Positions 1 to 64,000 of a stretch of 64,000 nt of DNA are shown piece after piece; the stretch's first letter is position 1; every line of letters starts with the position of its first letter. A program made the translations under genes and the position numbers. Origin of the DNA: Rhizodiscina lignyota (taxonomy: Eukaryota > Ascomycota > Dothideomycetes > Aulographales > Rhizodiscinaceae); contig ML978135.1 of NCBI GenBank assembly GCA_010015805.1, forward strand, positions 558,001-622,000, read 5' to 3'. The notes beneath the pieces were generated by a model. That model was not told where the DNA came from, did no database searches, and was given only the letters and a program-made list of their open reading frames with translations.

Positions 1-1
1 C

Positions 2-723
2 GGAAGAGGATATAATTTTGCGAACCTCGCATCTTCGTTTGAAGATTTTGTTGCGCTCCCCGGCACAACGTACTCTTCGAGTGTGAGTGGGACTTTTGAT
101 TAGACTCGGGCAGATCTAACAAGGAATAGGATAATCCCTCTGCGCTGCCTCAGAATGATAGTACCAAAACGCCGACAGCTGGTTCCTTGCAAAACAGCTT
201 GGTCTTGGGACAAGCAACGAAGCAGCCCGGTCCGCAAGGCCAACAGCAAGGTCAAAGTAAGCCACAGGCTCAAGCGCAACAAGGCCAGTCTCAAGGACAG
301 CAACCTCCAGCTCAGACACATACTCCAGAACAGCATCCACAAACAGCGCCTCCTCTATTTCCAAACAACACGCTCAACGTTCGGGTGACCATTGAGAAAC
401 CAAGCTCGCCTCTCTACTCTCCAATCGAAGGCCTCCGCAGCCTTTCCGGTCGTAGTCCGGGAAGGACACATTCTCTTCGTCGCTCGAGGTCTCGAAATGG
501 ATTGATGAAAGAATACGGCGCTGCCCAAGATGACGCGCTGTCGCATATTGCCCAAACAAACGCCACTGTCGGCGCCCGCGGCCCATTGCGAAGATCGTAC
601 GCTGAGAAAATGAAAGACATGGAAATCTCGACGAAGGACGGGTATCGCGAGAAATACGGGCGACGAGCGACGCCGGAAAATCGCAAGTCGTATCCTTCAG
701 GAAGGCCATTTAGCTCCGTGTGA
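2..723 (+). CDS. 3' part of a Q-rich protein of unknown function
   Basis: The window opens inside this gene, so its start lies outside. I read exon 2..82 and exon 130..723. The 47-nt intron 83..129 has a GTGAGT donor, a CTAAC branch site at 115-119 and a TAG acceptor, and the frame stays open across it. The visible 225 residues begin with a neutral segment, then a Gln/Pro-rich low-complexity stretch, then a region rich in Ser, Arg and Pro (SPGRTHSLRRSRSRNG) and a basic end (YREKYGRRATPENRKSY). The composition suggests a regulatory or RNA/DNA-associated protein, but I recognise no domain. The stop codon (721-723) lies 9 nt from the stop of the next gene on the opposite strand, a tail-to-tail pair. 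Confidence 0.65.
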
Positions 724-732
724 GCTCCGCAA

Positions 733-1080
733 CTAGAGATCGACGAGGAACTCACATGGCGGCCCGCGAGGAGCAAAAGTATCTGCCACCATCGCCATGG
801 AAACTGGGTGCTCGAGACTCTCCGGAGGTTCTGCAGCAGCCCGGCATGCACATTTTTGGCATTCGCAAGTCCAAATATGATGCTGTCCCGAAGCATATTT
901 TAGCGCTGCATCGGGATCTCCACTCGGACCTGTGCAGATAAGGCAAGACAGGCTCGAAAATGCCTCTTTCTTGACGACGTACGCTCCAGTTCGGTAGCAT
1001 TCAGGCCAGGATTTACATTGAACATTGGTCCGTGCGATGTGGATGCACGGGTGGTATACTCTTATGACTTCGAAGCACAT
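733..1080 (-). CDS. Small cysteine-rich hypothetical protein
   Basis: A single-exon gene of 115 residues starting at ATG 1080. It begins MCFEVIRVYHPCIHIARTNV and carries spaced Cys and His pairs (CIHI, CKSWPEC, SCLIC, CECQKCACR), the pattern of small fungal proteins that open with MC...C.H and probably fold around zinc. No signal peptide is visible and no catalytic motif is recognised. The Cys spacing favours a true protein over a chance reading frame. Its 3' end nearly touches the convergent gene on its downstream side. Confidence 0.55.
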   Translation of the reverse strand: MCFEVIRVYHPCIHIARTNVQCKSWPECYRTGAYVVKKEAFSSLSCLICTGPSGDPDAALKYASGQHHIWTCECQKCACRAAAEPPESLEHPVSMAMVADTFAPRGPPCEFLVDL

Positions 1081-1384
1081 GGTTTGATACCCTAGCGTTG
1101 GAGCTTTGCTGATCGATGTATAACAGGCGATGGCGTTTTCTGTACGGCACTCCGCAGAAGTTGAAATATTGTTAATTATTAGTCGGCGTGTACTTATAGC
1201 TTTTCTTCGAATACAAGCGCCTGTCGATCGTGACAGAGTAGAGTGACAAACTGTTGGAATTTTTTCTGAGTCCTTGTGACACCAAATCTACGGCGCTTAA
1301 AGGTACACTTGCGCAATGCTATGACTGTCCCATAAATACGAATGACAAATTGGCAAACCTTACAAGGGAAACTTCCTAAATCCT
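1081..1384. other. Short intergenic interval
   Basis: About 300 bp separating the 3' end of the SDR gene from the 5' end of the small Cys-rich gene on the same strand. It is AT-richer than its flanks and must hold the latter gene's promoter. I see no further gene. Confidence 0.5.
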
Positions 1385-2365
1385 TCAAAGGGCGCTGAGC
1401 ACCCTTGGGTCGCGGGGCTTGGTGGCAATACCAGCCCAGATACCGCCATCCATGATCTGGGTCGTACCATTTGTGTACGCCGACTCGTGGGAAATCAGGA
1501 ACAGTGCCGTGTATCCCGTTTCCCAGCTGGCAGACGTTAGCATATGTGACACATCTAAATGGGTTCACGAAGCAACTTACCCGGTCGCTTGCCTTCCGAA
1601 TGCTACTGTGGCAGCTCGGTTCTTTACCTTCCTGCCTGATGAACGACCCATGGGAGTCTCGACGTAGCCCTGGTTTGATGTTAGCATATTTGTTCTTCTA
1701 AAGCAGGATTTCTAACTTACCATGCAAATAGCATTGCACCTGATTGCTTTGTCCTCGCCGGCTCTCGCGGTCGCCCTGCTAAGGGCCAACAGTGCGGCCT
1801 TGCTGGCCTCGTAGACCGGGTTGTTGTCGAGGGCTCTGATTGCGCTGGCGGAGCTGATGAGGACGATGCTGGCACCTGGGTCCATGACCTCAATTCCATG
1901 CTTGCAGAACATGAAGTGGCTTCTCGTGTTGATGGCAAAGTCCTCATCCCACGCTTCCATCGACGTCTCGGCCATCGGGATACGTCTTGACGTGCCAACA
2001 ACAACCACCATGCCGTCCAGACCACCCATCATCTTCTTGACCTCTTCAAGACACTTCTTGGTCTCTTTCGCCTCAGCGTAAACATCGAAGACGTATGGAT
2101 ACGCGACATTGCCCTCGGACTTGATGTGCTTTACGGTGTCCTCGGCGGAGTGCTGATTCCGGTCAAGGACGACGACTTGGGCTCCCTCGCGGGCAAACAG
2201 CACGGACATGGCGCGGCCATTGCCAATCGAGTGCTCGACATCTGGAGGCTGGTCACGCTGTCCACCACCAACGACAAGGATCTTGCGGCCCTGGAGACGT
2301 CCTCTGCCTGGGGCCTTGCCCAAGGTCTCGGCGAAGATGGAGAGGGAGGGATCAATTTCAACCAT
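1385..2365 (-). CDS. Short-chain dehydrogenase/reductase (SDR)
   Basis: Three exons: 1721..2365, 1581..1669 and 1385..1526. Donors are GTAAGT in both introns, acceptors are CAG, and the second intron has a GCTAAC branch site. The product has 291 residues. The Rossmann fold has a widened cofactor loop: VVGGG, an 11-residue insertion (QRDQPPDVEHS), then IGNGRA. It is followed by VVVLDRN, where the Asp at the end of strand 2 suggests preference for NAD(H). The catalytic residues are Ser in ISSASA and YEASK (YxxxK). The C-terminus WETGYTALFLISHESAYTNG then TTQIMDGG is the usual SDR end. The start was set at the MVEIDPS Met because the frame further upstream has no ATG. The substrate cannot be told from sequence. 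Confidence 0.88.
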
Positions 2366-3438
2366 TGTGGGTATGTCGTGTGATTCAATTGGCACTTGAA
2401 GCTAAAGGGAAAAATTCAAGATGAAGTGCGTTCCGAACTCCTACGTTTTATTTGGTCTGGAAGCTATGAACGCGGGGAGTTGACGGCCGTCCGGTCCCCG
2501 CACGGCTCCTCGGCATCCAATTGGACGTAAAATATCTATCGGTAGTCATTGGAAGCTTTAGCGGCTTGCATAGGCCTGTACAAAGATTGTCGACAAGGCG
2601 TCTTAGCGAGCGTATTTCGCTCCGGCGACGACAGGCGGACCGTGGTCTTCCGTCGTGGCATGCCGCGTGGGATGTTGAAGCCTCAGTCTCAACTCCGATT
2701 CTTCGGAGCAGAGTGGCATTGGCAACGATTATGGAGCGTCAGTATGGGATAGAGCAGGGTGTTCTCGACGGCGAGTCTCCGTGGCCTTTGAGATTGACGT
2801 TGCTGTCAAGGTGGAGCAGTTTTAGCCCGATTAGTCGGTCCGAAGAGGGATGGCTATCTGCTGCGTCAAGTAGAATCGGAACTCCTGCAGTGAGCGCCGA
2901 AGTGCAGCACGGGATGGAATAGGATCCGGTCGACGTCTCGAGGCCCTGCTTTCTGATCATATCATTTGCTGTGGATGGGTGCCGGTCAGGTCCAATCAGA
3001 CAGGACGGAGAGGGCGTCTTTCAGCCTCATCAAGTGGACACTGGACTTCGATGCAAGTACTCATTAGACAGCAGGGCCACACTTAACAGCTAGTTACTTC
3101 CAAGCTCCTATACCCTCCGGAATTCGAATATGTCGTAAGCAGAAGGATCTGTACTCGGAAGCGGATATGGTTGGGAGCATGACCAGTAGGAAGGGAGTGT
3201 GCAGGGGTCGTGCACTATTGCTGGATCTTAGATTCAATGAAACTATTCCCAGAATCTACTTTCACGCTGCAGAACTTGTGATAGTTCTGGTGTCTGAAGG
3301 TCAATTGCATTCAATCGTGAGATGTGAACTTGTTCATTTAACGTGCACAAAGGTACACGCAGGCGGTGCTCTGCAGCCTTCCACCGATCTGGGAAGGTGG
3401 GTCCGTCCGTTCCTCGACCTCCTCCTTCCTCGTCACCA
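2366..3438. other. Gene-free interval upstream of the SDR gene
   Basis: About 1.07 kb. Open frames here (for example 2521-2922) lack an ATG start or plausible protein composition. The SDR promoter should lie just above 2366. I see no repeat or RNA gene. Confidence 0.5.
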
Positions 3439-3990
3439 CTACTTTGTCTTCCAGTTGTTCCGCGCCTCCATCAGCTCCTCCATCCTCTTGTCCTCGCATC
3501 CCTTCTCGGTGCATCGTGAGCACGGCGGCTTGTCCTCCAACGCCAATTCCACCTCGCAGAACTCTCGGACGTGCTGCGCGACCGAGTTATGGCTGCGCAC
3601 GAGCTTCGCCATTATCGCGTCCAAGGACTTCAACGAGTCCTCCCTCATCGTTTGGGCGTCCATCGCCCCGAAGCGCTCAGCGGCACGCGTCCAGTTGATC
3701 TGTAGCCATAAGTGCAGCAACAAGCTAGAAAAGCAGTCATGGAGACTCACGTTCATGCTGCCTTGAACCTTGAAAGGCGAGCCCAGACTTGCCATGCAGC
3801 AACGGAGGCGCTGCATCTCCTCTCCTTCCAGGCCCTTCATGGCCTCCCATGTTGATGGATGCCATTCTCTCATCCGACGGGCGTACAATTGCTTTCTCTG
3901 CTCGAGCCACGCGCCGTGGGCCTCCATTTCGTCCGAGCCCGTATTCGGGGCATAACGCTCTGGCGTTGGGGCCATAGGTGTAAGAGGCAT
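3439..3990 (-). CDS. Hypothetical protein, 166 aa
   Basis: Two exons, 3751..3990 and 3439..3699, around a 51-nt intron (GTGAGT donor, CTACAG acceptor) whose length is a multiple of three, so the unspliced frame also stays open. The start is the ATG at 3990 (MPLTPMAPTPERY). The product is mainly helical: a Trp/Arg-containing N-terminal half (HGAWLEQRKQLYARRMREW), a central segment INWTRAAERFGAMDAQ, and a Cys-containing end (PPCSRCTEKGCEDKR). The central part distantly recalls a Myb/SANT-type helix with Trp, but this is not secure. Function unknown. Confidence 0.55.
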   Translation of the reverse strand: MPLTPMAPTPERYAPNTGSDEMEAHGAWLEQRKQLYARRMREWHPSTWEAMKGLEGEEMQRLRCCMASLGSPFKVQGSMNVSLHDCFSSLLLHLWLQINWTRAAERFGAMDAQTMREDSLKSLDAIMAKLVRSHNSVAQHVREFCEVELALEDKPPCSRCTEKGCEDKRMEELMEARNNWKTK

Positions 3991-6900
3991 GATGGAGTTG
4001 TAGTTGGAGTGAATTGGAGTGGTGTGGTGTGTGGTGTTGGTTGAATGAGTGGGTGGCACTAGGGAAGGTAATTTTGACTCCCCAACTTCTTATGAAGTGA
4101 TGAACGCATTATTGACCTTCACCAGCGGCAGCCACGCCTCCCACCCCTCGACTGTCACCAACTCAACCTCTTACCAACTGCATTCGAATGAACCCACACA
4201 GTGTCCATATATCTTCAAGTATACTGGCTTTTCGATGAAGGATCTTGCAATTCAGGCGCATCCTAAAAGAGGAGTTTCCCTCAGGATGACACGCGTTGGA
4301 AGCTGGCGAGTCCGCCCGCCAAAGGCACACTGGCAGCTTCCAACGCCCATGGCTAAGGCTTGAGGCATCAAGCATTGCGGCCGATAGGAGCATTTATCTT
4401 GATTTTCCCATGGAATATGATCAACCAGACCACCATCACCCACTGTGACTATGCGTCAGCTAGGAGCACTCAGTCTGTTGTAGTTCTTTGGCCAATCACT
4501 CCAGCCGCATCTCGAGTCTACTACATCGAGAATATCTCGACCTCTACAATGGCTCTTCATATCCGAGAAGAACACCACAGCTGCGCTGAGCAGTTTTCGC
4601 GCTTTTGTGTATCCCAGATCCTTCTCGGCGCAACCGTGCTTCCCCCACTGTTCACCTTGTGCTCCTCCATGGTGCCAAGCATTCATAACGTCTTCGCTCG
4701 GGTCAAGCATCACAACTCATCACAACTCGTCAGCAACTGCGAAGCAGAGAACCTGCTGAGAAAACATAACTGTTCATCGTCTCGAAAGCACAAATACATG
4801 ACTACAACTCCCAGCTTGTTGTCGACAGCAAGAGATATTGCGTCCAAGTGACGATGACCACCTCCTTCCTCTCACATGACAACCGAGGGTCACGACAAGA
4901 AAGACTTAGGTTATCTCGGATTTAACCAAGAGATAGAACACCTATTCGAAACGAGACCCGATAGGAAATTCTCAAACCGCAGCTCTACTTGACCTTTGGA
5001 TTGGAGACAGCGTCAACACAATCGACTCTCACTAAGACAACGACGGCCTCCTATTTACTATCGAGTCTGGTCGACGCTGGGACAACACTTTGATGGAATA
5101 AGACACATACAAACTTGACCAAAAAGAGGTGCATCTGAGGCGACGGTACCGATCTTCGTCTTCCCCGCGAGTGCCTCACGCCATAGACTTGCGTTCATCA
5201 GGCTGACAGTGGTGCAAGAGATACCGATGCATGATTTGGGTAGCAGGAGAAAGAGCACGGAATGATGAAATTGTGTATGGGGTTGCTACAACTGTGGGAA
5301 TGATGCGCAGCGACATCTTGACAACAGGTGCAGCTGCGGCGTGGTGTTGGGCGATTGGGAGGATTCAAGACTTTGGACCATTCGCCGGGCATAGTGGAGG
5401 GCTAAATCCCACTGTCCAAATGTTCATCGATCTTCTCATGGGCCAGCAGCGAATTTTCCAGATTGCCGGTGCTCTCGTGGGTGCTCTCGCTGCTATCCCA
5501 ACCAGGATGACCGTCATCAGTCATGGATGTACACCTCTGGTAATCCAGCAGAAGATATGCGAAGCAACTATATGCCAATGAGTCTGCACCGAGCGTGGAT
5601 TAATGTTGGAGGAAGCTGCAGCAGAGACACGTCACACGTCGCTCTCAACAACGCCGCGGTACGTTGAGTCTCGGCCTGGGCAGCATCATAGCCGCATGGG
5701 ACAATCGAAGCTGCGTGATGATCTGAGGGCGAGTTTCTTCGACTACCTCACGGGCCATCTCTTCCTGGGCCACAGCCACCCGGACGGTGCCGTTTCGGTT
5801 TCTCGCTGACAGATATATCACGCTCTGTGAGACAACTCGCAATACGACACCCTCGCTCCAATCGACACAACTCTCAGAGCCTCCCAGCTGTTCGGCCTTC
5901 TGCTACGCAGGCTTCAGAATCCGACTCCATGGGAAATGAGAGCATTTTGCTACTTGTAAAATGTCCGGTCCGCACACAGCAAGGTCCATAAAGGCGTCGT
6001 AGAGCACCAGTGAACGCAAGCTGACGGACCAGCAAGCTATCCTGGTTCTCTCACGGCGAGGGCCTCGCACATTTAAAAACTGTACAGATACTAATGAGTG
6101 CTTTCCTTCCAGTGCGGACCCGCTCGGCTAGCTAGGATACACTCTTCCCCAGCTAGCTTTGCTGATTGATCTACGGCATTGCTATACATCACTGCCATGG
6201 AGAAAGGCTGTGACCGTATTGCCCGCCGACATCGCGAATTCTTTTCACACGTCGCACGACGCTATTGTTGCGAAAAGAGGCTGCTTCGAGAATTTTTTCC
6301 CTTTCGCGTTTCAAAGTCTTCGAGTCGGATCTAGCTGCTTGCTGCAAAATTACAGACCACTGGAGGAGTCTGTGTCATTCCAACAGACCGATAAAGTCAT
6401 ATGGGCATCAATAGTCGACGTCGGACTTTGATTCGGGAGCCTTTGATCAACAATCTGGAGTCTAGATGGTTAGCGACCAGACTACTGCTCCGATTCGAAC
6501 AATGGTAGGATGCCGAGAAGTCTCACTAGAGTATCTCACACAAGCCAATCGACACCTCAACGGAATCTCCTCTGACGAGCAAGCTCGGTTTTGCTACGCC
6601 GGGATGTATGAGTTGGGATGGAGGCAGCATTGGTGGCCACAGACAGCGTGAAGCGGCTTATGTGCTATTGACTAGGCGCTACACCCTGCCTAAAGAAACA
6701 ACATGCATTAGCCGCAGAGTGATTTCTGTTTCAAAACCCCCGCTCATTTGATGTATCCTCTGGATTCAAACCATCAACGATCTGGCCGAGGACTGTGAGA
6801 TATTGATATCCTGGGGCGCCGCAAACGCCTCCTGTTGCTGGTGAGCAGAGCGTCGTCGTGGGGCTTTCCTGCTGCGAAACGGATCGTGGGGATTTGCGTA

Positions 6901-9900
6901 TCGCATCTGCACGCAAGCAACGTTAGCGCTCCTCGCTTTCGAGACGGTGTCAACATGCGAACCTTGATACCAAACGCCTGGCTCTTGTCGAGAGTGTCCT
7001 CATTCGCCGACATCTCTATATGTGGCTCCACGGTCGAGAGGTGCCTGCCGTCATTGTCGTGTCGACTCTCGCAAGCGATGATGTTGTGGACAGGCAGTCA
7101 GCTCAATTCGCATCCGAGATGTCAAGATACGTACCTTGAGGCCATAATACAACCGGCTCGTCATATCTACCTGTCGATTCCACGGAAGCAGACGCAGTGT
7201 CGGTATGTACTCGCGCTTACTGAGGTAGTAAGATCAGTAAGCTGGCTGGACCCCCTGGAATACCATTGATCGGTCCAGGTGTTCATGCAGCGAGCTATGT
7301 TTTAATCTTGGCCACTGTTCTTCTCTCTGTGACGATGGAATAGTCAAGGAGCGGATGTGAGGCCGTATCATGTCCCTCCGTCACATCGGAGCCAAACGTT
7401 GTCGTTTGGTCTCCCCTTCCCGAAACGTCCCAAAGGCGCATGCTGTAGCGCGACAACGAATGTTAAACAGATTGTGCTGCTGAAGGAGGTAAAGCTGAAA
7501 CAGTCTGCCATGTCAGTTGTATCACTCCAATGCCAGTCTTGTTGTAAGGAGGGAGTGCCGCGTACGAGGCCAAACCAGGCCTACGAGTAGCGTCTATGGG
7601 GCGTTATGCCAGCAATGCGGACAGGCCAGCGTTGCTAAATGCGTCGGCTGTTGCACGATTGGTACATCATTGCTTCCTGGAGCCTCCACAGCGCGGAGAT
7701 GACGTTGTCCACCTTTCTGCTTGATCGCCGCTGACGCGCGTGTTGCTTATCGTTGGACTCTGCACGATGAGCTACGAGGCTGGTTGGATGCTTGATCGAA
7801 AGGTTGCTCTCTAGGATTCGTATTCGAACGGCAAACGACGAGTATCCGACAAATCGCAATGATATTGTTGTGGGTGGGCGTGTTGTTGAGTGACTGAGGC
7901 TGGACTGCCGCCACTCCAACGAGCAGCACCGGCACTCAGAGTCTTGCCAGCCTATGACAGCGAGCAAACCAAGCGCTCTCGTGCTGCTGGCCGTGGGGAA
8001 TTCAGTTAGGACGAAGATCTCGGCTTACCATCATCGCTTTCGTGATGAGCTAGTGGCGCCTTCTGTGCGCGCGTCGTGGAGCGCGGAAACATTCGCTGCG
8101 ACAGTCGGACGAAGTCAGAGGCTTCTGTTCATTGAGAATTCCATCGATCCATCTACACGGACTGAGATCGAACTCATCCCAGCGTATTAACGACAAAAGA
8201 TGATGCTGTTGAGGTTGGGGTGGGTGGCTCGTGGTGAAAAGCAGGGCGTACGAAGCAAAAACCTCAAATATCCCAAGTCTTGGCACAATGCGACCGGTGA
8301 CGCACACCACGGTCTAACAGCGATACAGGCGTCTATAAGGCGAAAACGAGCTCCTGTGCTCTTGAGATGGAGGAGAGTAGGCTCTGCTATCGATGGAAGT
8401 ACAGCAAAAGTCTTCCACTCTACTACGTCATTGAGTACCCTATGCGCTGCTCGAATTGGGCATGCTCCTTCTTACAGGAGCTCTACCAACATTGCTACGT
8501 GACCGATTGTTTGATGGATTGGCATACGGCAGCCTGCAAAGCATGGGACAATCGATACATGGTAGCAAACAAGGGCAGTGCGATATCACCACATCACAGC
8601 GTCACAGCATTAAGGACCGCAATGATTGCGCGACTGGGTATTTTCATAAGCCGCGACCGTCGGGCAAAACAAGCAACTCTCTTCCTCGGCCGCCAGCACC
8701 AGGCTGACGGGACGCTGAAAAGATAATTCGGGCTGTGCCTGTAAGGGGGGTTCCAAAAAAAAAGTTCAGAAAGGCGAGGACATTCGGCGTCCTTTTATAC
8801 CCGCTGAGAGCCAACTCTGCTGAGTCATTCCTGCTACCGCCACATTTGCGTCCCGTCCACTCACTGCACGCAATTGACGGGCTTTGCGCCCACGACTTGA
8901 CTGCGTGGTGATTGTATGCTCGTGCAGGAGGATCTAGACTACTTCCCCGTTGTCTGGACTCCAATTGCAGCTCTATGAGGTGATTTAACCCTACATAGTG
9001 CCAATGCGCTCCGCGGCTGGTGCACCATTGGGAGTTTAACTTCTGAGCTATATATTAGACTCTGAATTTTTGGGTCATCGGGGAGGAGGTAGAATGGCTC
9101 AGTTGGGCCACTCTCTCGCGAAAGGCGGCACCATGACCAGAGAGCGTCCACGTACATAAAACAGGAGTACCGTCGCACACGCATCACAGCAGGGTAGCGA
9201 GAGCAGACACCAGTAGACGGCCATACAATATATCCAGGGATTGAAGAGGTCATATTATATATAATGGACTATAAGAGCTCTCTTCCTCTCAGGTACACTG
9301 CATAAACTGTTTATCGTGCATGAGGGCCGTGCATGAAGATGTTCATTTCGTCCTCAAGAGGAATGAGAACCTGCTCTTTGATTGTACGCATAAAATCCCT
9401 GATCTGCTAGTATAACGATTAGTGAGGCTGCATTGGGATCCTCCGTACATGAAGCGCGTAAAAGCTGAGTATCACGAAAGATTTAAGAGCGAACCTGAAG
9501 ATATCGCGGGCATGGACACTGGGTGGGAGTTTTGAGAGTTTTGCGTAAGCCTGCTAAACCTGGACAGAGAGAGAGCGAGTGTGCAGTCAGGTAGAGATAG
9601 CCTTGATAGCGGTTACCAGGAGCTTTTGGATGACGAATGATAGAGACTCTAATGCGTAAAACGAGCTTTGGAACCGTCGGATCGGCCGACTCCACATTGG
9701 CTCGCAAATACAATATCATCTCTTCCTTATCGAATGTACACTGCTAATGACACACCAAACCTTGAACTATACATGATTCGCACGGAGTACACGCACGCAG
9801 TGTCCAAATCGATCTTAATCCTATCGGGATGTATCCAAAAGCAACCTCGACAACAAACGCCGCTGTTACCATCACCTTGCCCCGAACGGTTGGCCTCATA

Positions 9901-9916
9901 TTCATCGTCAGGTCTT
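3991..9916. other. Long gene-poor stretch (5.9 kb)
   Basis: I find no gene I can support. Several frames of 80-160 codons exist on both strands (for example 4360-4851, 5231-5581, 8367-8726), but they overlap each other, lack conserved-looking composition and show no paired splice signals. Base composition is near that of the flanks, so this is not an obviously RIP-mutated, AT-rich repeat block. It contains a 13-bp inverted repeat at 4293-4346 and a TATA-like string near 9250. It could be a decayed region or hold a non-coding transcript or an orphan gene I cannot recognise. Confidence 0.5.
4293..4346. repeat. 13-bp perfect inverted repeat
   Basis: GCGTTGGAAGCTG at 4293-4305 is repeated in inverse orientation as CAGCTTCCAACGC at 4334-4346, with a 28-nt spacer. 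It can form a stable hairpin. No gene is attached to it, so its role is unknown. Confidence 0.8.
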
Positions 9917-11308
9917 TTATGACAGAGTATCCTTGATTGGATCCTTCTCCGCACTGTCAATAGCCTTCAGGAACTTCTCGCCGGCTTCCTTGTCCCCAGC
10001 AAACAAATGATCCGCCACCATCCTCTTCGGCGTCTCCCCGAGCCACTGGAACAGTGAGAAGTCCTGGAACTGATCGGCGTGGAAGATCTCCAGCATCTCA
10101 AGCGGTTCGTCGTCACTCAGATTCTCAACGAAGTGGCCCATGTTCTGCGGAACAATACCAACGTCACCAGCCGTGTAGTCGAAGGTCCTCGCCGTCCCCT
10201 GTGCACCGAAAACAGTCACGCGCGCGCGTCCGCGGATGAAGAAGGACCACTCGTCTGCGTTGGGGTGCCAGTGCATTTCTCGGAGTGCACCAGGTGCGAT
10301 CTCAAGGTGGGCTGAGGCCACGGTCTTTGAGATTGGGAAATTGGTGGAATCTGTAATGCGCACGAGGCCGCCGGAACTGTGGATGGGCTCCTGGTCGAGC
10401 ATCTTGTGCGTGAAGTTTAGCTGTGACTTTTTGATTGCCTTTCCTCGAGGCTCTTCATCCTTGAGCGGGCCCGGGATAGATCCTTGGAAAATGTACTTCT
10501 CGCCCGGGAGGTTCTTGAAGACCTGGGGCTTGAGTCCGAAGTTCTCCCCCAGCACCGATTTGGGGGTATGCGCCAGCCAGTCCGTCAAAAGGAAAGTCGA
10601 CTCTTCGGAGAAGCCGCCATCGTCGAAAATGAGCAGAAACTCCGTGCCATTCGGTCCGAGGCCTTGCAAGCTGTGAGGGAATCCCGATGGGAAGTACCAT
10701 AAATCGCCCTTTTTCAGGTCGTCCATGAAATATCCACCGTCCGTGTCGATGGTCGAGATTCTCACCTCGCCTTCCAGCACGTATGCCCATTCTGCTTCCT
10801 TGTGCCAGTGCAGTTCTCTGATGACGCCTTCGTCAAGACGCATGTTTACCCCGGCGAGCTGAACGCTGGTTCCAAGCTCGCGGGTGGTGGTCTGGCGAGT
10901 CCAGCCGCCTTCCTGTCTCGGAATATCAGCATGAGCGTTTTGCAATTGGCGTGGAGCGGTCAAACCAACCTCAATTCTGACGTGCGAATCTGCGAAACTC
11001 CAGCGCATGGCCTTCATGTCCCCGTGATCTGTGCTGGGAGGACGAATCATGTCGGGATTTTGTCTTTGCCTGGCGTCATTTTGCGGACCCAGAATGGTCG
11101 CGCCATCGCCGTTCCTGAACGGCAGAGGCTGCAGTTTCTCCCCAATGGAGTCGACTTTGTTGTCGTACGGATCGCGCCACTCACGTGTATATGGATCGTC
11201 TTTGAGGTATTCGATTGGAGACTGGAACACCTTTTGTTTCACCACAGGGCGGGGAATGGCCGAACACTGGTGGGCTGCAAGCAGAAACAGCGCAATTGAG
11301 CCCTTCAT
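9917..11308 (-). CDS. Secreted bicupin oxalate decarboxylase
   Basis: An intronless gene of 463 residues. A signal peptide covers residues 1 to about 17 (MKGSIALFLLAAHQCSA). Two germin-like cupin domains follow. Domain 1 has the metal ligands HWHKEAEW (His167, His169, Glu173) and His212; domain 2 has HWHPNADEW (His346, His348, Glu353) and His392. Both can bind Mn. The lid loop of domain 1 reads SEEST at 234-238, against SENST in well-studied decarboxylases, so the catalytic Glu is kept; this favours decarboxylase (oxalate to formate and CO2) over oxidase activity. Length fits the fungal family. It is divergent from the DUF1275 gene and shares a 470-bp promoter with it. Confidence 0.93.
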   Translation of the reverse strand: MKGSIALFLLAAHQCSAIPRPVVKQKVFQSPIEYLKDDPYTREWRDPYDNKVDSIGEKLQPLPFRNGDGATILGPQNDARQRQNPDMIRPPSTDHGDMKAMRWSFADSHVRIEVGLTAPRQLQNAHADIPRQEGGWTRQTTTRELGTSVQLAGVNMRLDEGVIRELHWHKEAEWAYVLEGEVRISTIDTDGGYFMDDLKKGDLWYFPSGFPHSLQGLGPNGTEFLLIFDDGGFSEESTFLLTDWLAHTPKSVLGENFGLKPQVFKNLPGEKYIFQGSIPGPLKDEEPRGKAIKKSQLNFTHKMLDQEPIHSSGGLVRITDSTNFPISKTVASAHLEIAPGALREMHWHPNADEWSFFIRGRARVTVFGAQGTARTFDYTAGDVGIVPQNMGHFVENLSDDEPLEMLEIFHADQFQDFSLFQWLGETPKRMVADHLFAGDKEAGEKFLKAIDSAEKDPIKDTLS

Positions 11309-11781
11309 GGTGATTTATTCCACGATGCACAACGCGCTCGCGTGATTGAAGTCGAGATAAACTTCCGCGAAAACTTATTTTCCTCTCCCTGTCGCGCGCG
11401 CCCCTTTATGGCCTGGAGCGTCGGCTGCTTATGTTTACGTCACGATATATTTCACGGGCTTCTTCCCAAGCGACGCGCGGAGAGCGTGCGAGTCGCGCGA
11501 GATGAAACTTACTAACGATTATGGCATGGTCCGAATTATTTTCGCTGGCGGCCAGCGCCCCAAGCGGCTCATCACCGTGTCACCGTTGTCGGCGCAAGCT
11601 TGCAGCCTATCATTTGTCATGGCATTTTCACTTTCCCGTCGTCAACGGCGATCATATCGGATAATCCCCGCAATCCCGGCGCTTCAAATATCTCCTTGGT
11701 CATTGAAATTTTTGTCGCATTGACTTTCAACTCCGGCTTTCATTCTCTTCCAAATATCTCAATTGGCTCGTCAAAGGCGTC
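11309..11781. promoter_or_regulatory. Divergent promoter with a CRE-like TTACGTCA site
   Basis: This 473-bp interval separates the start codons of the oxalate decarboxylase and DUF1275 genes. TTACGTCA at 11435-11442 (TGACGTAA on the other strand) matches the ATF/CREB or Yap-type bZIP site. Such sites are common by chance at a low rate, so binding is an inference. The interval also has a GC-rich patch near 11390-11402. Confidence 0.4.
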
Positions 11782-12636
11782 ATGGCTTCAGCGGGGTCCG
11801 GTTATGGCTCGATTGCGCGCACGGGGAATGGGCAGCCTCAAAGACCGTCCGACGAAGAAAGTTCACCACTCCTTGGGAGGCCAAAGGACTCCGAGCCTTC
11901 GTATGCGAAACGATTCCATCGCCACATGACTAGAGATATATCTACTCGTCGCGGCGACCTACTCCTGCTCGTGTGCTACGTCATTACCGGCCTTCTGGAC
12001 AGTTCCTCGATCTCTATCTGGGGCTCCTTCGTGAGCATGCAGACCGGAAATACCGTGTATATTGGACTTGGACTGTCAGATCCCTTCGGTGGGACGCGTT
12101 GGCTCAAAGCTTTAACCTCTCTTGGATTTTTCTGCATGGCTTCCTTCATCTTCGCCAGATACCACCGCTTCTTCTCTCCACGAAAGCGATGGGTCCTGTT
12201 CTCTTCCTTCGTCTTCCAACTGTTTTGCATCATTGGCGCCGCTCTCATCATCACGCTGGAAAAGACTGATACGGACGCACCGGGAGGTGAACTGCGCTGG
12301 CAAATTCTTGTCCCGATCGCAATGGTTGCCTTCCAAGCGGGAGGACAGGCCGTCACGAGTAGAGCGCTGAAATTCAACGCCCTAACGAGCGTGGTGTTGA
12401 CAAGTATCTACTGCGACCTCTTCTCGGACGCGAAACTGTTTGCAGCGCCAACGCAGAACGTGGAGAGAAACCAAAGGATGGCTGCGCCGATTTGTGTTTT
12501 GATTGGAGCGATTGGTGGCGGCCTCTGGTCGCAGAGCGAAGTCGGAATCGCGGGAGCTTTGTGGACTGCTGCCATATTGAAGGTGTTCCTGGTTATCGCA
12601 TGGCTGCTGTGGAAGTCGGAGAAAGAGGAAGACTGA
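11782..12636 (+). CDS. DUF1275 (YoaK-type) membrane protein
   Basis: An intronless gene of 284 residues. A hydrophilic N-terminus of about 55 residues is followed by six or seven hydrophobic helices. The hallmark of the DUF1275 family is present: a Gly/Asp segment (CYVITGLLDSSSISIWG) followed by SFVSMQTGNTVYIGLGL. The family is found in bacteria and fungi as multi-pass membrane proteins whose substrate is not established. ATG 11782 is the first in frame and gives a soluble N-tail typical of fungal members. Residues near 190-215 (AFQAGGQAVTSRALKFNALT) also fit the family. Confidence 0.88.
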   Translation: MASAGSGYGSIARTGNGQPQRPSDEESSPLLGRPKDSEPSYAKRFHRHMTRDISTRRGDLLLLVCYVITGLLDSSSISIWGSFVSMQTGNTVYIGLGLSDPFGGTRWLKALTSLGFFCMASFIFARYHRFFSPRKRWVLFSSFVFQLFCIIGAALIITLEKTDTDAPGGELRWQILVPIAMVAFQAGGQAVTSRALKFNALTSVVLTSIYCDLFSDAKLFAAPTQNVERNQRMAAPICVLIGAIGGGLWSQSEVGIAGALWTAAILKVFLVIAWLLWKSEKEED

Positions 12637-12929
12637 TGTATGATGGGATCGGCAAAGTGGAAATGCATTTGGAAGGTGTCACGTTCTGCGCAGCTGTAAG
12701 CATTTCCGGTCAGGAGCCAGCCGCTTGATTGTGTCAATGAACACAATGGAACTCATTCAGCAATTTAGACATTCGGGAGCGCAAGTGTGAGATATATCCA
12801 GACGGCGCATTCCATGCTCTTCAAGCCTTGCATGGTATGCATCTAGAACTAGAGAAATAGAAACGCCAGTAATGGAGTCAGACTTTACCACTTCATCACC
12901 AACAGTAGGCTGCTATAAGGTGGCCTTGG
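12637..12929. other. Short intergenic interval
   Basis: About 290 bp between the DUF1275 stop and the possible orphan exon. I see nothing else in it. Confidence 0.4.
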
Positions 12930-13217
12930 TTACCACGCCGCCCTGTCAGCTCTCTTGGGTTCACACAAACACGGCGAGCATTCTGAAATAATTAATGCAT
13001 CAGGAGTAGCATTTGCCTGACCCGGAACGCTTGTTGCGTTCAACCACCAAAGCGGATCAAGCGAATACTCATCGAAAACATCGTCCACGGAAGCGAAACT
13101 CTCCGAAGTGCGAACCGACAACATAGAAGCATCTGAGGACGAGCCGGAACTTCTGCTTCCCAGTTTGGCCGTGGCCGCGGCGGTCGGTGATAGCTCAAAG
13201 TACGCATTTTCAAATCT
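12930..13217 (-). CDS. Possible orphan 3' exon, unknown protein
   Basis: An open stretch of 95 codons ending at a TAA at 12930-12932. It is preceded directly by GGCTAG at 13218-13223, which could be a splice acceptor. The translation (begins RFENAYFELSPTAAATAKLG, contains SVDDVFDEYSLDPLWWLN) has a Ser-rich then acidic character more like real protein than chance. I could not find an upstream exon in the following 600 bp, so it may be a gene fragment, a decayed gene or a spurious frame. No function is proposed. Confidence 0.25.
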   Translation of the reverse strand, partial: RFENAYFELSPTAAATAKLGSRSSGSSSDASMLSVRTSESFASVDDVFDEYSLDPLWWLNATSVPGQANATPDALIISECSPCLCEPKRADRAAW

Positions 13218-13902
13218 CTAGCCTCGCCTCGAAGGTATCAAGAGGGCGACCAGGAAATTAGATAACAAAGCGTACAGGTTTTCCAATGGTTCGCTATTAC
13301 TTAGTATACTCCGAAGAACGTATAATGGAGCTTTCAGAGACCGTCTCAATTAATATGAGAAGAGCGACGTGTTACAACTTAGTTGGCGGTCAAGGAATTT
13401 ATCACCCACGAAGGTGTCAAGCTGGGAATTCAGAATCGGAAAAAGACAGGGAGCTGGGAAGGAACTAAAATCGTGTCGCCCCATCTTAGCAATTCGCGTT
13501 CACAGATGGACGGGCACTGGCATGCGCGAGCTCGAGGATAGAATTGATCAGCCTACTTTTGCCTCAGAGGAATTATCGAAAACTCAAGGAAATGCCCAGG
13601 TCAATATGATAACTCCGCATATCCAAAACCACTATTCACCGGAACGTACTTTTCCAAGTGCAATTCCCTTCGATCAATTTCCTTTCGACTCCGTCTGGGT
13701 TGGATGGACGATCAATTTCGCCAAAACGCCAACCGAGGTGAGATACGCAAAACCGCCAACCAGAAGCGACCAATCAGTTGAAGAGATCCAAGTCCTCCCA
13801 TTTCAAAGGACTCCTAAGATGCCTCCTTCTAGTTGTCATTATAGGTTGAGGCATCTTCGGGACCGCCTTTGACATCTGCAACGGGGCCGTCTCTTCCCTC
13901 TT
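13218..13902. other. Interval without a supported gene
   Basis: About 690 bp. A plus-strand frame (13369-13872) covers most of it but has no convincing start or composition. I see no repeat. Confidence 0.4.
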
Positions 13903-14457
13903 CTAGGGAAGTTCCAAACTCTGCATGACACGCTTGAGACTCTCAAGAGCAGGTTCAATGGTGGTTCGGTATTCCCAGCATTCCTGGAGGTCGCTCTCCA
14001 GTGCAGAGATGCGAGATTCCATGGTGTGCAGTTTATTCTTCCCCGCAGAGACCTCCTGTCTTAAGGCGCCCTTCTCTTCTAGCAGCTTTATATTTGATAA
14101 CTTCAAGCGAACAATTTCCCCACGTTGCTGGGAAGCTTTCTCCTGGAGCGATCGTGATTCTTCCTCCGAGCTCTTCTTGAGACTGTTAAGCTCCCTTTCC
14201 AGGCGCTCGGCGTCCGCCCGCGCTTTCTGAATGTTGTCCAGGGCATCTTTGAGCAAGTCGACATTCTTCTTTGATGTTGCGATGCTCTTTGTCCTCGTTT
14301 CAATGGTTTGCTTAAGCACAACCTCGGACTCTTTCAATCTCCACATGTGGATGAATGCTTCCTTTTCAGAAGACTCCTCAGAAGACTGGCGCTTCTGCCT
14401 CTTCACGTGAGGATTTTCTTGCTCAGAGTAGTCACTGGTACTGCGCTTCAGTGTCAT
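13903..14457 (-). CDS. Coiled-coil protein with basic NLS-like patch (copy 1)
   Basis: 184 residues from ATG 14457. The N-terminus is MTLKRSTSDYSEQENPHVKR followed by QKRQSS, a basic patch that could serve in nuclear import. The rest is a long heptad-type coiled coil (residues about 35-170) rich in Leu, Glu, Lys and Ser. A likely 5'UTR intron lies just upstream on this strand: donor GTAAGTAACG, acceptor TTTTAG, about 45 nt, near 14497-14540. Its neighbour at 15548-16479 has the same plan and a similar N-terminal block (LKR, acidic/Asn stretch, KR.RQ), so the two look like diverged tandem copies. Function unknown. Confidence 0.7.
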   Translation of the reverse strand: MTLKRSTSDYSEQENPHVKRQKRQSSEESSEKEAFIHMWRLKESEVVLKQTIETRTKSIATSKKNVDLLKDALDNIQKARADAERLERELNSLKKSSEEESRSLQEKASQQRGEIVRLKLSNIKLLEEKGALRQEVSAGKNKLHTMESRISALESDLQECWEYRTTIEPALESLKRVMQSLELP

Positions 14458-15547
14458 CTTCACAGTGGACGTCACGATGTTGAACTGGCCCTTCTAAAAT
14501 GTTAACAATGTTCAGTGGAGAGTTGTCGTTACTTACTGGTTCGTCACGTTATACGTGGACGGTACGTGACTGATGGTTTTGCTTTTTTCGCTGGCGATCT
14601 AACGATGCTGGACTTCTTTACCCGAGCTGGGAGATGAATGTTGGTATCTTGAGAGTCTTGAGGCAAGATGAAGAGAGTTGATGTGAGCTTTTGAAGAACA
14701 GGAGTTTGTGGGGATTCGGGAAACTTGTCTCAGCGAGTGAATATGTTCCGTTAGCGCGGTCCACGGCAGCAGTAAATTGTAATTGACGGTATATCTGTTT
14801 CACTCAGGCTGTGTCTTGCGCGGTAATGATAGACATTTGAGAACGAGCTCAGAAGTGAAGGAACTGAAACTTGAGAGATGGAAGTTGTTGAAAGCTTAGC
14901 GCAGGATGTGTAAGAAGATATAGATATCGATGCTATAAGAACTGGATGAGACAACCATCCAGTGGGTGACAAAATAATTGAGTTGTGGCTGCAACATGTC
15001 GAGCTACGAGGATGTATATCCTTTAGCAAATTATACATATTAAAGCTGTGTATTTTGGATTGATACGCTCTGGTATATGTTTAATCGAGTTTTCAGAAAT
15101 GCTCTCGCTTGTGCTGAAGAATAAACCGGGTTCTTACTACAGCCGTTAGGTCAATCGGGCTCAACAATTTTTCACTCGGTCAAAGGGAGTGAGTAGAAAA
15201 CAAAGTTGGTGAAAATAAGTAGTTCATTCACGTTAAGTAGTGTGGGCTCGCCATGAAGGTACGCTGATAAACTCTACTCATGCTTTTCTTTCATTGCATG
15301 TCCGTATCAAGCTCATCCTCATTCCCGCGTATCAAAATCAGCCTTTCCGCCGATTATCCAGTAATCTCCAGACAAAGTGAACGAAATGTCAAAATGGATT
15401 GAAACCATTGGACGCCCTTATTACCATCCTCGCGATCCACTTCGAGGATATGTTACATTCTGTTCTGCAAACGGCAAGTCGCTACGATTTGTCCGCTTCG
15501 TCCTTCACATCGTTGCTTGGACTTGGGGGAACGCGCTCCCGTTTGAC
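14458..15547. other. Intergenic interval with a short inverted repeat
   Basis: About 1.1 kb between the two coiled-coil genes. Near the upper end of the first gene, GTCACGT (14543-14549) and ACGTGAC (14564-14570) form an inverted repeat inside the presumed 5'UTR exon. The remainder shows no coding signal. Confidence 0.45.
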
Positions 15548-16479
15548 TTAATCCTGATAGTACAGGATCGACCGGATGCGCGAGAGCTGGTCCAATTCAC
15601 GGAAGCGATCATCTTGAAGCGCAGCCACCCTAGCCAGGCTAGCCTGATGCAACCTATGTAATTCGTCGCCTTGCCTCTCGAGCTCCTCCAACTTCGCCCA
15701 GAAGTTATCGAGGTCCTCATCTCGCTCTTTGATCAAAACCACCACCTCGTCGAACGCGTTTAGCAGGGCATCATTGTCGGCCCGCAGGCTATCGTTTTCC
15801 TTCTTCCGGCGCTCCAGTTCTTCATGAGAGCTTTTCATGAGCTCAGTATCGGCTTTCAAGTGCGCCTTCTCGGATGTCCAGAGTCCCTTTTCAGCCTTCA
15901 AGTGCTCGTTCTCAGACGTCAAGCGCTCCTTTTCCGCCTTCAAGCGTTCGCCTTCGGCTTTCAAGGTCACGTTTTCGGATTCAACGCGCTCAATATTTTG
16001 CAACGCTTCTTCCATTGAGGTGAGATTCTTGGCCATGGTGTCCATTGTCTTTCTGTGCCTTTGCACTTTACTCATAAGCGCATGCTTGGAACGTTGGAGA
16101 GGGGTGTCGGTGTCGTCGGTATTCTGTCTCGGTCGCTTCCCAGCCAGTTCGTTATCCTCGAATGTACCCGAGCCGCCGCGCTTCAATTGCGGAGCTGTCG
16201 CATCATGACCTTGGTCCTGCTTCTTCAATAATACTATGAATTGAAACGTGATATGCCATAACAGCATATAACCCAGGAAGCAACAGAGCCTTTATCCCCA
16301 TCAGAGGAGTCGGGATGTTGTGTTTCACCAGATCAATAACACTTCATACACCTATGCGAGGGACTTACAGTCATGCTCTTGCCCAGTTTTGGACCCTGAT
16401 GAGGTGCGGGCGTATCATATTCGCTCGGTAAATCACTGAGCTCAGAGTCGTCATCGGAGAAGTCGTGGTCGGTGCCCAT
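15548..16479 (-). CDS. Coiled-coil protein with basic NLS-like patch (copy 2)
   Basis: Two exons, 16369..16479 and 15548..16216, joined by an intron with GTAAGT donor and GCAG acceptor. It is long for this window (152 nt), so the exon 1 join is the least certain part. The product has 259 residues. Exon 1 encodes an acidic head (MGTDHDFSDDDSELSDLPSE). Exon 2 opens with LKRGGSGTFEDNELAGKRPR, then a coiled coil made of repeats of the type LKAExERL/TSE (about residues 110-200). It resembles the adjacent gene at 13903-14457 in layout and N-terminal block. A cytoskeletal or nuclear scaffold role is possible but not shown. Confidence 0.65.
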
Positions 16480-16840
16480 TTTCTCTGCAGTCTCGTCGGA
16501 AGTCGTGTAAAGGAAACGCAGTGGAGGAAGAACAGTGTCGGCGTCGAATATCTGGTACGATGATTTCAGAGTCGTGAGATGACTCAAAGCTTCAGCTTTA
16601 CGAAACCACCTGGTTGTGTTATTACTGAAGTGGTGGAATGGAAGATGATAGCAGAGGCGTTGTAGTTGGAAGATGTTCGAGGTCCAAGCCAGATACAGGG
16701 CTAAAACGACGCTAGTGAACAGGACATGTTTGTGTTCGTGACGTAGTTCGGTAGTCTCCGGTAATCTCGCATGACATATCATTCTGCTTTTCTTGGCTAT
16801 TAACTGATGAAATGGCGTCATGTGAGGCGCTAACACTGTG
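16480..16840. other. Promoter interval
   Basis: 360 bp between the start of the second coiled-coil gene and the end of the F-box-like gene on the same strand. No gene is seen; it should carry the coiled-coil gene's promoter. Confidence 0.4.
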
Positions 16841-17992
16841 TTAATCAGAGTCTTGGCTGTCTTCGCCTTCAGCATCCTCGTCTTCAGAATGTTCCTCGTC
16901 CCAATCTTCATCATCCTCTTCATCAAAGGAGTTGCCATCACTTGAGTCTTGAAAGTCTTCAACAGTGCCAACGGGTTGCATGCGTTTCGCTTTGTCCTCC
17001 TCCGGCATCTCGCCTTTCTTCCAAACCCACCGATCAACAACCACAACATACTCAACAGTATCACTATCTCCATGGTGCCCCCACGTCTGGCCGGCCAGCT
17101 TGCTTGGCCCGTTCCATTTCCATTCTTCTAGCTTCGTATCGGCAGCGCTCAAGTGATTGCCATCCTGAACTGCCAGTTTCCAGTCCTTGTTTCTCGCGAC
17201 GATTGCGTCAAGCTGGGACTTCTTCCAAGCGAGCGTCTCGTACTCGACACAGAGCTCTTTCAGGCCAGGAGGGCCATCAAACCGCGCGAGCCATTCTTCC
17301 GACATACGGAGGTCCTCGTTGGACTCCCAGTACCACCAATCTGAGTAGCGGAATGTGATCGTGAGCCTCTTTGGCCTGAAGTTCCGAAGGCGGAAGATTT
17401 TCGCCAGATTACTGCCATCCTCAATCCAGTACATTTGAGTGAAGAAGTGAACCGATGTAAGGTCCTCAACGTTCTCGTTGCTCAAGCCTCTTGTGAAAAA
17501 ACGGATACAATCTGCGGTTCCTGCCCTGCCTGGTGGACCACGGGACGCTCCAAACCAAAAGGGGTGCTCTGCCTCTCTCATCACGGCTCTCCGACTTTCA
17601 CAGTAGATGAGTTTGCATGTTTGCAGCAGTGCACATTCGACCTTCTTGGATGCCTCGAATCCTGGCCGATACCAGTACGAGTCTTCGCTGTAATGCTTCT
17701 CAGGATCCGGATCGTCGTATGGGACCAACATCCACTTGAAAATCTCATTTCGCAGCTCTCCCGGCAGTTTGTTGAACAATGGGGACTGATGTTGCGGATT
17801 GCAGTCTTCGTACGTAAGGTTGGCGAGACTCTCCTGAGCAGCCATGACTCGGGCTCTTCGCTTGGCAACCCTGCGCTCCCGGACAACGATTTTGGCCTTC
17901 GTTTCGGTGCGAGACCAGATGCGTATAATTGATCGGATAAGCCAAGACTGTAGGAAGATATGTCCGATTATGGAGAGAAAATGAATTGGCAT
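16841..17992 (-). CDS. Fungal F-box-like (LPGELR) protein
   Basis: A single exon of 383 residues. The core LFNKLPGELRNEIFKWML (about residues 72-89) followed by LLQTCKLIYCESRR is the fungal F-box-like/DUF7730-type pattern: a short helical Leu-Pro motif, then a region with hydrophobic repeats. The C-terminal 40 residues are almost all Asp, Glu and Ser. The first ATG (17992) adds a hydrophobic segment (FLSIIGHIFLQSWLIRSIIR) that could be a membrane anchor; the Met at 17845 (MAAQESLANLTYE) is an alternative start that removes it. Function beyond the family is unknown. A relative lies at 25270-26175. Confidence 0.75.
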   Translation of the reverse strand: MPIHFLSIIGHIFLQSWLIRSIIRIWSRTETKAKIVVRERRVAKRRARVMAAQESLANLTYEDCNPQHQSPLFNKLPGELRNEIFKWMLVPYDDPDPEKHYSEDSYWYRPGFEASKKVECALLQTCKLIYCESRRAVMREAEHPFWFGASRGPPGRAGTADCIRFFTRGLSNENVEDLTSVHFFTQMYWIEDGSNLAKIFRLRNFRPKRLTITFRYSDWWYWESNEDLRMSEEWLARFDGPPGLKELCVEYETLAWKKSQLDAIVARNKDWKLAVQDGNHLSAADTKLEEWKWNGPSKLAGQTWGHHGDSDTVEYVVVVDRWVWKKGEMPEEDKAKRMQPVGTVEDFQDSSDGNSFDEEDDEDWDEEHSEDEDAEGEDSQDSD

Positions 17993-18599
17993 ACTTAGGA
18001 GTCGGGAGAAGAGGCGAGAGGAGAGAGTTTATATGTAGGACTACGCCGCCGAGGGATGTCGATAAACAAGCTGCTAATGGAGGAAATATGCCGCTTCCCG
18101 CGTTCAAGTCACCGACGGACTGAATGATTGGCCAAGAAGGCGTAGTTGCCTGCGGGAACTGGGGTTGTTATATACGCGAAACTGTGATGTCAAGGCAGCG
18201 ACGACTTCGCCACCTGGAGATCCATTCTCGGCCAAATTCCAATAAAGGGGCCTGGTCCGATATTTACCCGAATATCACGTGCTATGTGGAGTGATGGCAA
18301 CTTGGAGCTAAGTATTGAAATATTTCGCGCTAATAGCCTAGCGCGTAATTTTCGAACAATGCTCCCAGTGTTGGAGCGTGTCAGTGGATTGCTATCATCT
18401 CAGACAGGGTGAGGTTATTGTATTGTTCGGAGTGGATTCAACTGCATATACAGAGCTGGGAATCTTCGTAATCTACATCATCATCATATCTCAAGCCTAA
18501 ATCATCCCACAAGAGCTTTGTACTCTGTACTCTGTGTTCCGTCCCTCGCTTGCGCCTATGTTCCGTTTGCATTACTCACAGTCGATGGAAAGTCAGGAA
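17993..18599. other. Intergenic interval
   Basis: About 600 bp holding the promoter of the F-box-like gene. It includes a CACGTG E-box-like string near 18277. No gene is seen. Confidence 0.4.
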
Positions 18600-21176
18600 T
18601 CAATGCTCCTTTCCACTCCTCAGCCGCCGGTAATCTGCGTCATGCCGCAAATACTTCTCCTGCCTCTCGTCTCCGTCCCTCAAGAACTCGCTCACAACAC
18701 CCGCCAGATAGCAGCTGAGCGCGAGCAAAGCGGCCGTTGTGAGCAACTTCTTGATGGCTCTACGTCGCACAAACCTGCGATATCTTCTTCTTATCGTTCG
18801 AGACTTCAAATATCTTCTGAGTTTCTCGTATTGCTCGTGCCCACCACGGCTTCCAGAGAACACTGGCTCGACTCTCTTAGGTCGAAGACCCTGGAATGTG
18901 GATGTCGTCGGGGACTGGAGCTTGGTGGAGTAAAATGGTCCAGCAGCAGCCTCAGGCTCATGTGCCTGTGTTTCAGAGGAAGAAGTCTCAATAGCTGAGG
19001 TCCTGCCAACAGCTGTGGGGTAATATGAAGGCGGTGAATCCTGAAGAGGTGAATCTTGAATAGGCATTCCCCAAGGCTTCTTGGAAGGTGAAGAAAGTGA
19101 AGCAGACACTTTTTTCTGCAAGGCCGATGCTGGTTCCGACACGTGCTGTGCCTTAGGCTGCAGTGTTTCCAGCTCTGGTCCTCCATCGAGCGAAGCTGGT
19201 GGCAGATCTGGAACGACTCCAAGAGACATATCTAAGTCAAGTGCTGTCTCCGCAGCTTGGGCATCATTCTTTCCAATATTGACCTGCTCTTCCAGTGCGC
19301 TGAGAGCCGGATCATGCATTGGGACACGTTCCTGACGATGTTTGGTGGTAATTGCTCCGTAACGGTCTTCATAGATTCCTCGAATCTCCTTCTCCAGCTG
19401 TACATCTTTGTTGGCTTGCTCTTGCACAGCTGGTGATGATTCCTGCGGCCTGTCATTGCGCTTATGCCACTTCTCTTCAATGCCTCTCATCGCCCTGCGT
19501 TGGCGCTCTACCTCATCATTCAATTTTCCAGCCATCTTCACCTTCTTCTCAACCAGGCTCTTGCACTTGCCGATGCCCTCTCGAACGTTGGCCATGCTCT
19601 CATGGATGTTCTCAATAAGCTGCTCCGCATCGCGGATTTTGGCAAATGGTCTCTTGTTCCACGCGTACCTGTCTAGACTTGGTTCCATGTGCTCCGGAGG
19701 ATCTGTGGCAGGAACCTTTGGGGCGCTCAAAACCGCGGCGGCGATTAAGTTAGACGCTGTAGCTTGAACCTTGGCATCAGCATCGAGGGTTGCCTGGAGG
19801 GTTTGAAAGTCCCTTGGTATAAGAGTAAGCGTGCCACGCTTCGCAAGCTCTTCACATTGCTGTCTCAAAGCCATGATATCCGCCAGAATCTTACTGCGCA
19901 GATCACCGTATTCCCGGAGCGCCTTTCTCGCTTTCTTCTCGCGTTCCTGGAAGTCTTTGGCGGCTTCCTTGAGTTGCTCTCTTTGAAGTTTCCACAAAGC
20001 GCTCTCTTCAACTGTGCGTTGTGGTACAGCATGCTGAATTGCTGGCCTTGCAATCGGCTCTTCTGGTGTTTGATGCATCTTATCAAACTGTGCCTCAAGT
20101 TGAGATCGTTTTTCAGCTTCCTGCTCAGCCGACATTTTCTGCGGCTCTTTCAAATGACCCATTCTAGCCCGAACATCGTCCGCTGTAAGAAGATCTTCGT
20201 CGTTCTCAGGTAGTCGAGGCTTCGGTGCCGGCGTTGGTTCATGAGCTTGGCTCTCATTCAAACCTTCCACTGAGAACGTGTCTGCCGAGATAGAGGAGGA
20301 ACTTGCACCCTCAGTTGTCTTGCTTATTGGTTTTGCATCATCTTTCTTTGTGCTGATTCTGACCTTCGGCTCGAAGGGCTTGACGGGTATCTCGACCCAC
20401 TCGTGCGATTCTTGGATGTTTGTAGGCTTATTTGGCACCATGCGGTTTGATATAGCATCGTATGCCCAGCCATCCTTGATTGAGTTGCCCTTGTTCCCCT
20501 GGTTTGCTAGTACTTGCTCCGTTCCCCTCTCCTTTCCGAGAAATCCATCCAAAAAGCCGTTTTGCTCCGGGTACTTCATACTAGAAGCTTGTTCCTTTGG
20601 TTGAGCGTGCTGCTTCTTCTTCTCCAACTGGGCTCGTACACCTTCCATCCGTTGTTTGACCTCCGACCGCATCAGGTCAAACTCCTTCGTCTGCTGCTCC
20701 CACAACCGTTTCCACTCAGCGCTATATGGTCCCCAGCGCCAGTCCAAGCCTTTCAGCATCCGATTGGAGGGTCCGAAGAGGCCTTCATACGGGTCTTTGT
20801 TCATAAACCGCTCGATCATCTCGCGTCGCATCTTCCACATCTTCTCCCTTGTGTTAAAAAACTCATCGCGCTCAACCACTGGCTCGGACTCGCCCTTGGC
20901 TTGATTATCGGCCTTTTTGGGACGCTGCTCAGTGCCATCGATCGGGTTGGGCGAGGGAGTCGAACGATTCCACGAGCTATATCGTCGAGGCGAGCGGCGG
21001 CAGAACCAGTGGAAATGCCTTGCTCGTTCAACTTGAAGGTTCGAGCTCCTGTTTGATAACTGTAGAGCCACGTTGTATGCCGCCGGAGCGAGCGATACCA
21101 CCGCTGCGGAAGTGAGGTGCGAGGTGGTAATCGCAAGGGCGCGGGGTGCGGCGAGGTGCAGCGTTGGAGGCAACAT
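18600..21176 (-). CDS. Large coiled-coil protein, probably mitochondrial, with C-terminal membrane anchor
   Basis: A single exon of 858 residues from ATG 21176 (MLPPTLHLAAPRALAITTSH). The N-terminus is rich in Ala, Ser, Arg and His without acidic residues and ends in RRSPRRYSSW, typical of a matrix-targeting presequence. The middle is highly charged with several helical, coiled-coil-prone segments (about 115-220, 370-470, 540-620). Near the end a single hydrophobic helix (KKLLTTAALLALSCYLAGVV) is flanked by Arg-rich stretches and followed by a charged tail. This suggests an inner-membrane protein with a large soluble domain. I recognise no enzyme motif. The localisation is inferred from composition only. 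Confidence 0.75.
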   Translation of the reverse strand: MLPPTLHLAAPRALAITTSHLTSAAVVSLAPAAYNVALQLSNRSSNLQVERARHFHWFCRRSPRRYSSWNRSTPSPNPIDGTEQRPKKADNQAKGESEPVVERDEFFNTREKMWKMRREMIERFMNKDPYEGLFGPSNRMLKGLDWRWGPYSAEWKRLWEQQTKEFDLMRSEVKQRMEGVRAQLEKKKQHAQPKEQASSMKYPEQNGFLDGFLGKERGTEQVLANQGNKGNSIKDGWAYDAISNRMVPNKPTNIQESHEWVEIPVKPFEPKVRISTKKDDAKPISKTTEGASSSSISADTFSVEGLNESQAHEPTPAPKPRLPENDEDLLTADDVRARMGHLKEPQKMSAEQEAEKRSQLEAQFDKMHQTPEEPIARPAIQHAVPQRTVEESALWKLQREQLKEAAKDFQEREKKARKALREYGDLRSKILADIMALRQQCEELAKRGTLTLIPRDFQTLQATLDADAKVQATASNLIAAAVLSAPKVPATDPPEHMEPSLDRYAWNKRPFAKIRDAEQLIENIHESMANVREGIGKCKSLVEKKVKMAGKLNDEVERQRRAMRGIEEKWHKRNDRPQESSPAVQEQANKDVQLEKEIRGIYEDRYGAITTKHRQERVPMHDPALSALEEQVNIGKNDAQAAETALDLDMSLGVVPDLPPASLDGGPELETLQPKAQHVSEPASALQKKVSASLSSPSKKPWGMPIQDSPLQDSPPSYYPTAVGRTSAIETSSSETQAHEPEAAAGPFYSTKLQSPTTSTFQGLRPKRVEPVFSGSRGGHEQYEKLRRYLKSRTIRRRYRRFVRRRAIKKLLTTAALLALSCYLAGVVSEFLRDGDERQEKYLRHDADYRRLRSGKEH

Positions 21177-22165
21177 TTTCGAAGCTTCTTGTTCCGAGCT
21201 TGCTATTCGACCGGCGTTCCTTTGAGGTGAGAAATGGATATATCGATATCGAGGCGTTACCAAGGCAAACTTGACACGAGGCTGTGACGCGTAGAGCTCG
21301 GCTGGTGGAGGACAATCGGGAGGACCTTGGAGTCACAGCCGTACAGATCAGAAGATAACGGGCACTCCGACCATGATTGAAGAGCCCGAACCGAGCTCTC
21401 TGTCCTCGATCAAAGCCAAACAGATGAGATAACTTATGGGAAGTTCGGTAAATGAGAAGGAAGAGTGGATGAACTGAAGGTTGCTAATCACCGAGATGAC
21501 GCGGGGTACTACGATATCTCCATGCCGAATGGGGCAAGCCACGGTACGTCTCCTTAGTCCTAAAGCCTTCAGGACAACGACACTTCGATTGAGAAACCTA
21601 CATGTAAGTGTCGCTCTTCATTTCATTATGTATCCTCGGATTGTGTCAATCTGCCTTTTCTAGCTCTCATCCTCGGATTCATATCGTATCGAGCAAATCC
21701 GTTCAGCTTGATCCATACATGAACCATGCATTCTGCACTATGCAGTTGCTTCTTGTCGTCTCGTAGCATTTCCTTTGGCTTCTTCGCACCTAACACAGTT
21801 CGGTTCGGCGTTCAAAAAACCCTTTCCTCTCCCCGCAAATCCGAATCTCGCGACGCGAGATATCGAATGGGGCAAATGGTCAGGGGCAGTGCATCGTCCA
21901 AGAAACCTAAGGGAGCTAGCCTTAGGCAGCAGTGCTCCTTCTAGCAAATCACTGCCTTCAGAACCACGCATTTCACGCAATTGAGGAAAATGCTTCACAA
22001 AAAGTCACAGGATCACGCGTCGTGGTCGAACGCGTATCAAGATAATAGATTATTAAGGCACGCGCTGCACCACAATTCCTTTCTCACCTATCCGTACAGT
22101 CCTCACCCGGCACTTAAATTTATTCAAGCACGCAACAATCTCAGCTGAAAGTGTCCCCTGCCACA
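21177..22165. other. Intergenic interval with short palindromic element
   Basis: About 990 bp between divergent genes. CCTAAGG (21906-21912) and CCTTAGG (21920-21926) form a 7-bp inverted repeat with a 7-nt spacer. Small frames here look like noise. Confidence 0.45.
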
Positions 22166-22662
22166 ATGATTGATCACTGCGGAATCCTCGTTGCCAAAGA
22201 GCAATTCGACGATATCGTCAAGTTCTACGTTGCTACCCTTGAGCCTCTGGGCTACAAAAAGCTCCACGAGTACGCAGGCATGGCCGTTGGACTTGGTGAA
22301 GATGGTGCAGATTTCTGGATTGGAGCGAAGGGCGACGCTGGCGGCCCGTCGGATCGTCACATCGCCTTCCGTGCAAAAGGTTTGTTCACTAATCCCTCAA
22401 TCTTCAATTCAGCTTCCCCTGCGCAGCTTAGCTGAGACTCACGTAGACCGTGCGACTGTGAAGAAGTTCTACGACGCAGCAATGACGGCTGGCGCGAAGG
22501 ATAATGGCGAGCCTGGCCCGAGGGCTCATTACCACGAGAATTACTATGGCGCGGTGAGTTTGACACTATACACGTAAGAGGGTACCTGTTGAAGGATCTT
22601 AGTTCATCCTTGATCCCCTCGGAAACAACATCGAGGCTTGCTGCCATCACCCGGAAGTTTAA
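22166..22662 (+). CDS. VOC/glyoxalase-fold protein
   Basis: Three exons: 22166..22379, 22447..22553 and 22603..22662 (donors GTTTGT and GTGAGT, acceptors GTAG and TTAG). The product has 126 residues. It starts MIDHCGILVAKEQFDDIVKF with the conserved first-strand His. Other family elements are FYVATLEPLGY, DRHIAFRAKDRATVKKFYDA, then a GPRAHYHENYYGA segment, and it ends FILDPLGNNIEACCHHPEV, where the Glu in NIEA is the usual second metal ligand. This is the single-domain glyoxalase/bleomycin-resistance/dioxygenase (VOC) fold, common in fungi as a small cytosolic protein. The exact substrate is not known. Confidence 0.88.
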
Positions 22663-23649
22663 AGTGACGATATTCTCGGTCCGATTGAACTGCTCTTTCG
22701 GCTTCCATTGCAGTGTTCGACGGAACTCTGCTCTTTCGCTCTTTTGCAGCTGATGGGTCGCAACGGCACACCGTTTTGTGTTCTATGATATCGTAAGATG
22801 TTTCTCAAACTCCTCGTTTGAACCAGACAAAGAAATCAAAAGTCTCAATGAAATCTAAGTTCCAGATCTTAGTGATTATGCCATCATCGAAGTGCATCTG
22901 TGATGGCCGAGATAACGCTGTGAAAGATGCGAATGGGCCCTCACACTTCCCTAACCGTAATTGATCCGCATTGGATGCTTGCCAACTACATGATCACAAG
23001 CCTCTGGAAGGGAGACGGGGTTGGATATTTGAGGTACGTTATCCAACACCACGTGTTGTAAACTCCAAATATTTTCCAATGGAGAAAAGAAATTGTTTAC
23101 CTCTGGATATGGCGAAATTCCTGGCATCTATGCACGATAAATGTTTTCTGTGGCCTAAAATAATTAACTGTCAACTGCCGAAAGCCGTCTCCGATAGTTT
23201 CCACGGCAATAACGTTTCAGCTTTTCCTGTCGGCAACACGGCATCAAATGCGTGTCAATTGCTCTTCAATGCCCTTCAAAATCCTCTGCCCATGGGGAAA
23301 AGGTCCCCGCATTGGGCTTCATCGTGGTCATTCATTGGGGTGAATCAGGGATGGAGCTCGCGCCTTCAGATATTTGTGCTCTGGCGGATGCTAACTCCCC
23401 GGTCAGGTTGGGGAATATGATGAACCATATTTAACCTTCATACCTAATTAATAGCTCCCATATTGTTACCTAAGTCTACAAGTACCTACGTAAGTAGAAT
23501 TTTGCTCTCTCCAACTTGCCGGATGACCCGATTCGGGCTAAATGCATCTTTCTTCCAGGTTCTGCCTTTATATCTACTCCATGCCTTGACGCTCATTAGG
23601 AGATGATGCAAGGCATTGAAACAAGTTCGATATAACTGCTTCAAAAAAC
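22663..23649. other. Intergenic interval
   Basis: Nearly 1 kb, AT-rich near 23040-23170 and 23410-23500. No gene or repeat is recognised; it must contain the monooxygenase promoter. Confidence 0.4.
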
Positions 23650-24978
23650 ATGGCGAGTGAACAGAAGCGTATCCGCATTGCTGTCGTTGGTGGCGGGATC
23701 GGAGGTCTCTGTCTGGCGCTTGGTCTCTTGCGACACCCACAACTGGACGTACATGTCTACGAAGCGGCACCACAGTTCGCTGAAATCGGGGCTGGCGTAG
23801 CATTTGGAATCAATGCTCAGACAGCGTTGTTCAAGTTGGATCCACGGATCAGGCCTGCATATGAGACGATTCGAACATCGAATGTCGACGCAAGTACGGA
23901 TGCGGAACAGAAAAAGGCAACGTATTTCAGGATCCAGCTGGGTATGGATCATAAGAATGGGAAAGATAAAGCTGATGACCAAATTTGCGAGATCATGTGT
24001 GTTGGAGGCTTCAGCAGCGTTCATCGCGCACGGTTCTTGGATTCGCTTGTAGCGCTACTACCGGAGAAAGTAATGCAAGATAATGTCAGTTTTGGACACA
24101 GGTTTGTAGATTTAAAAGAGCTGCCTGATGGGAAAGTGCAATTGGAATTTGCAAATGGAAAAACTGCCGAAGCCGATGCGGTTATCGGCTGCGACGGGAT
24201 CAAGAGCGAGGTCCGACAAATCCTGCTTGGTAGAGACAGGCCCGAGTCGAAGCCACGATTCACGCACAAATACGCTTATCGTGGCCTTATTCCGATGGAA
24301 CGAGCACGAGCAGAGCTGGGTGACAGGCAAGCTCAAAATAGTCATCACAACCTGGGATACGACGGTCATGTTCTCACATTCCCAATCGACAAAGGCAAGA
24401 CAATGAATGTAGTTGCATTCCAGACCATGGAACGCGACTGGGACCAGTCGGACTGGGTCAAGCAGGTGAAGAAGGAAGACTTGGTGAGAGACTTTCAGCA
24501 CTGGGGGGCCAATGTCAGGAAAATCATCGGCATGATGGAGAGGTGTGACATGTGGGCCCTCTTCGAGCACCCTCCGTCGCACACATATCACAAGAAAGGC
24601 CAGATCTGTTTACTAGGAGATGCAGCGCATGCCAGCACTCCGCACCAAGGGTCAGGCGCCGGAATGGCTATCGAGGACGCGTACATTCTGTCCAGCCTCC
24701 TGGGAGATATTCAAGACACCAGTATGCTGGAAGCGGTGTTCCATGCATATGAAACGGTCAGGAAAGCCAGGACGCAGCTCCTGGTGTCCAGAAGTCACGA
24801 ACAGTCGATGCTTTACGACTTCCAAGCGGATGGAATCCGTGACGACGTATCGAAGCTTGCCGAGATCCTCCCTCGGAGATGGGACTGGATATGGGACGAA
24901 GATTTGGAAGTCGAGTTGAGAGATGCCAGATCAATATTGAACCAGAAGGCGCCGAATGCCAGTAAGCCGAACATCTAA
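23650..24978 (+). CDS. FAD-dependent monooxygenase (salicylate hydroxylase-like)
   Basis: A single exon of 442 residues. It has all three motifs of class A flavoprotein hydroxylases: the FAD-binding GGGIGG at residues 14-19 (RIAVVGGGIGGLCLALGL), the DG motif in AVIGCDGIKSEVR (about 180), and the GD motif in GQICLLGDAAHASTPHQGSG (about 320). The nearest characterised types are salicylate hydroxylases and related aromatic-acid monooxygenases, which use NAD(P)H and O2. No signal peptide or C-terminal anchor is seen. Its neighbours give no pathway context, so the aromatic substrate is an inference from family only. Confidence 0.9.
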   Translation: MASEQKRIRIAVVGGGIGGLCLALGLLRHPQLDVHVYEAAPQFAEIGAGVAFGINAQTALFKLDPRIRPAYETIRTSNVDASTDAEQKKATYFRIQLGMDHKNGKDKADDQICEIMCVGGFSSVHRARFLDSLVALLPEKVMQDNVSFGHRFVDLKELPDGKVQLEFANGKTAEADAVIGCDGIKSEVRQILLGRDRPESKPRFTHKYAYRGLIPMERARAELGDRQAQNSHHNLGYDGHVLTFPIDKGKTMNVVAFQTMERDWDQSDWVKQVKKEDLVRDFQHWGANVRKIIGMMERCDMWALFEHPPSHTYHKKGQICLLGDAAHASTPHQGSGAGMAIEDAYILSSLLGDIQDTSMLEAVFHAYETVRKARTQLLVSRSHEQSMLYDFQADGIRDDVSKLAEILPRRWDWIWDEDLEVELRDARSILNQKAPNASKPNI

Positions 24979-25269
24979 AGGGCACTGTATACTGCATAGA
25001 ACATCTGTTACAGTGTTACTCATAGACTTCCACCAGCTGTCACAATGCGCAGCTGTGTCATCCCATTACACACCTTGTGCCAATTTCACATGCCTGATTC
25101 AAGCATCACCGTTCCATCAACACAGAGCGGCTGTTACACACTATTCAGATATATATTTCGCGCTCTCTTCAACTCTCTCTCTACATTCCTTTTCATATGC
25201 TCTCTGTTCTCCAACTAGAACGAACACGTTTCCTCATACGATACCTTCCCATACACTCTCCATCCTCTA

Positions 25270-26175
25270 ATGGTAATGGACATCTCCAAATCGCAAAAAA
25301 GAAAAACAATATCGAAGACACACTTCAAATCCCACGGCAGAACCAAACGACTCACAACGTACTCCAAGTCTTCGACCTTCAACCGAAATGGAATCTTTGA
25401 CTTCTTGGGTCTGCCTGGAGAACTCCGCATCATGGTCTACGAGTGGAGTTTACTTTTATCGTATCACGAGGGCATTCCTGTTCCTCGATCTGGTACACTT
25501 GTAGCATCCGAGTATTTTGCGTCCTTAAGGAACCCAATCGCCGCTCTAAACCGACAGGTTCGTGAAGAATTCCTTCCGCACCTTCGAGGGAAGCAGATCT
25601 GCGTCGACATGCGCGAATATCGATTTTATCTGCCCTTCGGATCTGTCGTACAAGACTTCAAGGCACGCCATGATCGCCGATGCATCAACATGCCGTACAA
25701 CTACCTTCTCTGGAGATTCCCGCCGCGCACACTCGGCAACTGCTGGCAATATCTCAATGACTTTGTCGATGTCATAGCTAATAGTCACGTCCCAAGGCAC
25801 CTGGAAGTCGATTTCGGAAAAGGAACAGAATACGATACGAACACCGTTGGCGGTCTCATCATCGAACTGCTTAGAGTGACAAAGGAGCATATGGATGACT
25901 CCATTGATTGGTCGAGCTATTGGGGTGGTGGTATGGGCTTCTTACGTCTTAAATCGCTCAAATTCACTTGGCAGCTGCCTCTTTGCAGCAAACCATTAGC
26001 CGGCAAGGATCGTAAGATGGTAGAACGAGGTCTAAATATAGCATCAGAGAGGATAAAGGGGGCTCTATTCAAGAGACTGATTCCTGAGGCCGAGAGGATT
26101 GCTAAGGCTGAGAGGCAAGTGCGATCTAACAGAAAGTGCCGTCACCACCGTGGAACAACACTGCCTTCGATGTGA
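25270..26175 (+). CDS. Fungal F-box-like (LPGELR) protein, second member
   Basis: A single exon of 301 residues from ATG 25270. After a basic N-terminus (SKSQKRKTISKTHFKSHGR) comes GIFDFLGLPGELRIMVYEWS, the same motif as in the gene at 16841-17992, followed by IAALNRQVREEFLPHLRGK as expected for this fungal family. The rest is a mixed alpha/beta region without known motifs, and the C-terminus is basic. It lacks the acidic tail of the other member. Such genes occur in many copies in ascomycete genomes and their roles are mostly unknown. Confidence 0.72.
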   Translation: MVMDISKSQKRKTISKTHFKSHGRTKRLTTYSKSSTFNRNGIFDFLGLPGELRIMVYEWSLLLSYHEGIPVPRSGTLVASEYFASLRNPIAALNRQVREEFLPHLRGKQICVDMREYRFYLPFGSVVQDFKARHDRRCINMPYNYLLWRFPPRTLGNCWQYLNDFVDVIANSHVPRHLEVDFGKGTEYDTNTVGGLIIELLRVTKEHMDDSIDWSSYWGGGMGFLRLKSLKFTWQLPLCSKPLAGKDRKMVERGLNIASERIKGALFKRLIPEAERIAKAERQVRSNRKCRHHRGTTLPSM

Positions 26176-26597
26176 ATCGCGAGACCGTGGAGAGGTTCCG
26201 AACCCGGCATCGAAGAAGATGAAACAAACTATGTTCAGGAGGCTGGTTGCTGAGGTAGAAATGGGAACAGGAGTTTTCATGACTGAAAGCGCCGTATAAG
26301 CCGGAAGCTGTATCTTGGGTCGTGGGACTCGGATTTATGGTCGGAGGAATGATTTTTGAGCGCCGAACCGAATTATCTTGGGTGCGAATAAGGAAAGGGA
26401 ATGCTGAGACGACAAGCGATTAGATTCTCGATTTGATCTCGGCCAAAATCACTAATTCATTTGCACTACATATGCTACATTCTATGCACCAGGAGAAATT
26501 ATCATTAACTACGCTGTCTGCAGTATCAATTCCATCTCAACGCTGACACGAAGAACAACACTAACGCACCCCTACGTCGGGTCTCCTAGCTTGCCTA
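26176..26597. other. Convergent 3' interval
   Basis: 420 bp between two converging genes. A plus-strand frame continues past the F-box-like gene stop in another register but has no start or splice support. No other feature is seen. Confidence 0.4.
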
Positions 26598-27773
26598 CTA
26601 ATTATTGTTGTTGCAATCCGGGCACGGGACTGGCACATTCAGGTAGCATCTGTTGTTGTTGCAGTTGCGGTTGTCATCCTCCTCCTCCTCCTCTTCCTCT
26701 TCTTCCTCCTCTTCTTCCTCCTCTTCTTCCTCCTCCTCTTCCTCATAGTGCTCCGGATGTTCAGGAGGGCCGCCATGACCGCCGGGAGGCCCAAATGAAG
26801 GTGGGGGTGGCTGGAACCAAGGCGGGGGACCAGAAGGAGCGAACGGAGGTTGAGAGGGGCCCGATGGTGCTTGCGGGGGTTGAGGAGGTCCTGAGGGCTG
26901 CTCCTGAGATGGGGCACTAGGTGCCTCGAACGAAGGCTGCTCCTCAGCGGGGGGACTTGGTGGCTGGAACCAAGGTGGAGGCCCGGAGGGAGCGAACGAA
27001 GGTGGAGAAGGCGGAGCAGGTGCTGATGGTGGCTGCTGTGCCGCACGTGCGAAGGGACAATCGGGCTTGTCGTCCTCGCAGGATGGAGCTGAGGGGGCTG
27101 AAGGGCCTGAAGGAGCTGAAGGAGCAGTAGGTGGAGATGGATGTGACGGCGGCGCTGGATGTGCGAAAGGGCAGCCGTGCTTGCTGGCCTTGCAAGCTGG
27201 AGCTGGTGGTGAAGGAGGGGCGGCGCAGCTTGATGTTGTGTCGTCATCCGTTGAAATGGTAATAGAGACACACTTCTGGCCGGTGAGCGCCCTGAGGAGA
27301 TTCATTAGCTAATACAATGGTAGTAAAGGAAAAACGAAACCTTACTTGTTATAGATGTTCCACTCCTTGCTGTTCACAGGGCAGGCGTAGAATGCAGTGC
27401 TGTCGTTGTATGCAATGTCGCCATCCGACGTGATGGATGCACCAGTAGCGGCTGCATCAATGTCAGTTCTGTCATAGGGCAGTGCACTAAAGTATCACTT
27501 ACCAGTAGCACCAGCCTGGCACACCCACTGGCCATTGGGATCCGAAAAGAGGCAACCACGGCCCGAGTTGTCGTAAATGGCACCATCGCGAAGGCAGTAT
27601 GTCGCTGGCGAATAGCTACCGCCAATACGATTTTGGCCGTCAGTAGTCTGGCCGATGCTACCAGAAGCCGAGCCATGGGCCCACAGCGAGGAGCAGCACC
27701 CCTGCTGTCGCGGCCGAAGAGGCGAAGCAATACCCCCGAGGGCAAAGACGAAAGGTACGTATGCGTACTTCAT
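26598..27773 (-). CDS. Secreted Cys- and Pro-rich cell-wall-type protein with poly-Glu tract
   Basis: Three exons: 27503..27773, 27346..27451 and 26598..27291 (donors GTAAGT and GTAAGG, acceptors GCAG and TCAG). 356 residues. Residues 1 to about 16 form a signal peptide, followed by PLRPR. The N-terminal 140 residues match a fungal secreted domain: GCCSSLWAHGSASG, QTTDGQNRIGG, ATYCL, RGCLF, FYACP and WNIYNK, with about eight Cys. A Pro/Ser-rich region follows with internal copies (CPFAHPAPP and CPFARAAQQ; two SGPPPWFQPP blocks), then an unbroken run of about 24 Glu, and a Cys/Asn-rich end. It is likely a cell-wall or extracellular protein of unknown role. Confidence 0.82.
26688..26750. repeat. 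CTC/CTT microsatellite coding poly-Glu
   Basis: A run of CTC and CTT triplets on the plus strand, read as GAG/GAA on the minus strand inside the secreted protein gene. Mixed codons show it has been kept under some constraint or has aged; such tracts change length easily by slippage. Confidence 0.85.
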
Positions 27774-28936
27774 CTTGAGGGCCGTTTGGAGCGAGCGACA
27801 AGCAAAGAGTGAGATGAACAGGTGAAAGAGGAGGGGAGAAGGCAACCTCTCCCTTATACCTAAGCAGATTCTTCATGTGGGCCTTGGAAGCATTGAGATA
27901 TACCAGTTGACACCACTAGAGAAGGATTGGATTCAACATCACTGGCTTTGTTGAGATTAAAATGGTGCAACCAACCTGCGGGGAAGCACTCAGACAGACG
28001 GGGATTGGCAACGCGGAAGGGAACTGACAGAGCTCGCAAGTAAGATAGGAAGGAAAAGATGACGGTAGAGCTGAGAAGGAGTTTTCCCATCTTTTGGACG
28101 GTAAATTTTCAAGCCTCATAACCGATGGCGATGACAAGAACAAAAACCCCAGACGGTGAAGAGAAGGAGAGATAAATCGCCACAGAAAAGGGAGACGAGG
28201 TCTCCACAAAAAGGAGAGAGGCCCCTGGGACCCAGCACTTGTCATGTCACCTTCACGTGAAATGTAGTCGAGATGAGTTTTGCTTTGGAAAGAGTCCCGA
28301 TCTCTTTGGTTTCCATGGCTGCGGGGAAAACCCGCCTCTTCGCAGGATGAGCAGACATCTGCAAACAGCAACCGTGCAGCATCACAAGAACAAGGAGCAA
28401 GACTGAGACGAGTATTAGAATCAAGCATGAAAGCACTGTTGAGAGCTGAAGTCTTCTGGGAACTGCAGCTCTCGTTGAGACCTGTGCCCACGAGGGAAGC
28501 CGTCAGAATGCGCAGTGCTGGGATTTATCCGCGCATTGCTCCAGCTTTGAGCAGAACTGTTATGTACATGAGAAATCAGATTATCTCGGACGTGAATCTG
28601 AGATGGCAGACGCTCTTAGAAATGCGATGCAATATTGATAGTAGTGACGAAGGGATTTGAAAGATGAAGGAGAGGAGACTCGGAGGATCACGTAGACAAA
28701 GTAAACGGTGATACAGCGGACCCCAGCAAAGAAAGGGACAATATCGACGGCCTTGGAGGCGAAGCGGCCCGCGGATCGATGGGACTCGCCGATTGCGGCC
28801 GAATTTGCAATCACTAAACTTCATTATTCTTGTACATATCTTGAATCGACCTTCTAGAGATTGGCCATGCACTAATCACAGTTTGAGATACCCGACGCGT
28901 GTATGGATATTAGATTTCGTCCTTGAGGACTGCGCA
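27774..28936. other. Divergent promoter interval (1.16 kb)
   Basis: Between the secreted protein gene and the AFG1-type gene. A minus-strand frame of 190 codons (27916-28491) and a plus-strand one (28280-28660) overlap each other and look like noise. No repeat or RNA gene is recognised. Confidence 0.4.
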
Positions 28937-30716
28937 ATGACACCAAGAGGCCCATTCGTGGGCCTCCGATTTCTGCCCCGAACAGCCATCCGTCCTGTGA
29001 GGCGAGATCAGACGAGACGCATATGTTCGAGCTGCCTACGACATCTGAGGTCGAGGGGTGATTTCAGGGGAGCGGCAGCTGCGAGACCGTTTCCACAATG
29101 GCGGGCCTTGGAAAGCCAGATTCGCCATAGTCGCGGGACACCAACAGCTCAACGGGCCTCGCTGGCTACTGTGGCCAATGGTAAGAAACTCTCTCAGGTG
29201 CGCTAGTTCTAAACTACACTGACAAAATGAGTAGTGAGAGAGAACAATCGCGGGCCCATAGAAGAATACGATGAGCGCGTCCACGCCGGACGGTTGCGCG
29301 ACGATGAGCATCAACGAGGTATCATCGGCCATCTTCAAGACCTCCACGATATGCTCGTCGACTACACTCCCCCCAAAGTTATACATCCAACCATAGAATC
29401 TCTTCAGCCACCTAAGAAGTCCGTATTCAGCTCTCTCTTCGGTGGCGGACAAACAAGTTACAAAACCAAAATCACTATTCCACCAGATGTACCCAAGGGA
29501 TTATATATGTATGGCGACGTTGGCAGTGGGAAGACGATGCTTATGGACCTATTTTTCGAGACGATACCCGGCAACATAAAGTCGAAGACGCGAATACACT
29601 TCCACAACTTCATGCAAGAGGTGCATAAGGAGATGCACAAATTCAAGATGACACATGGCAATGACATTGATGGCATTCCTTTCGTCGCTGCGAATATTGC
29701 AGAGAAAGCCAGTGTGCTGTGCTTCGATGAGTTCCAGTGTACCGACGTGGCTGACGCAATGATTTTGAGGCGTCTGATTGAAAGCTTGATGAGCCACGGT
29801 TCAGTGATTGTCACGACCTCCAATAGACATCCGGACGAACTATACAAAAACGGGATACAACGAGAGAGCTTCATTCCATGTATCAACCTGTTAAAGGAAA
29901 GACTACGTGTGATCAACCTCGACTCAACTACAGACTACCGCAAGATTCCACGTCCGCCTTCTGGAGTGTACTACCATCCATTAGACAAAGCGGCAAAGAC
30001 CCACGCCGACAAGTGGTTCCGCTTCCTTGGTGATTTCGAAAACGACCCTCCTCATCCAGCGACGCACTCGGTGTGGGGCCGAGAGATTGACGTGCCTTTG
30101 GCTAGCGGCCGATGCGCAAAGTTCACCTTCAAAGAACTCATCGGACGTGCAACTGGAGCAGCAGACTATCTAGAACTAATGCGAAACTATGAGGCCTTCA
30201 TCATCACGGACGTTCCGGGAATGAGCCACAAGACAAGAGACTGGGCACGGCGATTCATCACATTTATCGATGCCGTGTACGAGAGTCGTGTACGTGATTT
30301 CCCTCCTTACTTAAACCTCTTAATTGGTGCTGATACCTCGCCAGGCAAAACTCGTCATGACGACCGAGCTCTCGCTAACCAATCTCTTCCTCTCTCATAA
30401 TGAGCTGGAAGAAGCAGTAACGACATCACAATCAACTGGTGATGTAGCGCCTGGTCCAGATAATAACCACGACGTGTCTGACGTTATGCGAAGCCTTATG
30501 GATGATCTCGGCATGAATATGAACATGTTGAAGAACAGTAGTATCTTTAGCGGAGACGAGGAGCGGTTCGCATTCGCAAGAGCATTGAGCCGGCTGAGTG
30601 AGATGGGGAGCCAAGAGTGGGTTGAACGCGGAATGGGCCTGGAGGATAAGGGAGGCAAGCAGGAGATGGAATCGTGGCAGCGTGTGAGGAGTAGATGGAG
30701 AGAAGATAGCCTGTAG
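28937..30716 (+). CDS. AFG1: AFG1/LACE1-family mitochondrial AAA ATPase
   Basis: Three exons: 28937..29180, 29235..30289 and 30345..30716 (donors GTAAGA and GTACGT, acceptors GTAG and CCAG). 556 residues. The first 80 residues are Arg/Ser/Ala-rich with no acidic cluster, a mitochondrial presequence. Walker A is GDVGSGKT at about 175-182. Walker B is SVLCFDEFQCTDVADAMILR, the AFG1 signature. VTTSNRHPDELYKNGIQR and the join YESRAKLVMTTELSLTNLF are also family features. Yeast Afg1 acts in degradation of mitochondrially encoded inner-membrane subunits and quality control. The C-terminal 100 residues are less conserved. Confidence 0.93.
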
Positions 30717-31479
30717 GGTGATTTGAGGATTTGCTGAGATACCCATTGAGTGTAAACTCACCAATATGCGGAAGCTTCTCGCAACCGCTGAATGCAATTG
30801 TAACAGACTGGCCCTATAGACTATTTGCTCGCGTGAACCTGCGGAGTAGCTCCTTCATAGACAGACGAGAGCATCCACAGGGAAGGAGGTACAAAAGTTA
30901 TAGCCTTCCAATTATAGTTTAGCGCTGATCGCCTGGTTTCAACCACGTCGTCCTCGTAACTTCTGCGCTGGATTGCATTCCTTACAGGTCGGGCATGAAA
31001 GTCGACCAACCCCATGTTTTCATGAAGAGGCCTCGTACTGTGTATTTCGATGAATAAAAGTTTTACATTTGTCCTGCGGCTTGAGTGCTTTTCATCCGAG
31101 TGGGATGCCTAGCTGCCACTGCATATTGTTTGTCTGCCTATAAACTGGATCCAGCAGTAGTACTAAGTCGGAAAGCCACCTATGATCAAGAATGCCAACC
31201 TATGATAGACGAGCAGGAGCAAACGTGAAAGATAACAAAAGCAGGCAGAAAACTCAATGGCGGCTTTGCAGCCCGCCATATCAAGATGGTGGTGGCTGAG
31301 TCGTACGACATGCAGCCTTGCGATAGTTGCGGAACAACACTTCCCAGAACCTCTGACTTACCATAGGTATATAGATATGCAGGAACCAAAGGGGTTCATG
31401 GCGAGTACTCATTCGTCATGCATTAACATGCACAACTCCAGCGCATTGCCACGCTTTCCGTCAACAATATCAGCCAAGG
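30717..31479. other. Intergenic interval
   Basis: About 760 bp between co-directional genes. No coding or structured element is seen. Confidence 0.4.
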
Positions 31480-33950
31480 ATGGATAGACATGACCTCGAA
31501 GCCGGCGATCCTCTCCAACCACTATTGACCGAGAATCCAGTAAAGACAAAGACAGTTGGTAGTGCGACATCAACTACAAACTCACCTGTCGCAACCAGTG
31601 AAGCCGCATACCGTGATGAATTGTCACCAACATCCGTTGCAAAGAGCGGGATTCCCGATACAGTTCCTGAAGATGGTGCGTTCCTCGAACCAGTGAATTT
31701 GCCTGCCCCGATGATCCAAGACCCAAAGGAGCCGGCAATCAGTAAGGTCTCTATTCAAACTACAACACGTAGTGGTCAAGCTCCGGAAAAGCCTGGTGGA
31801 CTTCCTGGAGCACACGCATCGTCAAATCGTGATTCCCACGGAATCTACTGGAGGTCGCCTGCCCTCATGGGATCTGGTTGGGCAGCTGGAGTCATATTCA
31901 GTATTGGACATCATCTATTCTACTCTCATTTTAATGGACTCATTGTCGGAAGCACAAACGAAGAGCAGTGGAACATCAGGTTTGTCTCTCCTTGGGCCTA
32001 CAGAGTCTTTTCTCGCAAACTCACTATTGAATTTAGAATTGGCTCTTTATTTGCACTGGTCGTAAAGACCATGCTCACAAGCTCTGTCTGGTTTGCCTAC
32101 ACTCAATGGCTCTGGCGGACTCTGAAGCGCAGAGCGATATCCCTCAGGGGTTTAGACGCTGCATTCAGTGCCGAGATCTCTATATGGTCTCTATTGAATC
32201 ATGAGTTGATCCTCAAGGTACGTATGGGAGCTGTACTAGCATTGATAGCTTGGTAAGTAACTCAGCTCTGTCATGGACTGCACATTTATTTCGTCACAGG
32301 TGCCTGCAGATTCCACCTTTGATAACGCCCGCTACCCTTCTGGTCATCCCCAGTTCCAATACCATACGTAATGAAACGAATGTCCTTAGCCTGGATATTG
32401 CGAATGCCACCAGTGCCAATTTCTTTGCGTACTTTATTCCGCTTAACGACACTGGCAATTTTCCGAACGCGAATAACAAACAGCCAGAGTTTCGACGGGC
32501 CACGCTCAATTCTTACTCGACTATCAACGGCCTCGGCCTCACTTGGTCAGATCCTTCCTGTAACTGCTCCTTTCGATGACTGTTCGTACCCTCTCAGCTT
32601 CTCGGCACCGTACGTGCACTGTACAGCAGCAAACTCGACCGTTGAACGTATTACGGATGCCCTTCTTGCGAAGATGAATTCTACTTGGGAAAAGAGCGGC
32701 CTGGCATTCATCGAAGCATATTACGCCTTTGTCCCTTCCCATGACGCGGATATGGAGAACATGACGACAATTTTCTATGAGGGCAAGAACTATACGGCCC
32801 TTGACCAGCCACGATTGCAAGAACAGCCAATGAACGCGACCAATGAGCTTTGGACGAAATACTATCGATATTCGCTTGATTCAAACGGGAACCTAAGATA
32901 CGACTTAAATGGAAAGCCCGTCGTTGTTCCAAATTACTCAGTGTGCAGTCTCTGGAACGCCTCGTACGAAGTCGAATTTTCATTCGCAGATGGCGTTCAG
33001 ACTGTCTCGAATAAAGGAATGAAACTTCTCCATCCCGTGGACTACCCTAGCAGTAATCCGAGTGAGGCATCTGACCCGGTGCAGATGGCATACTCGGCCC
33101 TGTTCATGGTTCTCACAGACCAGGTAGTGGGCATGATGGGCATATTCATCAACGACAGAACTTCAACACCTCAATATGGTTCAATCGATACGGAAATCGA
33201 GCACAACAGTCTTCTTGGGAGCAACGATCTGGACTATTTCTTCTATCTCAATTCGCTTGTAACCAAGCAAAATCAGACCACGTACTCTCCTCAACGACTC
33301 TCAGACAAGGAACTTGCCCAGAACCAGACACTGTCTTTCCTGCTACAACAGCTGTCTTTCAACGCGACAGTCAGCCTCATGAATGATCCTCTGCTCGCGT
33401 ACGTTCACAAGCTGCGTCCATGAATGAGACCGACACTAATTGCTACTGTAACAGATCCGAAGTAATGGCAAATGTCACCCATACAACACCCGTCAATCGA
33501 TATTCGTACGACGTAAGGAATCTTTGGCTCGCGTACGGTCTTGGTAACTTCTTCGCCCTCTGCGCCGTCGCCCTCGGTGTAATTGCCTTCATAAGCAATG
33601 ACGCCAGCCACAACAATGCTGTCTCAACGCTCTTGTCCATAGGCCGAGACCGGAGTTTGGATCCTCTGTTCCCGCCGTGCTGTCATGGAAGACTCCCCCT
33701 GCCGGAAGAGACTATGAATGCGCCGTTGAGGGTCCTGAAACAAGATGACGGAGTTGAAAATCTCATTCCGCCTCCAGGTGTTAAAATCGAGCCCTCTTGT
33801 AGAACTTGCGAAGCTCGAGCTGCTGCCGCAGCGTCTCCCAGATCTCCGAACACGGAGCGACGCCGTCTAAGCTCGTTCACTCGCTGGACAACAGGACCAA
33901 AGCCGTCGGAACGGAAGTCCAGCAGATTGGGATCTCTTGATTCCGTGTAG
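31480..33950 (+). CDS. Fungal multi-pass membrane glycoprotein (formylmethionine deformylase-like by name only)
   Basis: Five exons: 31480..31979, 32037..32252, 32300..32428, 32484..33398 and 33455..33950; 751 residues. Intron 1 (57 nt, GTTTGT...TTTAG) is a multiple of three and its removal restores NEEQWNIRIGSLFALVVK. Intron 3 (55 nt, GTACTT...AACAG) explains an apparent frame change and joins NFFA to QSFDGPRS. A soluble, disordered N-terminus of about 125 residues precedes membrane helices around FSIGHHLFYSHFNGLIVG, LFALVVKTMLTSSVWFAYT and AVLALIAWCLQIPPLITPA. A large extracellular domain with many N-glycosylation sites follows, then a last helix (ALCAVALGVIAFIS) and a cytosolic tail. The family is ascomycete-specific, often mis-named as a deformylase; function unknown. 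Confidence 0.78.
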
Positions 33951-34634
33951 AATAATAAGATGACGTTATTTGGCAATGTACTGATTATGTATTAGTTTTC
34001 TAACGCAGCAAATGTATATCGGATGGAACGCCCATGGACCATGGTTTCTGTGACCAATTGATACAGCCCTGCGCTCACAGGAATTATCAGTCCTAATTGA
34101 TCCTCCCCTAAAAGCACCGGCCCAAAAAATCATTCTGGGAATATTGAGAAGGCGATTCGGTAACTTGCTAGCAAAGAATGAGGAGGGTGGACAACAAGCC
34201 ACGAGATATGCAGCTACCTCGGAGAGAGAAATTGGTGCTGGATCTGAAAATACATCATATTTGCAAGCACCAATGGTCATAGGTCTGCGGGGTTGTTTGG
34301 TAGTTAGCATTCTAGTAGTATTATTTACATAAAGCAGCTTAGTTCCCATAGATCTGGGAATGGATATTGATTCGGAATAGTAGAACTGATAAGCCGAAAG
34401 GACACAAGAGCCCTAGTGATGCTTCTGGGATTCCAGAGTATGTCAATGCTAAGCCCAACGAAACAAGCCTTCGTGATCTGGCTTCAAGAGTCAGCATATC
34501 AAACCATGTCCGGACAAAGAATGCAATAAACTATACCTGCCATAGCCTTAGAAATGCTGTTACCCCAAACGCGCGAGTGTCTCCAACTCCGACGTATAGG
34601 TATCAAAGGAGAGGCCGTTAACGTATCCAGCCAT
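33951..34634. other. Convergent intergenic interval
   Basis: About 680 bp between two converging genes. Small frames on both strands show no support. Confidence 0.4.
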
Positions 34635-35234
34635 TTAACCAGTGGTATCAAGTTTCGCATTTCCCACCTTCACTCCACGATATTGATTCGGTAAACTCCT
34701 CTGCCTTCTGTATTCGGGGCTCTGGTTCTCGACATTTGGCGTTCGGCTTCCTCGACTCGGTGGCAAGCTCCGCTTTCTCGCCTTCTTTGGCATTTCCTGG
34801 CTGCGACCTTCCCCTGCTCCATCCTGTATCTCCCCCTCATCATCAGACTCGACAATGACGCCCTCCGTTGGGCTTCTCGATCTGTTCCTAGGTCTGCCTC
34901 GAAAAGTATGATCTGCGTCTGCGTCGCTTCTGCGTCTCCTTTTAGGTGTCGTCTTCTCCTTGGGCGAAGAGAAGTCGCTACGCTCCGAGGACGTAGTCCG
35001 GTGCTGACGCCATCGTCTCTTCTCACGGTGTCTGCTAGCTGATCGTCGGCCGTGGCCTCGAGATGGCGATGGTGATCTCGTGGGACTTGGTGAAACTGCA
35101 CTGTGCCTTCGCCGTTTGCGGCCTCGCGTCGGTGACGAGCGGGATGGGGGGTCGGACGGCTGCAAGGGCTCAATGGATGGTACGACGAGTCTGTCGACGA
35201 TCATTTTATCGGGAAGGGTATTGACAGTCGCCAT
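34635..35234 (-). CDS. RS-rich basic nuclear-type protein
   Basis: 199 residues from the Met at 35234 (MATVNTLPDKMIVDRLVVPS). The frame stays open upstream to a Met at 35396, but that would leave only 48 bp to the divergent KRR1 start, so I prefer the shorter form. The body is rich in Arg, Ser and Pro with RS-type dipeptides (SPSPTRSPSPSRGHGRRSAS, RNRSRSPTEG), a short acidic patch (ESDDEGEIQDGAGEG) and a basic C-terminus. Such composition is typical of splicing-related or other RNA-associated nuclear proteins. No folded domain is recognised, so the role is only suggested. Confidence 0.6.
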   Translation of the reverse strand: MATVNTLPDKMIVDRLVVPSIEPLQPSDPPSRSSPTRGRKRRRHSAVSPSPTRSPSPSRGHGRRSASRHREKRRWRQHRTTSSERSDFSSPKEKTTPKRRRRSDADADHTFRGRPRNRSRSPTEGVIVESDDEGEIQDGAGEGRSQEMPKKARKRSLPPSRGSRTPNVENQSPEYRRQRSLPNQYRGVKVGNAKLDTTG

Positions 35235-35444
35235 TGTGGGTTGTTTGCATGGCTTAAGCGAGATGGTGGATGCTGCCTGGTGAGTTGTCGGATCGGCACT
35301 AGGTCTTGATGTCACACGAGCCAAGAATGCCAAGTCTGGGGTTCTGCCACCGCCCTGGATACTTTTTCTTGCTTGGACCCTTTGTGTCAGGGACATTGTA
35401 TCTGTTCCGCGACTTTTTGATGCACAACAACTGCACCTCTCAGG
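35235..35444. promoter_or_regulatory. Short divergent promoter, RS-rich gene and KRR1
   Basis: Only 210 bp separate the two start codons, so the two genes probably share promoter elements. Both encode nuclear RNA-linked products by inference. Confidence 0.4.
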
Positions 35445-36564
<1,120 letters not shown>

Positions 36565-38076
36565 GAGCGGTTTGTAGTTGTCGTGGTGTTTGATGCTCGT
36601 TATTTGCATTAGTTTTAGATATCCCCGCGATCAGCAGCGTCTCTTTTACATTAAGCAGACGAAGATATCCTTTGAAGAACTCCGAGTTTGTTTGTTTAAG
36701 CGAGCCTGAAAATAATATAAGATGCCCATCTTGCCCCCTACAGATTTTCAAATGGATTGTGTTTCCTGCTTCGCCAGTCATCGAATAATCAAAATCACCG
36801 AGAGCAGCTCGGTTGTTAGCAGTTTCCCCGCCAAAGGCCTCCCGTATCATTTCCAACCTCATGTCTCCGACTCGATAACAGCAGCATCTTCGTGTTCAAC
36901 CGTTTCGGAATTCCCCACGCCCTTCATGTCCAAGACGGGACTTTCAACCACTCCGTTCTGGAGCGAAGCAGTTCGTTGCTTACGTTTTACGGCCCCGATG
37001 CGGACGCAACAGCCTCCGCCGCCGCTTTGCTCGCGAGCACATTCGGCCGTTGTGGACTCTTTCAGTTTCTGCCTATATGCGAAGTTGCCAACCCGATAAT
37101 GGTCTAATGACCCATCTGAAAACCAGGGAGCGGCATTGCTCGGTTTCATATCATTCTGATTCATTCTGCTGTGCGACATTATTACCGCTGGGGGCTGATG
37201 TCAGACACGAAGGCTACGATACGATGAAACAGAATGCCGTATCGTAACGCGCGCAGGCTCGCAAAGTCGCGTCGGTTGCGACAAGACCCGCAAGGACAGA
37301 CGGCAGGTTGTTTTGATGTGTTTTGGCAACGTCTGTTGCATTGCCTGTGAGATGCCATTTCTATATACGTATCTGCAAATGCGACTCGGCTGTTCTTTTC
37401 TGCATATGTTTGCCGTCAACTGAAAATTGGACGTTTGCCCCATTCGGAGCATTACTTTCTTGCCCCCCGAGGATTTCACTGCTCGGTTTCGTAACAATCC
37501 ATTCGGTTTCGTAACAGTCAGCTCGTTTGTCGCGATCCAGTCTGTGCTTACCGAGAACTGCAAGGCGTGGGACAAATTTTAAGGATGACCCAATGGAGTT
37601 CTACCTGTCAACGTGGTTTGCCGAGTGGCAGAAGTGGCCATCCATCAATATCGGTCACATCCTCGAATCATCTCCCCATTCCACGCGCACGGAAGAGCCG
37701 CTACCCGATCACATCCCGGAATGCTTTTTGCGCCTGGATCCCTGGGGCCTTGACTCGGTGACTTGTGGTCTTATTACCCGGCTGTTGTGCTTACGACTAC
37801 TCGGCACCTTCGTTTAAGGCCTCCCCAAGCATGCCAACTGCCCATGTTGTATTACGTTACCCTGATCCGTTTTAGTTCAGGCTCCTATTTATCTCACGGC
37901 TTCTTCACGACTATCTCAACATCTACGCTAGCCAGCCTCAATCAGGTATCAAGAGGTGCTGAGTAAGTGACGTGGACAGGGATATACAGGCGCTTCCTTA
38001 AAGCATCTTGTTGCTTCCTCGAACAATCAACTGGATCAATACCACCCGAGGTTCTTCGCCAGCATCAAGATACAAG
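36565..38076. other. Interval upstream of the P450 gene (1.5 kb)
   Basis: No supported gene. It contains a 9-bp inverted repeat (TACGATACG near 37214 and CGTATCGTA near 37239) and a 13-bp direct repeat, CGGTTTCGTAACA at 37484-37496 and 37504-37516. The region lies upstream of the P450 and may hold its regulatory sites. Confidence 0.45.
37484..37516 (+). repeat. 13-bp direct repeat, 20-bp period
   Basis: CGGTTTCGTAACA occurs twice with starts 20 bp apart, about 560 bp upstream of the P450 start codon. A partial third copy (CTCGGTTTCATA) lies near 37119. The repeat could be a pair of binding sites, but no known factor is matched. Confidence 0.6.
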
Positions 38077-40071
38077 ATGAATGTCTTCTCATCCACCATG
38101 GAAATCCTTCCAGCGAAAGAGTTGCCGTTCGCACTGGTATTGTTAATGGTCGCTGCCGTACTATATCGTTATGTTCAGTACAGCAAGGGGCCAATGATCG
38201 ACCACATACCGATCTTGGGAAAAGAGCTTGGTGGAGTTGACAAGCGAAAAAGCGAATATGCGAAGAATGGTCTCTCAATGTTGAAGACTGGCTACCAGCA
38301 GGTTTGTCGTCATCAGTTTGTGACAATTGCTAAGTTCACCGAGCTGACGGTGTACAGTACAGCAGGGGAGTCGTTCGGATTGATACCGCCGATGGTAAAA
38401 TCTAACCTCTCTACTGGTATGCCGAAATGTTTCCAATGGCTGATTCACTTCCAGGACCTCGAATCTTGCTTGGCCCAGAGCTGCTCGAAGAGGTCAAGAG
38501 CAAACCTGACAGCGTTGTCGACAACAGAGGCCCCATTAGAGAGGTTCGTCATTTTGATATAGATCGACTTAGCATCTGGCTGCCCTTAAATTCAGCATAC
38601 CAGAGCCCATGGCCTGACACTTTTACAGTCGATATCGGCAAAGTATACCGCACTACCCGAGACAGACGCAATAATGCTTCACAATATCAAAGCCGAATTA
38701 ACACCAAAGTTGGGTATGTAATCCCGTCACTTGTGCGCCGAGTACTTGAGAAGTATTGTTCATACCTACTGATCATTGATGGACAGGAGCCTTAAACGAG
38801 AAGTTGTCAAAAGAGGTCGATTATGCAGTAAAGGTGGAATTGCCAGAAGCTAAAGGTGCGTTACATATAATACGTTCACATTAGAATCTCATACTCATAA
38901 ATGTTACACAGACTGGACCCCGGTTAAAGGATATGCAAAGCTTCTTCGAATCGTAGCCATGGCCTCAACCCGCATTTTCCTCGACTCGGACCTTGCGCAC
39001 AACGAGGAGTGGCTGGAGACCTCGATCGGATATACCGTTAGTGTTGCAAATGGCTCCCGCATGATCAAACAATGGCGCCCGTGGCTGAGGCCGTTCGTCT
39101 ACCGCTTTCTCCCGGAGATTCGAAAGCTTCATGAGACTCGAGCGACGGCAATCCGCTTGCTGAAGCCAATTATTCAGGAGCGCCGCGAGTCCGAGGGCAA
39201 AGAAGGGTATGAGAAGCCAAACGACTTTCTGCAGTGGATGATGGATGCGCGCATCAAGAAACACCTCCGGGATAAGGACTACTACTACCAGGCTGAGCTT
39301 CAACTTGTCCTGTCATTTGCCGCTATCCATACGACCACAAATGCGGTGACCAACATGTTGTATGACCTCGGGACAATGCCCGATGTTGTGGACATGATTC
39401 GACAGGAGGTTAAAGAGGAGTTGGAGAAGACTAATGGTGTCTGGGATGGAAAGTTGATGAAGTCCTTGAAGAAGACGGACAGCTTCATGAAGGAGAGCCA
39501 GCGACACAACCCGATCGGCTACAGTACGTTTCTATTCTCAACTCCTGTCAAGATGTCGCATTTGACTAACACGCATCGCAGCACTCTTTACTCGACGAAT
39601 CCTTAAGCCGTTCACCCTTTCGGATGGAACATACCTCCCAGCCGGCGCAAATGTCACCTCGAACTCGCACATGATCTCTCACGATAGTGATTTCGTTGGC
39701 GACAACCCATGGGAGTTTGACGCGTTAAGGTACTACAAGAAGAGCCTTGCAAGTGACGGCCCCGCCAAGGAGGCTGCTGGCAAGCACCAATTCGTGTCTC
39801 TATCTATGGGATCGCAAATGTTTGGCTATGGACGTCACGCTTGCCCGGGCCGCTTCTTCGCCGGCAACGAGATCAAGTTGATATTGGTGAAGATATTGAT
39901 GAGTTACGATATCAAGCTAGAGAATACGACGGAGAGGTACAAGAACTTCTCTTGGGAGGGCAGTGTGGGTGTTCATCATGTGATATGTTATATCTCTGCG
40001 CAGTTACTGACACGTCTTAGAACATGCCCGATGTCAGCAAGAACATCTTGATCAAGCGCTTGCAGACGTAG
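38077..40071 (+). CDS. Cytochrome P450 monooxygenase
   Basis: Eight exons: 38077..38301, 38358..38394, 38455..38543, 38629..38713, 38787..38855, 38912..39523, 39582..39964 and 40021..40071; 516 residues. All introns are GT-AG with consistent phase. An N-terminal membrane anchor (FALVLLMVAAVLYRYVQY) is followed by YSRGVVRIDTADGPRILLGP. I-helix: LSFAAIHTTTNAV. K-helix: ESQR (ExxR). The heme-binding loop is FGYGRHACPGRFFAG with Cys at about residue 460. The NEKLSKEVDYAV and KDWTPV segments resemble the fungal family that includes ent-kaurene oxidases and other terpenoid or alkaloid P450s. No partner biosynthetic enzyme is nearby, so the substrate is unknown. The last 16-residue exon is the least certain. 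Confidence 0.9.
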
Positions 40072-40740
40072 AAAAACTCAAGTCCTCCCAATGAGGAAAA
40101 TACCCCCGAAGGCTCCGAGTCCTTCTGAATACTACAACATCGATAAGCCGGCGCTTCAGACTGGTTTAACTTAGTAGCGAAGATCAGCATGGCAGTTAGG
40201 TATCACAGTTGTCCTTCGATATTCACTTACTCCAGAGATGCTGGGATGGCACATTACTGCATGACGCTTCCCTACACCAGGGTAGCTGCGATATATGTAC
40301 ATACTCGGGAGTCTCGACACTTGTTTCGAGACGTGAATAATAATAATAATTTATTCAAAGATATGAGTTCTCGTACCTCTCATTTCTCTTCCTTCCTGTT
40401 CATTAAGCCTGGCTACACGCCTTTCCTATACCGCTCTGCTCGATTCTGCTTACATTGCCCATCCTTCAACCTGTTACCAAAACACCCTTTCCCATAACCA
40501 TTCTTCATTCCAGATATGGTGCAGCAATTCACACCACTATGCAGTTCCATTCCTAATCGTCATGCGCAACCGAGCGTATGCGCGAGCTACGCGAGCCATT
40601 CTTCTCTATTCGGAGAATTCCGATTTCGTACTTCGATACCGCTGCTCGTAGCAGGTCCGACAAATACGAGAAGAAGCGAAAAGCGCCGCCGCAAGCCCAG
40701 AAACCGGGCTACAAATGACAATAAACGATCTTATCCGTCA
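40072..40740. other. Convergent interval with an AAT microsatellite
   Basis: About 670 bp between the P450 and the fusion gene, which converge. A short (AAT)n tract lies at about 40335-40350. No gene is seen. Confidence 0.5.
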
Positions 40741-43349
40741 TCATTCAGGTTCGAATCCGACGCCAGGAAACAAATTCCTCCCGTTCATTTCCAGTCCGAA
40801 ATCCAGCAAAGTTAATATTCGCTTCCGAACCGCACTCGCCAGCGTCCCAGAATCTCCTTCCAAACATCCCTTATCTTCCTTCGACTTCCCTAGCCGCGCA
40901 TGCCACGCCCACAGTCCGTGCAATCCTCCCGGGAATGGTTCTCTTCTTCCATCCCACCCGTCCTTCAGCCTGTACTTCCCCTTTCCTTCCTCTTCCCTAA
41001 CACACGCTTTTAGCGAGTGCTGGTCCTGGTCCTTCACGCCGAGCGCGACGCCGTCCATGAATGGCAGCGGGTGCCGATTTATGCCACAGTGCGTGACTTT
41101 GGCGCACATCATGAGCATGCCTTCATTGAAGACCCAGTAGAACAGGCCAGGTCGCGGGCCGTCTGGGAAGCGTTCATTGTAGAGAGTCTCGTTGAATGTG
41201 AGGCTGCATGTCGTGGAAAGGACAGCATTCGTGGTGCGGGTGTTCGGTGGACCGAACACGAGGAGGTTGTTGTTCCAGGAGGCATCGCCAAACTACATTA
41301 CTGTTAGAAGTCGTTGTTCTCAACAGTACATTTAAGCAGCATGGAGCAACTTACCGCTGGAGCAGAAGGTCCACTGCGAATTAGCGGCGTGAGGTCCCGT
41401 AGCAGTATCGTGTCCGAATCGACCCACACTCCGCCGTACTTGTCGAGTAGAAGATTGCGAACAATGTCAGACATGCTGTCCTTACGAAGCTTGATTTTCT
41501 TCGCATACTCCTTGTCTGACCACTCTGGCATGTTCTCAACACAGGTTCCCGCCGCTTCTTGATCCGGGTGGAACTCGCGGAACTCGATGTAGTGGCCCCA
41601 CTCCCCAGTCGAATATTTGTCGATCACGGCTTGCGGAATATCGCTCTCCATATGCCAATAGATCACCCGATGTCCATCGCCAAGTCGCTGCGTTGCAAGG
41701 AATGCCTCGATCGCGAGAACATTCGTTTCATGCCAGGGTCCACGCCAGAAGAAGTGGAATATAAAGCCTCCTGGAGAGACCGGATAGACCGGGCACTCAG
41801 ACTTGAGGAATTCGAGCTCCCAATCAACAAGTTGGCTGGAGCTTGGAGTGATGTGATTGCTCTTGACGAAGTTTTCGACACAATCGACGGGGTTGTCCGT
41901 CTCGCCCCATACCGCTGGTGTGATGTTGTGTGGCGTGAAGAAGCGGTGCACATCGTCCAAAATGTCTACAGTTTGTTGTTCTGTAGGTTGGTAATAAGAG
42001 ACGAGATATGCAAGTATAGCGATCATTCCGACTGCAGTGTATAGCCGTGTCGGCGTTGGGGCTGGAAGAGAGGGGCGTTCGATGCTATTATCAGTATTTG
42101 GGCTGATGTGGCCATTTAGGCCAGATTCCATGTTATCAGTATTCTGCCCTTCATTTTCTGTGGTCGTAGGTAGAGGCTGGTAGCTGTGTCTGCTCGGCTG
42201 TACGCTTGTATAATAGTTATATGCCCACGTGGAAATGCTGATTATTCCCGCGCCCCATACTGCCTTGACCGTGAGAGTCTCTGCTCGGAGATGCGGGAAC
42301 AGCATGCATTGCACGATTGCCACGGTCACCATGGAAGCCGAAGTGCCAGCAAGCTTGACTAGGTTGTCTTTCTTGCGGAGAATGTTTGCAACCACTAAGC
42401 CCGTGGCAGCGGTAAATATGATGACTGTAGTGTTTGCAAGAAGGGGCAGGCTGAGGTTCGGTTGGATGCCTTTGATGACGTCTTGTACGGAGACCGATCG
42501 ACTGATTCTTGCATCCATGATGGCAACACTAATACCAGAGAACAGAGTGCCCCACACGTAGAGCCAGAACTAAGAGCAAAAGGTCAGTCTCGACCTCACA
42601 CGTCAACTGATATGTCCACCTTACCTGTGCTGTCCAGAAGGGGATTGGCTGCTTCATTATCAGCTCCGTGTATATGCTTGTGAACCCAGAGATGATGGCA
42701 ATGGTCAGTCCGATAATGGTTCCCGTCAAATACTGGCCGCCAGTTGCGTTACCGTCATCCCCATACCCATAGCTCATGCCTATTAGCGCCGACAGGCGAT
42801 CAACGAAAGCCATTGGGTTCTGAAAAATGAGGAGGCCAATGGAAAGACATGCCAGTGATAGCCATGGCCTCCAGTCCAGTAACCTTCGAACAATGAGATG
42901 ATGTAAGATCGCGGTGATTGGGAGCTTGGCAAGGACAGCAGCCTGCAGCAATGAGGGTGTCGTATACTGTAGACCAATGAGGTATAGAATGTTATTGGCA
43001 AAGTAGAGTAACGCAGGAAAGGCGTAGAGTGTGTATCCTTTCAGAAATCGGCTCCTTCCAGGCGACTCTTTTAAGTTGACGGCGTCGATAAAATCCCTTA
43101 GCGTCAAAGTACCAGTCTTTCTCCGCAGACTACGGAGTAAAAAGAACGATGCGAATAGAAGTTTGACAACTTCCGCTCTGGCGCAATGTTAGTGGCGTCT
43201 TGCATCATATTCACGATGACCACGTACCCAAATGTGATGAGAGTCGACGAAATCAGTACATTGGATTGCAGAGCGCCATACAAAAGAACTGTTCTAAGGG
43301 TATCAAAAGCCACGAACGCCGGAAGGAAAAAGTAGTGGTTGTAAGTCAT
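40741..43349 (-). CDS. Nucleotide-sugar transporter fused to a DXD glycosyltransferase
   Basis: Four exons: 43228..43349, 42625..43177, 41355..42569 and 40741..41292; 813 residues. Introns are GTACGT...CCAG, GTAAGG...TTAG and GTAAGT...GTAG, all phase-consistent. Residues 1 to about 350 are an SLC35A-type nucleotide-sugar transporter: AEVVKLLFASFFLLRSLRRK, LLYFANNILYLIGLQYTTPS, GWRP-like DWRPWLSLACLSIGLLIFQN, and later helices GLTIAIISGFTSIYTELI, LWGT-like YVWGTLFSGIS and AVWGAGIISISTWAYNYYTS. A 50-residue linker and an extra helix (TAVGMIAILAYLVSYY, about 403-418) lead to a glycosyltransferase of the DXD/GT32 type: LRKDSMSDIVRNLLLDKYGG then VWVDSDTILL (DXD at 608-611). One exon encodes both the transporter end and the GT core, so the fusion does not rest on a splice guess. 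Confidence 0.85.
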
Positions 43350-44450
43350 CGCGATGTTCAATGCGACAGACCGCTAAATGAACAACAGATGGAAAGAGAG
43401 CGTGTGAATGGAAATGAAGAGCATCAGAGATGACAAGTAATTTTTCTTTAAGAGGAGGCGTCCCCGTCCTCAACGTTGACTCTCGCTTGTGCAACTGTTA
43501 CCGCTGGTTATGCGAGGGGTACGCGCCGCCTCCCAACACCACCCTGTCCAATAACATGTTTAATAATTGCAAATGGAGTGGTGAAAGAATCACAGATATA
43601 AAGACCTGAGTCGTGTTTGTCCAAAAAGGGGCGGTTTTGTGGCCATGAATGGCTGCCCAACATGCATAATCCCTATTAGGTACCGTTTACGCCGCTATCC
43701 TTGCGAGCTGAGTAGATACTATCCAGCTACAGTTGTGTTAGAGCTGACGATCAGATCTTATCATAGCATTGCCGAGAACTTCAAAAGTATCTTGGCAACG
43801 ATAAAGCATATTAACTCTTCTCAGTTTTTGTTATGTCTTGATACTTAGGGCGATTGCAATTTTCGTTAGTCGGGCTGCCGCATATGCAACTCATGCATCT
43901 CGATTCCAATAGCAAGAGCGCCGATTTCCGACTCTTTCTATCGTCGTTTAGAAAAGTCGAGCTCGGTATGTTTCCCCACGTCCAGAACATCTTATACGAT
44001 TTTCGGTCGAGAAGTATTCCGTACTCCGTAAATGAGGCGCTATCTGCGCCGTGGCAGCTTGAAGCATATCAGCGAATAGGCTCGGGCGTCCTGCCATAAA
44101 GGCTAGTCGGCGAGCTCGTGAACGAAAATTGAAAGCCTTTTGATCATTTAAATAAGGGTCCGCAGAGCTCCAGGACTCCAAGTAAGTGTTAGCGGTGTAC
44201 AAAGACATTCGAATTACAACTCAGAGTCAAGCTTACCCGTTGGATACCCCAGCAGAGTGGTTCAGTTTCTGCGCATGTTTATGTTTGCGATGATGCATTG
44301 AGATCGGAGAAAAGAAGGGTGGGGGTATAGTGGAAGATTTCCAATTTGCTAAGAGATATCTTTGATAATCTCGCGCGAGTCGCACCGCTGCAGGGGCTAT
44401 TAATACATACAACACGAAACCCCGGCTCTTCCCGCCTTTAGCATGCAAGC
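43350..44450. other. Intergenic interval (1.1 kb)
   Basis: Between the fusion gene's start and the 3' end of the YIP4-like gene, both on the minus strand. It should contain the fusion gene promoter. No gene or repeat is recognised. Confidence 0.4.
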
Positions 44451-45568
44451 TTAACTGATGAAACATAAGCATCCGAGACCGATATAGAAAATAAACAGCG
44501 GGTATACGGCAATAGCAACGCGATTTCTTAGGACGCCAGAGCCACCAAGGATACTGACACCTGCTGCGAGCGACCACAGGATCAAGACTATGTATACGGG
44601 GATGCGCGCAATCCAGTAGAGGTGGAAAGCTGAGAGGATCGAGGCGATTACAAGAGGGAAGATGGTGTAACCGATGATGCAAACGGATTGGAAGAACGAA
44701 CTGCAACGTAGTCAGTTTTCGCATCTCTGATACGTCGCTGGATGAGATGGCATACATGTTCCCTCCAAGAAGCTTGATCTGCAAAGTCACAACGGCTTCG
44801 CCGACCCAAACCATTGTGAAAACGCCGGAGAAGACAAGCTGCTTCTGGTCTTCGTGTGCAGACATTGAGAGGAAGAAGCTGAGCAGAAGACAGAACAGCA
44901 ACGGGCCCCTTGACGAGTATTAGCAAATTGTTCGAAAGGTCGTTTTGGATGATTGTACCATAAATCCCAATCTCTCAAGCCCTCGCTCATGCCTCCTTGC
45001 AGCACGACGTCGGCATCTGGCCATCTGCCAACAAGCCCTCTGAGCCTGTCCGTCACGTTCCCCTCTCCGCCCATAAGGCCTTGAGCAGCTTCTCCTCTCT
45101 CCTCTCCGCCAATACCGCCGCCTTCTCTCATAAGCATGCCGCCAAGGAGATATTTAGGCCATAGCACAAGCATCATCTTCTCCCACACAGCCTTCAGGTC
45201 TCGTGACAACGTTTCCCAGACGCTCTCGTCAATTGTGTTCGTAGGTGCTCTCCGGTCTTCTCCCGGTATTTGCGATGTGAGATAGTTCTGAGTGCTGCGT
45301 GAGGAGCCTTGAGCTTGTCCGATGTTGCCCGTCAACGGGGCGCGATCGGAGGTACCAGAAGGATTAATAGGATCGTCGAGGTCATCGAGAGTTGCTGCAT
45401 AACAGTCAGCATACTGTTTATACCCCCTCAAGCGGCATAGAGGTTGAGAGCAGTGGACATACCGTCGTCGGGGTCGATGAGGTCGCGCTCAATTGCGTCG
45501 TTGTCAAAGTTGCTGTAAGGGTTGGCGGAGTTACCGCCACCAGATGAAGATGGCATCATGGCTGCCAT
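44451..45568 (-). CDS. YIP4: YIP4/YIPF6-type Golgi membrane protein
   Basis: Four exons: 45463..45568, 44959..45394, 44756..44908 and 44451..44700 (donors GTATGT, GTACAA and GTATGC; acceptors GCAG, CAAG and GCAG); 314 residues. A soluble N-terminus includes NTIDESVWETLSRDLKAVWE and KMMLVLWPKYLLGG, followed by LRDWDLWGPLLFCLLLSFFL, the Yip1-domain entry. Five hydrophobic helices follow, including VFTMVWVGEAVVTLQIKLLG, SVCIIGYTIFPLVIASI and NRVAIAVYPLFIFYIGLG. Yip4-type proteins bind Rab GTPases and act in Golgi/endosome trafficking. A Gly/Glu-rich insertion (about residues 105-135) is unusual in length but in a loop. Confidence 0.9.
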
Positions 45569-45853
45569 CTTGCAAGCTTCTTCAGAGCATTCAAGGCAGG
45601 AGTCGTGGGTGTAAAAGCTGGTCGTCAGAGCTGAGCAGGCAACTCAATTGCAGCCCTGTGGCCTCAAGCTCGCCGAATCTGACGCCCCTGCCGCGCGTCT
45701 AAATTTGCCGATTCTCGGTGCTAAGCGCGGAAAATGTCCAAGGGTCCCCACGCTTATGACGCAGCTTGCAGGTAAAGTTAAAGTTTTCCGCCGCATCGAG
45801 TCGTGTCTGGGTGCACTGTACGAGTTGTCTTCCGTTCAATTGGTATTCCAACG
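45569..45853. promoter_or_regulatory. Divergent promoter, YIP4 and GAL7
   Basis: 285 bp between the two start codons; the genes must share promoter space. No well-defined regulatory motif is recognised. Confidence 0.4.
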
Positions 45854-47249
45854 ATGCCGGAAGAAAAGATTCTGGACGATATATCACATCGACGGTATAA
45901 TCCGCTACGAGGCAGCTGGTTGTTGGTCTCGCCGCATCGGACGAAACGGCCATGGCAGTATGATTTCACGTGTGAAAAGTTGGGACGAAAGAAGAGCTGA
46001 TGCATGGCACAATATAGAGGACAGCAAGAGGCGCCGAGTAAAACCACGCTTCCAGAATATGACCCTTCAGTACGAATACTCTTCTGTGAATTTCTCCGGT
46101 GCCGTTTCTGAACAGCGTCCAGTGCTACCTCTGTCCGGGCAATAAGCGGGCGCAAGGCGACACCAATCCCAAATACGAAAGCACATTCGTATTCGTGAAC
46201 GACTACAGCGCTGTGAAAGAGGAACAAGCAGAATATGCCGCTCATGATCAAGATGGCAGTATGTCTTTCTAGCTTTCTCAACAAGTGTCCAGCAATGCGC
46301 CGGTACTCACGATTGTATCCAATCCAGCACTCTCTACACGTCTTCTGCGCGCCGAAGCAGTAACAGGGAAATGTTATGTTCTCGCTTTCACTCCGTCGCA
46401 CAATCTCACTCTCGCCGACCTATCTCCCGCGCAAATCCTACCTATCATCACCGCCTGGACTCGAATTTATACCGCACATCTCTCTCCGCACTCCCCACTC
46501 GCTGCACTTGCATCGTCTACCACTCTCCAGCCTTCTAGCCATGATGCCGACGTCGCAACACCCAATGCGCAATACAAATACATGCAAATTTTCGAGAACA
46601 AGGGCGCCGCGATGGGTTGCTCGAATCCGCACCCACACGGACAAATATGGACAACCACAGGCATGCCAGAGGAACCAGGCATTGAACTGCACAACCTGCA
46701 GAAATATAGGAGAGAACAAGGAGGTGCGAACCTGCTTGAAGATTATGCGGCGCTGGAGAGTGACAAGAAGGAGAGAACGGTGTTCGAGAATGCGACCTTC
46801 ATCGCAGTATGCCCGTGGTGGGGGATATGGCCATTCGAAGTAATGGTCATATGCAAGAAGCACAAGCTTAGTCTCGTAGATCTGGACGATGCCGAGCGAG
46901 AAGGACTGGCAGAGGTGCTAGCTGAGGTGACTCGAAGATACGACAACTTGTTCGAGACCCAATTTCCATACAGCATGGGATTACATCAGGCACCATTGGA
47001 GGGAACAAAAGAGGAAATAGAAGCAAGTCATCTCCATATACACTTCTATCCTCCGCTATTGAGAAGTGCGACGGTACGAAAGTTTTTGGTTGGGTATGTA
47101 GAGATAGAGTGGACTCATCCAAAAGGAGCTAATGCTAACCCACATGCAGGTACGAACTGATGGCGGAGCCGCAGAGGGACATCACCCCAGAGCAGGCGGC
47201 GGCACGGTTACGTGATTGCGGTGGAGAGTTGTACAGGAGAAAACTCTAG
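45854..47249 (+). CDS. GAL7: Galactose-1-phosphate uridylyltransferase
   Basis: Five exons: 45854..45957, 46018..46069, 46123..46258, 46328..47093 and 47150..47249; 385 residues. Joins were fixed by family sequence: [80 protein letters not shown]. The active site [13 protein letters not shown] holds the nucleophilic His of the HPH motif, and [15 protein letters not shown] is a conserved metal/His region. It exchanges UMP between UDP-glucose and galactose-1-phosphate in the Leloir pathway, in the cytosol. The intron at 46259-46327 was chosen over a shorter in-frame option of 27 nt. GH27 alpha-galactosidase lies 3.3 kb downstream. Confidence 0.95.
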
Positions 47250-47405
47250 ATTTGTTGACTAACACAATCGATAGAACGTCTGCTTTGCTCGCAACTCAGT
47301 ATGCGAATGCTTCAAGAACGATATCAGTATGGATGTTTCCGTGCTAGCTAATGAATGTACTCGCCTACCAGGGCTCGCCATATGGCCATCTGCTGCACGG
47401 TTCCC

Positions 47406-47994
47406 TTACTTCACGTAGTGACTCCTCTGTAAGAGCATCCATGGCAAGCTTATTGAAGCCACAACGATAGGTCCAATAAGACCTCGATTCCATCTCGTCG
47501 TCTTGAAGTAGAGCCACTCCGCGTAGAAGTGAAAAGCAGCAATCTGTGCATCAACTAGAACTTTAGTACAAATCTCTGACAATAGCTTTCAAGGAAAGTT
47601 GGGAGTCTTACAGTAAAAGTCCACGTCGCCATATCATACCAGCTCCTCTCATTGATGTGATACGCAGCATACAGTCTCACAATACTGGTCAAGAACGTCC
47701 ATGTCCCAAAGGTCCTTCCAGACAGCGGCGTTGCAGGACTTGCGCTCTTTAGGTCGGGGCCAGAGTAGACTTGTGAGGTATAATGAAGCGTCAAATATGC
47801 TTGTACGCTGTTTCCAATTGACACGACTGCAAGCTTCAAAGATTATTAGACAAATTAAAATGGCCAGAATAGGGGTAGATAGGTACGAAACGAGGCATTA
47901 ATTAGAACAAGTAGAAAAGGAGAATACATACGAACAGCAGCCATTTTGGAAGCACGCCTCCTTGTGAAGGAAATAGAGTTGAAATTGAATCCAT
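47406..47994 (-). CDS. ERG28: ERG28, ER scaffold of the C-4 sterol demethylation complex
   Basis: Three exons: 47932..47994, 47612..47833 and 47406..47543; 140 residues. It matches Erg28 along its length: LPKWLLFLAVVSIGNSVQAY, LSGRTFGTWTFLTSIVRLYA, AYHINERSWYDMATWTF, IAAFHFYAEWLYFKTTRWN and GLIGPIVVASISLPWMLLQR. Four hydrophobic helices fit an ER membrane protein. Erg28 tethers the C-4 demethylation enzymes in ergosterol synthesis. Its gene is divergent from the 3-ketoacyl-CoA reductase gene. The first intron acceptor (GAAG) is weak but needed for the conserved WLLF-LAVVS join. Confidence 0.93.
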
Positions 47995-48239
47995 TTTAAT
48001 TCACTAAACACCCTGATGATGCTACATACAAAGTGTTGAGTACGACGATGAAGGTTTGACAGTCTCTCGGAAGCTCCGTATTTGAATTTCATACGGAGAA
48101 GGTCCAAGCTCCTTTATCCCTGCAGCTTCGCCAGCTTGCCTAGAAAAAGTGTCGCGAGACACTGCCACGCAGCTCAACGCGTCGATTCAAGCTTGCGACT
48201 CTTCTCTTCCCAAGTAAACTTCAAATTCCAGAGTTCACC
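47995..48239. promoter_or_regulatory. Divergent promoter, ERG28 and 3-ketoacyl-CoA reductase
   Basis: 245 bp between the start codons of two ER lipid-synthesis genes. The short space makes coordinated expression plausible. No canonical sterol-response element is securely recognised. Confidence 0.45.
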
Positions 48240-49307
48240 ATGGACAAGTCGGGGAATACGGGTAGCTTGGATGATTACAACTACTTCACCCATCCGGCCT
48301 TTCAGATCTTCACGGTCATCGGCCTCCTGTATATATCCACAAAGATTGCGAGCTTCGTGCAGCTAGTGGCAAGCATCTTTGTCTTGCCTGGCACATCCGT
48401 ACATTACCAACCCTTCTAAATCACCCGATATAATGCTAACATCTTACCTTAGCTCTCTAAATTCGGTCCCAAGGGAAGCTGGGTTGTCATAACCGGTGCG
48501 TCCGACGGTATTGGGAAAGAGTTCGCCCTCCAGCTTGCGCAGAAAGGCTTCAACCTCGTCCTCGTATCGCGTACAGCCTCGAAGCTCCAAGACCTTTCGA
48601 CTGAAATCAAAGACAAACATGGCGCCGAGTCCAAAGTGCTCGCCATGGACTTCTCCGCAAACCGCGATAAAGACTATGTGGCGTTGGAGAAGCTTATCAA
48701 GGACCTCGACATCGCCATTTTGATAAATAACGTGGGCCTGAGCCACGCTATACCGGTGCCGTTCTTGGAGACACCACACGAGGAGATGACGAATATCATC
48801 ATGATCAATTGTTTAGCTACGCTCAGGGTAACGCAGATCGTTGCGCCGAGCATGGTGGAGAAAGGACGGGGATTCATTCTTACAATGTCCTCGTTTGGTG
48901 GTCTGCTACCTACACCTCTCCTCGCAACATACTCTGGTAGCAAGGCTTTCCTCCAGCAATGGTCATCAGCTCTCGGCTCGGAACTCGCACCAAAGGGCGT
49001 CACCGTGCAATGCGTTCAGTCGTACCTCGTCACTTCCGCCATGTCGAAAGTGCGAAGATCCACCTCCCTCATTCCAAGCCCAAAGACATTTGTCAGGAGC
49101 GTTCTGGGCGGCATTGGTCAAAGTAGAGGTGCACAGGGGATGGCATACACGAGCACACCATTCTGGACTCATGCGTTTATGCACTGGGGCCTCGCTAATA
49201 CCGTGGGGACCATGAGCACGATGGTGGTGAATATTAACAAGAGCCTCCACGAGGGAATTAGGAAAAGAGCGCTAAGGAAGGCGGAGAGGGATGCAAAGAA
49301 ACAATGA
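48240..49307 (+). CDS. IFA38: Very-long-chain 3-ketoacyl-CoA reductase
   Basis: Two exons, 48240..48398 and 48453..49307 (donor GTACAT, acceptor TTAG, branch GCTAAC); 337 residues. A membrane helix near residues 25-50 ([20 protein letters not shown]) is followed by the NADPH-binding [20 protein letters not shown], the NNVG motif, and the catalytic Ser/Tyr/Lys in [20 protein letters not shown]. The end is basic ([14 protein letters not shown]), consistent with ER retention by a dilysine-like tail. The enzyme carries out the second step of the fatty-acid elongation cycle in the ER (yeast Ifa38). Length and layout fit the family. Confidence 0.94.
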
Positions 49308-50584
49308 GCCTGTCCAGGGCACCCTTTCAATACCTACTCTCGAATTTCTCTTTGGCACTGGATTTAATTTCGATGCTTGGTTTGGACATCTTGATTCGGT
49401 GGCAGCATCGACGGCCATGTAATATTCACGCATAATGAATGGGATGGTATGCATGATACGTGTTCACCATTCACACGGCAGCCGGGCGGAGCTCTGGGCG
49501 CATTTTCATGTAGCGAGCATGTGAAGGACATTTTACACAGTACCTTTGTCTTTCCCTGTAAATCTCGATAATTCTCCAATGGGAAAGCGCAACAAACATG
49601 GGGTGCCCCAAATCGAGATGTAACCGGCCCATGGCATCGCGTGCTTTTGTAAGACGGGAACAACTATTAAATCCCCATTAATGTATAAAAGCATGATTCG
49701 CGAGGCAATTGATGCCACCGGTTGATTTTGCTCTATCTGGTGCTTGCGGAAGGTAAAATTTTGTTCCAATCTACCCACTGCGCTGCGTCTACGGAGTAAA
49801 AGGCTAGCGAATCTATTCTACAGGCCTAACGACAGTCACTTCCTGTTCCCTTTCAATAAAGGTGGTAATGGCCTAGACTCATATATTTCTCCACGCCCAA
49901 AAATTCTATATATCAGTATTTCTTTCCAACTCTTACTTTCCTTCTGTCAACGTTGACTATAACGCTCTATCCTTCAATTCCATTCGAGATGCCCTAACCC
50001 TACCTTTACTCTCGGCCCGGCTCCTCCACTCTGCAATACGACAACGTACCACCTGACACTTATAGCCATTTATCCAGTCATACGAAGGTGGAACGCACCC
50101 CGCAAAATATCATGCAAGCCAAACGGTTAGTGCCGCTGGAACAACCAAAAGCTGCAGGACGACATCATGGATCGGTTTAGATTCCGGCCCAATGTGCGTT
50201 TGTCGTGTCATTTCCGCGTCTTCCAACGAGAATTTTTGCAGGATCGGGACGACAACCGTCCAATTGGTTGAGATGGACCTTCTGGCATGTGCAGCGATCC
50301 ATGAACAAGCTTCGGCCAAGCTTTACAATTGCAACCTCGCGGAGATGTTCGCGTGGTTCGAGCTTCCCAGTTCGGGTTTCGTGGTGAGATGTCCCGAGCA
50401 AATGAGCTCACATCTCCCGCGAACGGCGGACGCGAACGGTGAAGGAAGCTTTCGATCTACATACATGGCCCACTAGTGGAGAATATTACGAATATGGGGA
50501 AAGGCGAGGAGGTTTAAATGGAGCTCCACCGCCCCGCCTCCGTCACAATTCGGTGGACCTACCTCTCTTGATCCTTTGGCTGCC
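49308..50584. other. Upstream region of the alpha-galactosidase gene
   Basis: 1.28 kb with no supported gene. A CreA-type site (GCGGGG on the minus strand, 50532-50537) lies about 50 bp above the GH27 start codon, which would fit carbon catabolite repression; single matches of this kind are frequent by chance. Confidence 0.4.
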
Positions 50585-52321
50585 ATGATGAAGCTGCTGA
50601 GATCGTTGCAATTGGTTGCTCTGACGAGCTTCGCGAGCGCGTATATCACCAAAGATGGGAAGGTTATAATACCTGGGGCGTCTAGTTTCAACGGTTTAAA
50701 CCTCGTACCGCAAATGGGATGGGATAATTGGTATTGATAGCGCAGAGCTTAATATCTCGAGCTGATATTGACATTGGACATAGGAATGCATTCGGATGCA
50801 GCATAAACGAGACTCTGGTGCTCAATACAGCCCAGAAAATGGTCGACTTTGGCCTCCGCGATCTCGGCTACAACTACGTCGTCCTCGATGATTGCTGGTC
50901 TGAAGGACGAAACTCGAGTGGATATCTAGTCCCCAACCAGAAGACTTTCCCACATGTACGTCATATCCTCGGTATTTTCTGTGATCGAGTACACGCGGTT
51001 GACATAGGTCGTTACAGGGCATGAAATATGTCGCCGACAAGGTTCACGACCTGAATATGAAATTCGGCATGTACTCCTCGGCTGGTATCTACACTTGCGG
51101 CAAATATCCAGGCTCCCTTGGCTATGAACAGAAAGATGCAGACGTTTGGGCAAGCTGGGGTGTCGACTACCTAAAGTACGACAACTGCTACAATCAGGGC
51201 CAGTCTGGTACCCCGAAACTCTCCTTCGACAGATACAATGTCATGTCACAAGCATTGAACAAGACGGGCAGGAAGATTCTCTATTCATTGTGCAACTGGG
51301 GCGATGGTAAACTCCTCGTGACTCGAGCTGTTGGTGTCTGAGCACTTACTGAGATCTCCTCAAAGATAATCCTTTTGATTGGGCATACACCATTTCGAAC
51401 AGCTATCGTATGAGCGGCGATATTTACGACAGTTTTGATCGTCCAGATTCCCGATGCCCATGCACTGAGGCGATCGGATGCTCCTGGCCGGGATTCCACT
51501 GCTCAGTAATGAATATCTTGAACAAGATGGCAGCAATTCAATCACGCTCACAGCCTGGCGCCTTCAATGACATGGATATGCTCGAGGTCGGCAATGGCGG
51601 ACAAAGCGGTGCGTTCTCGAGTCTTGCCCAACTTCTAATTCAGAATCGTGCATGGGTGCTTACACATATCGCAGACGATGAATACAAAGTGCACTTCTCG
51701 ATGTGGGCCATGAATTCCTCTCCGCTTCTCATGGGCACAAATGTCTTGACGCTCACGCCCGCGAACCTGGCGATTTACTCCAACCCAGCAGTCATTGCGC
51801 TCAACCAGGACCCTTCCGGTAGCGTTGGCATCCGCAAGTGGCGCACAATCACAAAGGATGGCGGCGAAATTGCTTTGTGGACGCGTGAGATGAACAACAG
51901 CGATACCGTCATCGCTCTCATCAACGCGGCAAACAGCACCATGACGTTGACTGCAACAGCGGCAGACATTTTCTTGGACCAGAGCACAGCCGGAAGTTTC
52001 GCGCCCGCGCCTGAGCTCTCGGAGTCATGGGATGTGTACGATCTCTGGGGCAACAGAATGTCGAATGATGAAGCTGCGACTGTCTTGAACGGTACGGCTC
52101 CGACAATCGAGGCGACTAGCAACAGTACGACGAGGTATAATGCTACCGCGTTGAGCTATGCCGATGGCCTGAATGCCAATAATACGGCGCTGTTAGGCAC
52201 CAAGGTTGGAACAATGGCACCGCATGGAAGCTGGAGTGCGAAACTTGATCGCCACAGTATTGGACTGTTTAGGTTGCGGCAGGCTTCGAATAACTCAAAG
52301 AGGAAGAGAGACGAGCTATGA
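50585..52321 (+). CDS. Secreted GH27 alpha-galactosidase
   Basis: Four exons: 50585..50730, 50784..50955, 51018..51306 and 51366..52321; 520 residues. A signal peptide covers about residues 1-19 (ends SFASA). The (beta/alpha)8 barrel starts [33 protein letters not shown] is the second conserved block, the nucleophile Asp is in [13 protein letters not shown], and the acid/base Asp is in [18 protein letters not shown]. The C-terminal beta-sandwich region is rich in N-glycosylation sites. It releases terminal alpha-galactose from oligosaccharides and galactomannan. The start could also be the second Met (50588). The galactose made would feed GAL7, located 3.3 kb upstream. Confidence 0.95.
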
Positions 52322-53266
52322 ATATAGTTCATTCGGATATCATAAGGTCTTTGAAATGTAAATATCCTTGAAGGGAGAAAGATATAAATGAATCGGTCGC
52401 TTAACAAACGCTCTCTGCGAGATGGCTAATCCTAGCCTGATATCGCGTGTTTTGCATATTTATATAAAATTCAAACTTGCAGCTAATGGATTTCGAAAAG
52501 GTAGAATGGCTCGGCGGTTACGCCCTGGAGCATTCTTCCTCCTGAACACCTCCAGCTATACCGGATATAGTTGGGGCTGTTAGGTCTGGGGAATAGGTTC
52601 GACTCCCGCCGGGATCAAACCTATTCTTTTGCCCTTTTTTTGTCTTTTTTTTTAAAATAAAAAAAGAAACCCTTTGAAATCCGATATACAAGACTCAATC
52701 TTACCTCTAACTCCCAAACTGATATGGTTTGGGCAGTTGGGCCAATTAGAGCTCGACTGCTCGAGCATTGCACGGTCGACAGATTCGAGGCCTAAGGAGC
52801 CTCAACGCCCCTCAAAGTGTCTGTTTCCTCTCTCTTTTTTCTTCTCTTCTCAAAATTAATCTGCTTATTTTTAAGGCGCACGTTGCTCTGAGCTGGAAAG
52901 TTGGTCATAGCTTCGAATTGGAAGGGTTGAGTGCTTGGGTGAATGACTGAGAGGGCCCGCTCCGAGGACGAAGTCCAACGAGCCTTGATGCCATTGCCTT
53001 AACAATCCCCTGACGTTTAAGACTCTATCCAGAAGCCGTGAACACTCTGCAAGGAGAGAAATGGCGGGATATCACGAAAGAGTCTCAAGTTCGACCTGCT
53101 CCGAGAACCCCGCCGACAGTAGACGAAGTCATCCGAGGTCGGCGGTCCGTAGAGATCCTCGACTATATAGAATGCTTCCGTTAATAATAATCTATGATGC
53201 TATATTCGTTATTAAAGGTTCTTAGCTGAAACTAAAAATCTGCTTGAGATCTCAAGGATTTTGACG
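52322..53266. other. Intergenic interval with a Pol III-like element
   Basis: About 945 bp. The first part holds the element described at 52507-52653; the rest (52660-53266) has no recognised gene. AT-rich runs occur at 52625-52672 and 53180-53220. Confidence 0.45.
52507..52653 (+). other. Pol III-type element, possibly a tRNA-derived SINE or small RNA
   Basis: TGGCTCGGCGG at 52507-52517 fits the tRNA A box, and GGTTCGACTCC at 52596-52606 is a perfect B box. Two oligo-T runs follow (52635-52641 and 52645-52653), as expected for a Pol III terminator. A 6-bp stem CTGGAG/CTCCAG lies between. The ends do not pair as an acceptor stem, so this is not a working tRNA. A tRNA-derived SINE, a tRNA pseudogene or another small Pol III RNA are options. 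Confidence 0.4.
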
Positions 53267-54981
53267 ATGGCTCAGCAACATGAACAGGTAAGGCTTCCGC
53301 TGCTTGATTCCTATTGGTACAAGCGAACTAATAGACAGGCAGACTCGAACCGAAACGGATGCGTTTGGCCCAATTGAAGTATCAAATCCCAAGACCCAAT
53401 TCTCAATCTCTCTCTGATGGAGTCTTCGCACAATCTAGGTCCCGGCTGACAAGTATTGGGGAGCTCAAACCCAGCGGTTGGTACTCATATCTCTCCAAAG
53501 CAATCAAGCAAGCAGTCATTGATCAACCAGGTCTCAGATCATTACAAAATTTTCGCATCAACCAGCCCCATGATCGCATGCCACCCTCATTAATCCGAGC
53601 GTGGGGAATCCTCAAGGGTGCGGCTGCCCACGTCAATGTTGAGCACAAGGTATTAGGTAGCAATCTCTCATTTCGACGTAACGGCCACGTTGGACTGAGT
53701 TCGAGCAGATCCTAGACTTGGTGAAGCGATCCAGAAGGCAGCCGCAGAAGTAGCTTCCCTAGATTTGATAGATCATTTCCCGCTCGTAGTATGGCAAACC
53801 GGCTCCGGGACGCAGACGAACATGAACTCGAACGAGGTCATATCGAACCGGGCGAACGAAATCCTTGGTTCTCAGCTTGGCACCAAGAGTCCAGTGCATC
53901 CGAACGATCATGTAAATCTCTCTGGCTCATCCAATGATGGCATGGCCACGGCGATGCATATTTCCGCAGTTCTGGATGTGGAAGACCTAGTACTTCCTGC
54001 CCTGAAGAGCCTTCGGAGCGCCATGGAGAAGAAGACGAAGCAATTCGATCATATTATCAAGATCGGGAGGACGCATCTTCAGGATGCCGTCCCGTTATCT
54101 TTAGGGCAAGAGTTCTCCGGGTTCGCGAAACAGCTAGAATATGGACAAGGACGTGTAGAGCAAGCACTCGAAGGCCTCCGCTCTTTGGCCATGGGAGGTA
54201 CAGCTACTGGGTCCGGACTGAATACCTATGAGGGATTCCATGCTGCCTTCGCCAAGCGCGTTAGTGAGGTGACGGGGAAGCACTTCGTTGCAGCGGAGAA
54301 CCTATTCGAGGCTATATCGGCAAACGATGCAATCGTTCATGCATCCGGCGCTCTAAACACTTTAGCGTGCTCTTTGTTTAAAATAGCCCAAGACATCCGG
54401 TTCGAAGGCTGTGGGCCTAGATGTGGTTTGGGGGAGCTCGTTCTTCCAGAAAACGAGCCAGGTTCTTCATTCATGCCAGGGAAAGTCAATCCAACACAAT
54501 GCGAGTCGATGACTATGATTTGTGCAAAGGTGATCGGGAATCACACGGCTATCACCATCGGAGGTTTGAGCGGGCAATTCCAACTCAATGCTTTCAAACC
54601 GCTCTTGATATCGGACTTCCTGCATTCGGTGCGACTCCTCAGCGACGGTATGCGGAGCTTCGAGGTCAATCTTCTTGAAGGGCTTCAGGCAGACGAGAAG
54701 CGTATCAAATATCTTCTAGACCAAAGGTATGTCGCTGTTTGCTTGCTCTGCTTCGAAAAGAAGGAGTATCTGATCAGTTTTGCAGTCTCATGCTCGTAAC
54801 GTGCCTTAGCGGAACCATTGGATACGACGTAGCGTCCAAGGTCGCGAAGAATGCGCATAAGAAGGGAACAACGCTGAGAGAATCTGCCATCGAGCTGAAC
54901 GCGCTTAGTGGCGAGAAATTCGACGAGCTCGTCAGACCAGAGTTGATGATTGCACCATCGAAACTTCCGGGGGCGGCGTAA
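53267..54981 (+). CDS. Class II fumarate hydratase without targeting peptide
   Basis: Six exons: 53267..53287, 53343..53378, 53439..53476, 53538..53656, 53709..54726 and 54786..54981; 475 residues. Joins follow family blocks: [78 protein letters not shown]. Catalytic elements are [12 protein letters not shown] and the signature [15 protein letters not shown]. It converts fumarate and malate. The start MAQQHEQTRTE leads directly into the enzyme core, so no mitochondrial presequence is visible. The usually very conserved SQSSND(T/S)FPTAMHI block reads [15 protein letters not shown]. These points suggest a cytosolic paralogue with an altered active-site border, though an upstream alternative exon cannot be excluded. 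Confidence 0.9.
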
Positions 54982-55601
54982 AGTTGATTTAGTGTGTTAT
55001 CTGTAGTATATTAGAGACACGAATCGGCACGAACAATGTCATTTCATTTCCAATTGGGTAGAGCATGAAATACTTTGATGGAGAAACGCATTAGTCGCTG
55101 TTTAACTCCATTGAGGTGTGCAGTTTGCCATGGCTTTGGTGAGTTTGTATATAGGAAAGCGCAAAATTCAATCAGTAGAAAGAAGAATTCAAGACATTAC
55201 CATGGGATAGGGCTACCTTATCGTACAAATTTTGCTTACAGCGGTATTGTATTCTCAGATGATACCTACAGTAGACGTTCACATCTTGATAGCTTAAGAG
55301 TCTCTTCTGACCTGCTCTAAATCCACTGGCGTTCTGGTCTGCTGAGCTATCGGCTGCTTTCAAGCTGTATAGGCTTCAATTGCAATACTTCGTGGAGTTC
55401 GAGAAACAGGGTAGAGCGGTATGGGAGAGCGGCCCCTTGTAATATAGCCTCTCTCCTATTGCGGGCTAGCCTGGGGTGTGCCTTGGATGTGGCGCTCGCA
55501 CGCGCGCCTGATGCACGGTGATCGCAAGCCGCATTATCCAGATCGCGAACTTTCGGCGTCGCGTCGTTTGAAGAAGACGAGGAAGACAAAGACGACTTTC
55601 A
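54982..55601. other. Intergenic interval
   Basis: About 620 bp between the fumarase stop and the HOS3 leader. No coding or structural element is recognised. Confidence 0.4.
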
Positions 55602-55651
55602 ATGCTATCGAAAGAATGACCGCGGAGCAAGCAGACATCCACCCACAATGA
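55602..55651 (+). promoter_or_regulatory. Two chained upstream ORFs in the HOS3 leader
   Basis: uORF1 runs from ATG 55602 to TGA 55617-55619 (MLSKE). uORF2 starts at ATG 55616, overlapping that stop as ATGA, and ends at TGA 55649-55651, which overlaps the HOS3 start codon at 55648 again as ATGA (11 residues, MTAEQADIHPQ). If transcribed, ribosomes would have to leak past or re-start to reach HOS3. The arrangement is directly visible; its effect is an inference. Confidence 0.7.
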
Positions 55652-58600
55652 ACGGAGACCCCCTTGCAGCTGCAGCTGCAGCTACACGTCGCCCAGCGAC
55701 AAACGGCGTAAACAACAATGACGACACTCTGAGTGACTCTCTCAGAAACCTGTCACTCAATGGCCCCGCAGTCACAAATGGCGCCCGTCGAAATAGCGAC
55801 CGATATGCTTCTCTCTCCTCACAATCCCCTTCTACTACGCGACCGAGCGCTCTTCGCCGCAGCTCCAGTGCCCTGAGTGTAGACCGACGCTCTGCATCCC
55901 CTGCTTTGACCAGGAAAACATCAACGTCGTCGTTGCGCAACGGCGACTCTTCAGGAACACCACTTCGCAGCTCGTCGAGGAGGTCTTCGGCGCATTTCCT
56001 CTCTTCTCCCACATTTGGAGGAAGGTCGCCTCTTGCGCCGCAGATGGAGGAGGCACTGCCGCCTCCACCAACGGCGGCATCAATTGCTGCAGATCACTTT
56101 CGTAAAGAGCTGGACTTGCATGGTACGGACACATCCAAAGTCAACACCGTGGTCATACTTCACGATGCGTGTTATGGTCACCGCTATTCGCGCCCCAAGA
56201 CGAGCAAGAGCACTCTGAGCATGATTGTTGAGCGTCCGGAGAGGATACATGCAGGCATACTAGGAATCACATCGGCGTATATAAGGCTAGGAGAGAGACA
56301 TGCTGAAGGCCAAAACCCGCCACATCCACGCAAAGAACCAAATCCAGCTCTTCCGTTCAAGATCAAGAGGACCTCACGTTCAATGCCAGTCACCTCTCCG
56401 GTGGTCACAAATGTCCATGGAACGGCTTGGATGAGCGAATTGAAGACTATGTGCGAATCTGCGGGACAGAAGCTCGCAACAACAGGAAAAGAGCTGGTCA
56501 GACCGGATGCAGGTGCTAGGGGTGCCAGCGCAGGGAAGGCAAAGTTGCACGAAGGTGATCTATATCTCTGCTCAGAGTCGCTCGACGCGTTTCAAGGAGC
56601 ATTGGGTGGCGTATGCGATGGTATCGATGCCGTATTTGAGGGTGTCAAGTCAGGCCAGGGACCTTCGAGTGCTTTCGTATGCATTCGCCCTCCAGGCCAC
56701 CACTGCTCTGCAGATTTTCCATCGGGTTTCTGCTGGCTCAACAACGTCCATGTTGGCATCGAGTATGCAACGCAGACCCACGGCTTGACACACGCAGCGA
56801 TCATCGACTTTGATCTCCATCATGGAGATGGCTCCCAAGCGATTACGTGGCGTCACAATGCCAAGGTGGCCAAAATGCCGGCTAAAACGCCAGCGAGCAA
56901 GAAGACTGCCATTGGATACTTTAGCCTTCATGACATCAACTCGTATCCGTGCGAAGAAGGGGAGGACGAGAAAGTGCAGAACGCAAGCTTGTGCATTGAG
57001 AACGCTCATGGTCAAAGTATTTGGAATGTGCACCTTCAGCCATGGAAGACTGAGACGGAATTCTGGCAATTGTACGAATCGCGGTATACAATTCTGCTGG
57101 ACAAAGCACGAAACTTCCTCCGAGCGCATACGCAACGATTGCGGAGTGCGCCAAACCTCCCTCAGTCCAAAGCGGCTATATTCCTCTCGGCAGGCTTCGA
57201 CGCAAGTGAATGGGAAAGCCAAGGCATGCAGAGACACAAGGTCAATGTGCCCACCGAATTTTATGCCCGTTTAACTGCCGACGTTGTGAAGCTGTCTAAA
57301 GAAGAAGACCTTGCGGTGGACGGCCGCATCATCAGTGTCCTAGAAGGCGGCTACAGTGACCGAGCGCTTACAAGCGGTGTCCTGAGTCATTTAGCTGGTC
57401 TTTGTGAAGGCCAGACAGCACTGGAAGATGAGAAGCGGATGCAGAATGGGCTAGCTTGGGACATGGGAAAGCAGATGGCTGCTCTCGCTCTTGGAACGAT
57501 CGATGTCAAGATGGAGGATGAAGATGAGATGCCAACCTCCAAGGTCCAAAAGACATACAGCTATAAGCCAGAATGGTGGCATATAAGCTCCCTCTCCGAA
57601 CTCGAACTACTCTCCAACCCAGCCCCGCCTCAGCCGCCAAAGAAGCCAGCCAGGACTGGAGCACCCCCGACGTATTCTTCACCAACTCAGTCATTCACCG
57701 CGAAAGTTGTTGATCCAACAAAGATTCGCACATCCTCCGGACGCTATGCCTCTTCAACATCTCCCTCTCGGATGCCTACCCCACCACCACCTGATGTCGA
57801 CTGGGCTACTGCGGCTTTCGAACTTCACAAATTGTTGGTTCCTACCGATCGCGAAACGAAAAGCTGCAAGCCAGAGCACTTATCGGAGACTCGCGCAAAG
57901 AAGGATCGTCAATCTGTGATTGGTCCTACCCAGCCTCAGCCTCTATCTACCGCTCTCAACGCAGGTGGTCGTCAGCTTCGAGATCGCAAAGCGCGCGCGC
58001 CAAACTATGCTGATCCTCAGTCGGACAACGAATCTGTGACTTCGAGGCGCTCAGTTTCACACTCTGATCGAAGAAGAACGATCGCAGAGTTCCCACTTGT
58101 GCCCAGTGAGGAGAACATCCATCCTGGTGGTCGACGACTAAGCGTCGCATCAAACGTAAGTGGTGTCAGCGGCGTCGCGCCGAGTGTTGCGGCATCCAGA
58201 AAGCCCGCACTTTCAAAGCCCGCAGGTGCTGGCGTACAGGTCAAAAAGACTCGTGGGAAGCCTGACAGCACCACTACCGGTGCCCCGCCAGTCCCAAGGG
58301 TCCCATCTGCATTCGGTGGAAGCAGAGCCAAGCCAGCAAGTACAGCAGCTGGAGCCCAGAGAAAAATCTCACCTAATGATGCCGGCTCAGACGATGCCAT
58401 GAATGCATTAACGAGCGGGATTCAACGCATCAAGATCAAGGTTCCAACAGAAGAAGAGCGCGCCGCGAAGGAGGCCAAGAGAGCTGCGGATGAAGCAGAA
58501 AAGAAGAAGGCCACTACTGCAGCAAGGGCGGGAGCAAAGAAAACGCCTGCTCCTCGCGCTGCAAAGGTGCCGGCTTCAAAGAAATCTGCTGCATTATCGA

Positions 58601-59532
58601 AGTCAACAGTTGCTCCTGCAGTCACTGCAGGCAGTTCCCTTCCAGTGACGGCGACCGTGGGAAATACTCCACTAGTCGCGCCTCAACCGGAGGCCCCTAT
58701 CTCCATTCCTCCTGAAGTACGTCTCCCTGCTGAAGTATCTCCCGACTCTCTTACATCTGGTCAAGAGCACCCATTAGGGTTTACGGCCATCCCTCCACCG
58801 CTCATGTCTCCCCCGGCCGCTGTGCCACCTCCTATCGACGAAGTCACATCTACCATACCAGGACGGGTCTATCCCTCGCCACCTCACGAACCAGAAATTA
58901 CCGCTGCGCTCCCCGTACCAGCTGGTGTAGTACCTACCGTGAAGCTTTCTCCTCTACCCCCTCCGAGACCTGACACCCCACCTCAACCCCCTCCACATAT
59001 CATGCCCGCTCAAACCAACAATTCTGGCCCGGCTCAACTCCAAAACGATTTCGTTCCTTGGCAACCTTTGGTATCCGTCAGTGCACCTCCGAAGAACTTG
59101 ACACATCAACCACAGCAGTTACAATGGTTGCCACCAAACTCCGATCCTTCTATCCGCAGCGCAGCAGGTAGCGGACCGCCATCGATTAAAGCTCCACCCC
59201 CAACGTCCAGCCCGCATGAACCTCCGATGGGGCTTCCGAGCGATTCTCCGGCACAGCCTTTGAACTCACAGAATCCGACGGGAGTTACTGTGCCCATGCA
59301 GCAGTTTCAGGCAACACCCGCCGTGGTCATGCGGCCGAACTCAAGAGGGCAGAATATGCCTGTTTTCACCTCGGATAGTCCGATTCCTTTCGCCCCTTCT
59401 GTCCATGTTAGTGCACCTCCTGCGGACTTGAGGCCGAGCGAACCCCCTGTGGCCACCGAGTCCGCTACGGGGAACGCTGAGACGAGGAAACAGGTTGATA
59501 TCTGGGACGTGCCTGAGACGCCGATGAAGTAA
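55648..59532 (+). CDS. HOS3: HOS3-type histone deacetylase
   Basis: A single exon of 1294 residues. A Ser/Arg-rich N-terminal 150 residues precede the deacetylase domain (about 165-590). Domain landmarks are VVILHDACYGHRYSRPK, VERPERIHAGILG, CIRPPGHHCSADFPSGFCWL (tandem His), AAIIDFDLHHGDGSQAI (zinc ligands), FLSAGFDASEWE (zinc-binding Asp) and ISVLEGGYSDRAL. This is the fungal Hos3 family, zinc-dependent lysine deacetylases. The C-terminal 700 residues are low-complexity: basic Ala/Lys-rich around 930-985 and Pro-rich afterwards. The domain is whole, so activity is expected. The leader has two chained uORFs ending on the start codon. Confidence 0.95.
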   Translation: MNGDPLAAAAAATRRPATNGVNNNDDTLSDSLRNLSLNGPAVTNGARRNSDRYASLSSQSPSTTRPSALRRSSSALSVDRRSASPALTRKTSTSSLRNGDSSGTPLRSSSRRSSAHFLSSPTFGGRSPLAPQMEEALPPPPTAASIAADHFRKELDLHGTDTSKVNTVVILHDACYGHRYSRPKTSKSTLSMIVERPERIHAGILGITSAYIRLGERHAEGQNPPHPRKEPNPALPFKIKRTSRSMPVTSPVVTNVHGTAWMSELKTMCESAGQKLATTGKELVRPDAGARGASAGKAKLHEGDLYLCSESLDAFQGALGGVCDGIDAVFEGVKSGQGPSSAFVCIRPPGHHCSADFPSGFCWLNNVHVGIEYATQTHGLTHAAIIDFDLHHGDGSQAITWRHNAKVAKMPAKTPASKKTAIGYFSLHDINSYPCEEGEDEKVQNASLCIENAHGQSIWNVHLQPWKTETEFWQLYESRYTILLDKARNFLRAHTQRLRSAPNLPQSKAAIFLSAGFDASEWESQGMQRHKVNVPTEFYARLTADVVKLSKEEDLAVDGRIISVLEGGYSDRALTSGVLSHLAGLCEGQTALEDEKRMQNGLAWDMGKQMAALALGTIDVKMEDEDEMPTSKVQKTYSYKPEWWHISSLSELELLSNPAPPQPPKKPARTGAPPTYSSPTQSFTAKVVDPTKIRTSSGRYASSTSPSRMPTPPPPDVDWATAAFELHKLLVPTDRETKSCKPEHLSETRAKKDRQSVIGPTQPQPLSTALNAGGRQLRDRKARAPNYADPQSDNESVTSRRSVSHSDRRRTIAEFPLVPSEENIHPGGRRLSVASNVSGVSGVAPSVAASRKPALSKPAGAGVQVKKTRGKPDSTTTGAPPVPRVPSAFGGSRAKPASTAAGAQRKISPNDAGSDDAMNALTSGIQRIKIKVPTEEERAAKEAKRAADEAEKKKATTAARAGAKKTPAPRAAKVPASKKSAALSKSTVAPAVTAGSSLPVTATVGNTPLVAPQPEAPISIPPEVRLPAEVSPDSLTSGQEHPLGFTAIPPPLMSPPAAVPPPIDEVTSTIPGRVYPSPPHEPEITAALPVPAGVVPTVKLSPLPPPRPDTPPQPPPHIMPAQTNNSGPAQLQNDFVPWQPLVSVSAPPKNLTHQPQQLQWLPPNSDPSIRSAAGSGPPSIKAPPPTSSPHEPPMGLPSDSPAQPLNSQNPTGVTVPMQQFQATPAVVMRPNSRGQNMPVFTSDSPIPFAPSVHVSAPPADLRPSEPPVATESATGNAETRKQVDIWDVPETPMK

Positions 59533-60244
59533 TTAGACGGATGGTTTCTTTCGGCCTGGTGTCGTTATTCTATGTGGCCCTTTCCCCCTTCCCTTCCCCT
59601 TCCCCTTCATTCCTCACGCAGGACCTTACAACCCCTTTATACCGTAGAGATACCCTTATCGTTGCTGGGCAATTCTATTTCGTTCTTTCGATAATACCCG
59701 GATTTGGATCAAGTGTATCTTTGTTTTGTTGTAACTTAGACATGGAAGGAAATCGACTGATTTTGAGAAGTTTAAACACGTAATTCTTACCGTGCATGCG
59801 CTGGTACCGATGCGCATATACGTCGTCGCGTCGGGCACTACAACTAGCGCGCACGTCGAGACGCGCCTGTCAAACAACAACACTGGCTGATATGGACCAA
59901 AAGCTTAACATTCACAGGGTGTTGCCGAAGTGCCAAGTACCCAATTAGTGGACAAGAAGGCAGCGATTCGTCACTGCGCGCGAAATTACCTCAAGATACT
60001 AACACGTGCAACAAGATCGAAGTGAAATGGTTGGCCGAGTCGCTTGCAGATGAACACATCTGTCACATCAGCACGCTAAACAGATTTCTCCTTGCAAAGT
60101 ATACGGCATCCTCTTCCACCTTTCCTGGTAAAACATCTTTCTTAAATTGACCATCTGAGACGTTCTCTCTGCGCTCTCTTTTATATTCGCGGTACGTTAG
60201 GGAACTTCGGTTTGTTTCTTGCGCTTCAAAGTGTATCCTACATC
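59533..60244. other. Intergenic interval with CCCTT repeats
   Basis: About 710 bp after HOS3. A pyrimidine tract of CCCTT/CCCCTT units lies at 59582-59612. No gene is seen. Confidence 0.45.
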
Positions 60245-61048
60245 ATGCCAGGCAAGACTGCGCAGCTTCGGCCAGCGCCGCTTCGACCAGCTAAGCCGCA
60301 ACTACCTCCTGTGCCGCTCCCTCAATATCCTGCTCACCCTCCACATCCCAAAAGGACGTATCCTCTGTCTAGGAGGCTTCAGAGCCGAGAGTTCTATCGA
60401 GAAGCCGAGGAGGAACATCTGGTTTCGCGTAAGGAGCTCGCAGACACGAGGCGCAATCGCTACGCGTTGGCGATCGAGAACATCCGCCGCAAAAACTCGG
60501 ATCCGAGCAAGCGCCGACGACAGCAGAGAGCCGCTCAACTAGCTCAATTTAATCGTGACGCTACTCCTTCTCCTCAACTACGCCTACCTCCTGCTCAAGT
60601 CCCAGGCGTGGCTGCTCCGCACAGTGCAGCAATCGGCGGCCAAGTATTGAACGGTGCTCCAGATAGTCATGCCTCAAGCATCCAGCAAGGCCAGCGCAAC
60701 ATTCAGGGTGCTCGAGGTCATCACACCCTGCACCCCGGCCCCGTTGGTCTCCCGGACGTGACCAAAACTAAGGACAATGAGGACGACTGTGCGGAACAAC
60801 AGACTTCTGGCCCAGTGGATGCCGCTGAACAGATGGACATGGAAGTTGACAAGCTGGATGATTTGGTGGAAGGTAAGTCGACACACTACGTATGTGGATC
60901 AGCTGTATACTCTCACGTCGTGATTCAGGAGATCTGTGAACGATTCGGAGAGATGATTCATTCCATGATGACAACACTGGAGGAAGGGAGCAGGCTGCAG
61001 AGAAGTATACTTGAGATTCGAATTCCTCTACGAATGATGGCATGCTGA
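60245..61048 (+). CDS. Hypothetical basic protein with possible alternative splicing
   Basis: From ATG 60245 (MPGKTAQLRPAPLRPAKPQL) the unspliced frame gives 267 residues. A Pro-rich head is followed by a charged helical part (REAEEEHLVSRKELADTRRN, RRKNSDPSKRRRQQRAAQLA) and an acidic stretch (MDMEVDKLDDLVEG). A strong GTAAGT donor at 60873 with a TTCAG acceptor at 60928 would remove 56 nt and end the protein after 212 residues (stop 60937-60939). A GTATGT donor at 60890 to the same acceptor would instead remove 39 nt in frame and keep the C-terminus EICERFGEMIHSMMTTLEEG. Which form is real cannot be decided here. No domain is recognised; the basic patch suggests a nuclear protein. Confidence 0.55.
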   Translation: MPGKTAQLRPAPLRPAKPQLPPVPLPQYPAHPPHPKRTYPLSRRLQSREFYREAEEEHLVSRKELADTRRNRYALAIENIRRKNSDPSKRRRQQRAAQLAQFNRDATPSPQLRLPPAQVPGVAAPHSAAIGGQVLNGAPDSHASSIQQGQRNIQGARGHHTLHPGPVGLPDVTKTKDNEDDCAEQQTSGPVDAAEQMDMEVDKLDDLVEGKSTHYVCGSAVYSHVVIQEICERFGEMIHSMMTTLEEGSRLQRSILEIRIPLRMMAC

Positions 61049-64000
61049 TGCGGAGATAATTTGTTATGAGAGCGATGGTTGAGGTGATAGGAAAATTGTC
61101 TGGTAGTGGCGATATGATTGACTCGGCTTCCAGGCCCACAGCGAAACGGAAAGACAGATCGAGTCGGAATCAAAAATGCAAGATGCATAGAAGCTCTCCC
61201 GCGCTGTGCTCTGTTCCCAACCATCCAATCTTCCTTTCATTGGCTAAACCGTCTCGAATAGGCACGCTCAAACGCCGAATGCAGTTGCACCGATCAGTTT
61301 CCTGTTGCTTGAAGTGCACGTTGTTGCCAGCCTCTTATTTTTCGTCATTTGTATCTGGCCTGCGGCAGTTTCTGTGACATCTTGAATCTCCATAATAAAG
61401 CTGGTCCTCGAAAACCGAAATCGCTTCGTGCTACCTGCACAGTAAGCGGCCTGACATAAATTTGTAGCTCGGTCTATCCCATGGCCACATAAAAAGGCCT
61501 CGCAGAAGCTTTGTTGCGGTTTTGATATTCATATCATCATATGAGATTTGATGAGGCTGACAGACTTAGGCGCCCCGATCCAATTCCGTAATAGGGCGAA
61601 ATAATGTCCAAATTAGATCATTGATGAATACTTGGCACGCATCGGAATTTTCTGCTTAGAAGATCTGTAGATTCGGACGCAACGAATGCCAATAACATCA
61701 AAACTGCTAACTGCGGCTCCCTGGAAGGTGTCGCGTGCCCTTAAATCGGTCTGGGCAATAAATGCGCTAAACCTTACTTCTACAGGGTTGTAGCTACATA
61801 CTACGTTGGGCTTCTTTGATTATGTACTCTTCTCACAGGGCACAGCCCTAAATACCCGTTTTTGTCAGTACTTTAACTCGGCTCCTCCAGGTGGTCAACC
61901 GTCGAGGCTCAGCATTATGCACCCCAGCATGGTGTCCTGTCAAAGCCTCTTACTATTCTCCCTATAGTGGAGCTAATATCCCCGAAATGGCATAATCGGG
62001 CAAGGATTGTAGGGTGGACCTCTAGAATTAATTGCTCTCTGCGTGCCTGTCGCTCTTAGTAGGCTAGCTCCTTCCACACCTCTTTGACTTCAATATTGAA
62101 GTACTCATTGTCTCGGAATGTGTATAGGCAAGCACATACATATCCGATTTCACACTAATTCTCTGCGGGATTGCTTGTCTTTCTTCTCAAAGGTCAAATC
62201 TGACAAAATTGATCAGAGCCTTTTCAAGAAAGTTGCGCTGCATTGTCGCTGACGGAAAAACCGCTCTAAGTTAGATTTGTTGCTACTCTGTCGCTTCGAA
62301 ATATGTCTTACAATACGTACAAAATCTGTAAATTTCGGCTGAGTCTGAATTCTTGACACCTTCGATCGATGCCTTGTTTCATACCCAATTGATGAGGAAT
62401 AAATATATGGACTGGTTTTGATTTTAGTAGACTCGAGATTGCTTTAGCTCTGCGTATTCCATAGCGGTGTGTAACCATACAGAATTAAAAGATGTTTCAA
62501 ATTTAGCAGCTGGCAAGTTTTGTTCTGGACTAAATGATGACCGCTCTTGGCTACATAATACGTATTGCAGAATGCTAATTCACGGCATAACTTTTACGTC
62601 GGCGGCCGTCTCTCCTTTGTAGATTTAGAAACAAAGGATGATACATTATTTCGTACTCCATAGTGACCGCAGCAACGCTGCCTGAAGAGTATATTCCGAG
62701 GATTCCTTGCATGCCCTCCATCCATTCAGCATGCAAAGCCTACGATCTTGGATAATGGTGCAGTTGCAGTTTTGTAAAATGATGTTGTTCCACAGGGATT
62801 GGTCAGCCGATCGTACATAAGCTTCCCGTTTCGACGGGCAAGGCGCCAACAGCATGCACCCCATGATTCCTGTCTTAAGATCTCATCGATGCTTGTTTAC
62901 CTCCTATTCATTAATATTACTATTGGCGGTACTTGCGAGTATCCTCAACCTTAGGGTCGGCGACTAGCCGTAACTAACCGCGAAGGTCGAAGCTGAGCGC
63001 GTGCGCTGAGACGAATCATCTATGTAAGAATCGCCTTCGAAAGTCTACCACAAGCCTTGGCGGATTAACCGAGCATCTTATGGTAAGTAAAAGGTGCACG
63101 GCTTCTCGTATATGTAGGTGCTAGCCCTAACAACACTCCAGATCCATCCGGGACTCTAACCCGTGGGCCGTACCTGAGGCTGAAGTGCTCCGGCCCTCCT
63201 GCCGATCAACTCACGTGTCCTAAAATAGTAGAACTACGTGATCTATACTCTGTAGTCTACCTATCGGATGAAGCAATCAAACGAGGAGTGGCGCCAAACG
63301 GATACAACTCCTAATCAGTTTAATCGAGCTCCGCCGATGATCTGATCGTTCGAAGACTTCCCGGAGCACAACAGGTCTGATATCAGATTCCTCCCCTACG
63401 TACCCGCAATTGCGGAAGTTTACCTACGTATAGGTGAACAATAGAGAATGATTATTGTACCTTTTAGATACAGTCTTACAATTGATTTCATACTTCGCGG
63501 GCAGATTGCCCAATCCACGTCTATTTCTTACATAAATCGGAAATATATATAACAAATAGCACGTATTCTACAGCAACTTGAGCCAATGGTTATGCTGGCT
63601 CAACCCTTGACTATCAGGGGAAAATTTTCTTCTTACGAAGCGCGCAAGCCAATGCTTAATGATTAATCCCTTTACCTCATGTCTTACACGGAACACGACT
63701 GGATGTCGCCATGTCGCTTCAGCAGTACAATTCTATTCTCAGCCTCAATGATTTCGTACCTTACTCCCCCAGTACATTTCTGAGACTCCGACTTACCTTG
63801 CGCTGCGAGAATCAATAGTTACAGCGTCAGCTTACACGCCATGAGCTTTGGACCATACGACTGTCTGAGTAGTGGAACTTGCCAAAGAGTCTGGATTATT
63901 AAGGCTATTCTGGATTCACTCGCCACCAGGAGTTGCATATAAAAGGATGGCATTGGACCAATTTATCATACACATCAGCATCCCACAGCAGTTACACACA
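61049..64000. other. Gene-free end of the window (2.95 kb)
   Basis: No frame with convincing length, start or composition on either strand. It is somewhat AT-rich. It contains a tRNA-like relic at 63143-63220 and a short palindrome CGCAATTGCG at 63405-63414. It could be part of a decayed repeat or the upstream region of a gene beyond the window. Confidence 0.45.
63143..63220 (-). other. tRNA-like relic or SINE head
   Basis: On the minus strand, a segment resembling a tRNA A box (TGAGTTGATCGGCAGG, 63199-63214) is followed about 40 nt later by GGTTAGAGTCC (63151-63161), a B box with two changes. The T-arm can pair (CGGG/CCCG), and GGGCCG (63191-63196) pairs with CGGCCC (63165-63170) around a long loop in the anticodon-arm position. 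No acceptor stem forms, so it is a relic or a SINE-type head, not a working tRNA. Confidence 0.35.

What the first reader, a model, noticed from the sequence alone, without database searches (positions are those of the whole stretch)
40741..43349. Nucleotide-sugar transporter fused to a glycosyltransferase in one protein
One 813-residue product combines a 10-helix SLC35A-type transporter, a linker, one additional transmembrane helix and a DXD glycosyltransferase. The extra helix would place the catalytic domain in the Golgi lumen, on the side where the transporter releases the nucleotide sugar. Import and use of the donor would then be physically coupled. The exon 41355-42569 encodes the end of the transporter and most of the transferase without a stop, so this is not two genes joined by a wrong intron. 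I do not know of a described protein of this plan.
Basis: partly seen in the sequence, partly recalled or inferred. Interest (0 to 1): 0.8.

Follow-up and report, generated by a model that had tools for sequence, protein, structure and literature searches.

The report
Sugar transporter fused to glycosyltransferase
A fungal-type gene appears to encode a single protein that both imports an activated sugar into the Golgi and carries an enzyme that could attach that sugar, two jobs normally done by separate proteins.

Summary
Splicing three short introns gives an 813-residue frame at the stated coordinates. Pfam places a nearly full-length SLC35A-type transporter at residues 30-343 (E 5e-18) and a DXD glycosyltransferase at about 575-622, with two related models above cut-off. 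Exon 3 (42569-41355) runs open from transporter helix 7 through a 53-residue linker and an 11th hydrophobic segment to beyond the DXD motif. No stop, frame-breaking intron-like site or polyadenylation hexamer separates the halves. AlphaFold2 on exon 3 gives a disordered linker, a low-confidence helix, then a largely confident GT-A-like half domain. Charges and cysteines fit a lumenal enzyme. Bacterial and phage-like relatives of the enzyme were found; 27 of 28 ORFs read are too short to hold a transporter as well.

The anatomy is well supported; coupled import and use is inference. No fungal collection was on hand, so conservation of the fusion and its presence in protein databases are untested. 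Papers seen describe transporter-transferase complexes in mammals; none that ten searches listed was seen to describe a natural fusion.

The parts
43228..43349 (-). exon 1: Met1, transporter TM1 and start of TM2
   Evidence: splice signals and frame
42625..43177 (-). exon 2: transporter TM2-TM6, including K125, which aligns with Lys124 of a CMP-sialic acid transporter chain
41355..42569 (-). exon 3: transporter TM7-TM10, linker, TM11, stem and first half of the transferase with DXD, one open frame of 405 codons
40741..41292 (-). exon 4: second half of the transferase (including W760-H761) and stop codon
43178..43227 (-). intron 1, 50 nt, GTACGT..CTAAC..CAG
42570..42624 (-). intron 2, 55 nt, GTAAGG..CTGAC..TAG
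41293..41354 (-). intron 3, 62 nt, GTAAGT..CTAAC..TAG, inside the transferase
42051..42209 (-). linker, residues 346-398, rich in P/S/T/N, no dibasic pair; holds Met372 (codon at 42131)
   Evidence: pLDDT 30-41 over most of it
41991..42050 (-). extra hydrophobic segment TM11, about residues 399-418
   Evidence: hydropathy 1.34 at 401-419; helix 398-418 in the model, pLDDT about 41-53
41412..41420 (-). DXD motif (DSD, residues 609-611) in KYGGVWVDSD

Best explanation
A single Golgi (or ER) membrane protein made of a complete SLC35A-type nucleotide-sugar transporter joined through a flexible cytosolic linker to a complete type II glycosyltransferase. The transporter ends in the cytosol after helix 10; helix 11 brings the chain back across the membrane, so the catalytic domain lies in the lumen, where the transporter releases its cargo. 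The likeliest working is that the transporter half exchanges a UDP-sugar (UDP-Gal or UDP-GlcNAc, by family membership) for UMP while the tethered transferase spends the donor on a glycoprotein, glycolipid or cell-wall glycan, so that supply and use are made together and kept in one place. Shown: frame, domains, motifs. Supported by prediction: topology. Inferred: one transcript, compartment, substrate and functional coupling.
For: Open spliced frame of 813 aa with three well-formed introns. Both halves pass Pfam cut-offs. The transporter aligns to solved CMP-sialic acid transporters (best E 1.4e-8 over 85-332; two more over 22-343) and keeps the two lysines that pair with Lys124 and Lys272 there (K125, K297), reported to coordinate the phosphate (PMC6508934, passages). 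The transferase keeps 24 of 38 positions that are at least 90% conserved among 26 bacterial and viral relatives, DXD included. Hydropathy: twelve peaks in the transporter, some overlapping, which I merge into ten helices, plus one at 401-419 with +1 net charge before it and -3 after; eight of ten cysteines lie after TM11. The model of exon 3 has no secondary structure at residues 348-397, a helix at 398-418 and a half domain at about 496-625 mostly with pLDDT near 90, whose best Foldseek neighbours are UDP-sugar GT-A enzymes (fold class recalled).
Against: No RNA or protein data. No fungal relatives could be examined, so conservation of the fusion is untested. TM11 fell below the 1.4 hydropathy cut used first, as did several transporter helices. 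The transporter part and TM11 have pLDDT about 34-63. Foldseek gave no match at E 0.001 or better (best 1.5e-3, TMq 0.20) and its list also holds potassium channels and other unrelated chains. Fourteen of the 38 conserved positions differ, including two in the C-terminal WHWHN motif of the relatives (A759 for H, A762 for N). Met372 has a strong start context (AACATGG), as an independent transferase would. The linker's codon bias alone does not exclude non-coding DNA (35 of 1446 windows). Three of five sequons lie in the transporter part, so sequons do not discriminate. Nothing in the sequence ties the transporter's cargo to the transferase's donor.
Confidence: 0.55

Rival explanations
1. The fusion is real, but the transporter half serves mainly as a Golgi anchor or retention signal for the transferase; it transports nothing, or another sugar, and the transferase draws on the bulk lumenal donor pool.
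For: A flexible 53-residue linker does not force the two active sites together. In mammals MGAT1/2 also bind SLC35A2 and SLC35A4, not only SLC35A3, and the authors call the reason unclear (PMC6453868, Discussion part 1 of 2 read).
Against: The transporter keeps the two phosphate-binding lysines and a nearly complete profile match, which a mere anchor would not need.
Confidence: 0.25
2. Two proteins from one locus: the transferase is also, or only, made from its own transcript starting near Met372, and the long frame is a relic or a read-through.
For: Met372 has A at -3 and G at +4; residues 372-813 alone would make a type II transferase.
Against: The transporter half has no stop of its own, and none of the three polyadenylation-like hexamers scanned lies in the gene; the only one between 43349 and 40301 on this strand is at 40355, after the stop. 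Six in-frame Met codons come between Met1 and Met372, so leaky scanning is unlikely. In the intron scan (40-130 nt) the one candidate touching the linker, 42228-42103 with a lax donor, is 126 nt and keeps the frame.
Confidence: 0.15
3. An assembly or sequence error joined two genes.
For: None found; not excluded, since no second assembly or reads were available.
Against: The junction lies inside one open exon with the same frame on both sides, the window holds no N, and the linker reads like a low-complexity hydrophilic tail followed by a membrane anchor.
Confidence: 0.03

Closest known systems
SLC35A nucleotide-sugar transporters (PF04142; solved CMP-sialic acid transporters)
   Same: Nearly full profile match, hydrophobic segments for ten helices, the two phosphate-binding lysines
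   Different: They end soon after helix 10 (recalled); here the tail continues into a transferase
Transferases with the Gly_transf_sug / Caps_synth signature (GT32-like; Och1-type initiation-specific alpha-1,6-mannosyltransferase; bacterial and phage-like stand-alone relatives)
   Same: DXD motif in a YGG.W.D.D context and a GT-A-like half domain; type II anchor is the usual Golgi plan (PMC9368800 passage)
   Different: Golgi transferases normally begin with a short cytosolic tail (same passage); here that tail is a whole transporter. 27 of 28 relatives read are 236-336 residues long and carry no transporter
Mammalian SLC35A2/A3-MGAT and SLC35A2-B4GalT1/B4GalT4/UGT8 assemblies
   Same: Transporter and transferase held together so that supply could be coupled to use (PMC9368800 passages; PMC6453868 abstract and Discussion part 1)
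   Different: Separate proteins in non-covalent complexes detected by proximity methods
Kluyveromyces lactis UDP-GlcNAc transporter and GlcNAc-transferase genes, recalled as contiguous
   Same: Linkage of a transporter and a transferase for one sugar
   Different: Two genes, not one; recalled from memory only, one search found no paper with that phrase in the library

Membership tests
SLC35A / PF04142 nucleotide-sugar transporter | profile match above the curated cut-off over most of the model | tested here: met
   65.6 bits against 27, profile 34-315 of 315
SLC35A / PF04142 nucleotide-sugar transporter | ten transmembrane helices | tested here: inconclusive
   twelve hydropathy peaks of 0.9 or more at 7-341, two pairs overlapping, merged by me into ten; no dedicated predictor was run
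SLC35A / PF04142 nucleotide-sugar transporter | lysines on TM4 and TM9 that coordinate the phosphate | tested here: met
   K125 pairs with Lys124 and K297 with Lys272 in the alignment (positions); roles from PMC6508934 passages
SLC35A / PF04142 nucleotide-sugar transporter | transport of a nucleotide sugar | not testable with these tools
   needs an assay
GT32-like Gly_transf_sug transferase | PF04488 match with DXD | tested here: met
   26.4 bits against 23; PF05704 also 30.2 against 24.5; of 6 members of A2, 6 match PF04488 and 5 PF05704
GT32-like Gly_transf_sug transferase | assignment to one CAZy family | tested here: inconclusive
   Caps_synth scores above Gly_transf_sug; no CAZy library on hand; PDB profile hits are clostridial toxin glucosyltransferases (best 7e-5), YeGT, and Och1-type at 0.0047, several over only 24-40 profile positions around the DXD
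GT32-like Gly_transf_sug transferase | GT-A fold | tested here: inconclusive
   only the exon-3 half was modelled, mostly pLDDT near 90 with 60-79 at residues 566-595; Foldseek best E 1.5e-3
Golgi type II transferase topology | single anchor, catalytic domain in the lumen | tested here: inconclusive
   segment 401-419, charges +1/-3 and eight cysteines after it fit; low pLDDT for the helix; location not tested

The most novel reading that the evidence does not exclude
A natural covalent nucleotide-sugar channelling unit: one Golgi protein that imports the donor and spends it, the fused form of the transporter-transferase assemblies inferred in mammals, and a direct way to test whether donor supply in the Golgi is local rather than from a shared pool.
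Probability: 0.4. Interest if true: 0.78.

Novelty: new variant of a known kind. Interest (0 to 1): 0.62.

Why it matters
Whether nucleotide-sugar transporters feed particular transferases directly, or only fill a common lumenal pool, is described as unsettled; the evidence so far is association of separate proteins (PMC9368800 passages; PMC6453868 Discussion part 1). A gene in which evolution has joined the two would be independent evidence for a functional link and would give a single protein on which coupling can be measured by cutting the linker.

Tried and rejected
Relatives of the fusion: the search for related loci with exon 3 in viral contigs (21 pattern matches, 0 confirmed) and genome contigs (7, 0 confirmed) and with exon 2 in viral contigs (31, 0 confirmed). 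These collections are viral and bacterial/archaeal by description, so this says nothing about fungi. No whole genome is held for the window. phmmer with the transferase alone found nothing in the PDB up to E 10; profiles reached YeGT (0.0012), clostridial toxin glucosyltransferases (best 7e-5) and an Och1-type enzyme (0.11, 0.0047), which I take as shared membership of a broad DXD superfamily, not as a sign of toxin function. NCBIfam gave one hit, to a PTS transporter model, E 0.12, taken as noise.

Literature: ten searches. Several matched more papers than were listed (267/20, 47/10, 21/15, 893/25), and for most papers I saw only the listing, so absence is claimed only for what was seen. In PMC3111387 and PMC6952808 I read the found passages, in PMC2705460 none of the terms asked for occurs in the main text; none describes such a fusion. 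Papers under other licences are not in the library.

Rejected: two genes joined by a wrong intron (the junction is inside an exon); cleavage in the linker by a Kex2-like protease (no dibasic pair, and the linker should be cytosolic). Intron-like sites elsewhere in exon 3: the strict pattern gives four candidates besides the three real introns, all at 41485-41357, after the linker; they would remove the DXD region and were taken as chance. A link to UDP-galactose through the nearby GALT ORF (46273-47157) and alpha-galactosidase ORF (51353-52318) was considered; a Yip1 gene lies between, and without relatives to compare it stays a hint.

Caveats on counts: relatives in A3/A4 were found with patterns holding KYGGVW, so conservation of those columns is partly by selection. 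One search read 28 of the 33 loci; L018, L032, L033, L034 and L047 were not translated. A3/A4 hold 26 of the 28; L021 (longer) and L026 were left out.

Full report
Observation. The minus-strand gene at 43349-40741 was rebuilt from its splice signals. The three introns of 50, 55 and 62 nt have GTACGT, GTAAGG and GTAAGT donors, CTAAC or CTGAC branch-like sites and CAG or TAG acceptors, and none is a multiple of three, so the frame depends on them; Met1 is preceded in frame by a stop codon. That the source is a fungus is my inference from intron style and gene content; the record is unnamed.

Domains. Pfam gives PF04142 nucleotide-sugar transporter at 30-343 (5.3e-18, 65.6 bits, cut-off 27), PF05704 at 581-615 (30.2 bits, cut-off 24.5) and PF04488 at 575-622 (26.4, cut-off 23). 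phmmer aligns the transporter to three distinct sequences of solved CMP-sialic acid transporters, best E 1.4e-8. In the alignment to 6oh4, K125 pairs with residue 124 and K297 with residue 272. The mouse paper says lysines on TM4 and TM9 (Lys272) coordinate the phosphate, and that docking suggests the conserved Lys124 would meet the beta-phosphate of UDP-sugars in the UDP-Gal and UDP-GlcNAc transporters (PMC6508934, passages; that 6oh4 belongs to this work is recalled).

Is it one gene? Exon 3 runs without a stop from transporter helix 7 (residue 226) to residue 630, beyond the DXD. The intron scan, limited to 40-130 nt, found no frame-breaking candidate that touches the linker; the one lax candidate there, 42228-42103, is 126 nt. 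Four strict candidates at 41485-41357 lie after the linker and would remove the DXD region. Of three polyadenylation-like hexamers scanned, the only occurrence on the gene strand between 43349 and 40301 is at 40355, after the stop. Codon bias trained on eight other ORFs of the window is highest in the gene's frame, of the three frames on its strand, in every 40-codon window printed (stops penalised). With stops neutral the linker scores 0.020, the transporter 0.028, the transferase 0.104 and the intergenic mean is -0.109; 35 of 1446 overlapping intergenic windows reach the linker's score, so for the linker alone this is only suggestive. Against the fusion, Met372 has a strong start context, and no transcript data exist here.

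Topology. Twelve hydropathy peaks of 0.9 or more lie in the transporter, two pairs overlapping, which I merge into ten helices; one more is at 401-419 (mean 1.34, against 1.35, 1.37 and 1.29 for the peaks I assign to TM1, TM3 and TM7), with +1 net charge in the 15 residues before and -3 in the 15 after. The highest later peak is 0.89. Eight of ten cysteines lie after TM11; so do two of five sequons, which does not discriminate. With the cytosolic C-terminus of these transporters (recalled), this puts the linker in the cytosol and the transferase in the lumen. AlphaFold2 on exon 3 alone, with 26 transferase relatives and none for the transporter, gave mean pLDDT 58.5 and pTM 0.40: transporter helices at about 34-63, no secondary structure at residues 348-397 (pLDDT about 30-41), a helix at 398-418 (about 41-53), and a half domain at about 496-625 mostly near 90, with 60-79 at 566-595. 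Its first Foldseek neighbours are UDP-sugar enzymes (UGGT, SetA; LgtC further down), but the best E is 1.5e-3 with TMq 0.20, and unrelated chains such as potassium channels also appear.

Relatives. A pattern scan brought 14 viral loci, profile-guided scans 8 bacterial loci of 74 candidate stretches and 25 viral loci of 74; some viral contigs recur. Of the 33 loci were translated: 27 give proteins of 236 to 336 residues, too short for a ten-helix transporter as well, one of them (L020) cut by the end of its contig; one (L021) is a 661-residue bacterial protein whose N-terminal region I did not identify. The other five were not translated. Identity to the fungal domain is 22-29%. Of 38 positions at least 90% conserved among 26 relatives, 24 are kept, including S592, R596, the DXD and W760-H761; 14 differ, among them two of the C-terminal WHWHN motif. 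Relatives were partly selected by the KYGGVW motif. The fusion itself could not be looked for in fungi: no such collection is on hand.

Meaning. In mammals SLC35A2 and SLC35A3 are reported to associate with MGATs, and SLC35A2 with B4GalT1, B4GalT4 and UGT8 (PMC9368800 passages); one group proposes direct hand-over of the sugar and says further studies are needed (PMC6453868 abstract and Discussion part 1). A covalent natural form would be independent support. None of the papers listed by my ten searches was seen to describe one; this covers open-licence PMC and capped lists only, and unnamed predicted proteins of this plan may well sit in fungal databases. The donor is open: family membership suggests UDP-Gal or UDP-GlcNAc; a GALT ORF that begins 2.9 kb upstream, beyond a Yip1 gene, is a weak hint at galactose.

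Verdict. The protein plan is probably real (my estimate about 0.8 that the fused protein is the main product). Coupled import and use is the likeliest working but unproven; anchoring without coupling is the main rival.

Noticed in passing
46273-47157 +: Galactose-1-phosphate uridylyltransferase ORF (both Pfam domains, N-terminal one partial), an enzyme that makes UDP-galactose, beginning 2.9 kb upstream of the fusion; alpha-galactosidase ORF at 51353-52318 +.
   Followed up: partly
44454-44711 -: Yip1-domain protein (Golgi membrane family, recalled) between the fusion and the GALT ORF.
   Followed up: no
26601-27308 -: ORF with a Pro/Ser-rich region and a long run of glutamates followed by an Asn/Cys-rich end.
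   Followed up: no
L021 1768-3750: Bacterial 661-residue ORF in which a relative of the transferase follows another, unidentified N-terminal region.
   Followed up: no
L003, L006, L007, L010, L012 and others: A compact KYGGVWVDMD glycosyltransferase of about 300 residues recurs in IMG/VR viral contigs; in some loci the neighbouring ORFs look like sugar-modifying enzymes (by eye, no search run).
   Followed up: partly
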